A program made the translations under genes and the position numbers. From an uncultured Anaerolineae bacterium (GTDB lineage Bacteria; Chloroflexota; Anaerolineae; J036; Brachytrichaceae), in the NCBI GenBank assembly GCA_937927775.1, contig CALBEF010000037.1, positions 1 through 64,000 of the forward strand: a stretch of 64,000 bases of DNA. The letters are read 5' to 3'. This document shows, piece after piece, positions 1-64,000 of the stretch; within the stretch, counting starts at the first letter, position 1, and each line of letters begins with the position of its first letter. The notes beneath the pieces are model-generated. The model saw only the letters and a program-made list of their open reading frames with translations, was not told where the DNA came from and searched no databases.

Positions 1-1665
1 GTTGCCACGCCGCTATTTGGCATTCTGTACCAGTTCGCGCCGGGCTTCAACCTGTTCCGGGCGCAGGCGCGCTGGCTGGCCTTAGTGGCAGTCGGCGTAT
101 CGATGCTGGTCGGGCTGGGGGCGCAGGCGCTGTGGGAGGGCTTATCTCGCCGGCTCGTTGTTGGTTGGCTGCTGGCATGGTGCGCGTTGATAGCGACAGG
201 CGCGCTGGGCGTATGGCTGGGCGCGCGTTTCTCGCCGGAGATGGCGTATCGAACGTTGCCGGCGCCGGCTGTGCTGGCCGGCTGGCTGGTGTCCATCGTC
301 GGCGTCACGGCGTGGATGGCCGGCGCGCTGGTTGTGCCCTTTAGCAGTCGCGCCGGGCAGATTTGGCGCGTTGGATTGCTGGCAGCGTTGTCGGTCGAGT
401 TGCTCGTGGCGTCGCAGTTCCAGCCCTATGCGCGGGCTTCTGATCGTGAGGCGATCACATCGCTGCGGCCGGCCACCGCGCACTTGCTCGCTGAACAAGC
501 CCTCTCCGGCGAACCGACAGGCGAAGGAACGCGCATTCTGGCATTATCGGGTTTGTTCTTTGATCCGGGCGATCTACCGGAACAGCAGCTAATCTATCAG
601 AGTCGCTTGAGCGCGGACGAGTTGTACGATCGCGTCATCGCATCGAAGCACAAGGAGATCCTGTCGCCCAATCTGGCGTTGTATTACCGGCTGCCTGGCG
701 TCGATGGCTATGACGGCGGGTTGCTGCCGCTGAAACGATACGCCCAGTTTGTCTCTCAGTTCGCGCCGCGCGAAGACGCGCATATGCTGGATGGCCGGCT
801 GCGCGAATTGCTGGCCGACGCGCCTGACAGCGCGTGGTTGTCTCAGATGGCCGTGCGGCATATCGTCGTGGACAAGACGCTCAACGTTCCCATCGACAAC
901 GTGTTCTATGACCTGCAATTCAGCCACACTCTCACGCAGCCGGCGACGTTCACTCTTGAACCGTTTGAATCGACGGCTGTGGGTGTCGTGCTCAGCGCGC
1001 CCGGCAGCCGGCCCGGCGCGTCCCTCGGTGTGGCGCGCATCGACGCGCCCGGCAGGCCGGCGCGTTTGATCGATCTGGTTGCCGGCGAGGCCGTCCCCCA
1101 GCCTTTCTTTGCGCTGCGGCTCAGCCTGGGAAGACGCGCCTCGCCAACCGCCATCACCATCACCCCGACTGCGCCATCCCTGGCCGTGCGGGGGCTGGCC
1201 AGCATCGACGAAGACGCCGGCGCTTTCCTGACCCATCTGGCGCGCGTCGATCACGATCTGCGGCTGGCATACTCCGGGGATGTGAAAATCTACGCGCGCA
1301 CGGGGCCGTCCTTGCGCGTGATTGTGCGCGATCGTTCCGGCGCGACCGCCGGCAGCGCGCGCATCCTGTCAGATTTGCCGGAGCGTATCGAGATCGAGGT
1401 TCAGGCGACCCGCGATGCTGAGTTGGTGCTGCGCGACGCCTGCTATCCGGGCTGGATTGCCGAGGTGAACGGCCAGCCGGCGATAGTGGCGTGCGCCGAT
1501 GTGCTGTTTCGCGCAATCACCGTGCGGGCCGGTGAGAGCCGGGTCGTGATGACCTATCAGCCGGCCAGCGTGTCGCAGGGACTTGCGCTGAGCGCAGCCG
1601 GCATGGGGGTGTGGGTGGGTCTGGGGGTGCTGGCCTGGCGCCGGCGCGCGCGCCCATTGCGCTAA
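1..1665 (+). CDS. YfhO-like polytopic membrane protein, 3' part only
   Basis: The frame is open from base 1, so the gene begins before the window; about 554 codons are visible and end in TAA at 1663-1665. The N-terminal visible part contains a membrane-embedded segment with an [14 protein letters not shown] stretch, followed by hydrophobic helices, a long extracytoplasmic region and a last hydrophobic helix before an Arg-rich C-terminal end. The [10 protein letters not shown] motif near the C-terminus is the usual signature of the YfhO family (large membrane proteins proposed to act in polymer glycosylation or sugar transfer outside the membrane). No substrate can be assigned. It converges on leuD and their stop codons overlap by two bases. 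Confidence 0.7.
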
Positions 1666-2204
1666 TCCCTGCCGCCGAACGTGATTTCCGGCATCGGCAG
1701 ATGCTCGGTGCCCAGTTTACGGCGCAGCATGGGGATCAACCCGCCGGCTTCCACGATCGCCATGACCGAGGGTGACAGGGGGGGGAAGGCAAACGGCCCG
1801 CGCGGGGTAGTGATGAGGCCGGCCTCCAGGTCAACCGTGACGTTTTCCCACTTTGCAATGGCGTCCACTGCCGGCGGGCACACGATGGGCAGCACGCCGT
1901 TGTTCACGCAGTTGCGGAAGAAAATGCGCGCGAAGGATTTGGCAATGATGGCGCGCACGCCGCTCATCTTGATGCACACAGCAGCCTGTTCGCGCGACGA
2001 GCCGCAGCCAAAGTTCCTGCCGCCGACGATGATATCGTCGGGCTGAACCTGCCGGGCAAAGTCCGGGTCCAGGTCTTCGAGCGCGTGTTTGGCGAACTCG
2101 TTGATATTGGTGACGGTGTAGGTGTATTTGCCGGGGAAGATGACATCGGTGTTGACATCGTCGCCATACACCCAGGCCCGGCCTGAGATGCGTGTCACTG
2201 CCAT
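1662..2204 (-). CDS. leuD: 3-isopropylmalate/homoaconitate-type dehydratase small subunit
   Basis: 180 residues. This is the swivelling small subunit of the aconitase superfamily that pairs with an Fe-S large subunit (LeuC) to isomerise isopropylmalate in leucine biosynthesis. Visible motifs are [14 protein letters not shown] near the N-terminus and [13 protein letters not shown] around residues 63-75, both diagnostic of this subunit. The short length and sequence style match the archaeal-type LeuD/HacB group rather than the roughly 200-residue enterobacterial form, so homoaconitase or another related dehydratase cannot be excluded. ATG at 2204 is preferred (GGAG 11 nt upstream); an upstream in-frame start would run into a palindrome. 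No leuC is present in the window. Confidence 0.85.
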
Positions 2205-2236
2205 AAGGCTCTGCGCTCCATCGGGGTCAACGGAGT

Positions 2237-2274
2237 TTCCGACTCCGCCTGTATTCATCCAGGCGGAGTCGGAA
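2237..2274. repeat. 15-bp inverted repeat (REP-like palindrome)
   Basis: Perfect stem TTCCGACTCCGCCTG (2237-2251) pairing with its complement at 2260-2274 around an 8-nt loop. It lies between the end of the surface-protein gene and the start of leuD on the minus strand. There is no T-run after the stem, so it looks like a mobile palindromic element or mRNA-end stabiliser more than a classical terminator. Confidence 0.85.
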
Positions 2275-2299
2275 GATCAGGGGCATCCTGCGCCGTCGT

Positions 2300-4714
2300 T
2301 TATGGGATCGGTGTGACGGTGAGCGGCGGCGCGGGTGGCGGAGCAGGCGTCTCGCCCGGCATCGGAATGGGTGTCGGTCGCGGGGCGGGCGAAGTCGCGG
2401 GGCCGGTTGTGTCTTGTTGAGGACCCATCAGGCCGGGCCACTCAACCAGCGGAGACGCCAGCATAAACTCGCAGTCCATCTTCACCGGCATCTCATTGCG
2501 CGTGTAAGTCCCTTGCGGGCCGGATATCTTCAACGTCAAGCCATAGTACCCCCGCTGAATGCCTGTGATTTGGCGCGACCCCTGCGGCACGCTGCCGGGG
2601 GCGAAGGTCTCGGTGCGATCAGGCGGCCTGGGGCAATTGCCGGCGCCGATGCCACGGAAGATTGCCTGCACCTGTGTCGCTCCTGGCGCGCCATCCCAGT
2701 ACACCGTGAGTTGTCCGCCGCTGTAACTGCCATTGCCGCAATTTGAATCGTCAGGCGGGAACGGCCAGCAGGTATTCATGCGGGGCGCCCAGGCAGAGGT
2801 GGACACGGTGAAGCTGTACGGCGTCCGGCTTTGAGTGCTGTCCAGCGTCACGAAACGCGCCCAGTACGTGCCGGCTGGCAGCGTGCGCTGAATGTTGCCG
2901 GATGTGGCGTTGGCAACGAAGGCGGAACTGTCGATCAGGCTCGTCGAATTACATGCTCCGCCGCGCAACTGCACCTGTCGCTGGCCGGCGTTGTAGCCGC
3001 TGAACTGCACCTGCACCGTCGTCTGCGCGCTCAGCGTAAACTGATAGAAGTCGTTTTCGGCGCCGACGCCCGACCCCAGGTCGAGATCGGGCCGGCTGTT
3101 CTCCGGGTAGGCTGTGTAGGTAGTATCCAGATTGATCGTTGCCGGCGCGCAAGCGGTATTGTTCGGCTCCAGGAAAGTGTGGCCGGGTGTCGCGCTCCAG
3201 CGGAAGGTGACATTGTTGCTGCCCGGCGTGGTTGTGGCGATGCGGGCGTAGTACGTGCCGGGGGTGACGTTGTAATAGCGAATTGAGGCAGCCCCGGCGG
3301 TGACCGGTTCGTAATCGATCAGGGTGGTCGTGTGGTTGGGGCATGTGCTCAGGTTCGGGGTGCGCAACTGAAGCTGCCCTGTGGCGCCGGTGATCGACAG
3401 ATCAACTGTCGACGGCTGATTGACAACGAGCGCGTAGTAAATGTCGGTCTGATTCTGCGGCATGGTGTAGTCAGTATTCTGGCTGGCCACTCCGGCGTTG
3501 CACGGATTTGTGCCGCCAGACGCCGCCGGCGCCAGGAAATTCCAAACCGCAGATTCACTGTTGTCAGAGTAGGTGACACCGCTGGCGTTGTAGGCGCGCA
3601 CGTGCCAGAAGTAGGTGACGCCCGGCGTCAGTCCACTGGCGTTATAAGTGGTGTTGGCTGTGTCGATGGTGAACCCGCCTCCTGCGCCCACGCAGGGCGA
3701 TGGGCTGGTGTTCAGGCATACTCGATAGCCGGCTGCGTCGACAGACGGCGCCCACGACAGTGTGGCGTTGCTGGGCGCCGAGCCATTTGCCGGCTGCAGC
3801 TTGTTGAAGGCTCCCGGCCGGGGCAAAGTGGCAAAGTTCCACACCTGGTTGATGTTACTGTTGGCGTACGTCACGTACTGAGCCGCAGTGCCGTTGTTAT
3901 TAATGGCGCGCACGTTCCAGTAGTAAGTGACGCCGGGCGCCAGTGGGCCGGTGTTATAACTGGTAGCGGGGCCGGCGTTGAGCGTGTAACCAGAATGGCT
4001 GGCGCACGCGCTTGCAGAAGTGCTCAAACAGACCTGGTAACCGGTTGCATTCGGTGATGCGCTCCATGTCAATGTAATGCCGGTAGCCGGATGACCGGTA
4101 GTGCCGCTGCCTGGTCCGCTCTTGTTGAATGCGCCGGGCAAAGGCGTGACACTGAACTCGCGCGTCTGCCCCACGCCGCCGTCCGAGTAGATGGCGCCGC
4201 TCGCGTTTCTGGCGCGCACATGCCAGAAGTAGGTCTGGCCCGGCGCGAGCGGCCCGGTGCCCCAGTTGGTCACGCCGGTGGTGCGGGTGAAACCGCCAGA
4301 AGCGCTGCCATCGAGACACGGGGCGACTACAGACTGGCTGACGCACACATCGTAAACCGTAGCCCACATCGAGACCGTCCATGACAATACCGTGCCTGTT
4401 GCCGGGATGCCGGTGGCACTGGCTGCCGGCGACAGCTTGGTGAATGCGGCCGGCGCAGGAGGTTTATGCATAATCGGCAACCATGCTCTTGGTGTGACCG
4501 TCTGCACCGCAAGCGGCTCGGCCGCGCGCCTGAGGGTGGGCGCCGACTCATCGATTGCAATCGGGGTCGGTGTGGCCGGGGGATCAGTCTCTTCTTCGCC
4601 CGCTGCGAGGGGCGCGGCGGCGAAGGAGAGCATAGCCGCAACGCCGGCCAGCGCGATGCCTCGCGCAATCCATTTCGCCATGTTTGCCAAAGGGGTGTGA
4701 TTGTCTGTGTGCAA
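2300..4714 (-). CDS. Large secreted protein with three fibronectin-III-like repeats and two pre-peptidase-like domains
   Basis: About 804 residues. A signal peptide (Lys/Arg, then a hydrophobic core ending in an alanine-rich cleavage region) precedes a Pro/Thr linker. Three roughly 100-residue repeats then begin FTKLSPAASATG, FNKSGPGSGTTG and FNKLQPANGSAP and contain the YxWxVRA-type strand of fibronectin-III domains. Next come two segments resembling bacterial pre-peptidase C-terminal beta-sandwiches (one opens with EPNN), then a Cys-containing module and a Pro-rich tail ending TVTPIP. The start is chosen as TTG at 4714 because GAGGTGAG lies 4-5 nt upstream; GTG at 4723 (with almost no spacing) and ATG at 4681 are alternatives. 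Probably an adhesin or cell-surface structural protein; no catalytic motif seen. Confidence 0.7.
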   Translation of the reverse strand: MHTDNHTPLANMAKWIARGIALAGVAAMLSFAAAPLAAGEEETDPPATPTPIAIDESAPTLRRAAEPLAVQTVTPRAWLPIMHKPPAPAAFTKLSPAASATGIPATGTVLSWTVSMWATVYDVCVSQSVVAPCLDGSASGGFTRTTGVTNWGTGPLAPGQTYFWHVRARNASGAIYSDGGVGQTREFSVTPLPGAFNKSGPGSGTTGHPATGITLTWSASPNATGYQVCLSTSASACASHSGYTLNAGPATSYNTGPLAPGVTYYWNVRAINNNGTAAQYVTYANSNINQVWNFATLPRPGAFNKLQPANGSAPSNATLSWAPSVDAAGYRVCLNTSPSPCVGAGGGFTIDTANTTYNASGLTPGVTYFWHVRAYNASGVTYSDNSESAVWNFLAPAASGGTNPCNAGVASQNTDYTMPQNQTDIYYALVVNQPSTVDLSITGATGQLQLRTPNLSTCPNHTTTLIDYEPVTAGAASIRYYNVTPGTYYARIATTTPGSNNVTFRWSATPGHTFLEPNNTACAPATINLDTTYTAYPENSRPDLDLGSGVGAENDFYQFTLSAQTTVQVQFSGYNAGQRQVQLRGGACNSTSLIDSSAFVANATSGNIQRTLPAGTYWARFVTLDSTQSRTPYSFTVSTSAWAPRMNTCWPFPPDDSNCGNGSYSGGQLTVYWDGAPGATQVQAIFRGIGAGNCPRPPDRTETFAPGSVPQGSRQITGIQRGYYGLTLKISGPQGTYTRNEMPVKMDCEFMLASPLVEWPGLMGPQQDTTGPATSPAPRPTPIPMPGETPAPPPAPPLTVTPIP

Positions 4715-4796
4715 GTTTCTCACCTCGCCTTTATGGATGTGACGCGCGCCGCAGACCGAACGCGCGTCACATCACCAGGCATGTGGGTGTGCCGAG

Positions 4797-6389
4797 TTAT
4801 GGGATCGGCGTGTGAACTGGCTCCGGGGTGTTTGTGGGAGGTGTGCCGCCACCGCCGCCACCGCCGCCGCCTCCACTGGCGCCGCAGGGCTGCACCTTCA
4901 ACGGTTTCTCATCCTTCCAGTACGACTCGTTGTTGTCGCGCTTCACCCGCAGGATGATGACATGCCCGCTGGTGCTGTTAAACTTGATGGTCAGCGAGCC
5001 GCTCGGCCCGTTGACGGGCCGCCAGTTATTGGCCACATCCGCCGGCTCTGTGTTCACACCGGAGGTGGGCGCGCAGGCCACGTCGCGCGGTTCAACGCGA
5101 ATCCAGACCCCCTGCGCGCCGTCCAGACCCGTCCAGTAATATGTGCAACTGCCGCCGGCGCTGCTCAACTCGGTGCACGTGTCGGGCGAATCCCAGGCCG
5201 TGGTGCCGGCCTTGAAGCGTGGGTTCCAGCCCGTCAGCCCCGGCGTTGTCCCGCCGCCGCTGCCCGATACGGTAATGAGGATCGAATAGACCGGCTCCTG
5301 GCCGTCCTTCTGTTTGACCTTCAGATAGATCGTGCGATTGGCGGTGATGTTGGTCACATCCATCGACCAGTCACCGGGGACACCCTGATAGCCGGCGCCA
5401 TCGCCTTTGTCAAACCACACGCCATCCACATTCTGCACGCTCCAGGATGCGCGAACCGTGCCGCCAGACGCCACCACAGTGGTATTGACACGCAACGGGC
5501 CGCTGGAAGCGGCGGGAGGAACCGTGGGCACAACGATTGGCGGCGCAGTGGGCGGGACAGGCGTCGGTAGAGCAGGTGGCGGCGGCGGCGCCGGCGGCTG
5601 CGTGGGCAGCGGTGGCGCAGAAGCAACCGGCACGCCGGCCGCAGCCGCATTGGCCCGCACGTACTCGCCAAACACCCAGCCGATGCCGCCCGGCCCGGCG
5701 GCATACGTAATCTGCCACCATTGACCGTCGGCGCTCTTGCCACGCACCGGCGCAGTCTCGTTCTGATTGAGCCGGCCCAGCAGACGATACCCCGTGTTGG
5801 GGCCTTCGCGCACATTGACGAAATCGTTCGTCACCGTCAGGCTCGGCGCTTCCTGTTGCGGCGGCTGCGTCGCAACCGGCTGAGGCTGCGCGGGTTGGTT
5901 GCCGCCTGTCGCAGGAGCTGGGGTCGGTTGTTGCTGGGGTGGCGGGGGCGGCTGTGTCGCCGTGGGCGCAGCCTGAGTGGGCACCACGGCGGCTTTTGCC
6001 TCGACCACCAGCGGGTCGGATTGCGCCAGCAGTTTGTCCTCGCTGCCAAACGCCTTCAACTGAATGGCATGGCTGCCGGCCGATGTCGGCGTCCAGGGCA
6101 CTTGCACGGGGAAATTCGCCACGCCCTGATTGTCGGGCGTGTTGAGCGTGGCATAAGGCAGCCCATCGATGACCACTTCAACTCGCACGATCCCCTCTCC
6201 AACGGCCTCACCCTGGATGACGGTGCCCTGGCCCACGTTGATGGAGGTGCCGGGGGTTGGCGCAGTGATCTTGACCTCGGTGGGCGGCGCAGCCCCGCCC
6301 GAACAGGCGCTTAACGCCAGGCCGGCCACGGCTGCGGCGGCTGCCAGCCTTCCACCGAGCTTGATTTTGCCTGATAAGTGAATCTTCAT
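4797..6389 (-). CDS. Surface lipoprotein with Ig-like and SH3b domains
   Basis: 530 residues. Lipobox LSAC with the modified cysteine at residue 29, so the protein is expected to be lipid-anchored outside the membrane. Order of parts: an Ig-like domain (about 36-130), a Pro/Gln linker, a bacterial SH3 domain (about 185-245, with NVREGPNTGYRLLG), a Pro-rich linker, a second Ig-like region (about 297-375), a C-terminal domain, a run of ten glycines and a Pro/Thr tail ending HTPIP. AGGAGA lies 9 nt before the ATG. SH3b domains commonly bind peptidoglycan or cell-wall ligands. It is the upstream neighbour of the fibronectin-repeat protein, with about 80 nt between them, and they may be co-expressed. 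Confidence 0.75.
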   Translation of the reverse strand: MKIHLSGKIKLGGRLAAAAAVAGLALSACSGGAAPPTEVKITAPTPGTSINVGQGTVIQGEAVGEGIVRVEVVIDGLPYATLNTPDNQGVANFPVQVPWTPTSAGSHAIQLKAFGSEDKLLAQSDPLVVEAKAAVVPTQAAPTATQPPPPPQQQPTPAPATGGNQPAQPQPVATQPPQQEAPSLTVTNDFVNVREGPNTGYRLLGRLNQNETAPVRGKSADGQWWQITYAAGPGGIGWVFGEYVRANAAAAGVPVASAPPLPTQPPAPPPPPALPTPVPPTAPPIVVPTVPPAASSGPLRVNTTVVASGGTVRASWSVQNVDGVWFDKGDGAGYQGVPGDWSMDVTNITANRTIYLKVKQKDGQEPVYSILITVSGSGGGTTPGLTGWNPRFKAGTTAWDSPDTCTELSSAGGSCTYYWTGLDGAQGVWIRVEPRDVACAPTSGVNTEPADVANNWRPVNGPSGSLTIKFNSTSGHVIILRVKRDNNESYWKDEKPLKVQPCGASGGGGGGGGGGTPPTNTPEPVHTPIP

Positions 6390-6748
6390 TCCCTGTACTC
6401 TCCTGGTTCGCCCGCAGCGATTTGATCCCTGGTTGCTCCGGGCGATATCGATTGGCTTGCGGAGCCATCCAAAAGAACACGGCTGGCGCTGCGAACCTTT
6501 TCCTTATGGATGCTATCCAACTGTACTTGAGCGCAGACCGCTTCAGATTATAAGGTCAACATATAGCGCGCCGCGCCCGTCTCAGAGCATACTACCGGTT
6601 TAATCCCTGACGCATCCACTACGCAGGGTTGACGATACCATGACAACGTCCATGCAAGCGCGCGCCGCGCGCGTGGGCGCTTTGACGCTAGAATATGCCC
6701 GTCGAATGGCGTGTGTGCCAGGCATCCTTGCCCGGATCGGGAGAAATC
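6390..6748. other. Divergent intergenic region
   Basis: 359 bases between the minus-strand lipoprotein and the plus-strand ATP-grasp-like gene. It must hold both promoters. A TATAAT-like box occurs on the minus strand near 6547-6553 but without a convincing -35 at normal spacing, so no promoter is called. No repeat array or RNA gene was seen. Confidence 0.4.
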
Positions 6749-8215
6749 ATGTCCAATCCACTCTCGGCAGCCGACGAACGCGGTCTGAAAGGGTTGTCGC
6801 TCGACAGCCGGCTGCGGCGGGCCTTCTTCGATCTGCCGGCCAGCACGATCTGGGAACTGGCTGAGGCCGTTCCCGCGCGCGCCCGGCAGGCCGGCCTGAC
6901 CTACTGGCGCGACGGCCAGGAAGAGGTCATCAACATCCTGCTGCGCCCAACCGGCATCCTGGCCGAGCAGATGAACTATTTCCACACGGTATCCCTCACC
7001 CTGCTCGAGGCGCTCAAGCGCGTGCCCGACATGTACCTCGACAATGCGGCTGTGCGCGAGGTGGTGCCACTCGCGCCCGAAGAGGAAGCCTGGCTGCGCG
7101 ACCTGTGGACGCCGGCTCATCGCAACGGCCACTGCGTCTACGGGCGGCTGGATGCCATGATCGATTTCACCAGCCCCTCCTGGAAAGACACGCTTGCCTT
7201 CGTTGAGCCAAATCTGGTGGGCGTGGGCGGCATCGCGCTCATTCCGGGCGTGGAGCAGGTCATGCTCGACATCATCGCGCCGGCCCTGCAGCGCGTCGCG
7301 CCCGATCTGCGCCTGGAAGGCACGGAAGACGCGCGCGAGGCTTTTCTGCGCGAACTGATGGATCACCTCGAACTGATCGGCCGGCCCAATGGCGCGATCG
7401 CCCTGTGCGACTACAAATACTCCGGCGATGGCCCGGCGGAGTTTGCCACCCTGACGCAGCACTACACCGCGCGCGGGTATCGCGTGTTCTACGCCGACCC
7501 GGCCGAACTGACCCTGCGCGACCGGGACGGCGAGCCGGAAGTGTTCTATGAGGGCCAGCAGATCGACCTTGTTTATCGGGACTACGAGCTGCGCGATTTC
7601 ATCAACATCGCCGACGAAGGCGGCGACCCGGCTGTGGCCCGGCTGTTGTTCCGGCGCAATCAGATGGTGTCCTCGATGGCCGGCGATTTCGACCACAAGA
7701 GCGCGTTCGAATTGCTGACGGACTCGCGCTTTGCGAACTTCTTCACGCCGGGCGAGCGCCAGTTGCTGCGCCGGCATGTTTTGTGGACCCGCGCGCTCAC
7801 CGCCCGCAAAACGACCGATCCCACCGGCGACGAAATCGATTTGCCCGAGTTCACCCGCATGAACCGCGATCAGCTCGTCATCAAACCGAATCGCTCCTAT
7901 GGCGGCGACCGCGTGCTGATCGGCCCCTCGGTCAGCGAGGCGGAGTGGCTGGACGCAATCGACCATGCGCTTTTGGAGCCGGGGGATTGGGTGGTGCAAC
8001 GCATGGCGCGCATGACGGCCTGCGAATTTCCCGTTGTGCAACCCGACCAATCCATCAGCGTGCAGCCGTTCTATATGGTGGTCGGCTTTGCGCCCACCAA
8101 ATATGGCACGTCCATTCTGGGGCGGGCCTCGCAAAAGCAGGTGGTGAATGTGGCTCAGCGCGGCGGCATGTGCGCGGTGCTGGTGGGCCGGCATGGCGAA
8201 CGACTAAAAGCATGA
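6749..8215 (+). CDS. Circularly permuted ATP-grasp-like protein
   Basis: 488 residues. The C-terminal half contains LVIKPNRSYGGDRVLIG followed by acidic and arginine-rich segments, resembling the nucleotide-binding part of circularly permuted ATP-grasp proteins (glutathionylspermidine-synthase-like/CP-ATPgrasp families) that ligate an amine to a carboxylate. Substrate unknown. The start at 6749 is supported by GGGAGA shortly upstream; an earlier in-frame ATG at 6695 lacks such a site. The next gene began 27 nt downstream with its own ribosome binding site but is truncated by the restriction-modification island, so the likely operon partner has been lost here. Confidence 0.65.
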   Translation: MSNPLSAADERGLKGLSLDSRLRRAFFDLPASTIWELAEAVPARARQAGLTYWRDGQEEVINILLRPTGILAEQMNYFHTVSLTLLEALKRVPDMYLDNAAVREVVPLAPEEEAWLRDLWTPAHRNGHCVYGRLDAMIDFTSPSWKDTLAFVEPNLVGVGGIALIPGVEQVMLDIIAPALQRVAPDLRLEGTEDAREAFLRELMDHLELIGRPNGAIALCDYKYSGDGPAEFATLTQHYTARGYRVFYADPAELTLRDRDGEPEVFYEGQQIDLVYRDYELRDFINIADEGGDPAVARLLFRRNQMVSSMAGDFDHKSAFELLTDSRFANFFTPGERQLLRRHVLWTRALTARKTTDPTGDEIDLPEFTRMNRDQLVIKPNRSYGGDRVLIGPSVSEAEWLDAIDHALLEPGDWVVQRMARMTACEFPVVQPDQSISVQPFYMVVGFAPTKYGTSILGRASQKQVVNVAQRGGMCAVLVGRHGERLKA

Positions 8216-8242
8216 TCGCAAACCTGATCCGCCGGAGATGAC

Positions 8243-8340
8243 ATGACCACACAGTTCAATATGGGTCAATCGCTGAACGCCGGCGCGACCATGCACACCT
8301 TCACCGCGATCGTCTTCAGCGGGCAGGTGGGAATGAGACG
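8243..8340 (+). pseudogene. 5' remnant of a gene cut off by the restriction-modification island
   Basis: CGGAG precedes ATG at 8243 by 5 nt, and the first 30 or so codons (MTTQFNMGQSLNAGATMHTF and onward) read like a normal start of a conserved cytoplasmic protein at the base composition of the host. The frame stays open to 8626, but from about 8340 it is only the antisense of the methyltransferase. I infer that the 3' part of an operon partner of the ATP-grasp gene was replaced when the island inserted. The exact junction is an estimate. Confidence 0.45.
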
Positions 8341-8359
8341 ACCGCGAAGGCAACACGAG

Positions 8360-9271
8360 TCAATACGTCAACAACAGACGGTCGGCCACAACTTCCCGCT
8401 CGAGCGTCTGGCCGTCCATCTGGAAGCGTTTCAACATCGATCTGCCGCAGTTCAGAAAAACTTCGCGCTCGAATACGCCTGCGGGCAGGGAGATGTCGCA
8501 TATCTTATTGCCGGACTGCTTCGCGCCGTCGATGCTCAGCGCGACTTTGGCGCCGCGCGCTTTGCAATCGCGGATCGCGGCAAACAATCGTTCCAGATTA
8601 AAAGACTGCGCGCCATACAGGATTGACTGGCTGTGCGCGTAAGGCGGATCGCAATATACCAGGTCGCCTGCGCGCGCCATGCTCATGGCTTCCTCGAAAT
8701 CCATACACGCAAACGTCACGCCGACCGTCCGTCTGCGCCACTCATCGACCCGGCGATTGAATGCCTGGGGCGAAATCGGATCATGGACGCCGCAGGGTGT
8801 TGAGATGAAGCCATCCGCTTGTCGGAAACGAACAACGCCTCCGTAGCAGGTTCGAGAGATGAAGAGCAGATCGGCCGGGTTGGGAGACGCATTGTAGGCG
8901 GCTTTGATTTGCTCATATACGGCTGTTTTGTCGCCTTCCCGCATTCTCTGCCATCGCGCTGCGTACCACTGCTTCAATGTGTCTGGCGAGTGTTTGAGTG
9001 TTTGCCAGATCTGGATCAGCGGTTCAAAGATGTCAGACGCGAACGCGCGCTGCGGGGCCAGCGTGCCCAGCACGCCGCCGCTGCCCAGGAACGGCTCGAA
9101 ATAAGTGGAGATGGTCAGCGGGAACCAGGCGATGATCTCATGGGCAAATCGTTGTTTGCTGCCCACCCACTTCAAAAGCTGGCTTTTGAACGGCGCAACG
9201 CTGCGGGCGCGCGAAGTGTCGTCCAGCAGAAACAATTGCGCCGGCGTGTCGCGCACCACTTTTGTTTCCAT
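8360..9271 (-). CDS. D12-class adenine-N6 DNA methyltransferase of a Type II R-M system
   Basis: 303 residues, a usual length for Dam/DpnM-like D12 enzymes. Motif X is LLKWVGSKQRF (residues 32-42), motif I for S-adenosylmethionine is YFEPFLGSGG (57-66) and motif IV is DPPY (208-211), in the alpha order expected for N6-adenine methyltransferases. It transfers a methyl group to adenine in the recognition site and so protects the host from the cognate nuclease at 9583-10434. It is divergent from the controller gene across a 72-nt region with repeated operator-like half-sites. The recognition sequence cannot be read from the protein. Confidence 0.9.
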   Translation of the reverse strand: METKVVRDTPAQLFLLDDTSRARSVAPFKSQLLKWVGSKQRFAHEIIAWFPLTISTYFEPFLGSGGVLGTLAPQRAFASDIFEPLIQIWQTLKHSPDTLKQWYAARWQRMREGDKTAVYEQIKAAYNASPNPADLLFISRTCYGGVVRFRQADGFISTPCGVHDPISPQAFNRRVDEWRRRTVGVTFACMDFEEAMSMARAGDLVYCDPPYAHSQSILYGAQSFNLERLFAAIRDCKARGAKVALSIDGAKQSGNKICDISLPAGVFEREVFLNCGRSMLKRFQMDGQTLEREVVADRLLLTY

Positions 9272-9298
9272 CGGCGAGGCACTATACCAGCTTTTGAA

Positions 9299-9335
9299 TA
9301 TCCTGTTTTGGGATAGATTGTCTGATCTCTTATCC
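9299..9335. promoter_or_regulatory. Candidate controller-protein operator (C-box-like half-sites)
   Basis: Between the divergent methyltransferase and controller genes the sequence carries TATCC (9299-9303), GGATA (9311-9315) and TATCC (9331-9335): inverted half-sites 7 nt and 15 nt apart. Paired palindromic operators at this place are typical of C-protein R-M systems. The exact box does not match a consensus I can recall, so the role is inferred from position and symmetry. Confidence 0.45.
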
Positions 9336-9343
9336 TTGCCCTT

Positions 9344-9586
9344 GTGACCGCCAGCCTGTCCGATCCTCGCTACAGGAAATTGTGCGAGCTGCTGCGGCAG
9401 ATGCGCGAAGAAGCCGGACTCAGCCAGGTTGAGCTTGCGCGGCGACTGCGCAAGCCTCAGTCCTACGTCAGCAAATACGAATCAGCCGAACGCCGCCTTG
9501 ATCTTCTGGAAGTCTGGCTGATATGTGAGGCCATTGGCATAACGTTCGCCCGTTTTGCGCGACGTTATGAGGCTGAGCTGCAATGA
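9344..9586 (+). CDS. Xre-family controller (C) protein
   Basis: 80 residues, the standard length for R-M controller proteins. A Cro/C1-type helix-turn-helix spans about residues 24-50 (LSQVELARRLRKPQSYVSKYE). Such proteins first activate their own gene and the nuclease gene, delaying restriction until the host is methylated. GTG at 9344 has no clear Shine-Dalgarno and lies just after the operator-like half-sites, consistent with a leaderless message as in several known C genes. The stop codon overlaps the nuclease start by 4 nt (ATGA), so the two are probably translationally coupled. Confidence 0.85.
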   Translation: MTASLSDPRYRKLCELLRQMREEAGLSQVELARRLRKPQSYVSKYESAERRLDLLEVWLICEAIGITFARFARRYEAELQ

Positions 9587-10434
9587 AGGCAGACGGGCGT
9601 TTCCTGGGATTGCCGCCTGACTTCTGGGCGAATGTCAGGACGATCAGCGAATATACAGGCTACACGGCCCGCGGTTCCGGCCAGATCAGGATTCCCAGCC
9701 TTCCAGACATTGCGCGCGTCTTTCGCCGGCTTGGACTTGATCTTTCAGCAATCTTTACTGGCGACGATGCGCTGACCCCTCTCGGCGCGCAGTTGACCGA
9801 GTATTTTGCGTATCGGGCGGATATTTTGAACTCGTTTGTTCAACCCCGATTGATGGATGTCGATCGCGCCAGGCAGGTCTTCCATGAGTTGCGGGCCAGG
9901 TTATCGCCGCAATGCCCCCTGCCCATGAACAAACAGAAAGGAGCCAAACGCTCTCCTGCGTTTCTCACCGGCTGTGTCAATATGCTGATTGACCAGAACA
10001 GGGGCAACTACCCCTGTGACTATGACCCTCACAGCCCTGCCACACTGGTCCAATCTGGAAGGCTCCTCCGCACTCTGTCCAGACGGTTAGACGGCGCTTT
10101 TCCCGCTACAACCAACCCGATTGCTGTGTGGGAAATTAAGGAGTACTACTACACAACCACTTTCGGCAGCAGGGTCGCGGACGGTATCTATGAATCGTTG
10201 CTGGATGGGATGGAGCTGGATGAGGTTCGACGAAATACTGGCCTGCATGTGCGACACTATTTGATGATCGATGGGAAATACACCTGGTGGGACTGCGGGC
10301 GATCCTATCTCTGCCGGCTTATTGACATGCTCCACATGGGCTATGTAGTAGATGAAGTCCTTTTCGGCTATGAAGTGATCGAGCGATTGCCTGATCTGGT
10401 TCAGGAATGGCGCGCCGCAGCAAATGCCCTGTGA
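9583..10434 (+). CDS. Putative Type II restriction endonuclease, PD-(D/E)xK-like
   Basis: 283 residues. It is identified mainly by position: it overlaps the controller gene and completes an M-C-R arrangement. A plausible PD-(D/E)xK active site is D170, then E184-I-K186 in AVWEIKEYYYTTTFGSR, where the aromatic/threonine stretch after the lysine would be the strand-helix junction. I do not recognise a named isoschizomer family. Base composition is lower in G+C than the flanking genes, consistent with horizontal transfer of the whole island. Cleavage specificity is unknown. Confidence 0.7.
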   Translation: MKADGRFLGLPPDFWANVRTISEYTGYTARGSGQIRIPSLPDIARVFRRLGLDLSAIFTGDDALTPLGAQLTEYFAYRADILNSFVQPRLMDVDRARQVFHELRARLSPQCPLPMNKQKGAKRSPAFLTGCVNMLIDQNRGNYPCDYDPHSPATLVQSGRLLRTLSRRLDGAFPATTNPIAVWEIKEYYYTTTFGSRVADGIYESLLDGMELDEVRRNTGLHVRHYLMIDGKYTWWDCGRSYLCRLIDMLHMGYVVDEVLFGYEVIERLPDLVQEWRAAANAL

Positions 10435-10456
10435 GCCTCATCGGCAGCAGCTTGAC

Positions 10457-11869
10457 TCAGCGCCCCCGCTCAACAGGCGCGTTCGTGGCCGGCGCCGTGA
10501 ACCAGAACTGGTTGCCCTGGCCCGGCGCGCTGTCCACCCCGATCTGCCCGCCCATCGCCTCAGTGAGCGAACGGGCGATTGCCAGCCCCAGGCCGCTGCC
10601 GCCGCTTTCGCGCGCGCGTGAGCGGTCGCCGCGATAGAAGCGGTCGAACACGCGCGCCGCCTCCTCTGGCGTCATGCCCGGGCCGGTGTCGCGCACGCTG
10701 ACCTCAATCACATCGTTCTTCTGCGCCACAGCGAGCGTCACCCATCCGCCGGCCGGCGTGTAGCGGATGGCGTTCGACAGCAGGTTGCGCAGAATCTGGG
10801 CCAGCCGGTCGGGGTCGGCCAGCGCGTACAGAGCAGATGAGGCTGAGCTGGCATCGAGGATGACGCCGCGCGCTTCGGCCAGGGCGCTGAAACGCTCGGC
10901 GGCGGCGCGCGCGCTGGCCGCAACATCCACCGGCTGGATGTTGAGGGTGAGCTGGCCGGCCTCCATCAGCGCCAGCTCGCGCAGGTCGTCGATCAGCCGG
11001 TTCAACAGCAGGGTCTCATCGTGGATGGTGGCGATCTCGGATCGCTCCAGCGGATACACCCCGTCCAGCATGGCGCGCAGGTTGCCCTGAATGACGGCCA
11101 CCGGCGTGCGCAACTCGTGGGCGATGTCGGCCACCATGTTGCGGCGCAGCGTCTCTTCGCGCTGAAGCGACTCGGCCATGTTGTTGAACGCGCCGGCCAG
11201 CTCGGCGATCTCGCGCGGGCCGTTTGGCCGGACGCGATGCGCCCAGTCGCGCGCCGCAAACGCCCGCGCGCCGCGCGTCAGCTCGGCCAGCGGGGTGGTT
11301 AGCGCCCGGCTGACGGTCAGCCCCAGCGCAACGGCCAGCCCGCCGGCTGCCAGCGCCGCCACCAGGATGTTGCCGCGCAACTCATCCAGAAAAGCCTGTT
11401 GCGCCTGATCCAGAATGCCCCGCCCTGGAGCAGTCATGACCAGATACCCCGCCACGTTGTCGTTGACTTTGATCGGCGCAGCATCGGCCTGCTCCGCCGG
11501 CGTGAGGGGCTGCCCTGAGCGTGCGCCGTAGACAATGACCCCATTCGCGTCGGCCAGTGTGAAGGTTGCGTTGCCCCAGCCCATCCCGCGCCGGCCGGCG
11601 CCCTGTCCCATGCCAAAGCCCGGCCGCGCGTTGGCCGGCTCCGGCATGGCGTTGCCCAGCGCAGCCGCGACGCCGTCCCAACTGCCCGTCTGCGCGTAGA
11701 ACGCTGCCAGCGCGTCGATCAGCGCGTCCTGGTTGCTTATCTCCTGGCGCGTCAGATAGCGCCGGAACTGGTCGTTGGCCGCCGCGTTGGCCAGCCAGGC
11801 GACAATCGCCACGCCGATCAACGATACGACCACGAAGGCAAGCGTCAGGCGCGTCCACAACCGATTCAT
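10457..11869 (-). CDS. Membrane sensor histidine kinase (BaeS-like)
   Basis: 470 residues. Transmembrane helix at about 9-28, extracytoplasmic sensor region 34-158, second helix 167-187, HAMP linker, then HisKA with the H-box DIAHELRTP and phospho-accepting His251, and a C-terminal ATPase with the N box (ILRNLLSNAIRYT), DTGPGM and GGSGLGLAIA. The sensor loop contains a Gly/Met/Arg-rich stretch around residues 84-99. ATG at 11869 is chosen; a longer reading would overlap the regulator gene. It follows the response regulator by 10 nt and is the last gene of a minus-strand operon with a Fe-S membrane protein. Confidence 0.9.
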   Translation of the reverse strand: MNRLWTRLTLAFVVVSLIGVAIVAWLANAAANDQFRRYLTRQEISNQDALIDALAAFYAQTGSWDGVAAALGNAMPEPANARPGFGMGQGAGRRGMGWGNATFTLADANGVIVYGARSGQPLTPAEQADAAPIKVNDNVAGYLVMTAPGRGILDQAQQAFLDELRGNILVAALAAGGLAVALGLTVSRALTTPLAELTRGARAFAARDWAHRVRPNGPREIAELAGAFNNMAESLQREETLRRNMVADIAHELRTPVAVIQGNLRAMLDGVYPLERSEIATIHDETLLLNRLIDDLRELALMEAGQLTLNIQPVDVAASARAAAERFSALAEARGVILDASSASSALYALADPDRLAQILRNLLSNAIRYTPAGGWVTLAVAQKNDVIEVSVRDTGPGMTPEEAARVFDRFYRGDRSRARESGGSGLGLAIARSLTEAMGGQIGVDSAPGQGNQFWFTAPATNAPVERGR

Positions 11870-11879
11870 GCCTTCAGCC

Positions 11880-12569
11880 TCATTCGCGCAGCCGGTACCC
11901 AACGCCGAACACGGTTTCGATATAAGTGGGGTTGCCGGGGTCGGGTTCGATCTTCCTGCGCAGATTTTTGATATGCGAGTCAATCGTGCGCTCAAATCCC
12001 TCGTACATGTAGCCCAGCGCCGCGTCGATCAACTCGCCGCGTGTGAAGGCGCGGTTGGGGTGTTGCATGAGCGCGCGCAACAAATCGAACTCGGTGGGGG
12101 TCAATTCGACGGCGCGCCCGGCCACGCTGACGTGCCGTTGTTCCATATCCATGCGCAGGCCGCGAATCTCGATGATGGGCGAAGGGCGCAACGCGCCGGA
12201 CGCCCGGCGCAACAACGCTCGCGCGCGGGCCACCACCTCCGACGGGTTGAACGGCTTGGTCAGATAGTCGTCTGCGCCGAGGTCCAGCCCGCGCAATTTG
12301 TCGGCGTCTTCCACGCGCGCGGTGAGCATCAAAATCGGGATGCCGGCCAGATGCGCGTCGGCGCGCAACAGGCGCACCAGCTCGAAGCCGTCGCGTTTGG
12401 GCATCATCACATCCAGCACCACGAGATCGGGCCGGTCATGCCGGATGACGCGCAGCGCCTGTTCGCCATCGGCGGCGGTAAGCGCCTGAAAGCCGGCCTG
12501 CTCCAGGTAGGAGCGCACCAGGCGCACGATCTGCGGGTCGTCGTCGGCAATCAGAATGCGCGCGGCCAT
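11880..12569 (-). CDS. OmpR/PhoB-family response regulator (BaeR-like)
   Basis: 229 residues: receiver domain with acidic pair D10-D11, phospho-acceptor D53 (VVLDVMMP), switch T83 and K105, followed by a winged-helix DNA-binding domain with the recognition segment FERTIDSHIKNLRRK and the terminal YIETVFGVGYRL hairpin. It is the cognate partner of the kinase immediately downstream. Its start lies one base after the stop of the upstream anchored repeat protein, implying translational coupling and a shared transcript. Likely regulates this operon or envelope/redox functions; the target is not visible. Confidence 0.92.
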   Translation of the reverse strand: MAARILIADDDPQIVRLVRSYLEQAGFQALTAADGEQALRVIRHDRPDLVVLDVMMPKRDGFELVRLLRADAHLAGIPILMLTARVEDADKLRGLDLGADDYLTKPFNPSEVVARARALLRRASGALRPSPIIEIRGLRMDMEQRHVSVAGRAVELTPTEFDLLRALMQHPNRAFTRGELIDAALGYMYEGFERTIDSHIKNLRRKIEPDPGNPTYIETVFGVGYRLRE

Positions 12570-12570
12570 G

Positions 12571-13284
12571 TCACTTCGATTGTAGTGCGGTCACAGCCTG
12601 TTGCACGGCGCTGACTTCGGCAATCTGACCCTGCGACACCAGTTCGCGGATCGGCGCGCCGGTGTCTGTGTCCGCCGGCAGATTCAGCGCCGCGAGCAGC
12701 GCATCGAGCGGCACGGCGCACAGGTCGCTGATCTCGCGCAGCGACATGCGGCCTTTGATGTCGCTGCCGGGCAGAACTGCGCCGGCCGGCAGCGGGGTGG
12801 GCGTGATGTGTTCGCCGGCCTGTTTGGAAGTCTGGGCGCCGGCGTTGTCGTCGCTTTGCGTTGCGCTGCTATTGTCCTCGCCGGGCGTTGCTTCTGGCGG
12901 CGTCGGTATGCTGGTCGGAGTTGGCTCAGGCAGGGCCGGCTCGGCGGTCGGCGCTGCCGGCGCTGCTGCGCGGGTTTCCAGCGCCTCGCGCAGCGCGCTG
13001 ACCTCGAAGCCGGGCGCAAGCTTTTCCACGTCCTTCAGCGCTGTGCTGGCCGGCACATCAGCCGGAAGGTTGACCAGCGCGTACAGCTCTGCCTGCGACA
13101 GTCCGAACCCGTCGGCGACTTGTTGCAGGGTCATCCAGCCTTTCACATCAGCCGGCGCCAGTTGATTCAGATTGACGGACGCGCGTCCGCTGGTGGACCA
13201 CAGGCCGGCGCTTTGGGCCGCGACCACTGTGCCCAGAAAGGCGATCACGAACAAAATGGGGACAAGCAGGGGATTGACTCTCAT
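12571..13284 (-). CDS. Membrane-anchored protein with two 'KGxMxL' repeats
   Basis: 237 residues. An N-terminal membrane anchor (about 5-25) is followed by two related helical repeats, residues 45-102 (DVKGWMTLQQVADGFGLS, then LVNLPADVPAST) and 174-233 (DIKGRMSLREISDLCAVP, then LNLPADTDTGAP), joined by a Pro/Thr/Ser-rich linker. Similar short repeats occur at the ends of membrane Fe-S proteins in anaerobes, so a link with the NapH-like neighbour is plausible. No cysteine pairs or catalytic motif are present apart from one Cys in repeat 2. The operon position between the Fe-S protein and the two-component genes suggests an adaptor or sensor role outside the membrane (inference). Confidence 0.6.
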   Translation of the reverse strand: MRVNPLLVPILFVIAFLGTVVAAQSAGLWSTSGRASVNLNQLAPADVKGWMTLQQVADGFGLSQAELYALVNLPADVPASTALKDVEKLAPGFEVSALREALETRAAAPAAPTAEPALPEPTPTSIPTPPEATPGEDNSSATQSDDNAGAQTSKQAGEHITPTPLPAGAVLPGSDIKGRMSLREISDLCAVPLDALLAALNLPADTDTGAPIRELVSQGQIAEVSAVQQAVTALQSK

Positions 13285-13330
13285 GGCGTTTTCTTCCTTC
13301 GCGTAAATGGCGCAACAAGGCGCTCACAAT

Positions 13331-14263
13331 TCAGCCAGTCGGCTTCGCAGTTTCTGAGGCGGCAGCGCGAGGGGCGGGCAGCCAGGCCGGCGCCAGCTTG
13401 ACCTCCAGCGCGTTGCGGCGCGGGCAGGTCTCGACACAGGCCAGGCATCCCACGCAGTTGCCGCTGATGATCGCCGCTTTGTCCACATCCAGCTTGACCG
13501 GGCAGGGCCGCGCGCACAGGCCGCACTGTGTGCATGCGCTGCCGTTGCGCCGGATGCGCAGCAGGCTGAAGCGACTCAGCACACTGATGACGCCGCCCAG
13601 CGGGCACAGGTAGCGACACCACGCGCGTTCGACAAAGAAGGAGCCGATCAGGACAGCGAGGGTCGCCAGATACGCCGGCCAACTGGTCAGCACGTCGAAC
13701 TCGAATAACCACTCCAGCCCGAACAACGTGCGATACGGGTCAATGTCGGCGAACCACAGTTTCGTCAGGCTGATGGTCTGGTACAGGATGATCGCCAGCG
13801 TCACAAACCGGCCATAGCGCAACACCTTGTCCAGTGTTGCCGGCAATTCCACCGGCCGGATGCGGAGACGCCTGCGCATGCCGTTCAACATGTCCTGAAC
13901 CGCGCCGAATGGGCAGACCCAGCCGCAGAATGCGCCGCCGGCGATGAGCGTGCCGATCACCAGGCCGGCCAGCAGCACGAGGTTGGACAGGTGTGTTTTG
14001 GGCACGTACTCGCCGCCGCTGGAGATGAGACGCCACAGCGTCTCCACGCCGCCAAAGGGACACAGCGCGTCGATGGAGGGGACGACGCCATCCGTGACAG
14101 CGGTCTGGTGGGCAACGCTGCCGGCGATGATGAACACGCCGAAGCCGAGTTGTGTCAGGTGGCGCGCGCGCTGCGTCCACACAATGCGCCGGCGGCGTCT
14201 GGCAGCCGGCGAGTCGTACTTGAAGTCGAGCGAGAGTGATTTGAGGATGGGTTGTTTGTTCAT
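13331..14263 (-). CDS. NapH/MauN-like polytopic membrane protein with two [4Fe-4S] clusters
   Basis: 310 residues. Four or five hydrophobic helices carry the CGWVCPFGA and CRYLCPLGG motifs typical of the NapH/NosR/YccM group. The C-terminal part has two ferredoxin-type cluster motifs, CTQCGLCARPCP and CVGCLACVETCP. Such proteins pass electrons between the quinone pool and extracytoplasmic acceptors. No Nap, Nos or Mau genes are nearby; instead it sits with a secreted Ca-loop protein and a two-component system, so the acceptor is unknown. The downstream gene begins 46 nt later on the same strand. Confidence 0.82.
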   Translation of the reverse strand: MNKQPILKSLSLDFKYDSPAARRRRRIVWTQRARHLTQLGFGVFIIAGSVAHQTAVTDGVVPSIDALCPFGGVETLWRLISSGGEYVPKTHLSNLVLLAGLVIGTLIAGGAFCGWVCPFGAVQDMLNGMRRRLRIRPVELPATLDKVLRYGRFVTLAIILYQTISLTKLWFADIDPYRTLFGLEWLFEFDVLTSWPAYLATLAVLIGSFFVERAWCRYLCPLGGVISVLSRFSLLRIRRNGSACTQCGLCARPCPVKLDVDKAAIISGNCVGCLACVETCPRRNALEVKLAPAWLPAPRAAASETAKPTG

Positions 14264-14452
14264 ACCGGGTTGCTCCTGTCAGGTTTCGATCTGAAGATAG
14301 CAACCCGTTGTGGAGAAATTGTGCAGGCGGCCCCGCGTCACTCTCGCGCAATCCTCACTTACACAAAGGCGATAGACAAACCAGACAACCGGGACTGGAT
14401 TTCTGCCTGCGCGGGCGCGAGGGCGCGCCCGCCACACCGGCAGACGCAACAA

Positions 14453-14480
14453 GGCCGGCTGTCTGTTCAGACAGCCGGCC
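14453..14480. terminator. 13-bp hairpin between the Ca-loop protein and Fe-S protein genes
   Basis: GGCCGGCTGTCTG (14453-14465) pairs perfectly with its complement at 14468-14480 around a 2-nt loop. On the minus strand it lies just after the Ca-loop protein gene and is followed by TTGTTG, giving a weak terminator or an mRNA-stabilising hairpin that would let the first gene be expressed more strongly than the rest. Confidence 0.6.
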
Positions 14481-14514
14481 CTGCGCCGAGGGAGCAACCC
14501 TGCTCAGCCAGGGT

Positions 14515-15105
14515 TTAGCGGTTCCAGCGTCCGCCGCCACGGTTGGCCGGCCTGTTCTGGCCGCTGCCGTAGTTGTCGCACACACCGTCGCCGTTGTTGT
14601 CCACGAAGCCGGCGCCGGTTCCATCGCACACGCCGCTGCCGTTGCCGTAGCCGCGCGGCGCAAAGGCTGCGTTGAGCTGGGCCGTGACGTTGGCTTTCAT
14701 CGTGGCGATTGCGGCGTCGGCCTGCGCCTGCGTGATGCGACCTGAGATAACAGCGTTATTGAGGGCGGTCACGCGCGGCGCGATGAAGGCGTCCACGATT
14801 GTGTCCAGCGCCACGCCCTTCTCGGCGGCCACATTGGCGATGGTCCTGCCGGTCTTGAGGGTGGCGACCAGCTCGGTCTGGCTCATGTTGAGCGTCCTGG
14901 CGGCCACGGCGACCAGCGAGGCATCCGGCCCGCCGGCGCGGCTGCGCACCATCAGGCCCAGGTTGAGGGCAGTTGTGTTGCGCCCGCGCGCCTGTGTCTG
15001 GGGCGGCTGCCCGGTTTGCGCGGCAGCGGCCTGATTGAACACGACCAGGCCGGCGAGCGCGGCCACTGCGACCAGCGCGCTGAGTTTGATCCACTTGCGA
15101 TTCAT
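14515..15105 (-). CDS. Secreted helical protein with EF-hand-like calcium loop
   Basis: 196 residues. GGAGG lies 8 nt before the ATG at 15105. A signal peptide (about 1-29, ending in QAAAAQ) precedes an alpha-helical central region (60-150), whose segments ASLVAVAARTLNMS and GRITQAQADAAIATM resemble DNA-free helical repeats found in many secreted actinobacterial and chloroflexal proteins. A Gly/Asn/Arg-rich C-terminal part contains an EF-hand or dockerin-like loop DNNGDGVCD (169-177). It is first in the row of genes leading to the NapH-like Fe-S protein and the two-component pair. Function unknown; an extracytoplasmic partner of the Fe-S protein is a reasonable guess. Confidence 0.65.
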   Translation of the reverse strand: MNRKWIKLSALVAVAALAGLVVFNQAAAAQTGQPPQTQARGRNTTALNLGLMVRSRAGGPDASLVAVAARTLNMSQTELVATLKTGRTIANVAAEKGVALDTIVDAFIAPRVTALNNAVISGRITQAQADAAIATMKANVTAQLNAAFAPRGYGNGSGVCDGTGAGFVDNNGDGVCDNYGSGQNRPANRGGGRWNR

Positions 15106-15233
15106 TTTATTTTCCTCCATAGAACGGTTGGTTTGTCTTTTTGCGCTGATCGGGTTTTGTGAACCCTGTTGCGCTGGCCTGTTTATAGCCGGCAGGTATG
15201 GAGGAATGATGGAGATGGCGCCATAGAGCGCGC

Positions 15234-16859
15234 CTATTCCCATTCGATGGTGGCGGGGGGTTTGGTGGTGATGTCGTAAGTGACGCGGTTGACGCCGGCC
15301 ACTTCGTTGACAATGCGGCTGCTGACGCGGGCCAGCACGTCGTAGGGGATGCGCGCCCAGTCGGCGGTCATGAAGTCGTCGGTGGTCACGGCGCGAATAG
15401 CGACCACTTCGTTGTACGTGCGCCCATCGCCCATGACGCCCACGGCGCGCACCGGCAGGAGCACGGCGAACGCCTGCGATGTGGCGCGCATGAGATTGGC
15501 GCGCCGCAGTTCTTCCTGCAGGATCGCGTCGGCCTGACGCAAACGCTCCAGGCGCTCCCAGGTGACATCGCCCAACACGCGCACGGCCAGGCCGGGGCCG
15601 GGGAAGGGCTGACGCCATACGATTTCATCCGGCAGGCCGAGCGCCGACCCCACCGCACGCACCTCATCCTTGAACAGATAGCGCAGCGGCTCCAGCAGCT
15701 CGAACTGCATGTCTTTGGGCAGGCCGCCCACGTTGTGGTGGGTCTTGATCTTGGCCGCCGCCTGGCGCTCCGGCCCGCGCGATTCGATCACGTCGGGGTA
15801 GAGCGTGCCCTGAGCCAGAAGGATTTTGGATTCTGGATTTTGGATTTTGGACTGGATTTGGGCGATCTGAGACTCGAACACGCGGATGAATTTCTCGCCG
15901 ATGCGCTTGCGCTTCTCTTCCGGGTCGGTGACGCCCTGCAGAACTTCCAGAAACGCTTCGGCGGCGTTGACGGCGATCAGGCGCATCCCCTGGGCGCGCT
16001 GAAATGTTTCGATCACCTGCTCGGCTTCGCCCTTGCGCAACAGGCCGGTGTCCACAAACACGCACGTCAACTGGTCGCCGACGGCGCGATGGACGAGCGC
16101 CGCCGTGACCGACGAATCCACGCCGCCGGAGAGTCCGCAGATCACGGGCCGCTCGCCGACCTGGGCGCGGATGCGCGTCACGCTTTCGTCGATGATGTTG
16201 GCCGGCGTCCACTCGGCGGGACAGCCGCACACGCCGTGCACGAAGTGACTGATGATCTCGCGCCCGCGCTGGGTGTGATTGACTTCCGGGTGGAACTGAA
16301 TGGCGTACAGCCGGCGGGCGTCATCGGCCATGCCGGCGATGGGCGAGTTGGCGCTGCGCGCGATGACGCGGAAGCCGGGCGGCGCTTGCTCCACCCGGTC
16401 GCCATGGCTCATCCACACGGAGATGCTGGATTTTGAATTGCGTGTTGCGTGTTGCGTATTCTGGACTCTGGATTCTGTATTCTGAGTTCTGAGTTCTGCC
16501 GGCAACAGCGCGCAGGCGTCAAATGCCACATCGGCCTGGCCGTATTCGCGCTGCGTGGCCGGCGCAACCACGCCGCCCAATGCGCGCGCCAATAATTGCA
16601 TCCCATAGCAAATGCCCAGCACGGGCAGTCCCGACGCCAGCACGTAATCCGGGAGTGTTGGCGCGCCGGCGTCGTACACGCTGTTCGGGCCGCCGGAGAG
16701 GATGAAGCCGCGCGGGCGCAGCGCCATCACCTGCTCCGCCGGCGCATCCCAGGCAAACAACTCGCAGTACACGTTGGCTTCGCGCACCCGGCGCGCAATC
16801 AGTTGCGAATATTGAGAGCCAAAATCCAGAACGGCGATGGTGTGAGTGTGCAGCGTCAT
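15234..16859 (-). CDS. guaA: GMP synthase (glutamine-hydrolysing), with two repeat-encoded insertions
   Basis: 541 residues; converts XMP, glutamine and ATP to GMP in the cytoplasm. The class-I glutamine amidotransferase domain has nucleophile C84 (GICYGMQ) and H190/E192 (FHPEV). The ATP pyrophosphatase domain has the P-loop SGGVDSS (244-250), and the dimerisation domain ends in the conserved [11 protein letters not shown]. Two segments do not belong to the family: residues about 121-146 ([18 protein letters not shown]) and about 335-347 ([12 protein letters not shown]). Both are encoded by heptanucleotide repeats and keep the frame. Both fall where surface loops are expected. The gene should be essential or nearly so, so the insertions are presumably tolerated. 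Confidence 0.95.
15821..15860. repeat. GGATTTT heptamer array inside guaA
   Basis: Five and a half degenerate heptamers on the plus strand: GGATTTT, GGATTCT, GGATTTT, GGATTTT, a 5-nt partial unit, GGATTTG. In guaA they encode a [11 protein letters not shown]-type peptide just before the [10 protein letters not shown] motif. Compared from memory with E. coli GuaA, this loop is about seven residues longer, i.e. three heptamers (21 nt), which keeps the frame. Confidence 0.9.
16425..16498. repeat. Mixed heptamer array (GCGTGTT and CTGGATT families) inside guaA
   Basis: Two blocks: GCGTGTT, GCGTGTT, GCGTATT (16440-16460), then CTGGACT, CTGGATT, CTGTATT, CTGAGTT, CTGAGTT (16461-16495) and a partial unit. 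They encode an Asn/Thr/Gln/Arg-rich segment in the glutamine amidotransferase domain, immediately before the conserved SVWMSHGD motif. Confidence 0.9.
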
Positions 16860-16904
16860 AGCGCAGCGGATTATAGGCGCGAGGTATTGCGCAGCCGGCG
16901 CTTC

Positions 16905-18812
16905 TCAGGCCCGCGACACGCTAAAGCGCCGTTCTCCTTTCATCGGCGGGTTGTGCGCCGTCAGGATGATGCGCATGAGGTGATCGCCCCACACCGGCCC
17001 CATGCGCTCGTCGGTGATCGGCACAGGTTCAGTCGCCACGTTGAAGGCCGCGGCGTCGTAGCGCACGACAGCGGCGCCGGCCTGTTGCCCCTGGCCGAAG
17101 GCGCGCGCCGCGAGCACGATACGCCCGTCGCCGGCGGCTGTCACTGCGCACGGTGTCAGCAGCGAGAGTTCCACGCGCTCAGCCGACGCCGCAAACTCAA
17201 AGGTATCGACGATGGTGATCTCCGCGCCGCGCCGTAAGGTAATTGTCCGCTGCCAGCTCGTCAGTTTTGCGGTGGATGGATATGCGCCGGCGATGTCAAG
17301 CGTCAGCGACGCGCTCGCGTCGTCTGCGTGGCAGGCGACACAGCGCGCGGCGAAGGCTGCGCCCGGCTGCTGCTGAACACCATCAATTGTTGGCAGCAGC
17401 GTGTGATAGGCGGATTGCATCGTCCAGATGTCGTACCGCTGCTCACTGAACGTTTTGGCCGTGTAGGTCTCGACGCCGGCGTCCACCAGCACCGGCCGGC
17501 CATCGATAAAGACGACAAGGCTCCCGATGTCATTGTGGTTGTGGCTTTCATCATTATGCCCGCCTTTCGCCGCCAGGTAAAAGCCCTCGCTGCGGCCGGC
17601 GGCGTCTCGGGCAGCCATGACTTCGATATCGGGCAGCCAGACATCGCGCAGCAGCGGCGGATGGCCGGGCTGCGCCACCGCCTCGCTCAGGATGAAGAGA
17701 TTGGGAAGCGCGCGCCCCAGGCTCGGCGGCACACGCTCCCTGCCCTGCATCACACCCAGTTCGCTCATGGCCTGGCGATGGGCGAGCCAGCGGCCAAAAG
17801 CAATCATTGCCGGGTCGCCGATGCGCAGCCCATAGCGATAGACCAACAGCGCGTCCGGTTGCACGATGGCCGAAGCGTCGGCAAAGTTGAGATAAAAGTC
17901 ATCGGCAATGTGGGCGCGATAGATATAGCGCCCGATCTCCTGCGTCAGCGGCTCGGCGTAAACGTCGATCCAGCCATCCGACGCAGCGTAGAGCAGTTCG
18001 AGCGTGTCGAACAGCGACGCGCCGGCGCGGCCCCAGTAGTTCGGCCCCTCGTCACAGCCGCCGTCAGCCGGATGGGGATCAATGAAGTTATCGAGCGCGC
18101 GCATGATTTTGGCGACTGTCCCGCAGCGCTTCTGCGAGTCGCGCTCCACAATCAGCGCCGAAGCCAGCCAGTTCGAGCAAATCCACGGGTTCCAGTTGTT
18201 GACGCGCCGTCCGCTGTTCCCAAAGCCCATCCACCAGAAGTCGTCGCGCGTCAGGCAGGGCGTCAGCACCCGGCGCTGAATTTCATACGCGATGCGCGGA
18301 CGGGCCATCGGCGAGACGCTGTCCAGATGTTCGCCCAACAGATAAAGCGTCCACGCCAGCAGTGCGCTGGTTTCGGCGGCAAACAGATCGACAATCGGCT
18401 CAGTCACATCGGGCAGCGTGTTGCCGGCGCGCTGGACGCGGATATGCGCCGGCAGACACCAGGACGATTCCTCGCAGATCGCCCAGGCGCCATTCACAAT
18501 GTCGTCGAGAAAGCGCCCCTCGCCTTCCATGCACTCGGCCAGCGTCAGCGCAGCCAGGGTGTGGCGGCGATTGAAGTACAGCTCCTGAAAGTTGCTGCGG
18601 TTGCCGATGCGAGAGAACTCCAGGTAGCGCGTGGCAGGCAGCGCCGGCCAGGCGTAGCCGAGGGCCTGCGCGCCGCGCGCAATGTGCGCTGCGCGCGCGC
18701 GCGCAGGCAGCGCGTTCCAGGCGGCGCGGTCTTCAATGGTCGGATAGGGGCGAAAGGCAGAATGATCCTGCAAATGAGCCGGCAGTTGGGTTGAGAACTT
18801 TTGCGATAGCAT
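16905..18812 (-). CDS. Heparinase II/III-family protein (polysaccharide-lyase-like)
   Basis: About 635 residues. The N-terminal half is an alpha/alpha toroid-like helical region (GDPAMIAFGRWLAHRQ and similar). The C-terminal half is a beta-rich heparinase II/III-like domain with the hallmark GGHNDESHNHNDIGSL followed by VDAGVETYT, where His and Asn side chains are expected to form the active site. Such enzymes eliminate uronate-containing polysaccharides. No signal peptide is apparent. ATG at 18812 is preferred to TTG at 18821 because AGGGA is 10 nt away. It is monocistronic by spacing; a second family member is at 55093. Confidence 0.8.
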   Translation of the reverse strand: MLSQKFSTQLPAHLQDHSAFRPYPTIEDRAAWNALPARARAAHIARGAQALGYAWPALPATRYLEFSRIGNRSNFQELYFNRRHTLAALTLAECMEGEGRFLDDIVNGAWAICEESSWCLPAHIRVQRAGNTLPDVTEPIVDLFAAETSALLAWTLYLLGEHLDSVSPMARPRIAYEIQRRVLTPCLTRDDFWWMGFGNSGRRVNNWNPWICSNWLASALIVERDSQKRCGTVAKIMRALDNFIDPHPADGGCDEGPNYWGRAGASLFDTLELLYAASDGWIDVYAEPLTQEIGRYIYRAHIADDFYLNFADASAIVQPDALLVYRYGLRIGDPAMIAFGRWLAHRQAMSELGVMQGRERVPPSLGRALPNLFILSEAVAQPGHPPLLRDVWLPDIEVMAARDAAGRSEGFYLAAKGGHNDESHNHNDIGSLVVFIDGRPVLVDAGVETYTAKTFSEQRYDIWTMQSAYHTLLPTIDGVQQQPGAAFAARCVACHADDASASLTLDIAGAYPSTAKLTSWQRTITLRRGAEITIVDTFEFAASAERVELSLLTPCAVTAAGDGRIVLAARAFGQGQQAGAAVVRYDAAAFNVATEPVPITDERMGPVWGDHLMRIILTAHNPPMKGERRFSVSRA

Positions 18813-18940
18813 CGGGTTCAATTCCCTGAGGCGTATGATACTCCGCGCTGCATTTCGCGGTTAGAGAAAGGGAGCGCCAGCATCTTGTTCTCGCGCCGCC
18901 GGCAGTTTGCGCTGGCCGGTAAAGCGCCGCTCCGTCGGCG

Positions 18941-20158
18941 TCACGGCGGACACAGTTCGCCCCTATGCTCGGAGCTGCCGGGGCTGGCGAGTTGCCCGCG
19001 CGCAATGGCAACCTGGCCGAGCGCGATTCCGCCGTCATTGGGCGGCACGCGCTGATGCCAGTACGGGTGGAATTCCTCGTCGCGCAGGCGTTGGACGACC
19101 CGCTCCAGCAGATAGCGATTCTGGAAGCAGCCGCCGGTCAGGACGACGCGCGGCTCGTTGACGCGCCGGGCGACGGTCACGATCATCTCTGCCAGCGCGT
19201 TGTGAAAGCGCGCAGCCAGCGCGCTCAACTGACGATTGACGATTGACGATTGACGATTGAGCGCGCGCGCATCGTCGATGACCGCCTGGATCAGCGGCGC
19301 CCAGTCGATTTGGATTTTGGATTTTGGATTCTGGATTTTGGATTGAGCGTCGGGCAATCCAAAATCCGCAATGCCCAAATCCAAAATCGAAAATGGGTAG
19401 GCTTCATCGGTGCGCAGGTCGCCGATGGCGAACTCCAGTTGCATGGCGGCCTGGCCCTCGTAGTTGAGGCGCTGGCGCAGGCCGGCCAGCGCAGCCACAG
19501 CGTCGAACAGCCGGCCGGCGCTGGTGGTCACGGGCGTGTTCACATGCTGCTTCAGCATCTGCCGCACCAGCGCGCGCTCGGCCGGCGCAAACGCCGCCAC
19601 CGGCGGCAAATCTTCCATCTCCCAGAGCGCATCTCCAAACATCTCGAACAGCACCCCGATGGCGACCCGGCGCGGCTCCTTGATCGCCAGATCGCCGCCG
19701 GGCAGCCGGAAAGGGCGCACATGAGCGACGCGCTCCCACAGCAGGCCGGCCGGGTGTTCTTCAGCCGCCGGCGCCACGCGCAGAAATTCGCCGCCCCAGA
19801 TCGTCCCATCCAGGCCGTAGCCCGTGCCGTCCCATGCCACGCCCAGCGCCGGCCCGGTCAGGTCGTTGTCTGCCATGCAGGCGGCCACATGCGCCGCATG
19901 ATGCTGGACGCGCACCAGCGGCAAGTTGCGCTCGCCGGCGTATGTCTCGGCGAAGCGCGTCGAAAGGTAGTCCGGGTGCAGATCGCAGGCTACGGCATCC
20001 GGCCTGAATTCGTACAGCCGGCTCAGACTGTCGATCACGCCGCAAAATGCCTCATAGGCCTGGCTTGTCTCCAGATCGCCGATGTGCTGGCTGATGAACA
20101 CGTTGTCGCCGATGGCGATGGCGACGGCGTTCTTCAGGTGCGCCCCAACGGCCAACAC
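18941..20158 (-). CDS. hypF: HypF C-terminal half (Kae1/carbamoyltransferase-like domain), separate reading frame
   Basis: 405 residues from GTG at 20158. It starts exactly where the Kae1-like domain of HypF begins (LAVGAHLKNAVAIA) and contains VQHHAAHVAACM, WDGTGYGLDGTIWGGE and the C-terminal LTGGCFQNRYLLERV, all expected in HypF, which makes the thiocarboxamide used to build CN ligands of [NiFe]-hydrogenase. It lies in a different frame from the N-terminal half and overlaps it by 25 nt; a heptamer array sits at the joint. No Shine-Dalgarno precedes the GTG. Two more repeat-encoded segments (around the NRQSSIVNRQLS and [11 protein letters not shown] peptides) interrupt the domain in frame. 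Either a two-piece enzyme, a frameshift product or a decaying gene. Confidence 0.8.
   Translation of the reverse strand: MLAVGAHLKNAVAIAIGDNVFISQHIGDLETSQAYEAFCGVIDSLSRLYEFRPDAVACDLHPDYLSTRFAETYAGERNLPLVRVQHHAAHVAACMADNDLTGPALGVAWDGTGYGLDGTIWGGEFLRVAPAAEEHPAGLLWERVAHVRPFRLPGGDLAIKEPRRVAIGVLFEMFGDALWEMEDLPPVAAFAPAERALVRQMLKQHVNTPVTTSAGRLFDAVAALAGLRQRLNYEGQAAMQLEFAIGDLRTDEAYPFSILDLGIADFGLPDAQSKIQNPKSKIQIDWAPLIQAVIDDARALNRQSSIVNRQLSALAARFHNALAEMIVTVARRVNEPRVVLTGGCFQNRYLLERVVQRLRDEEFHPYWHQRVPPNDGGIALGQVAIARGQLASPGSSEHRGELCPP
19231..19260. repeat. GACGATT heptamer array inside hypF
   Basis: Four perfect GACGATT units in tandem (19231-19258) plus two bases. On the coding strand they give the peptide QSSIVNRQLS inserted before the conserved LAARFHNAL segment of the Kae1-like domain. 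Confidence 0.92.
19305..19392. repeat. GGATTTT heptamer array with inverted partner inside hypF
   Basis: Forward units of the GATTTTG type occupy 19305-19343. After 9 nt their reverse complements follow at 19353-19392. The 13-nt arms GGATTTTGGATTG (19331-19343) and its complement (19353-19365) match perfectly, so the transcript can form a stable hairpin within the coding region. The encoded peptide includes [11 protein letters not shown] on one side and ILDLGIADFGLP on the other. Confidence 0.9.
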
Positions 20159-21546
20159 TGATTTTGGATTTTGGATTGATCCGATTGACGATTGATCCGA
20201 TTGGCGATTGGCGATTGGATATCGGCGGCGATGTGTCTGTTGTCTGTTATCTGTGGTCTGTCGTCTGTCGTCTGACTACTGACTACTGACTTCTGACTAC
20301 TGACTTCTGACTTCTGACTACTCCCCACCGGCAACGGCGCATAGCCGCGCGCGCGGCGCAACATCATCTCTCTGCCTGCCACGACGCAGATGACGGAATC
20401 ATCCACGTGGCGAACGATGGGCCGGTTGTGAACCAGGAACAGGTCGGCGATGCCGGCCAGCCGCTCCAGCGCCTTGCGCTCGTCGATGCAGATCGGCTCA
20501 TCGGACAGATTGCCGCTGGTCGCCACGACCGGGAAACCCAGCTCCGCCATCAGCAGGTGATGCAGCGGGGTGTAGGGCAGCATCACGCCCAGGTAAGGAT
20601 TGGGCGGCGGCGCGACGGCTGCCGAGAGCGGGCCGGGGCTGTCTGCGCGCCGGCGCAACAGGACAATGGGTGATTCGGCGGAGCGCAACAGCCGGGCTTC
20701 CAACTCGCTCACGTGACAGAGCGCCTCAACATGTCGCAGCGCGGAGGCTTCGGGGCCATGCGCCCAGGGAACCATCAGCGCAAAGGGCTTCTCTTCGCGC
20801 CGCTTGCGCCGGCGCAATAAGCGTACCGCGTCATCGTTGCGCGCGTCAGCCATCAGGTGAAAGCCGCCCAACCCTTTCACGGCCACGATGCGCCCCTGAC
20901 GAATCGCCCCGGCGGCGCTGCGCAGCGCGTCGTCGTGGCCGGCCAGCGTTGCCCCGTCGGCGTCCCATAGCTCAAGATGCGGGCCGCACACCGGGCAGGC
21001 GTTGGGCTGGGCGTGAAAGCGGCGATCGCGCGGGTCGTCATACTCGGCCTGGCAGGCCGGGCACATCGGAAAGAGGCGCATCGACGTGTTGGGCCGGTCA
21101 TAGGGCAGCGCCTCGATGATGCTGTAGCGCGGGCCGCAGTTGGTGCAGTTGGTGAAGGGATAGCGATAGCGCCGGTTCGTGGGATCGAAAATCTCGCGCC
21201 GGCAGTCCGCGCAGGTGGCCAGATCGGGCAGCACCAGCGCCGTCTTGTCGCCGGCTCCCTCGCTGTGGCGGATTTCAAACGCGGTGAAGCCGGCTGCGTC
21301 CAGGTGCGAAGCCTCCAGACTTTGGATGACGGCGTGCGGCGGCTTCTCCGGCTCGATGCGCAGCAGGAAGGCGTCCACGCGCGGTTTGTCGCCTTCCACT
21401 TCGATGAACACGCCCTGCGCGTTGTTGATGACCCAGCCGGTCAGGCCCATCTCAGTAGCCAGCCGGTAGATGAAGGGCCTGAAGCCGACGCCCTGGACGG
21501 CCCCGCGAATCACGACGCGCAGGCGCGTCACCTGTTCTGCTTGCAT
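20134..21546 (-). CDS. hypF: HypF N-terminal half (acylphosphatase, zinc fingers, YrdC-like), with repeat-encoded tail
   Basis: 470 residues. Acylphosphatase-like domain (about 5-95, RGAVQGVGFRPF), two Zn-finger pairs (CADC at 112-115 with CTNC at 134-137; CPAC at 162-165 with CPVC at 184-187) and a YrdC-like domain (about 200-400, VKGLGGFHLMADA, PYTPLHHLL, VATSGNLSDEP). Complete HypF proteins continue directly into the Kae1-like domain. Here, after RGYAPLPVG (407), comes a foreign tail of about 63 residues translated from heptamers (SSQKSEVSSQKSVVSSQ and so on), ending in a stop. The downstream half follows in another frame. No hydrogenase structural or other hyp genes occur in the window. 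Confidence 0.85.
   Translation of the reverse strand: MQAEQVTRLRVVIRGAVQGVGFRPFIYRLATEMGLTGWVINNAQGVFIEVEGDKPRVDAFLLRIEPEKPPHAVIQSLEASHLDAAGFTAFEIRHSEGAGDKTALVLPDLATCADCRREIFDPTNRRYRYPFTNCTNCGPRYSIIEALPYDRPNTSMRLFPMCPACQAEYDDPRDRRFHAQPNACPVCGPHLELWDADGATLAGHDDALRSAAGAIRQGRIVAVKGLGGFHLMADARNDDAVRLLRRRKRREEKPFALMVPWAHGPEASALRHVEALCHVSELEARLLRSAESPIVLLRRRADSPGPLSAAVAPPPNPYLGVMLPYTPLHHLLMAELGFPVVATSGNLSDEPICIDERKALERLAGIADLFLVHNRPIVRHVDDSVICVVAGREMMLRRARGYAPLPVGSSQKSEVSSQKSVVSSQTTDDRPQITDNRHIAADIQSPIANRINRQSDQSKIQNQCWPLGRT
20159..20322. repeat. 164-nt composite heptamer array splitting hypF
   Basis: The largest array in the window. It joins GATTTTG units (from 20159), a GATTGACGATTGATCC block with GGCGATT units to about 20220, and a long uninterrupted run from 20234 to 20322 of TGTCTGT, TATCTGT, GGTCTGT, CGTCTGT, CGTCTGA, CTACTGA and CTTCTGA units (twelve in phase plus a partial). 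The length, 164 nt, is not a multiple of three and it lies at the junction between the YrdC-like and Kae1-like domains. Confidence 0.92.
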
Positions 21547-21569
21547 CGGCGCGATGATAACCGATGCGT

Positions 21570-21596
21570 GTAGGGCAAGCCGCCGGCTTGCCCTAC
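21570..21596. repeat. REP-like palindrome, GTAGGGCAAGCCG family, copy 1
   Basis: GTAGGGCAAGCCG, one central base, then the perfect 13-nt complement ending CTTGCCCTAC. It sits between hypF and the methyltransferase gene. Two further copies are at 23875 and 51511. Confidence 0.9.
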
Positions 21597-21633
21597 TACA
21601 CTACACGCATATTGCCCCATGCAAAAAGCGCCC

Positions 21634-22497
21634 TCAGCGATTGCGCTCGAAGATCAGAAAGCGATAGGTTACCAGGCCGGCTCGCAGACACTGCTGCAAC
21701 GCCAGGCTGCCCACCGTGCTGCGCCAGTAGGCCCACGGCAGCCAGATGGCCCTGCCCAGCCGGATCAGCGCATGGATGAGCCGGCTGTCCCAGTTCAGCA
21801 GACGCAACGCCGGCGTGAGGTCGCGCTCCCCCACACGCGAGAATCCATGCCGCGCAGCCATTTGCGCAACTTGCGTCACAGACGACAGGCCCGGCGCGTG
21901 CCAGCCGGCCTGGAAAGCCCTCAACCACATCCGTTCATCGGGTGAGCGCGCATTCGACGCGCCCCGCTCGGACAGGAAATCGTCGCACAGTATCAGCCGG
22001 CCGCCAGGCCGCAGCACACCCGCAACCTGGTCGAAGTAGCGCGCCGGCTGTGGCGCGTGAACAAACGCTTCGATGGAAAAGACAACATCGGCGGGCGGCA
22101 GCTCGGGCAACTGGAGAAAATCGGCCTCCACAAACGCGCAGCGATCCTGAAGCCCCAGTCGGGCAGCCTGTTCGCGCGCCAGCCGCGCTTGCAGCGGGCT
22201 GATGGTGACGCCGGTGGCATGCAAGGTGTCATCCAGCCGGGTTGCGAGATAGAAAATACTCCCGCCAACGCCGCAGCCCAGGTCCATCACATGGAGCGTT
22301 TGTCCTGGATGTGATCGGCGCAAGTGAGCAATCTGTTCAAGCAGCAGCCGGTTGGAATAGTTGAGCGCCTCCTCGGTTGTGGCTACGCCTTCGGCCCACA
22401 CGGCGCGATGTATAGCGCGCGCCCGGCCTCCCGCCCCCAGCGCGAGAAAAAGGCGCGTGTTGCGTTCGTAGTAGGCGCGAACGTCTGATGTGTTCAT
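21634..22497 (-). CDS. SAM-dependent methyltransferase (class I)
   Basis: 287 residues. The Rossmann fold has motif I VMDLGCGVGGS (about residues 70-80), the acidic end of strand 2 followed by SPLQARLAREQA, FVEADFLQLPELPPADVVFSIEAFVH (motifs II/III) and LRPGGRLILCDDF. The N-terminal YYERNTRLFLALG and the late aromatic-rich LIRLGRAIWLPWAYWRS resemble methyltransferases acting on lipid-like or polyketide/geranyl substrates, but the acceptor is unknown. It lies 87 nt downstream of the hypF start (same strand), separated by a palindrome, and 32 nt after the URO-D-like gene's stop. Confidence 0.85.
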   Translation of the reverse strand: MNTSDVRAYYERNTRLFLALGAGGRARAIHRAVWAEGVATTEEALNYSNRLLLEQIAHLRRSHPGQTLHVMDLGCGVGGSIFYLATRLDDTLHATGVTISPLQARLAREQAARLGLQDRCAFVEADFLQLPELPPADVVFSIEAFVHAPQPARYFDQVAGVLRPGGRLILCDDFLSERGASNARSPDERMWLRAFQAGWHAPGLSSVTQVAQMAARHGFSRVGERDLTPALRLLNWDSRLIHALIRLGRAIWLPWAYWRSTVGSLALQQCLRAGLVTYRFLIFERNR

Positions 22498-22529
22498 GCT
22501 GCCGGTGACGGAGCGCGGGGTGTGGCGCC

Positions 22530-23819
22530 TCAGCCGCGTTCAACTTCTTCGCGCGCGATGCGCACCCAGCGGGTGACGCGCGAAGGATCGTTGGCGATGG
22601 TGTGATTGTCTTTCATGATGACTTCCACCCGGCAATCGTTGCGGCGCAACTCGTCCAGCGCCGCGCGCAGGTTGGCGCGAATGCGCGCCTCGTCGAATGT
22701 GGGCATGGCCAGATCGGCCGGATTGGGCTTATAAGAGAAGATGTAGCGCGAGCCAAGCTTCTCGGCCATCACCGGCACATTGGCCCACGGCGACATGGAG
22801 ACGCGGCGCAGGCGGGGCGTCTTCTCCACCACCCGCCAGCGCGTGTCCAGCGCCTCGCAGCAACCGTAGCAGTTCAGTCCGAATCGCTCCAGAATCGGCA
22901 GTTGATACTGAAACACGAACTCCTCGAACATGGCCGGCGACACGCCCACCGTCTCCTGACTTTCGGCGAAGCCCCACAGATCGATCGTGCGCGGATGATC
23001 GGCGTAATCGGCCTGCGGCAGCTCATGCGTCCAACCGAAGCCGCCCGACCCCACGTATGTGCCATCGTTGTTCAGGCTCAGCAGGCCGTGTTGCTCCAGA
23101 AAATCCAGCCGGGCCAGCGTGCCGTCGCGCAGGAAGGCCATCAGGCGATGGATCAGTTCCGGCTGGTCGATCATATCCATCATGAACGCTTGCAGCCCGC
23201 GCAGAAAGACGGCCGTCTGGGTCAGCCCCAGCGTCCACCACCAGCTCGACCTGAGCCGCACGGTGAGGATGTCGCCGAGCGTGTCGCCGGCTAATGCGAG
23301 AACGCGCGCCGTGGCGGCGTGGTCGATCTCGATGCGCGGAAAGCGCAGCTTGTCGAGATCGGCCCAGGTCTTGATCGGCGCGTCCCAGACATACGAACCG
23401 CCGTGCTCGCCGCCGATTTTAGTCTCGTGAACGCCCCAATCGCTCTCGACGTACACGTGGCCGATGTTGAAATACGGCTCGATCACCCGGTCGTCCTGCA
23501 TGTCGCGGCCCCAGAAGATTTCCTTGCGCAGGCGCATTTCCCAGTCGCGGGCCAGTTCGCCCTCGCACTGGAGGTCGGCGGCGGTAATGATCTCGTTCCA
23601 GCCGTTTTCGGGGTCGCAGAACACCAGCGGGCGTGTGGGCAGCAGCGCGTTGTGGGCATACCACAGCTCGCGCTTGTCCTGCTCGACTGGCCGCGCGGCC
23701 AGTTCGGCCACCTGCCGGGCCAGGTCGCGCAGGATTGCGCGGTCGGCAGGGCTGAGGGTTGCTTCGCCGGCCAGCCGGCCGGAGGTGCTGAGCGTTGTAA
23801 CAGTCTGATCCGAGGGCAT
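22530..23819 (-). CDS. Uroporphyrinogen decarboxylase-like (URO-D superfamily) protein
   Basis: 429 residues, longer than HemE (about 345). The TIM-barrel family features visible are the FNIGHVYVESDWG region, LRSSWWWTLGLTQTAVFLRG, and a late CYGCCEALD followed by MSPWANVPVMAEKLG and YIFSYKPNPADLAM. The pair of cysteines in the CYGCCE motif and lack of the HemE N-terminal FPDMRAGR-like motif argue for the MtaA/CmuC-like or uncharacterised catabolic branch (methyl transfer with corrinoid or thiol partners) rather than haem biosynthesis. AGGAGG is 5 nt before the start. A shorter relative at 59663 lies in a polysaccharide operon. Confidence 0.75.
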   Translation of the reverse strand: MPSDQTVTTLSTSGRLAGEATLSPADRAILRDLARQVAELAARPVEQDKRELWYAHNALLPTRPLVFCDPENGWNEIITAADLQCEGELARDWEMRLRKEIFWGRDMQDDRVIEPYFNIGHVYVESDWGVHETKIGGEHGGSYVWDAPIKTWADLDKLRFPRIEIDHAATARVLALAGDTLGDILTVRLRSSWWWTLGLTQTAVFLRGLQAFMMDMIDQPELIHRLMAFLRDGTLARLDFLEQHGLLSLNNDGTYVGSGGFGWTHELPQADYADHPRTIDLWGFAESQETVGVSPAMFEEFVFQYQLPILERFGLNCYGCCEALDTRWRVVEKTPRLRRVSMSPWANVPVMAEKLGSRYIFSYKPNPADLAMPTFDEARIRANLRAALDELRRNDCRVEVIMKDNHTIANDPSRVTRWVRIAREEVERG

Positions 23820-23874
23820 GGGTTCCTCCTGGTTGTGTTAGCCGGTATGGTACACCGGGCCGCGACAGGGCATG

Positions 23875-23895
23875 GGGCAAGCCGACGGCTTGCCC
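23875..23895. repeat. REP-like palindrome, GTAGGGCAAGCCG family, copy 2
   Basis: GGGCAAGCCG, one central base, then its 10-nt complement. It lies upstream of the URO-D-like gene and downstream of the dihydroorotate dehydrogenase-like gene; the same core sequence occurs at 21570 and 51511. Confidence 0.85.
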
Positions 23896-23966
23896 TGCAA
23901 CTCTGCGCCCGCACTGCCTTCAACAGACAATGCGCGACAGGGGCGCGGGCCGGCGCGCTGAATACA

Positions 23967-23999
23967 AAAGGGACCCCCGGCCGGGCCGGGAGTCCCTTT
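23967..23999 (-). terminator. Intrinsic terminator after the dihydroorotate dehydrogenase-like gene
   Basis: Inverted repeat AAAGGGAC(C)CCCGG (23967-23980) with CCGGGAGTCCCTTT (23986-23999). A GC-rich stem flanked by A-run and T-run works in both directions; on the minus strand it follows the 24044-25057 gene. Confidence 0.75.
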
Positions 24000-24018
24000 C
24001 AGTCCAGGTCTGACAGTA

Positions 24019-24041
24019 GAGACGTTGCAGCGCAACGTCTC
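24019..24041. repeat. REP-like palindrome, GAGACGTTGC family
   Basis: GAGACGTTGC (24019-24028), 3-nt centre, and its complement at 24032-24041, ending 2 nt before the stop of the dihydroorotate dehydrogenase-like gene. Palindromes with this core are a common small repeat in Chloroflexota genomes (recalled, not checked). Confidence 0.8.
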
Positions 24042-24043
24042 CA

Positions 24044-25057
24044 TCAGATTTTCACGCCGGTTGGATCGGGCCGCCACGATTCGAGCGACTTCATGTAATT
24101 TGCGCGCTCGAAAGCCGCCGGCTCGGCCACATTGATCTGGCTCATGCTGCCTTGCATTTGCCTGACCGATTCGTACTCGTGCTCCTCCATCCATTCCCGC
24201 AGGCTGTCGGCCAGCTCGCGGATGCGTCCGGGGCCATGTTGCAGCAACTCGGAGGCGAGCATGGCCGCTTTCGCGCCGGCCATCATGCTCTTGAGCACGT
24301 CGTTCGTCGTGTGCACGCCGTTCGTGACGGCGAAGTCCACCGGCACGCGCCCGTACAGAATCGCCACCCAGCGCAGCGACAACATCAGATCGGTTGAATT
24401 GCTCAACACGTGCTGCGGCACGACTTCCAGCGCTTCGGGGTCGATGTCGGGCTGGTAGAAGCGATTGAACAGCACCAGGGCGTCTGCGCCGGCGTCGGCC
24501 AGTTTGCGCATCATGTTGCCGGTGGCGCTGAAGAACGGGCCGATCTTCACGGCGACCGGGATAGACACGCTCTTCTTCACGTCGCGCACCACGTCAAGAT
24601 ACATTTGCTCGATCTCGGCGCCATCCCGGCCGATGTCCGTGGCGATGTAGTACACGTTCAGTTCCAGCCCGGCCGCGCCGGCTTCCTCGATCTTCTTCGC
24701 GTAGCTGATCCAGCCGCCGGTGGACACGCCGTTGAGGCTGCCGATGATCGGGACGCCGGCGGTCTCGCTGGCCTTGCGCACCAGTTCCAGATAGGCGTCC
24801 GGCCCGATGTTGTAGTTCTTCAGGTCGGGGAAGTACGTCATCGCTTCCGGCGAGCTGTAAGAGCCATAGTTCAGGTAGTGATCCAGGATCAGCGATTCGG
24901 CATTGATCTGTTCCTCGAATAGCGAGTACATCACGACTGCCGGGGCGCCGGCGTCAACCAGGCGCTTGATGCTGTCGATGTTCTTCGATAGTGGCGAAGA
25001 TGACGGCACAATCGGATGCGCCAGTTTCAAACCCATGTAGGTGGTAGTCAGGTCCAT
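24044..25057 (-). CDS. Dihydroorotate dehydrogenase-like flavoprotein
   Basis: 337 residues, TIM barrel. [23 protein letters not shown] at the start and [41 protein letters not shown] and [19 protein letters not shown] in order match the FMN-binding dihydroorotate dehydrogenase-like family, not a classical PyrD. AGGACACCA precedes the ATG. It directly follows nifJ on the same strand, a pairing common in anaerobes, suggesting a redox role linked to pyruvate oxidation or pyrimidine metabolism; the true substrate is unknown. The space between it and nifJ is a heptamer array. Confidence 0.85.
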
Positions 25058-25070
25058 TGGTGTCCTCTCT

Positions 25071-25157
25071 GCGTAGTGCGTAGTGCGTGTTGCGTAGTGC
25101 GTATTGCGTAATAACGCGCAAGAGACGGAATGCGCGCTACGAAATACGGAATGCGCG

Positions 25158-25160
<3 letters not shown>
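25071..25160. repeat. GCGTATT-family heptamer array between the DHOD-like gene and nifJ
   Basis: Forward units GCGTAGT, GCGTAGT, GCGTGTT, GCGTAGT, GCGTATT, GCGTAAT occupy 25071-25112. A looser inverted part follows, with two copies of CGGAATGCGCGCTA separated by GAAATA-type sequence. The last copy supplies the stop codon of nifJ (25158-25160), so the array reaches the end of that gene. Confidence 0.88.
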
Positions 25161-28715
<3,555 letters not shown>

Positions 28716-29075
28716 CTCAACAAAATCTCCTGTGCGTACCCTGCGCGGGGCGCGGCTAACCGCTGGTTGTCGAGTGGTCGGTCGTCAAAGATCACCGCAC
28801 ATCGCCATTGATCGCGGCGGAGTGTCGGAGGCAAGCCCATGAATGAGCTTCAGGCTATCTCGCGGATTCGATCCGTGGTGGCTCCTCTCGGCATCTGCGG
28901 CTCAACGCGCCCTGCGAAGGATGAATTGAGTTTTCAACGTCGCGCCGCCGGCCCGTGTTCAATAGACAGCGCAAAGCGGCTGCTACGGGGCAGCCCGGGC
29001 CGGCGCCTGCAGGTATTATGAGCCGGCGAATGATTTGCGCAAGTGAGGTTTGGCCGGCCTGGCGTGTGAGGGAGG
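28716..29075. other. Intergenic region upstream of nifJ
   Basis: 360 bases between the start of nifJ and the end of the polytopic membrane protein gene, both on the minus strand. It should hold the nifJ promoter. I see no clear Rex- or FNR-type palindrome, no tRNA and no repeat array; an AGGTCACGACCT-like palindrome lies near 29075. Confidence 0.4.
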
Positions 29076-30878
29076 TCACGACCTGGCCTGATTGGCCGGC
29101 CACAGCGTCACCAGGTAAATCGCGTACAACATCGGTTTCCCGAACCGATCCAGCCCAAAAGTTGCTGCGTCGCCGGTGAGTTGGGCTGTCTGGCCCAGAT
29201 TGTGCGTGGTCAGCGCCCAGTTCACCAGCGTCACCGTAAGCAACACATAGCCCAGGTATAGAAAGATGCGCCCGGCGCGCGGCAACTCCGGCGAACTGAT
29301 GTTGGCCCACGATCCCGCTGTCAGAGCGTCCCAGATCAGGCCGAATGCGATAAAGCCGACCCCGGCAAACCCGAAAAGCGGTGTGAAACGATTGTTGATG
29401 AAGGCTGTCTGTCGCAGCAGTCCGCTCATCAGTGTGACCAGCAGCAGCGCCGCCGCCCGCGCCGGCGTCAACTCGCGGCGGATCAGCCACACCAGCGCGA
29501 CTGCGCCAAAGATGATCGTCCACCAGAAGTCTGTGTATGTCGGCCCATACCACGTCAGCAGGCTCAGGGGCCGACCGATGTCGGCCATTTCGATCCACAG
29601 TGCCATCAGGCCAAACCCGCACAGGTAGAGCGCCAGCGCCTGCCGGCCCCGCCTGGCCTGGGCCATGCCGGCAATCACCACCATCCCAAAGAACACCACC
29701 CGCCACACCGGCGTGTACTGGTTGTTGAGGAAGTCGGCGTAGGCGCTGGCAACCAGTTGCGCTGTGGTGGAGACTTCCGCGTTTGGAAAGATCGTGACGA
29801 ACGCCACAGTCAGACCGAGCATCACGAAGATGTACAACTGCGCCAGCGTGTAGCCGATGATGAGAGGCAGGGCGGCGCCATCAGCGGCGTTTAGCAGGCC
29901 CTGAGAGGACAGCGGCTCTGTTTCTGCGGCGCGGCGCGCAAGCCGCCGGCTGATCCACCAGGCAGCGCCAATGCAGGCCGGCACGCCCAACGCGCCCAGA
30001 AAGGCCCAGGCTTCCTGGGCCGGCGCGCGCATAAATGTCTCGATCGCAGACCCAAGCGCGTTGTGCACACGCAGCGCCAGCGCGATTGCCATCAGCCCGA
30101 ACAGCGCCACGCGGGGCAGCCGATCTTCGCTGATCCTCACCGCCCAGCCGGCTGCCACACAGGTGAAGTTGGCCATCGACAGCCCAACCAGCAGCAGCAG
30201 CGGCAGGATGAGCGTAGAAAGTGTCAGCGCATGGCCGTCGAGGTTTGACACTACCAGCGGCACGCCGCTGATTTGCCATTGCGCTATTCCCCGCGCCTGG
30301 GGAAACAGAAAGGTGAGCGAAACCAGGCCGAGCAACACGGAGAACTCGACGCCTGATCGCGGTTGCCGGCGCTGTCTGATCAGAAAGAAGACGATCACAC
30401 CCGCCAGCGCAACAAACCCGCCCCACGCATTGCCTCCACGGGTTGTGGCGCTGATCCATGACACGCTGACCATCATGAACAGACTGACGACGCCCAGTCG
30501 AATGGCCCAGTGGCTGTGCAGCGCGCCGGTCAGCGCGAAGCTCCAGGCCATCGCCAGCAGGAACAACGTGGCCGGCAGAAGCGGCAGCGGCGCCAACGTG
30601 CCGCGCCCGGCCAGACTGTTGGTCAATGGAACGAGATCGGCCGACGCGCGCCAAAAATCGTTGAACAGCAACAGCCCGATCATCAGGGCCATCAACGCAA
30701 ACCCGAGCAGGATCAATCCGCGCGTGACGCGCGACAGGCCGCGCAGATCGATCAGGCCGGCTTTGAGATCGGCCCACACGAAATCCCGCACGGCGCCGAA
30801 TGTCAGCGCCCACATCAGTCCCAGCGCGGCGCCGAGCGTCAGGGGGCCGGGTTTTAGCCGGCGCCACGGATTATTCAT
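29076..30878 (-). CDS. Polytopic membrane protein of unknown function
   Basis: About 600 residues with roughly 13-15 hydrophobic helices (for example VSLFMMVSVSW, ILPLLLLVGLSMANF, YIFVMLGLTVAFVTIF). Short charged loops separate them and there is no recognisable transporter or glycosyltransferase motif. ATG at 30878 overlaps the stop of the PQQ-propeller gene as ATGA, so the two are translationally coupled and are probably partners. Last gene of the PrsW/protease cluster. It could form a membrane platform or polymerase-like protein; no function is assigned. Confidence 0.65.
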   Translation of the reverse strand: MNNPWRRLKPGPLTLGAALGLMWALTFGAVRDFVWADLKAGLIDLRGLSRVTRGLILLGFALMALMIGLLLFNDFWRASADLVPLTNSLAGRGTLAPLPLLPATLFLLAMAWSFALTGALHSHWAIRLGVVSLFMMVSVSWISATTRGGNAWGGFVALAGVIVFFLIRQRRQPRSGVEFSVLLGLVSLTFLFPQARGIAQWQISGVPLVVSNLDGHALTLSTLILPLLLLVGLSMANFTCVAAGWAVRISEDRLPRVALFGLMAIALALRVHNALGSAIETFMRAPAQEAWAFLGALGVPACIGAAWWISRRLARRAAETEPLSSQGLLNAADGAALPLIIGYTLAQLYIFVMLGLTVAFVTIFPNAEVSTTAQLVASAYADFLNNQYTPVWRVVFFGMVVIAGMAQARRGRQALALYLCGFGLMALWIEMADIGRPLSLLTWYGPTYTDFWWTIIFGAVALVWLIRRELTPARAAALLLVTLMSGLLRQTAFINNRFTPLFGFAGVGFIAFGLIWDALTAGSWANISSPELPRAGRIFLYLGYVLLTVTLVNWALTTHNLGQTAQLTGDAATFGLDRFGKPMLYAIYLVTLWPANQARS

Positions 30879-32764
30879 GGTCCCAGCCTCCACACGATTG
30901 CTTTGGCGTTCGCAGCCCAGATGGCGCCGCCGCCGGCTACCGGCCCGTAGATGAAGTCATAGCGATTGGCTGTGTCGGCGACACTGATCCGCTCGGAAGT
31001 TGCCCATTCGCGCAGTTGATGGCCGGCCTGGTCGAACAGCCGGAATGTGCCGTCCTTGTCGATCGCCAGGATCGACTGCCCCAGCGCAAGCGGCGCGCCC
31101 GAGTAGCGGCGCGCCGCGTCTCGCCATAGCCGGCGTCCGTCGTCCCTGGCGAGCACCGTGAGCCGGTTCGCCTCATCGACTACGCCTACAAAGCTGTCGC
31201 CCACAGCCGGCGCGCTGCGCACCCCGGCGCCCATGCGCGTTACCCATCGCTCCGCGCCGGTGCGGGCATCCAGCGCAACCAGCGCGCCGGTGTTGCTCGC
31301 GGCATAGGCCACGTCGTCCACGACCACAATCGGCGCTTCGACCGGCCCGTCGGCGGGATACTCCCAGATCAGCTCGCCACTCGCCGCCTCATACGCATAC
31401 ACAATGCCATCATCCGAGCCGATGAGGACCAGAGTGCCGGCCACTGCCGGCGACGACACAACTGCCGCGCCGGTTTCGGCCTGCCACCGCAGCGCGCCGG
31501 TGTCTGCATTGAGCGCGTATACACGGCGATCCTCGCTGCCGAAGATGACCGCATCACCCGCCAGCGCCGGGCGTGTGGCAATGTTGTCGCCGGTGGCAAA
31601 CGACCACAGGAAAAGCCCGCGCGCGTCCAGCGCATACAGGCGCTTGTCTGTTGAGCCGAAGTAGATGCGCCCCCGCCCCGGATCAAAGGCCGGCTGGCTG
31701 AAGATGCTGCCGCCGGTGTGAAATCGCCACACCAGATGTCCTGTTTCAGTCACCGCGCTGAACGCCAGCAGGTCGCCGTTATAGGCCGCTGCCAGCACGA
31801 TGGGCGGATCGAGCGGCAGCCACACCGGCGGAATGGTGCTTTCGATCTCCCCGCCGGTGAGATTCAGCCTGGCGAACACCGCTAGTTGCCACAGATCGGG
31901 CGCGGTCGCCTGTTGCGCCGCGTCAACCAGAAGCGGCGCCGGCGGGAACCGGGCCGGCGAGGCGTTGGGCGAGTGGCGTCGGATCAGGGCGCCGGTGGTG
32001 TCGAACTCTTCGGTCTCGACGACGCCCGCGCCGGCGCACAACCAGTCGACCGATCTTGTCTCGATAGGCGGCGAACGCAGCAGCGTCAGCGCCGATTCGA
32101 CTTGCAGGCAGTCGTCGAATCGTCCCAGGTCTGTCTCGCGTGGGCCGGCGGTCAGCGCGCGGCCCTCGTGGCGGTACGCTACTGATCCGGCAAACATGCC
32201 TTCGCTGCGCCATGTCTTGCCTGGCGCAAGGTCAAACGGATAGATCAGGATGGGCGGATCGAAGACGAAGTCGGTGTCTGCCGCTGCGTTGTAAATGCCG
32301 ATTAGAAACACCCCGCGCGCCTCGCGCACATAGGCTGCCAGTGTGGTCGTGATTGCCCCCCTCACATCCATGAAACGGTCGCGCGCCTCAAGCAACTGAA
32401 TGTCGCGCAGCCAGTCCATCGCGTCGCCCTGGCCGGCGTTTTCATCTGGCATGTAGCGCGCCAGAACTGCCCGGCTGAAGGCAGGCCGCAGGTCGTATAT
32501 GACACCGCGCAGGCTGGGCAGCAGCGCCGTGTTCTGGCTGCTCCAGCCGATCAGCCTGCCGGCGGAATCATAAACGCCGCTCAGGCGCGCGTCGCCGTCG
32601 ATGGCGGGGGCGTAGCGGTCAAGAATCGGGCCGGCCACGCCCGGCCGAGGCAGCCACGGCTGGGCAAAAGCGACGCCTATGCCGGCCACAAACAGAACGA
32701 CTACCAGCAGGCCGGCGGTATCGCGAATCACATCCAGCCGTTTCCGTCTGTGAGGCGTAGTCAT
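30875..32764 (-). CDS. Membrane-anchored PQQ-type beta-propeller protein
   Basis: 629 residues. One N-terminal membrane anchor (about 20-38), then an extracytoplasmic module (to about 300), then 6-8 propeller repeats with the signature YFGSTDKRLYALDARG, IFGSEDRRVYALNADTGALRWQAETGA, LIGSDDGIVYAYEAASGELIWEYP and AASNTGALVALDARTGAERW. These resemble BamB/PQQ-like repeats without obvious quinone-binding residues, so a protein-protein scaffold is likelier than an enzyme. It is coupled by ATGA overlap with the downstream polytopic protein. ATG at 32764 is preferred over the in-frame start at 32794, which lies next to a palindrome. Confidence 0.8.
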   Translation of the reverse strand: MTTPHRRKRLDVIRDTAGLLVVVLFVAGIGVAFAQPWLPRPGVAGPILDRYAPAIDGDARLSGVYDSAGRLIGWSSQNTALLPSLRGVIYDLRPAFSRAVLARYMPDENAGQGDAMDWLRDIQLLEARDRFMDVRGAITTTLAAYVREARGVFLIGIYNAAADTDFVFDPPILIYPFDLAPGKTWRSEGMFAGSVAYRHEGRALTAGPRETDLGRFDDCLQVESALTLLRSPPIETRSVDWLCAGAGVVETEEFDTTGALIRRHSPNASPARFPPAPLLVDAAQQATAPDLWQLAVFARLNLTGGEIESTIPPVWLPLDPPIVLAAAYNGDLLAFSAVTETGHLVWRFHTGGSIFSQPAFDPGRGRIYFGSTDKRLYALDARGLFLWSFATGDNIATRPALAGDAVIFGSEDRRVYALNADTGALRWQAETGAAVVSSPAVAGTLVLIGSDDGIVYAYEAASGELIWEYPADGPVEAPIVVVDDVAYAASNTGALVALDARTGAERWVTRMGAGVRSAPAVGDSFVGVVDEANRLTVLARDDGRRLWRDAARRYSGAPLALGQSILAIDKDGTFRLFDQAGHQLREWATSERISVADTANRYDFIYGPVAGGGAIWAANAKAIVWRLGP

Positions 32765-32800
32765 TGCGCCTGACTCCATCGCGCATCCGCTCACACGTCA

Positions 32801-32827
32801 CAGGGGCGACCAGTCTGGTCGCCCCTG
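32801..32827. repeat. REP-like palindrome, CAGGGGCGACCA family
   Basis: CAGGGGCGACCA (32801-32812), 3-nt loop, then the perfect complement TGGTCGCCCCTG (32816-32827). It lies between the NTF2-like and propeller genes on the minus strand. There is no T-run; it probably acts as an mRNA hairpin or is a mobile palindrome. Confidence 0.88.
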
Positions 32828-32851
32828 TTGCGGACACAACGGTGTCGCCGG

Positions 32852-33286
32852 TCACCCCGGCCCAAACGGCGCTGACCAGGCCGGCGACTTGTGCGCATGC
32901 ACTACTTTCCAGACACCGTCGCGTTTCAGCAGCACCCGGCTTTCATTGTGCGAACGATGCGACACGCCCTCCGGCGTCATGCGGGTCAGCATGAGGGTGT
33001 AGCTGACGATCGCAACGGCCAGTCCGTCGCCGGTCAGATCGCCATAGACTTGCAGGCGCGGTTCAAGCAGATCAAAGCGCGTCTCATGACCTTCGGGCAG
33101 TCTGGCGTGCCGCACCAGAAAGAGATGAAAATCCAGCCCATCCTGCCGGTGCGGCGTGATGTGCCACTCGTACAGCGAGAGGTCATCGCTCGTCGTTGCG
33201 GCATAGGTGTCGGGATCGCCGTTGAAGATGGCGGTCAGGTGCCGGCGCAACGTGTCCCAGATTGGCTGCTGTCCAGAGTCATTCAT
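32852..33286 (-). CDS. NTF2-like (SnoaL/CaMKII-association-like) small protein
   Basis: 144 residues. A cone-shaped NTF2-like fold is suggested by the opening helix (WDTLRRHLTAIFNGDPDTYAA), the central FDLLEPRLQVYGDLTGDGLAVAIVSYTLML strands and the terminal SRVLLKRDGVWKVVHAHKSPA, the usual C-terminal strand with a Trp. Such domains bind small hydrophobic ligands or form dimerisation modules. It is cytoplasmic by lack of signal sequence. It lies 42 nt downstream of the trypsin-like protease and upstream of the propeller gene. Ligand unknown. Confidence 0.75.
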   Translation of the reverse strand: MNDSGQQPIWDTLRRHLTAIFNGDPDTYAATTSDDLSLYEWHITPHRQDGLDFHLFLVRHARLPEGHETRFDLLEPRLQVYGDLTGDGLAVAIVSYTLMLTRMTPEGVSHRSHNESRVLLKRDGVWKVVHAHKSPAWSAPFGPG

Positions 33287-33328
33287 TGGCGCTGCTCCGC
33301 TCTCATACCTGTGAGATGGGCCATCGCT

Positions 33329-34600
33329 CTACCGCTTTTGCAGTTTGAGCTTTGCCTCCACGACTTCAGGCGTGTCGTCTGTGACTTCGAGATTGTCCTG
33401 GGTCACTTCCCGGTAGCCTTTGGCGCCCCAGCCCACGCTGTAGGTCTTGCCGCGTTCCAGGAATTCGGTCATTTCGAAGCGGCCCTGCCGGTCGGTTCTC
33501 ACCGCTTCCAGCACTTGGTCCTCGCTGCCGGTGAACTCATCCCACGTGACGCCGGCCTGCAGAACCACGAACACAGCGCCGGAGATGGGCCTGCCGGTGT
33601 TTGCATCGACAATCGTGCCAACGATCTGCACGCCATCGCTCACCGGCCCATCGGGGTCGTCAGGGTTGGGCAGTTGCCCGCTCAGCGCCTTTTCGATCAT
33701 CTCGCGCGCCAGATTGACGGGGCGCAGCGCGTTGATGAAGCCGCCGATGGGAATGCAGGTGTCGGTCTCGTCGATGCGACCGTCGCCGTTGGTGTCCTGA
33801 ATGCGCCGGCAGTCCGTGGCCCTGTCTGCGCTGGCCACTTTGGCCTGGGTGGGAACGCCGACAAGCTGGCCGGCGTCATTCAACGCTGTTCCGCCGCTGT
33901 TGCCCCCGGAGATGGTCGCGTCGGTCTTGATCCACGCGCGACCCCGGACGCCTTCTTCGCTGTCGAAGCCGCTGACGTTGCCGCGCGTGAAGGTGATGGT
34001 GTTGCCGCCGATGCTGGGATAGCCGTAGATGCGCAGCACATCTTCGATCTCGACGGTGTCCGAGTCGCCCAGTTCGATGAACGGCAGATCGAGCGACTCC
34101 GGGTCGATCTCCTCGCCGGACAGATTGCTGGTGATACGCGCGATCGCCAGGTCGAGATCGGGCAGGGCATCCACCACATCGGCGATGAACATAGCCACCG
34201 GCGGCTGGTCCGGGTTGCGAGTAAACAACACGACCATTTTATCTTCAAGAATCTTGATGTTCCTGTCGCCCCTGACTTTCTCGACCAGCTCGCTGACATC
34301 CACGACATGGTAGTTGGTCAGGATCAGGCCGTCGCGGGACAGAACCGTGCCGCTGCCCCAGCCAAAGAAGCGCACTTCCTGTTTGCCCTTCTTGTTCTTC
34401 ACCAGCGCCACCGGCCCCAGTTGCACAACGGCGCGCCACTGCGCTTTTGAGGAGTCGCGCTGTTGGGCGCCGCCCTGACTCGCCGGCGCGGACTGAGCCG
34501 TCCATGCGCGCAACGGCAATGCCGAGCCGCTGGTCAGCACTGCCACCAGCACGGCCAGCGCCACGCACGACATCTTGAAAAGCGGATGCGTCCTTCTCAT
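33329..34600 (-). CDS. Secreted trypsin-like serine protease with carboxypeptidase-regulatory-like domain
   Basis: 423 residues. Signal peptide (about 1-35), then a trypsin-like HtrA-type fold with catalytic His98 (LTNYHVVD), Asp148 or Asp150 (PDLDLAIA) and Ser235 (ISGGNSGGTAL). There is no PDZ domain; instead a calcium-loop segment DTNGDGRIDETD occurs around residues 265-285, and a carboxypeptidase-D-regulatory-like beta-sandwich occupies about 315-423 (GTIVDANTGRPISGAVFVVL). The start codon overlaps the stop of the PsbP-like gene as ATGA. The C-terminal domain is closely related to that of the secreted protein at 36151, suggesting shared binding targets. Confidence 0.85.
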   Translation of the reverse strand: MRRTHPLFKMSCVALAVLVAVLTSGSALPLRAWTAQSAPASQGGAQQRDSSKAQWRAVVQLGPVALVKNKKGKQEVRFFGWGSGTVLSRDGLILTNYHVVDVSELVEKVRGDRNIKILEDKMVVLFTRNPDQPPVAMFIADVVDALPDLDLAIARITSNLSGEEIDPESLDLPFIELGDSDTVEIEDVLRIYGYPSIGGNTITFTRGNVSGFDSEEGVRGRAWIKTDATISGGNSGGTALNDAGQLVGVPTQAKVASADRATDCRRIQDTNGDGRIDETDTCIPIGGFINALRPVNLAREMIEKALSGQLPNPDDPDGPVSDGVQIVGTIVDANTGRPISGAVFVVLQAGVTWDEFTGSEDQVLEAVRTDRQGRFEMTEFLERGKTYSVGWGAKGYREVTQDNLEVTDDTPEVVEAKLKLQKR

Positions 34601-35235
34601 GGCAACCTCACAGACTCAACGAATGCGCGGAACCTCTGCTCGGCCAGGTCTCGATTCTCGCGCGCGGCAAGGAGACTGAACACGTACACCCGCTCGCCTT
34701 TGCGCGCCAGCAGGTCGTCGCCCAGCACAACCGCCGGGATGCCCTGCTGGAACAGGCTGGTCGGGTCGTGCACGAACACAAAACTGGCCGTGGACGCCGG
34801 CAACCCTTTGATCGTCTGCCCGGTCTGCACATCGAGCAGCTTGAACGAGGACAGGTCGCGCCCGCGATTCAATGCCAGCGTGTTGACGGCAGTTGCCAGC
34901 GCTTCTTCGTCACTGGCGTCGCTTGCCGCCGGCAGCCAGCGCAACTCGAAGGCGGTGGGGTACTCGGTTGCCAGGGGGTCGCTGACGCGAATGAGGCCGG
35001 CTTCGGCGCCGGTTGTGTCCAGCCGCCACGATTCGGGGTACGCGATGGTCACGCCAGAGGGGTCGGCATACGGTTGGGTGCGCGCCTCGACCACGTTTCG
35101 CCACAGCAGCCCGGCCAGGATGGCGACGAGCGTGACGATGACTGCAAGCAGGGCCGACATCTGATCGCGCGCGTTGATACGGAACGCGGGAGCGTTGCGC
35201 GTTGCTGTTTGCGCGGATGAAGTTTGAGTTGTCAT
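34597..35235 (-). CDS. Membrane-anchored PsbP/Mog1-like domain protein
   Basis: 212 residues. Single transmembrane helix (about 27-47, LLAVIVTLVAILAGLLW), then an extracytoplasmic domain that begins YADPSGVTIAYPESW, the usual opening of PsbP/Mog1-like alpha/beta domains, and ends with a helix before VESVRLP. The same domain type forms the C-terminal part of the PrsW fusion at 37092-38552. It starts 10 nt after the PrsW-like gene stop and overlaps the protease start, placing it between them in both transcript and, presumably, function. Confidence 0.7.
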   Translation of the reverse strand: MTTQTSSAQTATRNAPAFRINARDQMSALLAVIVTLVAILAGLLWRNVVEARTQPYADPSGVTIAYPESWRLDTTGAEAGLIRVSDPLATEYPTAFELRWLPAASDASDEEALATAVNTLALNRGRDLSSFKLLDVQTGQTIKGLPASTASFVFVHDPTSLFQQGIPAVVLGDDLLARKGERVYVFSLLAARENRDLAEQRFRAFVESVRLP

Positions 35236-35245
35236 GGGGTGCCTC

Positions 35246-36133
35246 CTACTTCTGATCCGCGTCGGCGCCGGCCAGAGTAAGCTGGTTGGCCCGCCGCATG
35301 AGGGCGAATGTCACACCCAGCAACGCCACGGCGACGACTGCCGCCAGCGCGAGCGCCGGCCATGGGTTGTAGCCACCGCTCGCGCCGGTTGTGCCAATGG
35401 TCAGCGGGGAAGTGGTGATCTCGCCGGCCAGCCACGAGAACAGGCCGTTGATGACCGCCGCCAGCGTCAGGCCGGCCGGCATCCACCACAGCGGCTCGTC
35501 GTCGAACTTCGCGCGGGCGATGAAGTAGCCGGTGAACCCGCCCAGGGTCGCCTGCACCAGCGTCACGATCACGATGCGGATGATGCCGGCGCCGAGCTGT
35601 TCCGCCGCAATGCCGCCGCCGTTCGCCACCATGGCGACGTTGATGAAAGCGGCGTACCCGATGCCGGCAGCCGTCCCGTACAGCACACCATCGATGCGCT
35701 CATCGAACTCGTCTGAGTAGTACACGCTGTAGCGCACCGCGGCGTACTTCAGGAACTCCTGAACGAACCCGACGATCAGAATGGCGCCCAGGATTTCGGT
35801 CAGCGTGTCGCGGCCCATCCACTGCGGCGCGCGCGCGACATCGTTGATGAACGGCTGGCCGACGGCGGCCGCCAGTAGTGCGCCCAGGATGGCCACGCCA
35901 AGCACGTAATGTCTCGGCTCCGGCTCGGCGCGATCCTGGGCGTAGAAGAACGATATCCAGATGGCGGCAGGCACAAGCGCCAGCACGATGCCGACCGGCA
36001 GCAGCATCTCCCGGCCTATGGTTGGATTGAGCGCGGCGACGATCAGTTCCGCCACCGCGACGTAGACCAGCAGGATGACGATCTCAATCAGGCCGGCCCG
36101 CCATACGCTTTGACGGTTGCGCGCTATATTCAC
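35246..36133 (-). CDS. PrsW-like intramembrane protein (first copy)
   Basis: 295 residues, about seven or eight helices. PrsW family marks: ISFFYAQDRAEPEPRHYV (about 60-77) and DEFDERIDGVLYGTAAGIGYA (141-161). PrsW enzymes are glutamic-type intramembrane proteases that cut anti-sigma factors. The conserved Glu pair followed by Lys is here Q125-E126-FL-K129; the Glu expected after GxGYA is replaced (AAFIN), and the usual His of the third motif is Gln194 (TLVQATLGGFTGYF). Catalysis is therefore doubtful by comparison from memory. It is flanked by a secreted CarboxypepD-like protein (17 nt) and the PsbP-like protein (10 nt). Confidence 0.78.
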   Translation of the reverse strand: MNIARNRQSVWRAGLIEIVILLVYVAVAELIVAALNPTIGREMLLPVGIVLALVPAAIWISFFYAQDRAEPEPRHYVLGVAILGALLAAAVGQPFINDVARAPQWMGRDTLTEILGAILIVGFVQEFLKYAAVRYSVYYSDEFDERIDGVLYGTAAGIGYAAFINVAMVANGGGIAAEQLGAGIIRIVIVTLVQATLGGFTGYFIARAKFDDEPLWWMPAGLTLAAVINGLFSWLAGEITTSPLTIGTTGASGGYNPWPALALAAVVAVALLGVTFALMRRANQLTLAGADADQK

Positions 36134-36150
36134 ACCATGCCTCCTGCTGC

Positions 36151-36987
36151 TTATCTCCTCACCAGTTTGATGTCCAGCACCAGCGGGTCTTCGGTGTCCT
36201 CATCGAGCGCCCAATCTTCCTCGATAATTGGTCTGTAGCCCTGCGCGCCGATCAGCCAGGAATGGGGGACGCCGATCTCAATCGGCCTGTCCAGCACAAA
36301 CTGCCCCTTGCTGTCGGTTCTGGCAGAGGCGAAGACATCCTCGTCTGTGCCATTGTCCAGCCAGTCTTCCATAATCACACCTTCATTCAGCACAACAACC
36401 AGCGCGCCCCGGATGGGTTTCCCGCTTCTCGAATCGACAATCGTGCCCTGCACTGTCACGGCATCGGCTGATGGCCCATCGCCGCCAATGATCACTGTGC
36501 CGGATGTGATCAATTGATTCCTGATGTAGAACTCAACGCCATACTCTGCGTCCGGCAACGGCGACTCATCCCGCTTGGACAGACTGGCCTGCCAGGCATC
36601 CGGTCTGTTGGTCGCCCTGGGTTTGTCTTCAGAGGTGAGCACGGCTTCGCCATCCACGTACCATACCGTCACCAGGGTCGTGTTGCGCGGGATGCAGTTG
36701 TACTCAAACTGGGCAGTGATGCGCGTCGTGCCGCTGGGATAGCTGTCAACCTCCTCAGCCTCGCCCTCTTCATCCAGGATGATCCACACAACGTCGCCTG
36801 CATTTACGGTGGTGCAGCGCGAGGTCTGCGCAGCCGGCGCTTCGAGCGCGCGCTGTTCTGCCGCAGCCGGCGCCGAATATGCGGCGAATTTTGCGGCCCG
36901 CTGTCCATAAGCTGTGCCGGGGAGCGAAGCCAGCAGGGCCAGGGTGATGCTCAACACAACGATCCAGAGTCGTTTCACCTGTCTCAT
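36151..36987 (-). CDS. Secreted protein with carboxypeptidase-regulatory-like domain
   Basis: 278 residues. GAGGAGG precedes ATG at 36987 by about 7 nt, which decides this start over an upstream in-frame codon. Signal peptide about 1-29 (ending TAYGQ), an N-terminal beta-rich domain with two cysteines (about 55 and 96) and a C-terminal CarboxypepD_reg-like domain (about 180-278: GTIVDSRSGKPIRGALVVVL, then ARTDSKGQFVLDRP). That domain closely parallels the C-terminal domain of the protease three genes downstream. Probably an extracytoplasmic binding protein or protease substrate/regulator. Confidence 0.7.
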   Translation of the reverse strand: MRQVKRLWIVVLSITLALLASLPGTAYGQRAAKFAAYSAPAAAEQRALEAPAAQTSRCTTVNAGDVVWIILDEEGEAEEVDSYPSGTTRITAQFEYNCIPRNTTLVTVWYVDGEAVLTSEDKPRATNRPDAWQASLSKRDESPLPDAEYGVEFYIRNQLITSGTVIIGGDGPSADAVTVQGTIVDSRSGKPIRGALVVVLNEGVIMEDWLDNGTDEDVFASARTDSKGQFVLDRPIEIGVPHSWLIGAQGYRPIIEEDWALDEDTEDPLVLDIKLVRR

Positions 36988-37091
36988 CTCAAAATCCTCC
37001 TCGCCGGTCAGGCAAACCTGTTGTCCCTGATCGAGTGACAATTTACAGGTTGCCTCCCGGAGATGCTGGACATTTATCCATCAATCCGCTG

Positions 37092-38552
37092 TCAGAACGA
37101 CAGGCTGCTGACGAATCGCTCGAACTGCGATTGAACCGCCCCGATGGTGTCGGGCGTGGCGATTACGGTGACGACGACCACTGTGCCGCCATTGACGAAG
37201 ATGTAGTCGATGCCCTGAGTCACCTGCGGCACGGATCCCGTCAACCCGCCCTGGTCCACCCAGGCGAACTCCTGAAGGGTGGCCGGCCGGCCATTCACCG
37301 TGGTCTCGCCGGTGCGCACCACTTTGTACATGAGGTTGTTCGCGGCGCGCTCGGCGGCCAGCAGCGACGTGATCGCTCTGACATCCCCACCGGCGGGGGT
37401 GGGGATTGTTCTGACGACGAACTCGGCGCCGCTGCCGGTGCGGTCGGCCACGCGCACCACGTCACCTGCTCCCGTGGCCGCGCTGAAGTAAGCGGGGTAG
37501 GCTCCGCGAATGCCGTCCTTCTCGAAAGCCGTGACGCCGTTGACGGCCCCGTTCCACCCAATGACGCCAACGATCAGCATCACGACGAACAGGCCCACCG
37601 TCGCCAGATTGGCCTGGCGATCGCCCACAGCCGCGTCTTCGGCTGCGCCGGATGTCTGACCGCCGGCCGAAGCAGTCACATCACGATCAACCAGCCACGC
37701 GACTACGGCTGTCACGATCACGGCCAGTCCGCCGGCCAGCAGCAGACCGGTCAGCGATGGCAGCCCGCCGGCTTGCGCGCCAACGGAGATCGACCCGCTT
37801 TCCAACTGCCCGCGCAATATCAGGAACAGGCCGTTCAACGCGGCGGTGATTGCGAATCCAAGCGGCAGCCACCAGATGGGATCGCGTTGCATCCTGGCGT
37901 GGCCGAGGAAATAGCCCAGCAATCCGCCAAAGGCGGCGTAAGCAAGCGCCACTTCCGCGACATACACTTCCACGCTGCCGAGCGCCGCGCCGCCACTGGC
38001 GAGGATGAATTGGAGATTGGTCGCTGTGGCGTAGCCCAGGCCGGCCGCTGTTCCATAGATCACGCCGTCGGTGCGCTCGTCGAATTCCGGTGAGTCGAAC
38101 ATGAAGTAGCGCACGGTGGCGTAAATGATGAACGTCTCGATTGCGCCGCGTACGAACACGGCCCCAATCAGCGTGCTGCCCGGATCGCGAAACAGCCAGT
38201 CCTGCGTGCGGAAAACCTGATCGCTCAGGGGCACGCCGATCGCGCCGGCCAGCGCAAGCCCGATCACAAACATCTGGGCCACGTGTCCGACCGGCTCCGG
38301 CTCCACGCGATCCTGCAAATAGAAGAAGATCAGCCACAACACGGCCGGCACAATTGCCAGCGTGACGCCCACGGCCAACAGAGCAATGCCCGACAGTTGC
38401 GGTTGCAGCGCAACGTCGATAGCTACCACTGCGGCCACAAAAATCAACAACACAATCAATGTGACGATGGCGGATCGCCAAACGCCGGCGCGAGACCGAG
38501 ACGCTTTCGCGTACCGATCGGGCGCGGAACTGGCGGAAGACTGCTGAGACAT
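37092..38552 (-). CDS. PrsW-like protein fused to a C-terminal PsbP/Mog1-like domain
   Basis: 486 residues. GAGGAGG precedes ATG at 38552. Helices follow the PrsW pattern with LIFFYLQDRVEPEP (74-87) and SPEFDERTDGVIYGTAAGLGYA (154-175), aligning without gaps to the copy at 35246. A linker and extra helix (about 322-345) lead to a PsbP/Mog1-like domain (about 345-486, starting KDGIRGAYPAYF and ending ERFVSSLSF). Catalytic positions are further degraded: the Glu-Glu-Lys triad reads E139, T140 and I143, the Glu after the glycine motif is T178, and the third-motif His is Tyr205. Likely a pseudoprotease or receptor; first gene of the eight-gene cluster. Confidence 0.75.
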   Translation of the reverse strand: MSQQSSASSAPDRYAKASRSRAGVWRSAIVTLIVLLIFVAAVVAIDVALQPQLSGIALLAVGVTLAIVPAVLWLIFFYLQDRVEPEPVGHVAQMFVIGLALAGAIGVPLSDQVFRTQDWLFRDPGSTLIGAVFVRGAIETFIIYATVRYFMFDSPEFDERTDGVIYGTAAGLGYATATNLQFILASGGAALGSVEVYVAEVALAYAAFGGLLGYFLGHARMQRDPIWWLPLGFAITAALNGLFLILRGQLESGSISVGAQAGGLPSLTGLLLAGGLAVIVTAVVAWLVDRDVTASAGGQTSGAAEDAAVGDRQANLATVGLFVVMLIVGVIGWNGAVNGVTAFEKDGIRGAYPAYFSAATGAGDVVRVADRTGSGAEFVVRTIPTPAGGDVRAITSLLAAERAANNLMYKVVRTGETTVNGRPATLQEFAWVDQGGLTGSVPQVTQGIDYIFVNGGTVVVVTVIATPDTIGAVQSQFERFVSSLSF

Positions 38553-38605
38553 GCTTTGTTCCTCCTCGCAAAAAGCCACTTAACAAGCCAACTCATCCAG
38601 GCGAT

Positions 38606-38689
38606 CTACCTGTGACTCGATCCCGGAGCAGTATTCTGCGCCTGCTCAGGGCGTTTATATAGTCTCAGTTCCACCTGCGCTATTGACAT
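38606..38689 (-). CDS. Possible 27-residue upstream ORF before the PrsW fusion gene
   Basis: GGAGG lies 4 nt before ATG at 38689 and the frame encodes MSIAQVELRLYKRPEQAQNT plus seven residues to a stop, 54 nt before the PrsW-fusion start. The composition is lower in G+C than the cluster. It could be a leader peptide or chance; no similarity recognised. The rest of 38690-38849 is intergenic, with A/T-rich patches but no well-spaced promoter. Confidence 0.25.
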   Translation of the reverse strand: MSIAQVELRLYKRPEQAQNTAPGSSHR

Positions 38690-38849
38690 TGCGCCTCCGT
38701 AAACTTGACAAAAACCTGATAATACGGCTGAACCTGCGCAAAGACTGCTAAGAAATACACCCCTACATTCTACAAGAGAAGGTTTTCCGGGCCAGCAGGA
38801 GCAGGCCGATACGGTTTGCCGGCCCGTGTGATACACTCCCCGCTCAGCC

Positions 38850-39569
38850 ATGAAGGGATTGACCAAACTGGCCCTCGATATTGTGATGGGCGCGGTTGTG
38901 CCGATTCTGATCCTCAACAATCTGACCAAACCGCTGGGCGCTCCTGTGGCCTATGTTCTGGCGGCACTTGTGCCCGTCACCTACGTCCTGGTGGACACGT
39001 TCTTCATCAGCCGGCGTTTCAACGTCATCACGTCCTATGTCGCGCTCTCGGCCATCATGAACGGCGTTCTGGCGTTCTGGTTTGTGGATGGCGCGCTCTA
39101 CGCGCTGAAGGACACGGCGGCGCTGGGGGTGTCGGTGATTGTCTTTGCCGGCTCGCTTGCGATCGGCCGGCCGATCGTCGAATACTTCCTCATTCAGGGT
39201 CTGGGTCCCGATACGCCGGCGCGCGACGCTAGGCTGCGCAGGCTGCTGTCTCTGTCGCCGGTGCGGCGCAGTCTGGCGCTGGCAACGCTCATCGTCGCCG
39301 CGCAATCGGCGCTGGCCGGCGCCGTCAACTTCGCGCTCAACCTGAACATGGTGACAGCATCTTTTGGCAGCGATCTGTTCAATCAGCAGGTCGCTCAGGT
39401 CAACGCCATCACGCGCATCGCCTTTCCGATCGCCAGCCTGGCCGCGTTTGGCCTCGGCTTTGTGTTTATCTTCCGGGCGCTGTATGAAGTGTTGCCTCGG
39501 CAGGAGGACAAGCCGGAGCAGGAGGGGGATTTGTGGCCGCTGATCGACCGCTGGGAGCCGGCGGCCTGA
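38850..39569 (+). CDS. VC0807-like integral membrane protein
   Basis: 239 residues with five or six helices. It begins KLALDIVMGAVVPILILNNL and contains PVTYVLVDTFFISRRFNVI and GRPIVEYFL, the pattern of the VC0807/DUF3159-like family often found beside TetR regulators. Function unknown in the family. It converges on the OsmC gene with 12 nt between stops and is divergent from the PrsW cluster. Confidence 0.65.
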   Translation: MKGLTKLALDIVMGAVVPILILNNLTKPLGAPVAYVLAALVPVTYVLVDTFFISRRFNVITSYVALSAIMNGVLAFWFVDGALYALKDTAALGVSVIVFAGSLAIGRPIVEYFLIQGLGPDTPARDARLRRLLSLSPVRRSLALATLIVAAQSALAGAVNFALNLNMVTASFGSDLFNQQVAQVNAITRIAFPIASLAAFGLGFVFIFRALYEVLPRQEDKPEQEGDLWPLIDRWEPAA

Positions 39570-39581
39570 CACGGCCGGGAT

Positions 39582-40007
39582 TTACTCGCCGGCCGCGTCG
39601 TGAATTGTCAGCGTGTGCTCGACACGAATGGCCGGATCCAGGGACGCCTGCACCGAGCAATAGCGCGTGGCGGACAGATCGATGGCTTTCTGCGCCGCCG
39701 CCGGGTCGATATTGTGCCCGGTCAGCACGTACTCGAGCGTGATGTGAACGAACCGGCGCGGATGCTCGCCGGCCCGCTCGCCGTGCGCGCGCACCTCGAA
39801 GCCGGTCACATCCTGGCGCATCTTTTTAAGGATCGAAATCACGTCCATTGCCGTGCAGCCGGCCAGCCCCACCAGCATCAGTTCAACCGGCCGGAACCCG
39901 TCGTTGTCGCCGCCCACATCCGGCAGCGCGCCCATACGCACGGTGAAGCCGCTGTCCGCTGTGCCGTCGAACGACATGCGGCCCTTCCATTCCACTTTCG
40001 CATCCAT
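39582..40007 (-). CDS. OsmC/Ohr-family peroxiredoxin-like protein
   Basis: 141 residues. Two conserved cysteines, in GLAGCTAMDVISIL (about residue 53) and ATRYCSVQASL (about 116), and the LTGHNIDPAAAQKAIDLS stretch place it in the OsmC branch, which reduces organic hydroperoxides using a thiol donor. It is 33 nt downstream of a double-thioredoxin protein and downstream of an ECF sigma/anti-sigma pair, suggesting a thiol-stress regulon. Confidence 0.88.
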   Translation of the reverse strand: MDAKVEWKGRMSFDGTADSGFTVRMGALPDVGGDNDGFRPVELMLVGLAGCTAMDVISILKKMRQDVTGFEVRAHGERAGEHPRRFVHITLEYVLTGHNIDPAAAQKAIDLSATRYCSVQASLDPAIRVEHTLTIHDAAGE

Positions 40008-40040
40008 CGCGTTCTTTGCGCCTTTGTGGTGAATAAGGAC

Positions 40041-40706
40041 TTACGCCAGGGCGCGCTCAATCTCAGCGATCAAGTCTTCTTCTGGCGCGGCCCCCACCAG
40101 CGTGCCGGCGCCGTCGTTGATCGTCGTGTGCGGCACGCCGCTGACGCCGTAGCGATCGGCCAGTTCGGGGAACTCCATCGCCTCCACCATGTCGGCCCTG
40201 ACCAGCGGGCTTTCCAGCGCCATCTGGTGCGCCAGCGTGACCGCGCGCGGGCAATACGGGCAGGTCGGCGTGACAAACACCTGTAGATGCACCGGCGTTT
40301 TCAGTTCGCGCAGCCAGGCGCGCGTGCTCTCGTTCAGCCCGGAGTCGCGGCGCGACACCATCAACACATCGCGGATCAGCGATGTGAACTCGTAGCCGGC
40401 CGGAATGCCCTTGATGCGGATGCCGTAGTCAACCGTCTGGTCGCCGTCCCTGCCGGCAATGATGAGGGTGGGGGCCGCATCCACGCCGTATTCGGCGGCC
40501 CTGGCTGCGTCGGCATCCAGGTCGAACGCGCTCACACTGAGCTTGTCTGACAACGCCGCCACACCTTCGACCAGACTGCGCGTGTCATCGCAGTATTCGC
40601 AGCTCCCGTGGTTCTGCGTGAACAGCAGCAACGCCACCGGCTGCTCCAACTCGACGAACGCTTCCTGCACCTGACGTTTCACATTTTCGTTCAGCAACTG
40701 AGACAT
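40041..40706 (-). CDS. Protein disulfide oxidoreductase with two thioredoxin folds
   Basis: 221 residues. Two consecutive thioredoxin folds with active-site pairs CEYC (36-39) and CPYC (149-152) and cis-proline positions in DAAPTLI and SGVPHTT. This matches the PDO/glutaredoxin-like proteins of thermophiles and anaerobes, where the second pair is usually the dithiol for substrate and the first pair transfers from a thioredoxin reductase. It probably supplies electrons to the OsmC protein downstream or forms and isomerises cytoplasmic disulfides. There is no signal peptide. Confidence 0.85.
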   Translation of the reverse strand: MSQLLNENVKRQVQEAFVELEQPVALLLFTQNHGSCEYCDDTRSLVEGVAALSDKLSVSAFDLDADAARAAEYGVDAAPTLIIAGRDGDQTVDYGIRIKGIPAGYEFTSLIRDVLMVSRRDSGLNESTRAWLRELKTPVHLQVFVTPTCPYCPRAVTLAHQMALESPLVRADMVEAMEFPELADRYGVSGVPHTTINDGAGTLVGAAPEEDLIAEIERALA

Positions 40707-40832
40707 TTCAAACCTCGCGTCGCATGCGCTGGCCGGCTGGTGTTCATCACGAACATGCCAGCTTCATGATCGGATATCACTGCGTTAGATGTGCGGGGCT
40801 GGCAAAGGTTACAGCGGCCAGGGCGGGAGACT

Positions 40833-41165
40833 TCAGGAGCCGGCGGCTGAGCCGGCGGCGCCTTTGGGTTCTGCCTGGTTGACAAATTGCTCCAGGTCCA
40901 GGCGGAAGAACAGGCGACGCCGCACGTCGGGGGGCAATGCCGCCGGCGCGTCGGCGGCGATGTGATACAACTCAACCGTCTTGCGCAGCGTGTCTACCAC
41001 AATCCGGCAGCGCTCGCAGCCGGCCATGTGCCGCTCGATTTCCGCGCAGATTTCGTCGGCCAGGTCGCCGTCCACGTAATCGGACAACGATCCAAGTAGC
41101 TCTCGGCACTGCGCGTGATCGCGCGCGTGATCGCGCGGGCTGCTGGTCTGGTGTTGATTGCTCAT
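40833..41165 (-). CDS. Zinc-finger anti-sigma factor (ZAS type)
   Basis: 110 residues. HAQC (about residues 17-20) with H46, C50 and C53 in the HMAGCERC motif gives the His-Cys3-type zinc site of ZAS anti-sigma factors such as RsrA and ChrR. It lies 9 nt downstream of the ECF sigma factor it should bind. There is no transmembrane segment, so it is a cytoplasmic, possibly redox-responsive inhibitor: oxidation of the zinc thiols would release sigma. Thiol-redox genes directly downstream support this reading (inference). Confidence 0.85.
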   Translation of the reverse strand: MSNQHQTSSPRDHARDHAQCRELLGSLSDYVDGDLADEICAEIERHMAGCERCRIVVDTLRKTVELYHIAADAPAALPPDVRRRLFFRLDLEQFVNQAEPKGAAGSAAGS

Positions 41166-41174
41166 GTCATTGTC

Positions 41175-41831
41175 TCAGGCGTCACGATTGTAAATCGCTG
41201 CCGCCAGCAGCCGCTCGTTGTAATAGGTGGACAACTGCTCGCGCAGATTCAGCCGGGCGCGCAGAAGCCTGGTTTTCACGGCCGCTTCAGTCAGGTTCAA
41301 CGCTTCGGCGGTTTCACGCACCGACAGGCCCTCGATATCGCGCAGCAGAAACACGGCTTTAAGCGCCGGAGACAATCGGTCGATTGCTTTATCGAGGTGA
41401 TCGCGCGCCTCGGACGACAGCAGTTCATCTTCGGGCAGGCAGCACCAGTCCACGATCTGGATGGGTTCCTGTTCTCCATCGGGGGTTGGCTGGGGTTCGT
41501 CCACCGAGACGGCGTCGGGCTTGCGCCGGCGCAGCGCCATGAACGCTTCGTTGGCCGCAATGCGGTACAGCCACGTGGAAACGCTGGAGCGGCCTTCAAA
41601 GTCAGGCAGGGCGCGAAAGGCTTTTAGGAAAGTCTCCTGAAGGGCATCCTCGGCGTCCTGCGCGTCGCCGAGAATCCTGAATGCCAGCCGGTAAATGGGG
41701 CCGGAATACTTGTCGACCAGTCGGGCGAACTCTGCCCGATCGCCGGCCCGCAGCGCGGCCAGCGAAAACTCCGCGCGGCCATTGCCACGCTCGCCGGGTT
41801 GCCCGGCAGTGGACACGCTTTCAGCCATCAT
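41175..41831 (-). CDS. ECF-type RNA polymerase sigma factor
   Basis: 218 residues. Sigma-2 region RLVDKYSGPIYRLAFRILGDAQDAEDALQETFLKAF with STWLYRIAANEAFMALRRR, an acidic linker, and sigma-4 LSPALKAVFLLRDIEGLSVRETAEALNLTEAAVKTRLLRARLNL. A Met-Met start (41831/41828) overlaps the recombinase gene end by 8-11 nt. It is followed by its ZAS anti-sigma factor. It likely directs thiol or oxidative-stress genes, including its own operon. Confidence 0.92.
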   Translation of the reverse strand: MMAESVSTAGQPGERGNGRAEFSLAALRAGDRAEFARLVDKYSGPIYRLAFRILGDAQDAEDALQETFLKAFRALPDFEGRSSVSTWLYRIAANEAFMALRRRKPDAVSVDEPQPTPDGEQEPIQIVDWCCLPEDELLSSEARDHLDKAIDRLSPALKAVFLLRDIEGLSVRETAEALNLTEAAVKTRLLRARLNLREQLSTYYNERLLAAAIYNRDA

Positions 41832-42870
41832 GTCGATCCGTAAGGTTTGACGCGATCGTCGAGTCGGATTCTGGCGGCGTCGATGGTTGGGATTGCGGGC
41901 GGGATGGTGTTGGCAGGGAAGCAGACGCGGGGGGCGCTTCGACGATGGCCAGGCGGGTATGATCCTGTTCGCCCGGCGCAGCCGGCGATTCGTGGGCGGG
42001 TGGCGCCTTCTTGCCCCTGCGTTGCCGGTACATCTGGGTGGTGGCGAGGTTGGCGTGCCCCAGCCATTCCTGCACGCGCCGCACATCCTCGCCGCTGTTG
42101 AGCATATGCGCCGCGCGCGAGTGTCGCAACGTGTGGGGCGTCACATCGCCGTCAATCCCGGCCGATTTGGCGTGCTGGCGCGTTATCAGCCACACCGCCT
42201 GGCGCGTGAGTTTGGCGCCCTGGGGGTTCAGAAAAACATAGTCGGTGTTGTTGTTGCCGGCCAGATCCATCCGGGCCTGGGACAGGTAGTCGCTCAGGGC
42301 AGCCACGGCGCGCGGCAGCAGCGGCGCCATGCGCTGCCGGTGCCCGCGTCCGACGCATCTGACTTCGTTCGTTTCCAGGCTCAGGTCGTCCAGCCTCAGA
42401 TTGATGGCTTCGGACACCCGCATGCCGGTGGAGTAGATCACTTCCAGCAAAGCCCGGTCTCGGGCCGATCGGGGTTCCGCTGTGGCTGCGGCTGCTTCAA
42501 ACAGGCGCCCAATCTCGTCGGCGCTGAGCAGCCTCGGCGCCCGCTTTTCAACGCGCGGCGACTTCAACTTGAGCGAGGGGTCCTCGCCAATGATGCCTCG
42601 CTGGTTCAGCCAGTGAAACAGGGTTTTGAGCGCGGCGATTTTTCGCGCGATGGTCGATGTGGTATAGCCGCGCTGTGTCAGCGCAGCCACATAATCTGTC
42701 AATGTGTCGTGCGTGATGGCTGACCAGGTGGACTCTGCCGACAGGTGAAGGGTGAGGTGCTCTGCGAACTGGCTCAGGTCGTTCTTGTACGCCCAGATCG
42801 TATTGGGTGAGGCGTCGCGGTCTGTCCTCAGGTATTCCAAAAACTCTGCAATCCCGCTTTGCCAGTCCAT
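41821..42870 (-). CDS. XerC/D-like tyrosine recombinase with C-terminal extension
   Basis: 349 residues; typical Xer is about 300. The SAM-like N-terminal DNA-binding domain is followed by a catalytic domain with R151 (TGMRVSE), H246 and R249 (TPHTLRHS), H272 (LGHAN) and nucleophile Y281 (TTQMY). The lysine usual in the GKGxKxR beta-hairpin is arginine (GRGHRQR, about R175). About 62 Pro/Ser/Thr-rich residues follow the catalytic Tyr, and their coding sequence overlaps the ECF sigma gene. It may be the chromosome-dimer resolvase or an accessory recombinase; no dif-like site was identified. Confidence 0.85.
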   Translation of the reverse strand: MDWQSGIAEFLEYLRTDRDASPNTIWAYKNDLSQFAEHLTLHLSAESTWSAITHDTLTDYVAALTQRGYTTSTIARKIAALKTLFHWLNQRGIIGEDPSLKLKSPRVEKRAPRLLSADEIGRLFEAAAATAEPRSARDRALLEVIYSTGMRVSEAINLRLDDLSLETNEVRCVGRGHRQRMAPLLPRAVAALSDYLSQARMDLAGNNNTDYVFLNPQGAKLTRQAVWLITRQHAKSAGIDGDVTPHTLRHSRAAHMLNSGEDVRRVQEWLGHANLATTQMYRQRRGKKAPPAHESPAAPGEQDHTRLAIVEAPPASASLPTPSRPQSQPSTPPESDSTIASNLTDRHDG

Positions 42871-42882
42871 AAGTCACGCTCC

Positions 42883-42910
42883 ATAATGTCATTATACAAG
42901 CTTATATAAT
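42883..42910. promoter_or_regulatory. Divergent xer/serA promoter with palindromic operator
   Basis: ATAATG, one base, CATTAT (42883-42895) forms a perfect palindrome in the 47-nt space between the recombinase and serA starts. TATAAT occurs on the plus strand at 42905-42910, 7 nt before the serA ATG, and on the minus strand at 42896-42891. The plus-strand spacing suggests a leaderless serA transcript. No clear -35 boxes. Confidence 0.5.
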
Positions 42911-42917
42911 CGCCCCC

Positions 42918-44525
42918 ATGCCGAACCCACATCCAACCTACAGGATTCTCATCCCAGACGATCTGTCAGCCGCCGGCCTCGATCTTCTTCGAGCGGATCC
43001 GGCCATCTCCGTTACCGTCGCCAAAAAGATGCCGAGGGCGGAGCTACTGGCTCAGATCGGCGACTACGACGCATTGATTGTGCGCAGCGAAACGAAAGTC
43101 GACGCGGCGGTGATTGAGGCCGGCGTAAAACTGCGCGTCATCGGTCGCGCCGGCATCGGTGTGGATACCATCGACGTGGGCGCGGCCACGCATCGCGGCA
43201 TCATCGTCATGAACACCCCGCAGGCCAACACCACCGCAACCTGCGAACACACCATCGCCATGATGCTGGCGCTGATGCGCAACATCCCGCAGGCCGACGC
43301 CTCGCTGCGGCGGGGCGAATGGACGCGCGGCAAGTTCATGGGCGCCCAGTTGCTCGGCAAGACCCTCGGTGTCATCGGCTTCGGGCGCATCGGCACGCAG
43401 GTTGCCCGGCGCGCCCAGGCATTTGGCATGGAAGTGATCGCCTATGACCCTTATGTGAGCGAAGAGGCGGCGCGGGCCAACAAGATTGGATTGGTCGATC
43501 TGGACGAATTGCTGGCCAGGAGCGACATCATCACCCTGCACTCGTCGCTGAATCCGGGCAGCCGGCGCCTGTTGGACGCGGCCGCCATCGCCAAAATGAA
43601 AACCGGCGCGCGCGTCATTAATGTGGCGCGCGGCGCGCTGGTCGATGCCGACGCGCTGTGCGAGGCGCTGGTCAGCGGCAGGCTGGCCGGCGCGGCGCTC
43701 GACGTGTTTGAAGAGGAGCCGCCGCCGGCCGATCATCCCTTGTTCAAGTTGCCGAACGTGGTGGTCACACCGCACCTCGGCGCCAGCACGGTCGAGGCCC
43801 AGCGCGACGTGTCCATCCAGATGGCCGAACAGATTCTCGACGCCCTGCATGAGCGCGAAGTGCGCAACGCCGTCAATTTCCCGCCCATCGACCCGACCGC
43901 CCTGCCGGTGATCCGGCCCTGGCTGCGGCTGGCCGAAAAGCTGGGCGCGCTGCAATCGAGCCTGATCTCCGGGCGCATGGAGCGCATCGAGGTGGAATAT
44001 CGCGGCGCCGACGTTGCGCCGCATATCAAGCCGCTGGCGGTGGCGTTGTTGCGCGGTTTGCTCGTGCCGGTGCTGGGCGCCGAGCGTGTCAACTATGTCA
44101 ATGCGCCCGTCATCGCCGAAGAGCGGGGCATCATCGTGTCTCAGGCGGTTGATCTGACCAGCGCGAACTACACCAATCTGATTTCGTGCCGAGTGACAAC
44201 CGATGAGGAGACCCACACCATCGCCGGCGTGTTGTTCAATGGGCAACAACCGCGCATTGTGCAGATCGACGGCTTTTTGCTGGATGCCGTGCCGGAGGGT
44301 CTGGTGTTGATTGTCTCCTCGCGCGACGTGCCGGGCGTGATTGGCCGCATCGGCACCATCCTCGGCCAGAGCTACGTCAACATCGCCGAGTATCGGCTGG
44401 GCCGCACCGGGCCGGGCGATATGGCGATGTCGTTCATCAACCTCGACAACCCGGTGCCGGAAGAAACTTTGCAGACCCTGCGCGCGCTGCCGGAAGTGGT
44501 GGATGTCAAGCAGGTCATGCTGTGA
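42918..44525 (+). CDS. serA: D-3-phosphoglycerate dehydrogenase
   Basis: 535 residues, the long Type 1 form. Oxidises 3-phosphoglycerate as the first step of serine synthesis. NAD site GFGRIGTQVARRAQAFG, catalytic Arg in NVARGALVD, Glu in DVFEEEPP and His in VVTPHLGAST, then the intervening (ASB) domain and a C-terminal ACT domain (about 458-535) that usually binds serine for feedback inhibition. The ATG lies 7 nt after a TATAAT, so translation may be leaderless. The M24 peptidase follows with 7 nt between them. Confidence 0.95.
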   Translation: MPNPHPTYRILIPDDLSAAGLDLLRADPAISVTVAKKMPRAELLAQIGDYDALIVRSETKVDAAVIEAGVKLRVIGRAGIGVDTIDVGAATHRGIIVMNTPQANTTATCEHTIAMMLALMRNIPQADASLRRGEWTRGKFMGAQLLGKTLGVIGFGRIGTQVARRAQAFGMEVIAYDPYVSEEAARANKIGLVDLDELLARSDIITLHSSLNPGSRRLLDAAAIAKMKTGARVINVARGALVDADALCEALVSGRLAGAALDVFEEEPPPADHPLFKLPNVVVTPHLGASTVEAQRDVSIQMAEQILDALHEREVRNAVNFPPIDPTALPVIRPWLRLAEKLGALQSSLISGRMERIEVEYRGADVAPHIKPLAVALLRGLLVPVLGAERVNYVNAPVIAEERGIIVSQAVDLTSANYTNLISCRVTTDEETHTIAGVLFNGQQPRIVQIDGFLLDAVPEGLVLIVSSRDVPGVIGRIGTILGQSYVNIAEYRLGRTGPGDMAMSFINLDNPVPEETLQTLRALPEVVDVKQVML

Positions 44526-44532
44526 GCTATCG

Positions 44533-45780
44533 ATGAAATCCGATCTATCCAACCTGATGCGCGCGCGCGATCTCGACGCGCTGATGATCTCGTGCCCCGA
44601 CGGCCTCTTGTCGGTCAACACGGCGTTCCGCTACTTCACCGGCCCGGCGCATGTGACAAACGGCCACATCGTGGTGGCGCGACGCCCGGATGACGCCGAT
44701 CTCCAGATCACCCTTGTCCACACGCCAATGGAGCGTGAAGAGGCGGCCCGCACCGGCCTGCGCCTGCACAGCCTGGGCAACTATGACCTGCGCGAGATCT
44801 ACCAGACTGTCAACGGCGACCGGCTGGCCGGCCAGGTCGAGCTTACCCGCCGGCTGTTCAATGATCTTGGCGTGCAGGGGCGCGTCTGCTTCTATGGCGT
44901 CGATGAGCGGGGATCGTCCTACATCTTCCTCGACGCGCTGATCGATGCGAACTTTGTCGAAGTGGTTCTGGAATATGGCGACGACATCCTCAGCGAAGCG
45001 CGCAAGACCAAAGACGCCGACGAGGCCGCGCAAATCCGGGCGGCCTGCCGGCTGACCGGGCAGGTCATCGGCGCGACCCGCGAATTCCTGCGCGGACACC
45101 GCGTCAGCAACGAAACACTGCTAAAGCCGGACGGCAACCCGCTGACCGTCGGCGATGTGAAAGCGTTCATCCGGCGTGAAGAGGCCGCGCTTGGCCTCGA
45201 TGATCCTGGCTGCATCTTTGCCATCGGGCGCGACGCCGGTGTGCCACACAGCGCCGGCGCCGCGAGCGACGCCATTCAACTGGGCCGCACGATCGTGTTC
45301 GACATCTTCCCGCGCCTGCCGGGCGGCTACTACGCCGACATCACGCGCACCTGGTGCCTGGGCTACGCCACGGATGAAGTCTTGCAGGCGTATGCGCTAG
45401 TGAAGGAAGCGCACGATCGCGCCGAGGCCATGCTCGACAGCACCCGCCCGAGCTGGGAATACAACGAGATGGTGTGCGATCTGTTCGAGGCGCATGGACA
45501 TCCCACGCCCCGCCAAAACCCCGGCCTCACCGAAGGGTATGTGCATTCGCTGGGGCATGGGTTTGGGCTGGCCGTGCATGAAGCGCCCGCGATGCGTCTG
45601 AGGGCGCTGACGGGCAACGATGACCCGTTACCCCCCGGCAGCGTCATCACCAATGAGCCGGGCTTGTATTACCCCGACAAGGGCTGGGGCATGCGGCTGG
45701 AGGACGACTACTGGCTCAACCCGAACGGGACGCTCGAGCGGCTGACCGAATTCGATTGTGAACTGGTCGTTCCGATGTAG
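44533..45780 (+). CDS. M24-family metallopeptidase (Xaa-Pro aminopeptidase-like)
   Basis: 415 residues. The creatinase-like N-terminal domain is followed by the pita-bread fold, with metal ligands recognisable as Asp in VFDIFPR, Asp in YADITRTW, His in LGHGFGLAVHEAP, Glu in ITNEPGLYY and Glu in MRLEDDYWL. All ligands appear present, so the enzyme should be an active aminopeptidase for Xaa-Pro peptides or a related amidinohydrolase. Operon partner of serA by spacing of 7 nt, though no pathway link is obvious. Confidence 0.88.
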   Translation: MKSDLSNLMRARDLDALMISCPDGLLSVNTAFRYFTGPAHVTNGHIVVARRPDDADLQITLVHTPMEREEAARTGLRLHSLGNYDLREIYQTVNGDRLAGQVELTRRLFNDLGVQGRVCFYGVDERGSSYIFLDALIDANFVEVVLEYGDDILSEARKTKDADEAAQIRAACRLTGQVIGATREFLRGHRVSNETLLKPDGNPLTVGDVKAFIRREEAALGLDDPGCIFAIGRDAGVPHSAGAASDAIQLGRTIVFDIFPRLPGGYYADITRTWCLGYATDEVLQAYALVKEAHDRAEAMLDSTRPSWEYNEMVCDLFEAHGHPTPRQNPGLTEGYVHSLGHGFGLAVHEAPAMRLRALTGNDDPLPPGSVITNEPGLYYPDKGWGMRLEDDYWLNPNGTLERLTEFDCELVVPM

Positions 45781-45836
45781 CGCGCGGTAATGTTATGCGG
45801 GAACATCGACGCGCAGTGTCTTTGCAGGGGGTGTTT

Positions 45837-47054
45837 TTACTCCAACACTTCGCCCAGCCGCGCAATCCCCTCTCGAATTTGCTCCGGCGCGGCGTTGGAG
45901 AAGTTCAACCGCAAGGTGTTTTCTCCGCCACCGCAGGGGTGAAACGACGCCCCCGGCACAAACGCCACTTTCTTCGGCACTGCCGCCCGCAGCCGTTCCG
46001 TGGCATCCACCCCTTCAGCCAGTTCGCACCACAGGAACATACCCCCCTCCGGCCGGTTCCAGCGCACCGAGGCGGGGAAGTGTTGTTGCATTGCCGCCAG
46101 CATCACATTGCGCCGCTCCCGATACGTGCGGCGAATCGCTTCCAGGTGCCGGGCGATGAAGCCATCTTTGGCCACTTCGCAGGCGATCGTCTGGCTGAGG
46201 GTGGATGTGTGCAGGTCGGCGCCCTGTTTGCCGCGCGTCAGTGTGGCGACCACCTCCGGCTCAGCGCACACCCAGGCCAGCCGGAAGCCGGGCGCCAGAA
46301 TCTTCGAGAAGGAACTCAGATAGATCACGTTGCCGTGATAGGCGGTGTTCACCGGCCCGCGCCCGGCTGCCAGCGACAACAGTGACGGCAGCATCTCGCC
46401 CTCGAAGCGCAACTGCCCGTAAGGGTCATCTTCCACGATCGGCACGCCGTGCCGCGAGGCGATCTCGATCAGTCTGCGCCGGCGTTCCAGCGAGAGCGTT
46501 CGCCCGGTCGGGTTGTTGAAATTCGGCACGAGATAGATGAACTTGGGTTTTGCCCGCAGCGCCGGCTCCAGCGCGTCGACGACCATGCCGGCATCGTCGG
46601 AGGGCACGGTCACGTACTGCGGGCCATAGGCCGACCAGGCCTGCAATGCGCCCAGGTAAGTCGGCGACTCCACCAGAATGCGATCGCCGGGGTCGATGAA
46701 CATGCGCCCGATCAGGTCGAGCGCCTGTTGCGAGCCGGAGGTGATGAGGATGTTGTCTACCCCGCACACCGGCAGCCGGTGGCGCGGGTCGTCGCGCATC
46801 CACGATGCGATCAACTCGCGCAGCGGACGGTAGCCTTCGGTGGTGCTGTATTGCAGCGCCTGCGCGCCGCGCTCGGTGAGCACGCGCTCGGCGGCCGCGC
46901 GCACCTGGTCGACGGGGAACACCTCCGGCGCCGGCAGGCCGCCGGCAAAGGAGATGAAGTCAGGTTGTTCGGTGAGTTTCAGCAGCTCGCGGATGACAGA
47001 GCTGGACATGCTCCGCGCGCGGGCGGCGTACACATTTTGCCAGATCGTTTCCAT
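45837..47054 (-). CDS. PLP-dependent aminotransferase, class I/II (LysN/2-aminoadipate-like)
   Basis: 405 residues. ISFAGGLPAPEVFP and QALQYSTTEGYRPLRE at the N-terminus, NFNNPTGRTLS, VEDDPYGQLRFEG and the Schiff-base lysine in LSSFSKILAPGFRLAW are the pattern of fold-type I enzymes of the MocR/2-aminoadipate transaminase group, acting on aromatic, branched-chain or aminoadipate substrates. There is no N-terminal GntR DNA-binding domain, so it is an enzyme only. ATG at 47054 is chosen because residues before it are not family-like. Confidence 0.88.
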   Translation of the reverse strand: METIWQNVYAARARSMSSSVIRELLKLTEQPDFISFAGGLPAPEVFPVDQVRAAAERVLTERGAQALQYSTTEGYRPLRELIASWMRDDPRHRLPVCGVDNILITSGSQQALDLIGRMFIDPGDRILVESPTYLGALQAWSAYGPQYVTVPSDDAGMVVDALEPALRAKPKFIYLVPNFNNPTGRTLSLERRRRLIEIASRHGVPIVEDDPYGQLRFEGEMLPSLLSLAAGRGPVNTAYHGNVIYLSSFSKILAPGFRLAWVCAEPEVVATLTRGKQGADLHTSTLSQTIACEVAKDGFIARHLEAIRRTYRERRNVMLAAMQQHFPASVRWNRPEGGMFLWCELAEGVDATERLRAAVPKKVAFVPGASFHPCGGGENTLRLNFSNAAPEQIREGIARLGEVLE

Positions 47055-47252
47055 GTTGCGCCTCGCTCTACTGTCGTCTGCAAGCCGGGGCAAACGACGC
47101 GGCTGTATGAGGATTGTGCGCGCTTGTCCTGCGCGCCGTCGGCCTCGCGGCAGCAGCATAACGGACACAATCCGCGCTGCCACAGGCGAAGTCGTGCCCT
47201 CAGTGTAGCCCGTTTTTGTTAGCGGCGCATTCGCATGGCGTGATCTGGCGCG

Positions 47253-48023
47253 TCACAGGTGAAACTTCTTCAGCGCAACGTCCAGTTCCTCGGCCGTGCC
47301 GATGTCGAGGTATCGACCGCTGTCGAAGCGCGCGCCCTGCACGCGCAATCCCTGCCGGATGGCTTCATCGAACACCTGTGACAACACAATCTCCCTGCCG
47401 GCGTAGGCTGTGTTGCGGAGAAAATGATGCATCAGATCGCTGAACGTCTGATTCCAGCAGCAGAACCCCCACATGTAGCGCAGATCGGTTTCTTTCGGCT
47501 TGTCGATGTTGTAGACGACCCGATCCTGCTCGTCGAGCTTGACCATGCCGAACTTCCAGGGCGTTTCGGTGGGGAACAGGCCAAGAGTCAGGTCGGCGCC
47601 GGCTGCGCGGTGCCTGTCCAGCAACTGGACGAATGCGTCGCGCGGCTCGATGATCGTGTCCGGCATCCCGAACACCACCGTCGCGCCCATCAGCCAGGGG
47701 TGCGCCAGATCGAGCGCGAACGGCATGCCGCGCAGGTCTTCCTGGTACAGGTAGGCCACGTCTGCCCCGAAGCGCCGGCCATCGCCGTAATAGCGCGCGA
47801 TATCGTGCTTGCTCTCGCCCAGGATGATGAAAATCTGTTGCGCGCCGGCCAGCACCAGTTCCTCGAACAAATACTGGCTCACCACTTTAGGCCGGCGCTC
47901 TATCCTGCCTTTGATTTCGTAGTCCTGATACCCCACCGGGAAAAGCTCTTTGGGGCATGGAAATGGGGCCAGTCGCGTGCCCTTGCCCGCTGCCGGGATG
48001 ATGCCGATGATTCGTTCGCTCAT
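47253..48023 (-). CDS. Sugar-phosphate nucleotidyltransferase
   Basis: 256 residues. Nucleotide-binding start IIPAAGKGTRLAPFPCPKELFPV, then MPFALDLAHPW, VVFGMPDTIIEP and RYLDIGTAEELDVAL at the end, as in RmlA/GalU-like enzymes that make NDP-sugars. The CPKELFPVG variation and short length leave the sugar unclear (glucose-1-phosphate thymidylyl- or uridylyltransferase, or related). There is no hexapeptide repeat domain. It is isolated between the aminotransferase and purB by about 75-200 nt. Confidence 0.82.
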   Translation of the reverse strand: MSERIIGIIPAAGKGTRLAPFPCPKELFPVGYQDYEIKGRIERRPKVVSQYLFEELVLAGAQQIFIILGESKHDIARYYGDGRRFGADVAYLYQEDLRGMPFALDLAHPWLMGATVVFGMPDTIIEPRDAFVQLLDRHRAAGADLTLGLFPTETPWKFGMVKLDEQDRVVYNIDKPKETDLRYMWGFCCWNQTFSDLMHHFLRNTAYAGREIVLSQVFDEAIRQGLRVQGARFDSGRYLDIGTAEELDVALKKFHL

Positions 48024-48097
48024 ACTGTTCCTCCACCCGCGCAAGCGTCATGAATTGCCGCCCAGTCTCGACCGCCGGAAAAGTGCGCGGGATTTTA

Positions 48098-49570
48098 TCA
48101 GCTTTGATTCAGCGTCTGTCTGGCCTGCGCTGCCATTGCCCGCGCCCGGCCCGGCGCGTCGCCCACATACGCGCCGGCGTCGAGCAGGCCGCGCGCGGTT
48201 GCAGCGCCCACATACTGCGTAATCGCCGGGTCAGCGCACAGGCGATCGATCAGCGGATTCGGCTCGCCGGCGCCGACAGCGGCCCAGGCCGCCAGGCTGT
48301 GCTCGCGGATGCGCTCGTGCATGTCCTGCCGGCTGGCCCCCGCTTTCACCAGCGCCATCAACAGCCGCTCGGTTGCGGCGAACGGCCCATAGACTTGCAT
48401 CGCGCGCGCCACCTGCGCCGTGTTGATCTGTAGCCCGCTCACGATGCGCTGTGCGGCGCGGATGATCTCATCCGTCGCCAGAAACGCCTCGCTCAGCGCC
48501 ACGCGCCGGTTGGCCGAGTCGTCCAGCGTGCGTTCGAGCAGCGAATGCGCTGCGTTGTCCCACAGCACGCGCGGCAGCGCGGCAATGTAACGCGCCAGCG
48601 AGTCGATCTTCTCGGCGTTGATCGGGTTGCGCTTGAACGGCATAGCCGATGACCCGACCTGCTTCGCGCCAAACGGCTCGGCCCACTCGCCGATGGGCGG
48701 CGATTGCAGCACACGCAGGTCGAAGGCGAATTTGTAGAGTGACTGCGCCACGCCGGCCAGCCCGTTCACCACCAGCCAGTCCTGCTTGCGCGGATAAGTT
48801 TGTGTGGCAACCGGAAAGGCAGACAGGCCGAGTTTGTCCAGCACGCGCTGCTCAAGCATGTGCGTCACCCCATCACCTGTCACCGTGTCACCTGTCACCT
48901 TGTCCACTCCCGCTCCCGTCAGTTCCAGGTAAGACGCGCTGGTGCCCACCGCTCCTTTGAACCCCTTGCCCCTGACGCCGGCCCGAATCTGGCGCAAGTG
49001 CTCCAGGTCGGTCAACAGGTCTTGCAGGTATTGCGCCAGGCGATAACCGATGGTGGTTGGCTCGGCCGGCTGGAGATGGGTAAACGCCATGCTCGGCGCG
49101 TCGGCGTACTGCTCCACCTTGTCCGTGAACGCGGCGATCAGCCGGCTCAACCCGCCGATCACTTCATCCAGCGCCTCGCGCAGACGCAGGGCGTCGGCGT
49201 TGTCCTCGATGTCCATCGAGGTTGCGCCCAGATGAATGACGCCGCCACCCACGGGGCATTGCTCGGCAAACGCGCGCACCTCGGCCATCAGGTCGTGATG
49301 AATCTCGCGCTCGATCTCCAGCGCGCGGGCAATGCTGGCTTCGGTGACATCCTCGGCGTGCGCGCGCAGATCGGCGACCTGTTCGGCGCTGACAATGCCC
49401 AGTTCCTGCTGCGCCTCGGCCAGCGCCAGCCACACGCGCCGCCACAACAGCCGTTTATGGCGTTCGCTCCAGATCGCGCGCATGGCCGGGCCGGCGTAGC
49501 GCGTGGTGAACGGCGATTGATAAATGTCGATCGAAATTGACGATTGGGGATTGACGATTGAGGATTGCAT
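48098..49570 (-). CDS. purB: Adenylosuccinate lyase with repeat-encoded N-terminus and insert
   Basis: 490 residues; cleaves SAICAR and adenylosuccinate in purine synthesis. TRYAGPAMRAIWSERHKRLLWRRVWLALAEAQ, HLGATSMDIEDN, TIGYRLAQY and the signature GSSAMPFKRNPINAEKI are diagnostic. The start TGATG overlaps the stop of mevalonate kinase. The first dozen codons (MQSSIVNPQSSISI) are GATTGAC-type heptamers, and residues about 230-243 (KVTGDTVTGDGVT) come from TGTCACC units inserted before the HMLEQRVLDKLGL region, all in frame. The catalytic domain otherwise looks intact. Confidence 0.93.
   Translation of the reverse strand: MQSSIVNPQSSISIDIYQSPFTTRYAGPAMRAIWSERHKRLLWRRVWLALAEAQQELGIVSAEQVADLRAHAEDVTEASIARALEIEREIHHDLMAEVRAFAEQCPVGGGVIHLGATSMDIEDNADALRLREALDEVIGGLSRLIAAFTDKVEQYADAPSMAFTHLQPAEPTTIGYRLAQYLQDLLTDLEHLRQIRAGVRGKGFKGAVGTSASYLELTGAGVDKVTGDTVTGDGVTHMLEQRVLDKLGLSAFPVATQTYPRKQDWLVVNGLAGVAQSLYKFAFDLRVLQSPPIGEWAEPFGAKQVGSSAMPFKRNPINAEKIDSLARYIAALPRVLWDNAAHSLLERTLDDSANRRVALSEAFLATDEIIRAAQRIVSGLQINTAQVARAMQVYGPFAATERLLMALVKAGASRQDMHERIREHSLAAWAAVGAGEPNPLIDRLCADPAITQYVGAATARGLLDAGAYVGDAPGRARAMAAQARQTLNQS
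48872..48905. repeat. TGTCACC array inside purB
   Basis: TGTCACC at 48878-48884, GTGTCACC, TGTCACC at 48893-48899 and partial units on both sides. The coding strand reads KVTGDTVTGDGVT, an Asp/Gly/Thr/Val insertion in the central helical domain of adenylosuccinate lyase. Confidence 0.8.
49539..49567. repeat. GACGATT-family array at the purB start codon
   Basis: GACGATT, GGGGATT, GACGATT, GAGGATT in phase, ending one base before the CAT that is the purB ATG on the minus strand. It therefore supplies the first codons of PurB and touches the end of the mevalonate kinase gene. It is the same family as the array in hypF at 19231. Confidence 0.9.
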
Positions 49571-50553
49571 CACATCACCCGTTTGGCGCCGGCGGCCAGC
49601 AAGTGTTCCCGCAGGAGGGCGGCATGTTGCGCGTCGCGCGCCAGCGCGATCATGTTGCCGCCGCGCCCGCCGCCGGACAGTTTTGCGCCCAGCGCGCCGG
49701 CCTTGCGCGCCGCCTCGCACAGCGCGTCCAACTCTGCGCACGACACGCCCAGCTCAGACAGCAGCGCATGATTGTCATCCATCAGCCGGCCCAGGCGCGG
49801 CCAGTCGCCGGCGATCAGCGCCTGGCGCGATGCGCTGACCACCTCGGCGATCTGGTCAAACAACCGCTCGTAAGCCGCGCGGTCGGACTGCCAGCCCCGG
49901 CGCACGTCGCTCACCGCGATGCGCGTCGGCGTCGAGAGGCCCGTGTCGGCAATGACCAGATCGGGCAAGCGGACTGCGTCCGAGCGGTCGATGGCGATTG
50001 GCTCGATTTCGGGCGCGCCGGCTTCATCTCCCTGCCACGCGCGCGCAAACCACACCGGCTGCTCCCAGGCCACCACGGTGTTGTCAATGCCGCTGGGCGT
50101 GCCGTGATGCAATTTCTCGGCTTCAAAGGCCAGCGCGCTCGCTTCGGCCGGCGTCAGTTCATAGCCGGCGCAGGCCGCCACCGCGCGCGCCACTGCCACC
50201 GAGACCGCCGCGCTGCTGCCCAGGTGCGCTGCGCTCGGAATGTCGGATGTGAGTGTGAGTTCGGCGCGCAGCGCCGCAAGCGGCAGGCCGGCCTGCTGGC
50301 GCGTGGCCGCGCGCGCAACATCCAGGGCGGCTGCCGCCAGCCGTATCAGCGAATGCCCTGTGTCCCCTTCGGCGGTGTAGATGCGGTCGATGTCGGGCGC
50401 AATGACGCGAAATGAGCGGTCGGATGGCTCGATCCGCGCGCGGGCGCGCAGATGCGACAGCGGAAAAGCAATGGCCGGCCGGCCATACACGACGGCATGT
50501 TCTCCACACAGGATGATCTTGGCGCACGCGGAGCGTTCCACAGACCGAGGCAT
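49570..50553 (-). CDS. mvk: Mevalonate kinase
   Basis: About 327 residues; phosphorylates mevalonate in the mevalonate route to isoprenoids. GHMP motifs: CAKIILCGEHAVVYG (motif 1), SAAHLGSSAAVSVA (motif 2), HHGTPSGIDNTV, and KLSGGGRGGNMIAL (motif 3; the usual Gly-Ala-Gly is Gly-Gly-Gly-Arg). ATG at 50553 is used; GTG at 50565 with AGAAGGG upstream is also possible. It overlaps purB by one base and lies 37 nt after the UbiA-family gene, so isoprenoid and purine genes share a transcript. A mevalonate pathway is known for some Chloroflexota such as Roseiflexus. Confidence 0.88.
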   Translation of the reverse strand: MPRSVERSACAKIILCGEHAVVYGRPAIAFPLSHLRARARIEPSDRSFRVIAPDIDRIYTAEGDTGHSLIRLAAAALDVARAATRQQAGLPLAALRAELTLTSDIPSAAHLGSSAAVSVAVARAVAACAGYELTPAEASALAFEAEKLHHGTPSGIDNTVVAWEQPVWFARAWQGDEAGAPEIEPIAIDRSDAVRLPDLVIADTGLSTPTRIAVSDVRRGWQSDRAAYERLFDQIAEVVSASRQALIAGDWPRLGRLMDDNHALLSELGVSCAELDALCEAARKAGALGAKLSGGGRGGNMIALARDAQHAALLREHLLAAGAKRVM

Positions 50554-50590
50554 GTTCTCGATCACTAATGTGCCCTTCTGTTGATTGATC

Positions 50591-51481
50591 TTATTCCGCC
50601 GGCAAGGTATACAACACCAGCACCACCGCAAGCGCCCACAACCCCAGCGCGAGTTGCATGGGCCGGTCGGTGAGCACCAGTTCATCCGGCGCGCCGCCCT
50701 CGCCCTTCACATGCACCAGATACAGGTAGCGAAACAGGCCATAGACCACGAAGGGAATGGTGAGCATCATGCTATGGTTCTTCGGCAATTGCGGGGCGGA
50801 GAATGTGTACAGCGCGTAGGACACGATGGTGGCGCCGGTGATGATGCCGATGATCTGATCGAGCAATGGCCGGTTGTACTCGTTGAGAATGGCGCGCGTG
50901 CTGTTGGCCCCGTTCAGCTCCACGATCTCCTGCCGGCGCTTGCCAAAGCCCAGCAGCAGCGCCAGCAGCATCATGCACACGTACATCCACGGCGAGAAAC
51001 GAATGGCGTCGGCCAGCGCCGCGCCGGCCCCCACGCGCAGCACAAACCCCGCCGCGATCACCAGCACGTCGAGAATAACGACGTGTTTGAGCCGGAATGT
51101 GTACAGCGTCATCAGCGCGAAGTAGCCCACGCTGATTGCGCCGAAGGCGGCGTCCAGCCCAAACGCGACGCCCAGCGAGATGACGCACAGCGCGGCGGCC
51201 CACACCAGCGCCAGGGCCGGCGACACATCGCCGCGCGCGATCGGCCGGTTGCGCTTGGTCGGGTGCAGCCGGTCGGCCGGCGCGTCGGCCACATCGTTGA
51301 TCAGATACACCGCGCTCGACAGCAGGCACAACACCGCGAATCCAATCACGGCGTCGCGCAGAAAAGAAAGGGTGAACAGCTTGTTGTCGAACACCAGCGC
51401 GGCAAAGATAAAGACGTTCTTGGTCCATTGCCGGGGACGCATCGCGCGGAACAAGCCGCGCGCCGTCTGCTTGAAGTGCAT
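50591..51481 (-). CDS. UbiA-family transferase, decaprenyl-phosphate phosphoribosyltransferase-like
   Basis: 296 residues, eight or nine helices. MRPRQWTKNVFIFAALVF at the start, then the prenyl-diphosphate motif NDVADAPADRLHPTKRNRPIARG and a second Asp motif (LDVLVIAAGFVLRVGAGA) match the UbiA-like enzymes that move phosphoribose onto polyprenyl phosphate for arabinan-type or related cell-wall polymers. An alternative is another membrane prenyltransferase. It is the upstream neighbour of mevalonate kinase (37 nt), which would feed the polyprenyl donor pool. Confidence 0.82.
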   Translation of the reverse strand: MHFKQTARGLFRAMRPRQWTKNVFIFAALVFDNKLFTLSFLRDAVIGFAVLCLLSSAVYLINDVADAPADRLHPTKRNRPIARGDVSPALALVWAAALCVISLGVAFGLDAAFGAISVGYFALMTLYTFRLKHVVILDVLVIAAGFVLRVGAGAALADAIRFSPWMYVCMMLLALLLGFGKRRQEIVELNGANSTRAILNEYNRPLLDQIIGIITGATIVSYALYTFSAPQLPKNHSMMLTIPFVVYGLFRYLYLVHVKGEGGAPDELVLTDRPMQLALGLWALAVVLVLYTLPAE

Positions 51482-51510
51482 AGGCTGCCATCATAAGCGA
51501 TTTGCGGCCT

Positions 51511-51545
51511 GTAGGGCAAGCCGCCGGGCTTGCCCGCTTGCCCTG
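51511..51545. repeat. REP-like palindrome, GTAGGGCAAGCCG family, copy 3 (imperfect)
   Basis: GTAGGGCAAGCCG (51511-51523) followed by an expanded right arm CGGGCTTGCCCGCTTGCCCT. It lies between the divergent UbiA-family and FHA genes. The extra CTTGCCC suggests slippage or a partial duplication of the arm. Confidence 0.8.
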
Positions 51546-51633
51546 CTTTGCAGTCCAATCGGCACACAGGAAAATGCGCCCCCACTGGCCGAGGCAGGTA
51601 CAATCCCCCTATTCAGTCCTGGACCTTTCCGCC

Positions 51634-52383
51634 ATGCATCGATTCGAGGACCTGGCGCAACGATTGATCGAGGGGTCGCTGGCCCGCCTGCTGGGCGAGC
51701 GCCTGCAACCGCAGACCGTGCTGCGCGCGCTTGCGCAGGCGATCGAGGACGCCCGGGCGTTCGACGCGCAGGGTGAACCTGTGGCCCCGAACCATTTCTG
51801 GGTCAATCTCAGCGAGCAGGACCTGGCGCCCCTGGAATACTTCCATCCCAATCTGGCCGATGAGCTGGCCGAAAACACGCGCCAGATCATGGTGCAAATG
51901 GGGCTGCGTCTGGACATGCCGCCGCGCGTCTTTCTGCGCGCCGTGCGCGAGCTGGGCCCGCGCCAGATCAGCGTCACCGCGCGCTGGATTCCGCCCGATC
52001 TGCCGGTGTCGTCAACCACAGCGCAGGCCGCCCAGCCCGTCCCGCTGCCGCGCCGGCCTTTCCTCATCGTCGATGGCCGGCGGCAGATTGCGCTCAACCA
52101 CGAAGAAGTGCGCGTCGGGCGCGCGCGCGAAAACGATATTGTGATCGACGACCGGCGCGTCTCTCGGCATCACCTGGCGTTGCGCTGGCAGAAAGAGATG
52201 GACAAGTTTCTGGCCGTCGATCTTGGCAGCACCGGCGGCACCCGGCTGAACGGCTATCCCATCCAGCAATGCACGCTCGAAGCCGGCGATGTGCTCTCGC
52301 TGGGCGGCGTCGAGATCATCTACGGCGAGGAGTTCGCCCTGCAATCCACGCTGGGCGCGCCACAGGTGAGCGACACGCCATGA
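51634..52383 (+). CDS. DUF3662 plus FHA domain protein (FhaA-like)
   Basis: 249 residues. N-terminal DUF3662 (about 1-110: RFEDLAQRLIEGSLARLLGE, NHFWVNLSEQDLAPLEYF), short linker, then a C-terminal FHA domain (about 145-235) with the phosphothreonine-binding pattern EVRVGRARENDIVIDDRRVSRHHLAL and STGGTRLNG. Actinobacterial FhaA reads Ser/Thr kinase signals at the cell wall. No kinase gene lies in the window; the next gene is hrpB in the opposite direction. Confidence 0.82.
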   Translation: MHRFEDLAQRLIEGSLARLLGERLQPQTVLRALAQAIEDARAFDAQGEPVAPNHFWVNLSEQDLAPLEYFHPNLADELAENTRQIMVQMGLRLDMPPRVFLRAVRELGPRQISVTARWIPPDLPVSSTTAQAAQPVPLPRRPFLIVDGRRQIALNHEEVRVGRARENDIVIDDRRVSRHHLALRWQKEMDKFLAVDLGSTGGTRLNGYPIQQCTLEAGDVLSLGGVEIIYGEEFALQSTLGAPQVSDTP

Positions 52384-52419
52384 GGCGACCGGCTCGCCGG
52401 CGTCGCCTTTGGCCGCGCC

Positions 52420-54957
52420 TCACAACGTCAGGCGCGTCACATCGTCGGTTGCGCCGAGCGGCTTGTTATCCGCCCCATTCAGCCGGAGGCGCAGCGGTTG
52501 CCGGCCTGCCACAATCGACGGGTGCGCAGTCAGGCGCCGCGCATCCTCCAGGTTCACTGCCACTTCGGGCGGGCCGTCTTCGGCGTACACGATGCGCGTC
52601 GCCTTGCCCGGCCTTAACTCAATGCAAGTGGGCGCCATCTGTTCGAGCGCCGCGCGCTGTTCGGGCGTCAGCAATGCCTCGAACGCCGGCAGCAACGGGC
52701 GCTGGGCGGCTTCTTTGAATGTGAGCGCGCCGCGCCAGGCGGCCGCCAGCCCGCGCTCGATCAGGGCGCGATCCACCCCCGGCAAGCCCAGCTCCGGCAT
52801 GAGCGATCCCAACAGCCGCAGGCGCAACAACCACTGCTTCAACTCATGCGTCCAGCCCGGCAACTTGCCGAGCTGATCGCTGAACTCGCGGGCCAGGGTC
52901 TGCGCCGCCGCGTCGAGGTCAAACGCTGCCGGGTCGAGCGGCGCGCCGCCGATCAGCAAATCGTGATAGCGCAACACGCGCCCGGCGACGACGCGCTTGT
53001 TGAGGCGGTCGTACACATACTCCGCCTGCTCGCTGAGACCGGGCGGGTTCAGCGCGCGCACCCACGCCGGCTCGACCGCGCTCGCCAGACCGATCAGGTT
53101 CAGCCGGCTGCCTGAACGGGTGGTGATCTCGCGCATCTCCGAGACGACGATGAGCAGCGCGCGCTTGACGGCGCTCTCGTCCATCAACGTGGCGTGCCGG
53201 CCGCCGGCCAGGTCGAATTCGTCCGTGCCGCTGCTCTTGCGGGCGGCCAGTTGATCGACAAAGCCGGCCAGGTGACAGCGCGCTATCGCCTCGCTATCCT
53301 TTTCGCTTGCGCGGGGGGCGGAGAGAGCATCCTCCGCCGGTGCCGGTGCCATCAGCCCGGCTTGTTCGCACAAACTCACGATCTGGCGATATGCCAGCGC
53401 CACCTCGCGCGCGGCGTGTGGATTGACGCCGTGGCTGTAACACGCTTTGGCGTTGAAGTCATTTTGCGCGGCGTGCTCGAACGCTTTGGCCAGCGTGAAG
53501 TAATCGGACTGCTTCGAGACGTAGAACCGCTCGCGGTTGCGCCGGGTGATGCGGACTGCATCCGACTTGTCGTTGCGGTCAAGGCGCGTGAACAGGTCGC
53601 GCCCGCTGACCAGCGCGGCCAGCAGCGCCGCGTCGCGCACGCAGCCAAAGCGCGTCGCCTCGATCACCATGCGCGCATAGCGCGGGTGCATCGGCAGGCG
53701 CAACATCTGCCGGCCCAGCGGCGTCAGTCCGCGCCCGATCTCAATTGCCCCCAGCAGCGCCAGCAGGTCTTCCGCGTGACGCAGGCGTTCCGGCTGCGGT
53801 TTGTCCAGAAAATCGAAGCCGGCGACATCTGTCTGGCCGAGCGAGTACAACAACAGGACGACTTCGGCCAGATCGGTGCGCTGGATTTCGGGCGTGTTGC
53901 GCGCGGGGCGTTGGGCGTGATCGGCCTCGCTCCACAGGCGATAGCACACGCCCGGCGCGATGCGTCCGGCGCGGCCGGCGCGTTGATCCGCCGAAGCCTG
54001 TGAGATCGGCTCGATGTGCAACGTGTCCACGCCCCGGCGCGGGTCGTAGCGCGCAACGCGCGCCAGGCCGCTGTCCACCACGTAGCGAATGCCGGGGATG
54101 GTCACCGAGGTCTCGGCCACGTTGGTGGAGACGATCACGCGGCGATACGGGGTGGGGATAAAGGCGCGATCCTGATCCTGCGGCGGCAGCTCCCCGTGCA
54201 GCGGCAACACCACCACGCTGTCGCGCTGCTCGCGGCCCAGCGCGCGGCGGATTTCATCCATTGTGCGGGCGATCTCATACGCGCCCGGCATGAACACCAG
54301 AATATCGCCCACGCTCGTCCGGCGCACAATGTCGCCCACCTGCGCGGCGGCGCGCTCCCACACGTCGGTGTCGTCGTCCCACGCCTGATAGCGAATGTCC
54401 ACGGGGAACTGCCGGCCCTGCGATTCAAGGATTGGGCACTGGCCGAGATAGTTTGCCACCGGCCGGGCTTCGAGCGTGGCCGACATGACAATGGCGAGCA
54501 GATCGGGCCGGCTCTCAGTTTGCAGGCGCTTGACGATCGCCAGGGCCACGTCGCCCAGCAGGTTGCGCTCGTGGAACTCGTCGAACAGGATCGCGCCGAC
54601 CCGCGACAGCGTTGGATCGCTGTGCAGCCAGCGCAAGAGAATGCCCTCGGTCACAAAAGCGATGCGCGTGTCGGGCGCAAGCATGTCTTCAAAGCGCACC
54701 TGATAGCCCACGTCGCGGCCCATCTCGACGCCCATCTCCTCGGCCACGCGCCGCGCCACACTGCGGGCCGCCACCCGGCGCGGTTGCAGCACCACGATCT
54801 GCCTGTCAGCCGGCACGCGCCTATCCCGCGCCAGCATCTGGCAGACCTGCGTCGTTTTGCCGGAGCCGGTGGGCGCGATGAGGACGAGCCGGTTGTGCCG
54901 GCGCCACGCCGCGCGCAAATCTTCGTGAAGCTCCCAGATGGGCAGATCGGTTTGCAT
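52420..54957 (-). CDS. hrpB: ATP-dependent RNA helicase HrpB
   Basis: 845 residues. DExH-box helicase core: Walker A APTGSGKTTQVCQML, DEFH (ILFDEFHERNL), SAT (VMSATLEARPV), VSTNVAETSVTIPGIRYVVDSG and QRAGRAGR, followed by HA2/OB-fold and the HrpB-specific C-terminal domain with DEFDLAGGR and an Arg-rich C-terminal end. ATG at 54957 is preferred to 54990. HrpB is a DEAH helicase of unclear substrate; loss is usually mild. Confidence 0.93.
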   Translation of the reverse strand: MQTDLPIWELHEDLRAAWRRHNRLVLIAPTGSGKTTQVCQMLARDRRVPADRQIVVLQPRRVAARSVARRVAEEMGVEMGRDVGYQVRFEDMLAPDTRIAFVTEGILLRWLHSDPTLSRVGAILFDEFHERNLLGDVALAIVKRLQTESRPDLLAIVMSATLEARPVANYLGQCPILESQGRQFPVDIRYQAWDDDTDVWERAAAQVGDIVRRTSVGDILVFMPGAYEIARTMDEIRRALGREQRDSVVVLPLHGELPPQDQDRAFIPTPYRRVIVSTNVAETSVTIPGIRYVVDSGLARVARYDPRRGVDTLHIEPISQASADQRAGRAGRIAPGVCYRLWSEADHAQRPARNTPEIQRTDLAEVVLLLYSLGQTDVAGFDFLDKPQPERLRHAEDLLALLGAIEIGRGLTPLGRQMLRLPMHPRYARMVIEATRFGCVRDAALLAALVSGRDLFTRLDRNDKSDAVRITRRNRERFYVSKQSDYFTLAKAFEHAAQNDFNAKACYSHGVNPHAAREVALAYRQIVSLCEQAGLMAPAPAEDALSAPRASEKDSEAIARCHLAGFVDQLAARKSSGTDEFDLAGGRHATLMDESAVKRALLIVVSEMREITTRSGSRLNLIGLASAVEPAWVRALNPPGLSEQAEYVYDRLNKRVVAGRVLRYHDLLIGGAPLDPAAFDLDAAAQTLAREFSDQLGKLPGWTHELKQWLLRLRLLGSLMPELGLPGVDRALIERGLAAAWRGALTFKEAAQRPLLPAFEALLTPEQRAALEQMAPTCIELRPGKATRIVYAEDGPPEVAVNLEDARRLTAHPSIVAGRQPLRLRLNGADNKPLGATDDVTRLTL

Positions 54958-55092
54958 GTGCGCCGAATTGTAGCGGCGCGCGCAGATCATATCCCCGGAT
55001 TCATCGCGGGCAATTTCGGCTACAGTAGGCGTTGAGGGAAACGCGGCGGACTATCTCCGCAGCGCATGTCGGATCGAGAGGAGAGCAGACAG

Positions 55093-57717
55093 ATGACCAA
55101 AACGGCCGGTGTGTTCCATCCCCCACAAATGTTGCGCCGTGCGCGGGAGCGCGCCGATGATTGGGCGGTCGATTTGCGCCGGCGGGCTGTCGCCGCAGCG
55201 CAGCCCTGGATGCGCCTGTCCGACGACGCGCTGTGGGCGCTGATGTTCGGCAACACGCTGCGGCGCGCGTGGATGGTGTGGTCGAGCGGCTTTTGCCCGG
55301 CCTGCCGGCGCGACGTGCCGATGTACACGTGGCAGATCGACGCGCTGGCCCGGCCCTGGAAAGTGCGCTGTCCGCATTGCGCCGAGCAGTTCCCAAAGAA
55401 CGACTTCTATGCGTTCTATTGCTCCGGCCTCGACGCGCGCGGCGTGTTCGACCCGGCGCGCGCCAATCGCGCCCTGTTATTCAACGCAGAGCATCCTGTC
55501 CCGGACGACCCGCTGCGCGATTTCGGCGTGGATGACGGCAACGGTTATAGCGACGGTGAGCATCGCTGGTGGTTCATCGCCACTTACCTGATCTACGGGC
55601 AGTGGAAGCAGTTGATAGTGGATGGCATCCGCCGTCTGTCGGTGGCCTATGCGCTGACCGGCGACGCCGGCTATGCGCACAAGGCTGGCGTGCTCCTCGA
55701 TCGCGTGGCCGACCTGTACCCGACGTTCGATTTCAAAGCGGAGGGGGTGATGTACGAGGGGCCGGCGCACGCCGGCTATGTTTCCACCTGGCACGACGCC
55801 TGCGAGGAGGCGCGCGAGCTGGCGCTGGCCTACGACCGCGTGTTCGACGCGCTGCAAACCGACGAAACGCTGGCGGCGTTTCTAAACCACAAGGCGCAAC
55901 AACATGGCATCGCTCAGCCCAAATCAACGCCGCGCGCGGTGTGCGACAACATCGAACAGGGCATTCTGCGCGACACGCTGGCCAACCCGCACAAAATCCA
56001 CTCCAACTATCCGCGCACCGAAGCCGCGCAGTGCGTCATTCAAATGGTGTTGGACTGGCCGGCCAACCGCGCCGAAGTGATGGCCCTGCTCGATGCGACG
56101 GCAGCCCAGGCAACAGCCGTCGATGGCGTGACCGGCGAGAAAGGGCTATCGGGCTACAGCGCGTTCACCATCCAGGGGCTGGCGATGTTACTGGGACTGA
56201 TCGGCCGTGTCCAACCCGACGTGATGCGCGACCTGTTGCGCCGGCATCCCGGCCTGCGCGACACCTGGCGCTTCTTTATCGACACCTGGTGCTGGCAGCC
56301 GGTCGCCGATGGAGCCGTGCGCCGCTACTATCCGCGCGTCGGCGATTGCGGCGTCTTTGCGCAGACCTCCGAGCACTATGCTGGTGTCCTGTTCGACGCC
56401 AGCCAGGGCGTTGAGAGCGATGTGATGAGTTACGCGCTGGGGCCGTCGATGCACACCTTCCTCGGCCAGCTCTATGACGCTACCGGGGACGCCGCTTATT
56501 TGCAAGTGATCTACCATGCCAACGGCAACACCACCGACGGGCTGCCCTACGATCTGTTTGCCGGCGATTCAGCTTCTTTCCAAAACAAGGTGGCCGATAC
56601 CATTGCCCGCGAGGGAACGACGCCGCGCGTGACCAGCGTCAACAAGCAACACTGGCATCTGGCCTTACTGCGCTCAAAGTCTGCCACGGCCTGGCTGAAG
56701 TACGACACCGGCCAGCGGCACGGCCATCTCGACGGGCTGAACCTCGGTCTGTTTGCCAAAGGGCTTGATCTGATGCCCGACTTTGGCTATCCGCCGGTGC
56801 ATCGCGGCGGATGGAGCGGGCGCAACTTCGACTGGTATGTGGGCGCGCTCTCGCACAACACGGTGGTGGTGGACGCGCAACCCCAACAGCGCGACAAGGC
56901 CGGCCAGACCACCTTGTGGCGCGCCGGCGGCGAGGCGCAGGTGATTCGCGTCGCGGCGCCGGAGGTGATCGGCGGCGGACGCTTCGAGCGCACGCTGGCG
57001 CTGATCGACCTCTCCAACACAGACGCCTATCTGCTCGATGTGTTTCGCGTGGCCGGCGGCGCGGAACATATCCGCTTCATGCACAGCGCCTTCGCGCGCC
57101 TGGCGACGCGCGGCCTGACCCTGCGCCCGCTGATGGATGACGCTTTTCCAGCGACCTGGCGCGCTGCCATCATGCGCGATTATCAGATCGACCCATCCCC
57201 CGCGCCGGGCTGGCAGGTGGACTGGCAGATCGAGGATCGCTATGGCTATCTGCCGGCCGGCGCAGACGTTCATCTGCGCTGCACCGATCTCACCGCCAAC
57301 GCGCAGGCAGTGGTCGCCGAAGCGTGGGTGTCGATCGGAGGATTCGACAGCAACGCAGAGGCATGGATTCCGCGCCTGATGACCCGGCGCATCGGGGCGG
57401 CGCCATTGCGCTCCACATTCGTCGCGGTCATCGAACCCTATGAAGGGAAGTCCAACATCGCCGCCATTCGCCGGCTTTTGCTCGGTGACGACACCCATGT
57501 GGCTGTCGAGGTGCGCCTGAAAGATGGCCGGCGCGATGTGCTGGTGGTGACCGATCCCGCAGCCGGCGATCGCGCTGCGCTGCCCGACGCCATTCGAGCT
57601 GCGTGCGGGTTCTGGTTCGACGGCGATCTGTGCGTCGTTCGTTTCGATTCGGAGGGCCGCGTGGCGCATTGCGCCGCTGAAGGCGGACGCAGTCCGCGCG
57701 GTCGTGTGGCGTTTTGA
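55093..57717 (+). CDS. Heparinase II/III-like protein with N-terminal zinc ribbon
   Basis: 874 residues. GAGGAG lies before ATG at 55093 (better than ATG at 55066). A Cys4 zinc ribbon (CPAC about 78 to CPHC about 102) opens the protein, followed by an alpha/alpha toroid and a beta-rich C-terminal heparinase II/III-like domain with YDTGQRHGHLDGLNLGLF and PDFGYPP. The catalytic His/Tyr arrangement is not certain from sequence alone. There is no signal peptide, so it would act on imported oligosaccharides or unsaturated uronides. First gene of an operon with DUF4838 and URO-D-like genes, 26 nt and 20 nt apart. Confidence 0.78.
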   Translation: MTKTAGVFHPPQMLRRARERADDWAVDLRRRAVAAAQPWMRLSDDALWALMFGNTLRRAWMVWSSGFCPACRRDVPMYTWQIDALARPWKVRCPHCAEQFPKNDFYAFYCSGLDARGVFDPARANRALLFNAEHPVPDDPLRDFGVDDGNGYSDGEHRWWFIATYLIYGQWKQLIVDGIRRLSVAYALTGDAGYAHKAGVLLDRVADLYPTFDFKAEGVMYEGPAHAGYVSTWHDACEEARELALAYDRVFDALQTDETLAAFLNHKAQQHGIAQPKSTPRAVCDNIEQGILRDTLANPHKIHSNYPRTEAAQCVIQMVLDWPANRAEVMALLDATAAQATAVDGVTGEKGLSGYSAFTIQGLAMLLGLIGRVQPDVMRDLLRRHPGLRDTWRFFIDTWCWQPVADGAVRRYYPRVGDCGVFAQTSEHYAGVLFDASQGVESDVMSYALGPSMHTFLGQLYDATGDAAYLQVIYHANGNTTDGLPYDLFAGDSASFQNKVADTIAREGTTPRVTSVNKQHWHLALLRSKSATAWLKYDTGQRHGHLDGLNLGLFAKGLDLMPDFGYPPVHRGGWSGRNFDWYVGALSHNTVVVDAQPQQRDKAGQTTLWRAGGEAQVIRVAAPEVIGGGRFERTLALIDLSNTDAYLLDVFRVAGGAEHIRFMHSAFARLATRGLTLRPLMDDAFPATWRAAIMRDYQIDPSPAPGWQVDWQIEDRYGYLPAGADVHLRCTDLTANAQAVVAEAWVSIGGFDSNAEAWIPRLMTRRIGAAPLRSTFVAVIEPYEGKSNIAAIRRLLLGDDTHVAVEVRLKDGRRDVLVVTDPAAGDRAALPDAIRAACGFWFDGDLCVVRFDSEGRVAHCAAEGGRSPRGRVAF

Positions 57718-57743
57718 GCGCGGCCTACAATCTGCGAATAGCC

Positions 57744-59642
57744 ATGAAAACACTCCACTTGCTTTCGGACGACCCTGTTGTTGCCTTCGCCGCGCAGGAG
57801 TTTACGCGCTATGCCCGCAAGATGGCCTCAAAACGCCTGTCTGTGAAACGCGCTGCGCAGTACGAGCCGGCGCAGCCGGGCGTGTGGCTCGGCCTGGGGC
57901 CGGACTTCGCCGGCGCGGCAGATCCGTCGCTGGCGCCCTCGCGCTGGGATGATGGTTTTCAACTCAAGCAGGCCGGCGACCAATTGCTGATCGCCGGCGC
58001 CAATCCGCGCAGCGTGTTGTTCGGCGTGTACGCCTACTTCGAGCGATTGGGGGCGCGCTACGTGCGGCCAGGTCCGCGTGGGGAATGGCTGCCGAAGCTT
58101 GACACCTGGCCGCCGCAACCGTTCGACCTGACCGAGCGCGCCGCGCACCGGCATCGTGGCGTGTGCATCGAGGGCGCGCCGTCGGTTGACCATGCGCTGG
58201 GCCTGATCGACTGGATGGCAAAGAAGCGCATGAACGCCTTCTTCCTGCAATTTCGACACGCCGGCACGTTCTGGGACCGCTGGTACGCGCGCGAGTACAA
58301 CCCGCATTTCGGCCAGCCGCGCGCGCTGACCGATGAGGCGTGTTACGCGCTGGACGATCAGACCATCGCCGCCGCCAAACAGCGCGGAATGATGGCGCAT
58401 CGCGTCGGGCATGGCTGGACGGCCGCCGCTGTGGGGTTGCGTCCATTTGGCTGGCAAACCACCGACGAGCAGGTTGCGCCGGACAAACAGCGCTGGCTGG
58501 CGGAGTTGAACGGCCGGCGCGATCTGTTCCACAAGATCCCCATCAACACCGAGTTGTGCTATTCGCACCCGCCGGCGTTCGAGGGGCTGCTGGATGAAGT
58601 GCTGCGCTATGCCGGCGCGCACCCGGAAGTGGATGTGCTGCACTTCTGGCTGTCCGACGCGACCAACAACAAGTGCGAGTGCGCCGAGTGCGCGGCGCTA
58701 TCGCCGGCCGACTGGTACGCCCGGCTGGTCAACGCGCTGTCGGAGCGACTGTGGCAGCTCGACCCGGACAAACGCTTTGTCTTTCTGAGCTACTTTGAGA
58801 GCTGGTGGGCGCCGGAGCAAACCGTGATCGAGACGAAGCGCGGCAACGCCATCTTCATGTTCGCCCCCATTGCGCGCTGCTTCCGGCACACGCTGGCCGA
58901 TGCCGCCTGCGCCGGCGATTTTCCGGCGCAGCGCCCGCCGCTCAATCAGGTCAACATGCCGCGCGACAACAATTCGTACCAGCGCTTCCTGCAGGACTGG
59001 TGGAAGGTGTTCAGCGGCGACAGCTTTTTGTTCGACTATCACCTGATCTGGCCGGTGCATGCCCAGTTATCCGATGTGGAACTGGGGCGGGTCTTGCATC
59101 AGGACATGCGCGATCTGCGCGGCCTGGGGCTGAACGGCATGGTCAGTTGCCAGGTGTTGCGCATCTTCTGGCCGACCGGCCTGCCGATGACGGCCATGGC
59201 CGAGGCGCTGTGGCGCGCGGATTCATCCTGGGAGCAGGTGAAGCGCGATTATTTCGCCGCCGCCTATGGCGAGGATGCGGCGTGGGTGGAAGCGTATCTG
59301 GCCGGCCTGGAGGCGTTGTTGCTCGATCTGCCGGCGCACGAGAAACCCATTCTCAACCCGCAGCAGCCGGAGCGCGCCCGCGCCATTTGCGACTACCTCG
59401 ACCGGCATGCGAGCGAACTGATGGCGCGGCACAAGCGCGCGATAAGGCCGCTTCAGCGTGAATCACTGGCGCTGCTGATCCATCATTTGCAATGTGTGAA
59501 ACGACTGGCCGGCATCGTCACCGGCGACCAGAAGCCGGCTGCCGTGAAAGACTGGCTGCTGCGCAGCGAACGCCGCGTTCATCCCTTCCTCGATGTGCCG
59601 TTCCTGCTCGGCCAGCACAAACACCTCATCGATTCCATGTAG
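57744..59642 (+). CDS. DUF4838-family protein (alpha-glucuronidase/hexosaminidase-like barrel)
   Basis: 632 residues. The small alpha/beta N-terminal domain has NPRSVLFGVYAYFERLGARYVRPGP, the pattern of the alpha-glucuronidase/GH20-type N-terminal domain. The barrel includes RGVCIEG, WYAREYNPHF, YSHPPAFE, HFWLSDATNNKCECAECA (a Cys-rich loop typical of DUF4838), and LSYFESWWAPEQ. Members occur in glycosaminoglycan-like or host-glycan loci, and the activity is generally unassigned. Its place between the heparinase-like and URO-D-like genes points to uronic-acid polysaccharide use. Confidence 0.75.
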   Translation: MKTLHLLSDDPVVAFAAQEFTRYARKMASKRLSVKRAAQYEPAQPGVWLGLGPDFAGAADPSLAPSRWDDGFQLKQAGDQLLIAGANPRSVLFGVYAYFERLGARYVRPGPRGEWLPKLDTWPPQPFDLTERAAHRHRGVCIEGAPSVDHALGLIDWMAKKRMNAFFLQFRHAGTFWDRWYAREYNPHFGQPRALTDEACYALDDQTIAAAKQRGMMAHRVGHGWTAAAVGLRPFGWQTTDEQVAPDKQRWLAELNGRRDLFHKIPINTELCYSHPPAFEGLLDEVLRYAGAHPEVDVLHFWLSDATNNKCECAECAALSPADWYARLVNALSERLWQLDPDKRFVFLSYFESWWAPEQTVIETKRGNAIFMFAPIARCFRHTLADAACAGDFPAQRPPLNQVNMPRDNNSYQRFLQDWWKVFSGDSFLFDYHLIWPVHAQLSDVELGRVLHQDMRDLRGLGLNGMVSCQVLRIFWPTGLPMTAMAEALWRADSSWEQVKRDYFAAAYGEDAAWVEAYLAGLEALLLDLPAHEKPILNPQQPERARAICDYLDRHASELMARHKRAIRPLQRESLALLIHHLQCVKRLAGIVTGDQKPAAVKDWLLRSERRVHPFLDVPFLLGQHKHLIDSM

Positions 59643-59662
59643 ACACAGACAAGGAGCATCTC

Positions 59663-60703
59663 ATGAGCTACGAGATCGGCATGGCGGCCATGCGACTGGA
59701 GTGCCCGGATCGCCTGGCGCACACGGAGTACAACGACCACTATGGCCTGGTGCGGGCTGTCACCGGCCTCGACCCCCTAACGCATCCCGAAGCGTGGCGC
59801 CGGTTCTACGACGCCTGGGAGCTGGACCTGTTGTGGCACACCAACGACGGGCCGGTGGATTGGGCGCAGCGCGGGCGCGTTACCGACATGGGGCACGCCG
59901 AATTCATGGAGGGCGGCATCGACCGGCGCGACACCGTCACCTGTCCGTTCACCGAAGTCGAGCAGGTGTGGGACTTCGACGCGGTGGAGGAGTATGGCCT
60001 GCCGGATATGGACGAACTGGTGGCGTACTACGAGCAGATCTGGCGCGAGGGCCAGGCCAGAAACCCCAACCAGGTGTTCACCGGCGGCTACTACAAGACC
60101 ATCGTCTCCGGCGCGATCGAGGCGTTTGGCTGGGACATGCTGCTGCTGGCGGCCGCCGACCGCAAGCGCTTCGAGAAAGTGCTCGACGGCTTCTTTCAGC
60201 TCACGCTGCACCACGCCAGAGCGTGGGCCAAAACGTCGATCGAGGTGTACATCCAGCACGATGATATGGTGTGGAGCGAGGGCGCGTTCATCCGGCCCGA
60301 GTTCTATCGCTCGGTGATCTTCCCGCGCTACGCAAAGCTGTGGCGCGAGCTGCGCGACGCCGGCAAGATCGTGCTGTTCTGCTCCGACGGCGACTTCACC
60401 GAGTTCATCGACGACATCGTGGCCGCCGGCGCGGACGGGCTGATCTTCGAGCCGATGACCAGCCTCGAATACGCCGTGGAGAAATACGGCCAGAGCAAAG
60501 TGATCGTGAGCAGCCAGGTTGATTGCCGCACCCTGACCTTTGGCAAGCCGGAGGATATCAAGCGCGAGATCGACGACACGCTGCGGCTGGCGATGAAATG
60601 CCCTGGCTTCATCTTCGCTGTCGGCAACCACCTGCCCAGCAACATCCCGCTGGACAACGCGCTGTACTACATGGACTACCTGCGGGCCAACTGGCGACGG
60701 TAG
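59663..60703 (+). CDS. Uroporphyrinogen decarboxylase-like protein of the polysaccharide operon
   Basis: 346 residues, HemE-like length. AAGGAG precedes ATG at 59663 by 6 nt. The TIM-barrel pattern includes TGGYYKTIVSGAIEAFGWDM, IEVYIQHDDMVWSEGAF, PRYAKLWRELRDAGKIVLFCSDGDFTEFIDDIVAAGADGLIFEP and a C-terminal FIFAVGNHLPSNIPLDNALYYMD. That last segment and the CSDGD motif are seen in the non-haem URO-D group found in sugar-degradation loci. The uroporphyrinogen-binding Arg motif is absent. Likely a methyl- or C1-transfer enzyme on a sugar derivative (inference). Confidence 0.78.
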   Translation: MSYEIGMAAMRLECPDRLAHTEYNDHYGLVRAVTGLDPLTHPEAWRRFYDAWELDLLWHTNDGPVDWAQRGRVTDMGHAEFMEGGIDRRDTVTCPFTEVEQVWDFDAVEEYGLPDMDELVAYYEQIWREGQARNPNQVFTGGYYKTIVSGAIEAFGWDMLLLAAADRKRFEKVLDGFFQLTLHHARAWAKTSIEVYIQHDDMVWSEGAFIRPEFYRSVIFPRYAKLWRELRDAGKIVLFCSDGDFTEFIDDIVAAGADGLIFEPMTSLEYAVEKYGQSKVIVSSQVDCRTLTFGKPEDIKREIDDTLRLAMKCPGFIFAVGNHLPSNIPLDNALYYMDYLRANWRR

Positions 60704-60763
60704 GCGCGGCCTGCCTCGCTTCCGCCTTTAGTCGGAGGTTGTGGAATTTTATCGGCCGGCTAC

Positions 60764-60792
60764 TTGACACTCTCTGACCGGCGTGATATCTT
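60764..60792 (+). promoter_or_regulatory. Strong sigma-70-type promoter for a short transcript
   Basis: TTGACA (60764-60769), 17-nt spacer, TATCTT (60787-60792). Perfect -35 and a good -10 at ideal spacing, the clearest promoter in the window. It drives toward the short ORF at 60853 and two tandem terminators. Confidence 0.75.
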
Positions 60793-60852
60793 CCCCTTCG
60801 TCACAGCAGGCAACTGCATGCGCAAACCATAATCGGAGGCAAGGTTAGACCG

Positions 60853-60960
60853 ATGGTATTTGAAATCACTCTTCCCGCCTGGATGACCCGCACCGCCGGC
60901 GGCGATGTTGGTTTTCCTTGCCGTATTGCGCCTGTTGCTCGCTGCACGGTGAATAAGTAG
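60853..60960 (+). CDS. Possible 35-residue protein or leader peptide
   Basis: GGAGG at 60835-60839 lies 13 nt before ATG at 60853. The product begins MVFEITLPAWMTRTAGGDVG and ends in a short Cys/Val/Arg/Lys stretch. It has two cysteines, no signal sequence and no recognised family. It lies 60 nt downstream of a near-consensus promoter and just ahead of two terminators, so it is either a small protein gene or part of a small RNA/attenuator. A 4-codon ATG-to-TAA frame also occurs at 60818. Confidence 0.35.
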   Translation: MVFEITLPAWMTRTAGGDVGFPCRIAPVARCTVNK

Positions 60961-60978
60961 AAATTCACGGACATAGCG

Positions 60979-61025
60979 AAGGCCACGGGCGCAAGCGACG
61001 GCTCCCCGTGGCCTTCTTCTTTTTC
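60979..61025 (+). terminator. Intrinsic terminator 1 of the short transcript
   Basis: AAGGCCACGGG (60979-60989) pairs with CCCGTGGCCTT (61005-61015), followed by CTTCTTTTTC. Together with the promoter at 60764 it would define a transcript of roughly 220 nt. Confidence 0.85.
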
Positions 61026-61036
61026 GGGTCCCTTTC

Positions 61037-61090
61037 AAGGCCACGGGTGTGACAGCGGCAGCGCCGCAACGCCCGTGGCCTTTTTTGGTT
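61037..61090 (+). terminator. Intrinsic terminator 2, same stem sequence
   Basis: The same AAGGCCACGGG arm (61037-61047) pairs with CCCGTGGCC TT (61072-61082) around an inner GCGGC/GCCGC stem, followed by a T-run. Tandem duplication of the terminator stem 58 nt after the first. Between 61091 and 61363 I see only a weak GTG-start frame (61075-61317) with no ribosome binding site and no family. Confidence 0.85.
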
Positions 61091-61363
61091 TCGCTTTTCC
61101 TGGAGAGTTTGCCGTGACCGTGAAGTCAATGTTCATCAGGTTCGTCCGGTTCATCGCGTTGGCCTGGCTGGTTCCAGCCGGCAATCGCCAGCCTGCAGAC
61201 GGTGACAAACGCGCTGGACAGGCCGGCCGATCGCGTTCTGCGCGCCGGCCTGATCTGCCCGAAATGGACTGCGTCCGAACGACCGAGGTGCGCGATATCG
61301 GAAGTCTGGTGTTGTGACGGCGTTGCCGCCACCCGACCGACCCTTTGATAAATGGAGAACAAC

Positions 61364-62296
61364 ATGACTGCGACGCCGCTGAGCGCAGTGACACAAGGCA
61401 GATGCGCAGGGCCGGACGATCTGGCCGCTGTGGGCGCCATGTTATCGTCGGCGAGCGCCGAAGACCCGGCCGGCGTGTACTGGCATCCCGGCGACCTGAT
61501 CTGGCGTTACTTCCTGCTCACGATCAACGACGATCCTGACCGCTGTATGCGCATCTGGCGCGCCGGCAGCGAAGTGCTTGGATTCGCCTGGCATGATCCG
61601 CGCGACGGCTATGTGGATTGGCAGGCGCATCCCCGCGCGCGCCGGCTGAGCCTTGACACCGAGATGATTGAATGGGCGCTGATGCGCCACGCCGCCGGCC
61701 AGTCTGGCAAGCCCCCCGCCGAGCGATCATCTCCCTTCACCGGCTGTTGTGACACCGACGCGCGCCGGCAAGCCATCCTCGAACAACATGGCTTTGCGCG
61801 CGACACCAACGTGTTTCATCACCTCACTCGCTCATTGAGCGACCTGCTCCCCGAACCCGATCTGCCGGCCGGCTTTGACCTGCGCGGCGTGGCCGGCGAG
61901 CACGAGCACGCCAACCGCGCTGCCGCGCACCAATCGGCCTTCCATCCGTCTCGCGTCACTGAAGCGCACTATCTTCGGTTGATGCGGCTGCCCGGCTATG
62001 ACCGCGACATGGACGTGGTGGCTGTGGCGCCGGATGGCCGCATCGCCGCGTTTGCGCTGGGCTGGGTCGATCCGCGAACCGGCGTCGGCGAGTTCGAGCC
62101 GGTGGGCACGCACGCGGATTTTCGACGCATGGGGTTGGGCCGGGCGGTGTTGATCGAGGGCATGCGACGGATGCGCGCGCGCGGCTGCCACACCGCATTT
62201 GTCAGGTGCGAGGGCGACAACGCCGGCGTCAATCAGTTTTATCAGTCCGCCGGCTTCACCCTGATTCGCAGGGATTTCGACTATGTTCGCAGGTAG
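61364..62296 (+). CDS. GNAT-family N-acetyltransferase (two-domain, MshD-like)
   Basis: 310 residues. GGAGA lies 7 nt before ATG at 61364. Two GNAT-like halves: residues 1-145 lack a clear acetyl-CoA motif; residues 155-310 contain EFEPVGTHADFRRMGLGRAVLIEGMRRMRARGCHTAFV, with the R/Q-x-x-G-x-G/A acetyl-CoA loop, and GVNQFYQSAGFTLIRRDFDY. Substrate unknown. The stop is followed directly by an inverted heptamer array. Confidence 0.82.
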   Translation: MTATPLSAVTQGRCAGPDDLAAVGAMLSSASAEDPAGVYWHPGDLIWRYFLLTINDDPDRCMRIWRAGSEVLGFAWHDPRDGYVDWQAHPRARRLSLDTEMIEWALMRHAAGQSGKPPAERSSPFTGCCDTDARRQAILEQHGFARDTNVFHHLTRSLSDLLPEPDLPAGFDLRGVAGEHEHANRAAAHQSAFHPSRVTEAHYLRLMRLPGYDRDMDVVAVAPDGRIAAFALGWVDPRTGVGEFEPVGTHADFRRMGLGRAVLIEGMRRMRARGCHTAFVRCEGDNAGVNQFYQSAGFTLIRRDFDYVRR

Positions 62297-62297
62297 A

Positions 62298-62445
62298 GCG
62301 TATTTCGTATTGCGTGTGGCGTATCTCGTATGGCGTAGTTCGTATGGCGCGCAGGCAATTTCACAGAATACGCAATACGCAACACGCAATACGCAACACG
62401 CAATACGCAGTACCGCAGTACGCAACACGCACTACGAGACACACA
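62298..62445. repeat. Inverted pair of GCGTATT heptamer arrays
   Basis: Forward units GCGTATT, TCGTATT, GCGTGTG, GCGTATC, TCGTATG, GCGTAGT, TCGTATG (62298-62346), then reverse-complement units AATACGC and AACACGC repeated about eight times (62368-62445, with one 8-nt unit). The arms can pair into a long imperfect hairpin. It fills the space between the GNAT gene and the chimeric ORF. Confidence 0.92.
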
Positions 62446-62470
62446 GCGCCTTTAGCACGGAGCATTCGAC

Positions 62471-62782
62471 ATGTCCATTCTGACAGCAACCAACATCGGC
62501 CAGTCTTTCGGCGCGTTCGATGTCTTTCGAGGCATCACGGTCGGCATTCCCAATAACCAGAAGCGCGGCTGGACCGACCCGATCTGTGTGCGCCGGCCCT
62601 GGCGCGGGCAGGGACTGGCCCGCGCGCTTATCATGCGCAGTCTGCGCCTGCTCCAGGAACAGGGTATGCTCGAGGCCTGTTTGGGCGTGGACACCCACAA
62701 CCCGAACGGCGCGCTGCAACTGTACGAGACCTGCGGCTACCGGCAGATCAACAGCAGCACGACGTATCGCAAGCCGCTCTGA
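62471..62782 (+). pseudogene. Chimera: ABC-F ATPase N-terminus fused to a GNAT C-terminus
   Basis: 103 residues from ATG at 62471 with GGAG 9 nt upstream. Residues 1-33 (ILTATNIGQSFGAFDVFRG, GITVGIPNNQK) match the opening of ABC-F-type ATP-binding proteins up to just before Walker A. From residue 34 (DPICVRRPWRGQGLARAL, ALQLYETCGYRQI) it is the C-terminal half of a GNAT acetyltransferase including its acetyl-CoA loop. Neither part can work as its parent did. The fusion is in frame, has a ribosome binding site and is bracketed by heptamer arrays, suggesting a deletion product; whether the short protein is made is unknown. Confidence 0.75.
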
Positions 62783-62792
62783 ATCACGTGTG

Positions 62793-62889
62793 TCGTGTTG
62801 CGTATTTCGTATTGCGTGTTGCGTGTTGCGTGTTGAGGGCCTTGCGGAATACGGAATACGTTCTACGCAACACGTTCTACGCAATACGC
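62793..62889. repeat. Inverted GCGTATT/GCGTGTT array before the ABC exporter gene
   Basis: TCGTGTT, GCGTATT, TCGTATT, GCGTGTT, GCGTGTT, GCGTGTT (62793-62834), an 11-nt spacer, then reverse-complement type units (GGAATAC, TACGCAACACG and TACGCAATACG pieces) to 62889. It ends 15 nt before the ATG of the ABC transporter and so forms most of its 5' untranslated region. Confidence 0.9.
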
Positions 62890-62904
62890 CTGGCATGAGG
62901 CCCT

Positions 62905-64000
62905 ATGGCAGCAGTCTACGAGGAATTTGAGGAAGAACTGGATGAAGCTGCGGAGAAGCCGTTTAACTATGGCTACTTCACACGCTTGATGAAATACGTC
63001 AGGCCGTATTCGCGCGCCCTGATCGTGGTGGGTCTGTTCGTCGTGGTGGGCACCATCGCCAACCTGCTCGAACCATATCTGATCGGCCTGATCATTGACT
63101 ATGGCGTGATGAACAAAGATCTGGCGCTGGTGTTTGAGCTGATCGGCGTCCTGATCGTGTTCCATTTTCTGGCCTGGGGCGCCGGCTACCTGCGCGTGTT
63201 TGCCATCGGCAGGATCGGCCAGAGCGTGCTGTACGACCTGCGCGCCGAGTTGTTCAGCCACATCCAGAAGCTGTCGCTGCGGTTCTACGACAACCGGCCG
63301 GTCGGCAAGATCATGTCGCGCATCACCAGCGACGTCGGATCGATCAACGAACTGTTGAACGGCGGCGTGGCGACGATCATCGTGGAAGGGTTGAGCCTGG
63401 CCGGCATCGTCATCATCATGCTGCTCATCGACTGGCGCATGGCGCTGATCTCCTTCTGCATCACGCCGTCGTTCTACTTCCTGTTCGGCAAACTGCAAAA
63501 GCGCATCGAAGGTGCCTGGACGAATGTGCGCAAGAGCGCCAGCAACATGAACGCCAACCTGAACGAGAGCGTGAATGGCATTCGCGTCACGCAGGCGTTC
63601 GGGCGCGAGGAGCGCAACATCCAGCGGTTCGAGCGGGTCAATCAGGTGAACCGCAACGCCAACGTGCGCGCGGTCAAGCTCGACAACCTGATCTGGCCGG
63701 CGGTCGAGCTGGTCGGTATCGTCGGCGTGGCGTTGTTGCTGTGGTTCGGCGCCAGTCAGGTGATCGCCGGCGCGATGACGCTGGGCGTGGTGCTCGCCTT
63801 CACCAACTACATCTGGCGCTTCTGGGGGCCGGTGAGCGCGCTGAGCAAGGTGTACTCGCAGGTGCTGAGCGCCATGGCGTCCGCCGAGCGCATCTTTGAG
63901 TTTCTCGACACCGAGCCGGAAATTCAGGACAAACCCGGCGCGCACCCCATGCCGCCGATTCGGGGCGAGGTGCGCTTCGAGGGTGTGCAATTCAAGTATG
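62905..64000 (+). CDS. ABC exporter, fused permease-ATPase (5' part)
   Basis: 365 codons visible, open to the end of the window. An acidic N-terminal tail (AVYEEFEEELDEAAEK) is followed by a six-helix Type-I exporter domain (about 30-320: KYVRPYSRALIVVGLF, RFYDNRPVGKIMSRITSDV, QAFGREERNIQRFE, FTNYIWRFWGPVSALSKVYSQ) and the start of the nucleotide-binding domain (IRGEVRFEGVQFKY). MdlB/MsbA-like half-transporter; substrate unknown. The reading frame is not complete, so Walker motifs lie beyond the end. Confidence 0.88.
   Translation, partial: MAAVYEEFEEELDEAAEKPFNYGYFTRLMKYVRPYSRALIVVGLFVVVGTIANLLEPYLIGLIIDYGVMNKDLALVFELIGVLIVFHFLAWGAGYLRVFAIGRIGQSVLYDLRAELFSHIQKLSLRFYDNRPVGKIMSRITSDVGSINELLNGGVATIIVEGLSLAGIVIIMLLIDWRMALISFCITPSFYFLFGKLQKRIEGAWTNVRKSASNMNANLNESVNGIRVTQAFGREERNIQRFERVNQVNRNANVRAVKLDNLIWPAVELVGIVGVALLLWFGASQVIAGAMTLGVVLAFTNYIWRFWGPVSALSKVYSQVLSAMASAERIFEFLDTEPEIQDKPGAHPMPPIRGEVRFEGVQFKY

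Follow-up and report, generated by a model that had tools for sequence, protein, structure and literature searches.

The window analysed here is a 64,000-nucleotide stretch of contig CALBEF010000037.1 from an uncultured Anaerolineae bacterium, and eight genes on its minus strand, here called g1 to g8, are the subject of this report. All eight open reading frames are present in the order given by an earlier sequence-only reading of this DNA. The first, g1 (37092..38552, on the minus strand like all features below), encodes a PrsW-like protein of eight transmembrane (TM) helices, predicted to be inactive, followed by a ninth TM helix and an external PsbP/Mog1-fold domain, and g2 (36151..36987) encodes an exported protein with an Ig-like part, no protease domain and a C-terminal CarbD, our shorthand for one particular CarboxypepD-like domain. 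Then follow g3 (35246..36133), a stand-alone, likewise putatively inactive PrsW-like protein with a GTG start; g4 (34597..35235), with one TM helix and an external PsbP/Mog1-fold domain; and g5 (33329..34600), an exported HtrA/trypsin-like serine protease with a C-terminal CarbD in the position of the PDZ domain of the HtrA/Deg family, for which a search of g5 gave no match. The remaining genes are g6 (32852..33286), an NTF2-like protein of the CaMKII association-domain family (PF08332, 104 bits), g7 (30875..32794), with one TM helix and an external BamB/PQQ-type propeller (PQQ_2, 157 bits), and g8 (29076..30878), a polytopic membrane protein with about 16 hydrophobic segments that had zero matches in a Pfam family search. 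Pfam also places PrsW (PF13367) above cut-off in g1 (46 bits) and g3 (66 bits), Trypsin_2 (PF13365) in g5 (82 bits), and CarboxypepD_reg slightly under cut-off in g2 and g5. The window holds two units, in which g1 (unit A) or g3 and g4 (unit B) form the membrane part and g2 or g5, respectively, is the exported partner.

The ATGA overlaps and short gaps said to hold this order together are only partly as described: 4-bp ATGA overlaps occur at g4/g5 and g7/g8 only, and the other junctions are gaps of 10–104 bp (g1/g2 104, g2/g3 17, g3/g4 10, g5/g6 42 and g6/g7 57 bp). The g6/g7 gap contains a 13-pair hairpin with a perfect core palindrome at 32803..32825 (−34.3 kcal/mol, z = −4.3), equalled by no shuffle and likely to mark a transcription-unit boundary. 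The eight-gene order is preserved in two congeneric species (L034 and L035), and both have a hairpin of changed sequence at the matching position, at −44 kcal/mol in L034 (z = −4.6) and shorter in L035 (z = −2.6). Because no U tract was found at the hairpin, it may be a terminator, an attenuator or a processing site. A single eight-gene unit is doubtful in view of this strong and conserved hairpin; the proposed gene order is real, but the cluster is probably six genes (g1–g6) plus two (g7–g8). Moreover, g6, g7 and g8, which had been counted as part of the pathway, are local additions outside its core. Among the loci read, g6 was found in the window's genus only, and g7 and g8 lie near a unit in at most three genera other than the window's: g7 is beside units in G025 and G009, with g8 following it in both, and G024 has a weak g7 fragment. 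About 2 kb upstream of g1 there is an ECF sigma/anti-sigma pair, which was otherwise found only in L034.

The predicted active site of PrsW comprises EExxK in TM3, HxxxD in TM6 and a His in TM5 (PMC4602095), and four motifs have been described for the family (PMC3482391). In g1, IETFI stands for EExxK, TN for EN, Tyr for the TM5 His and Asn for the TM6 His; the corresponding residues in g3, which has an 88% identical homologue in JAEANN010000017.1 (Candidatus Roseilinea), are QEFLK, IN, Gln and Asn. Among 49 well-aligned PrsW-like members the EE pair is missing in 48 and the EN-motif Glu in all (75/76 and 76/76, respectively, when 27 divergent members are included), and the TM5 His is missing in 38, g1 and g3 among them. 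The TM6 HxxxD/N His is missing in 49/49; the 49-sequence alignment was used for motif 4, whose column is misaligned in the 76-sequence alignment, where canonical members scatter. L061, the one exception to the loss of EE, also retains Lys and the TM5 His. At the PrsW motif positions the family shows no other conserved set of acidic or His residues. Catalytic PrsW proteins of the same phylum retain EE, the EN Glu and the histidines of TM5 and TM6 (5/5), and several of these genomes carry such a separate, true catalytic PrsW.

Both g1 and g3 show the PF13367 similarity and eight-TM topology of the PrsW fold family, and they keep the EFDxxxDGxxYG region as in PrsW proteins such as that of B. subtilis. 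However, EExxK, the EN Glu and the TM6 HxxxD/N are lost, a PsbP domain is fused or paired, and the scores against NCBIfam NF033739 (85.4 and 77.2 bits) are below its cut-off of 225, so that the two proteins belong to the PrsW fold family yet lack what defines a PrsW protease. Degradation into pseudogenes is ruled out by dN/dS ratios of about 0.1 (0.10–0.17 for g1; 0.09–0.11 for g3, the lowest in the cluster) and by the absence of stops. The motif loss argues against PrsW-like proteolysis, and another chemistry is less likely than that the family members are pseudoproteases under strong purifying selection, as their sequences suggest. The superfamily offers a precedent for a protease-independent function in Abx1, which acts on the histidine kinase CovS independently of its own active-site residues (PMC3578759). 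The proteolysis pathway proposed earlier can therefore be kept for the exported trypsin or M4 partner only and not for the PrsW parts, whose active site is lost in g1, in g3 and in nearly all of the family.

Pfam alone did not detect PsbP in g4 and g1, but family profile and fold confirm the PsbP-like domains that had been read in both. A 20-sequence family profile matched cyanobacterial PsbP (PDB 2xb3, E = 4.6e-6), Pfam PsbP was matched by 11 of the 20 PsbP-like members (best 9e-6) and DcrB by six, and g4 is homologous to the C-terminal part of g1. In the AlphaFold2 model of g1 (pLDDT about 80 in the PsbP part), Foldseek matched the PsbP part to PsbP (2xb3, E = 4e-6), the effector chaperones EagT6 and SciW, Mog1 and Tsi3; the match of the membrane part, where pLDDT is about 60, to APH-1 (5a63_C, E = 0.044) is weak. 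The AlphaFold2 model of g2, built from 3 sequences only (pLDDT 45.5), was left out of the conclusions. Positive-inside analysis and the model together predict a PrsW part with the N-terminus inside, eight TM helices and the C-terminus inside, followed by one TM helix and the PsbP domain outside, on the same side of the membrane as the signal-peptide-bearing partner. The topologies of the separate (g3 and g4) and fused (g1) forms are compatible.

The exported partners have four architectures, namely Tryp-CarbD, Tryp-(1–3 Ig)-CarbD, M4-CarbD and Ig-CarbD, and the Ig domain of g2 is common to the long trypsin partners. The CarboxypepD-like domain had correctly been recognized as common to g2 and g5, while its significance was overlooked: no exported partner is without it, it is the only part that the Tryp, M4 and Ig types have in common, and each PrsW-PsbP unit has a CarbD-ended protein of its own. 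In 83/85 partners no more than 13 residues separate the end of CarbD from the C-terminus, and in g2 just one. The partner is usually a working protease with an intact active site: the H-D-S triad is present in g5 and in 23/23 exported trypsins, and HEFTH in 16/16 of the thermolysin-like M4 partners. Signal peptides, called from hydrophobicity and by eye, are present in g2 and g5, and all 64 CarbD proteins with intact N-termini beside PrsW and PsbP have an N-terminal hydrophobic segment. Eight solitary trypsin-Ig-CarbD proteins (L121, L127, L128, L129, L131, L133, L145 and L147) start directly at the protease domain, with neither a signal peptide nor a nearby membrane unit; the occurrence of the membrane unit is therefore tied to export. 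These solitary, cytosolic trypsins retain CarbD, which must then serve some purpose even where the membrane unit is missing, and the idea of CarbD as an exclusive docking tag is weakened. Passengers of sortase- or exosortase-type systems carry a short C-terminal motif, a TM helix and a basic tail, and one machine serves many of them. A tag of that type is out for CarbD partners, since they end in a folded domain without a C-terminal TM helix and occur in roughly 1:1 numbers with the unit.

Neighbourhoods of relatives, with domains mapped by iterated profiles, define a conserved core of a PrsW-like part, a PsbP/Mog1-fold part and an exported protein ending in CarbD, which recurs across Chloroflexota. 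The conservation of gene order that had been looked for in relatives thus extends to all eight genes in L034 and L035 and to the PrsW-PsbP-passenger arrangement phylum-wide, and the secreted protease is indeed a conserved member of the unit. The PrsW-like domain is beside or fused with the PsbP-like domain in 26/26 representative loci, and a CarbD-ended exported protein is adjacent in 25 of them. The exception is G110, where the M4-CarbD protein is on a different contig, mid-contig on both sides; in G400, too, the partner is kept though unlinked. PrsW and PsbP are fused in 17 open reading frames, some from the g1-type clade and some from relatives of g3 type (L052 and L057), and the two domains were never separate wherever both locus ends were readable. 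The suggestion of a physical coupling between PrsW-like and PsbP-like parts, first made from the separate and fused genes of this locus, is supported by these genomic patterns.

Co-occurrence at larger scales is similarly close. Among 60 relatives, 28 carry both PrsW and CarbD, 29 neither and three only one (two PrsW-only, in fragmented genomes, and one CarbD-only), and among 200 genomes of the phylum the same 13 carry both strongly. In 297 genomes of the class, PrsW occurs at 94 places, 85 of which have a same-strand CarbD no more than 6 kb away (Fisher p = 3e-41); the other nine are mostly at or near contig ends. The two PrsW-only cases, the apparent exceptions G106 and G219, proved to be catalytic PrsW with EE, the EN Glu and the TM6 His intact. 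On the other side, the single CarbD-only case, G168, is weak; the apparent CarbD-only genomes (30 loci fetched, plus G015) mostly have a divergent PrsW-PsbP adjacent; eight are the signal-less trypsins, and the remaining loci are contig ends or fragments. The mirror-tree correlation between PrsW and CarbD is 0.69, whereas 2000 permutations gave at most 0.23. When units a and b of one genome exchange partners, r falls in G000, G001, G002 and G025; in G014 it drops for swaps involving the g5-type partner, and swaps between two a-type units change nothing. Gene linkage partly explains both the co-occurrence and the tree congruence, but it accounts less readily for the unlinked cases and for congruence that is specific to the pairs. 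The profile survey covered Chloroflexota, with one additional match on a Deinococcus plasmid, and a viral collection searched for relatives held none.

The reading that we prefer, with about even confidence and from comparative sequence evidence, is that the pseudoprotease-PsbP membrane unit escorts, matures or tethers its own dedicated exported partner. A PrsW-family pseudoprotease and a membrane-anchored PsbP/Mog1-fold domain would form one membrane complex with PsbP facing outward, which would receive one dedicated partner after Sec export, recognize it most likely via its C-terminal CarbD, and fold, mature or hold it on the outer side of the membrane. The chemistry would be done by the partner, as trypsin-like or thermolysin-like proteolysis, with that of the Ig-CarbD type (g2) unassigned. 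This escort or tether role is preferred because active-site loss is combined with purifying selection, PrsW and PsbP are inseparable and repeatedly fused, the coupling to the partner is about 1:1 with congruent trees, the proteases are intact, and the coupling is lost when the partner lacks a signal peptide. A bolder reading, which we rate as somewhat less likely than not, is that of a widespread bacterial system in which a PrsW pseudoprotease with a PsbP fold is the obligate membrane partner of exchangeable exported enzymes that have CarbD in common as their recognition domain, by a logic like that of iRhom and ADAM17 and on the fold superfamily of APH-1.

In iRhom-ADAM17/TACE an inactive relative of intramembrane proteases is likewise dedicated to an exported protease (PMC5436907, PMC13277793), whereas its fold is rhomboid, the system is eukaryotic and the partner is a transmembrane metalloprotease. 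The bacterial unit, whose case is built on genomic coupling, would therefore resemble iRhom-ADAM17 in logic and not be a member of that family. APH-1 of gamma-secretase, the weak structural match, is also non-catalytic and of the PrsW/CAAX superfamily (PMC4602095, PMC3482391), but what it scaffolds is an intramembrane aspartyl protease rather than a soluble enzyme that is exported. Eag chaperones (DUF1795/DcrB) share the PsbP/Mog1 fold and bind exported T6SS effectors dedicatedly (PMC7773334); unlike the membrane-anchored, external PsbP part described here, which goes with a pseudo-PrsW, they are cytosolic and bind effector TM helices.

Inhibition or immunity, in which PrsW-PsbP would block the activity of the exported protease at the membrane or shield the producer, is unlikely, though it agrees with the 1:1 pairing and with the lack of the unit where the protease is not exported. 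Tsi3, an immunity protein of PsbP-like fold, neutralises Tse3, and the fold match thus speaks for this explanation. However, protease-less partners of the g2 type still have a full unit, and the M4 loci already have an inhibitor of their own: an emfourin-like gene, with Pfam E-values from 2.4e-5 to 0.06 in the six tested and scores short of the curated cut-off, lies downstream of PsbP in 16 M4 loci and in 0/51 trypsin loci, and in G110 it remained with PrsW-PsbP while the protease relocated. Emfourin is a proven inhibitor of M4 proteases, known from the protealysin-emfourin operon (PMC9505478); the protealysin there is an intracellular M4, whereas the cassette adds the pseudo-PrsW-PsbP unit, a CarbD tail and a signal-peptide-bearing M4. 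With inhibition at M4 loci covered by emfourin, the inhibitor role of PrsW-PsbP ranks below escort or tethering.

A sensor, in which PsbP would detect an envelope signal or the passenger, pseudo-PrsW relay it inward and the protease be the output, is slightly less probable again, and the envelope sensing proposed by the sequence-only reading found no specific support. Many family members do carry a CxxC-CxxH ribbon at the cytosolic N-terminus, PrsW fused to Zn-ribbons has been proposed as a signalling peptidase (PMC3482391), Abx1 regulates a histidine kinase without need of its active-site residues (PMC3578759), and the ECF sigma/anti-sigma pair stands upstream of g1. Yet g1 and g3 have no Zn-ribbon, the sigma pair is confined to the window and L034, and a recurrent cytosolic output gene beside the unit is absent in 26 loci. 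Co-inheritance of a mobile gene set whose products do not interact would fit a cassette that crosses phyla, as on the Deinococcus plasmid; it is improbable given the partners retained when unlinked (G110 and G400), the repeated fusions, the co-evolution in the right pairs and the absence of the membrane unit where the passenger is cytosolic. Least probable is intramembrane proteolysis of the passenger or an anti-sigma factor by PrsW-like proteins using other residues, for which the similarity well over the Pfam cut-off and the residues kept in L061 speak, and against which stand the universal loss of the EN Glu and TM6 His, the lack of a substitute acidic/His set at the motif positions and the separate catalytic PrsW of several of these genomes.

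Control of other proteases by intramembrane pseudoproteases is known from eukaryotes. In the literature searched we found no dedicated bacterial example of the PrsW family and no description of this pathway, in agreement with its having been called uncharacterised; the novelty lies in the system as a whole, as its parts belong to known kinds. If the escort or tether reading is true, a whole clade of genes annotated as 'PrsW family glutamic-type intramembrane protease' would need a corrected name, and it would be explained why many database 'PrsW proteases' are not proteases. The family would also be an independent case of the APH-1 fold turning into a non-catalytic scaffold. Finally, it would offer a simple genetic system of three genes, present on a plasmid in a culturable-type genus as well, for studying what an inactive intramembrane protease does with an exported enzyme. 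That plasmid, from Deinococcus taeanensis, carries PrsW-PsbP-(Tryp-Ig-CarbD) with 4-bp overlaps, and its PrsW, annotated as a glutamic-type intramembrane protease, has the dead motifs QEFLK, LN, GQ and LNG.

The exported partners carry a C-terminal CarboxypepD-like domain (CarbD), and the membrane unit comprises a PrsW-like protein and a PsbP/Mog1-fold domain. An emfourin-like gene, named after the known inhibitor of M4 proteases, stands downstream of the PsbP gene at all M4-type loci with a readable flank (L040, 10647-11186, 3′ of PsbP, and 15 more M4 loci), and at none of the 51 trypsin loci. Among the trypsin partners, those of L059, L111 and L113 carry a lipobox-like signal and are probably lipoproteins, which is consistent with a membrane-proximal site of action. 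A trypsin-Ig-CarbD subclade (L121, L127, L128, L129, L131, L133, L145, L147) has neither signal peptide nor membrane unit and is presumably cytosolic.

The cytosolic N-terminus of the PrsW-like proteins bears CxxC-(about 17)-CxxH/C at some 20 loci (e.g. L058, 5401-6336), a motif that, from its sequence, is a predicted zinc-ribbon or LIM-like half. The window's genus no longer has this half; the residues 'YAKA' there appear to be what is left of it. Divergent PrsW-PsbP pairs with ATGA overlaps occur in genus g186 (L136, 6032-7743; L137, 6780-8524); both PrsW proteins have long C-terminal tails, and no CarbD partner was recognised near either pair. Outside Chloroflexota, a whole cassette lies on Deinococcus taeanensis plasmid p_TS293_2 (L122, 5935-8932), its genes annotated as PrsW protease, hypothetical and trypsin-like. 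Transposase genes occur about 1 kb upstream.

Homologues of g7 (propeller) and g8 (polytopic membrane protein) adjoin an Ig-CarbD gene in another genus (L117, 1352-6249), the propeller being longer (1027 aa). Between g6 (NTF2-like) and g7, a strong, perfect minus-strand hairpin (window 32799-32829), at which no U tract was found, has counterparts in two congeneric species (L034, 13348-13379; L035, 13267-13287), its position kept and its sequence altered across the three. A pair consisting of an ECF sigma factor and a zinc-finger anti-sigma factor (window 40833-42086) lies about 2 kb upstream of g1 (the PrsW-PsbP fusion), separated from it by a divergent VC0807-family gene; of the loci compared, L034 alone was found to share this pair with the window.
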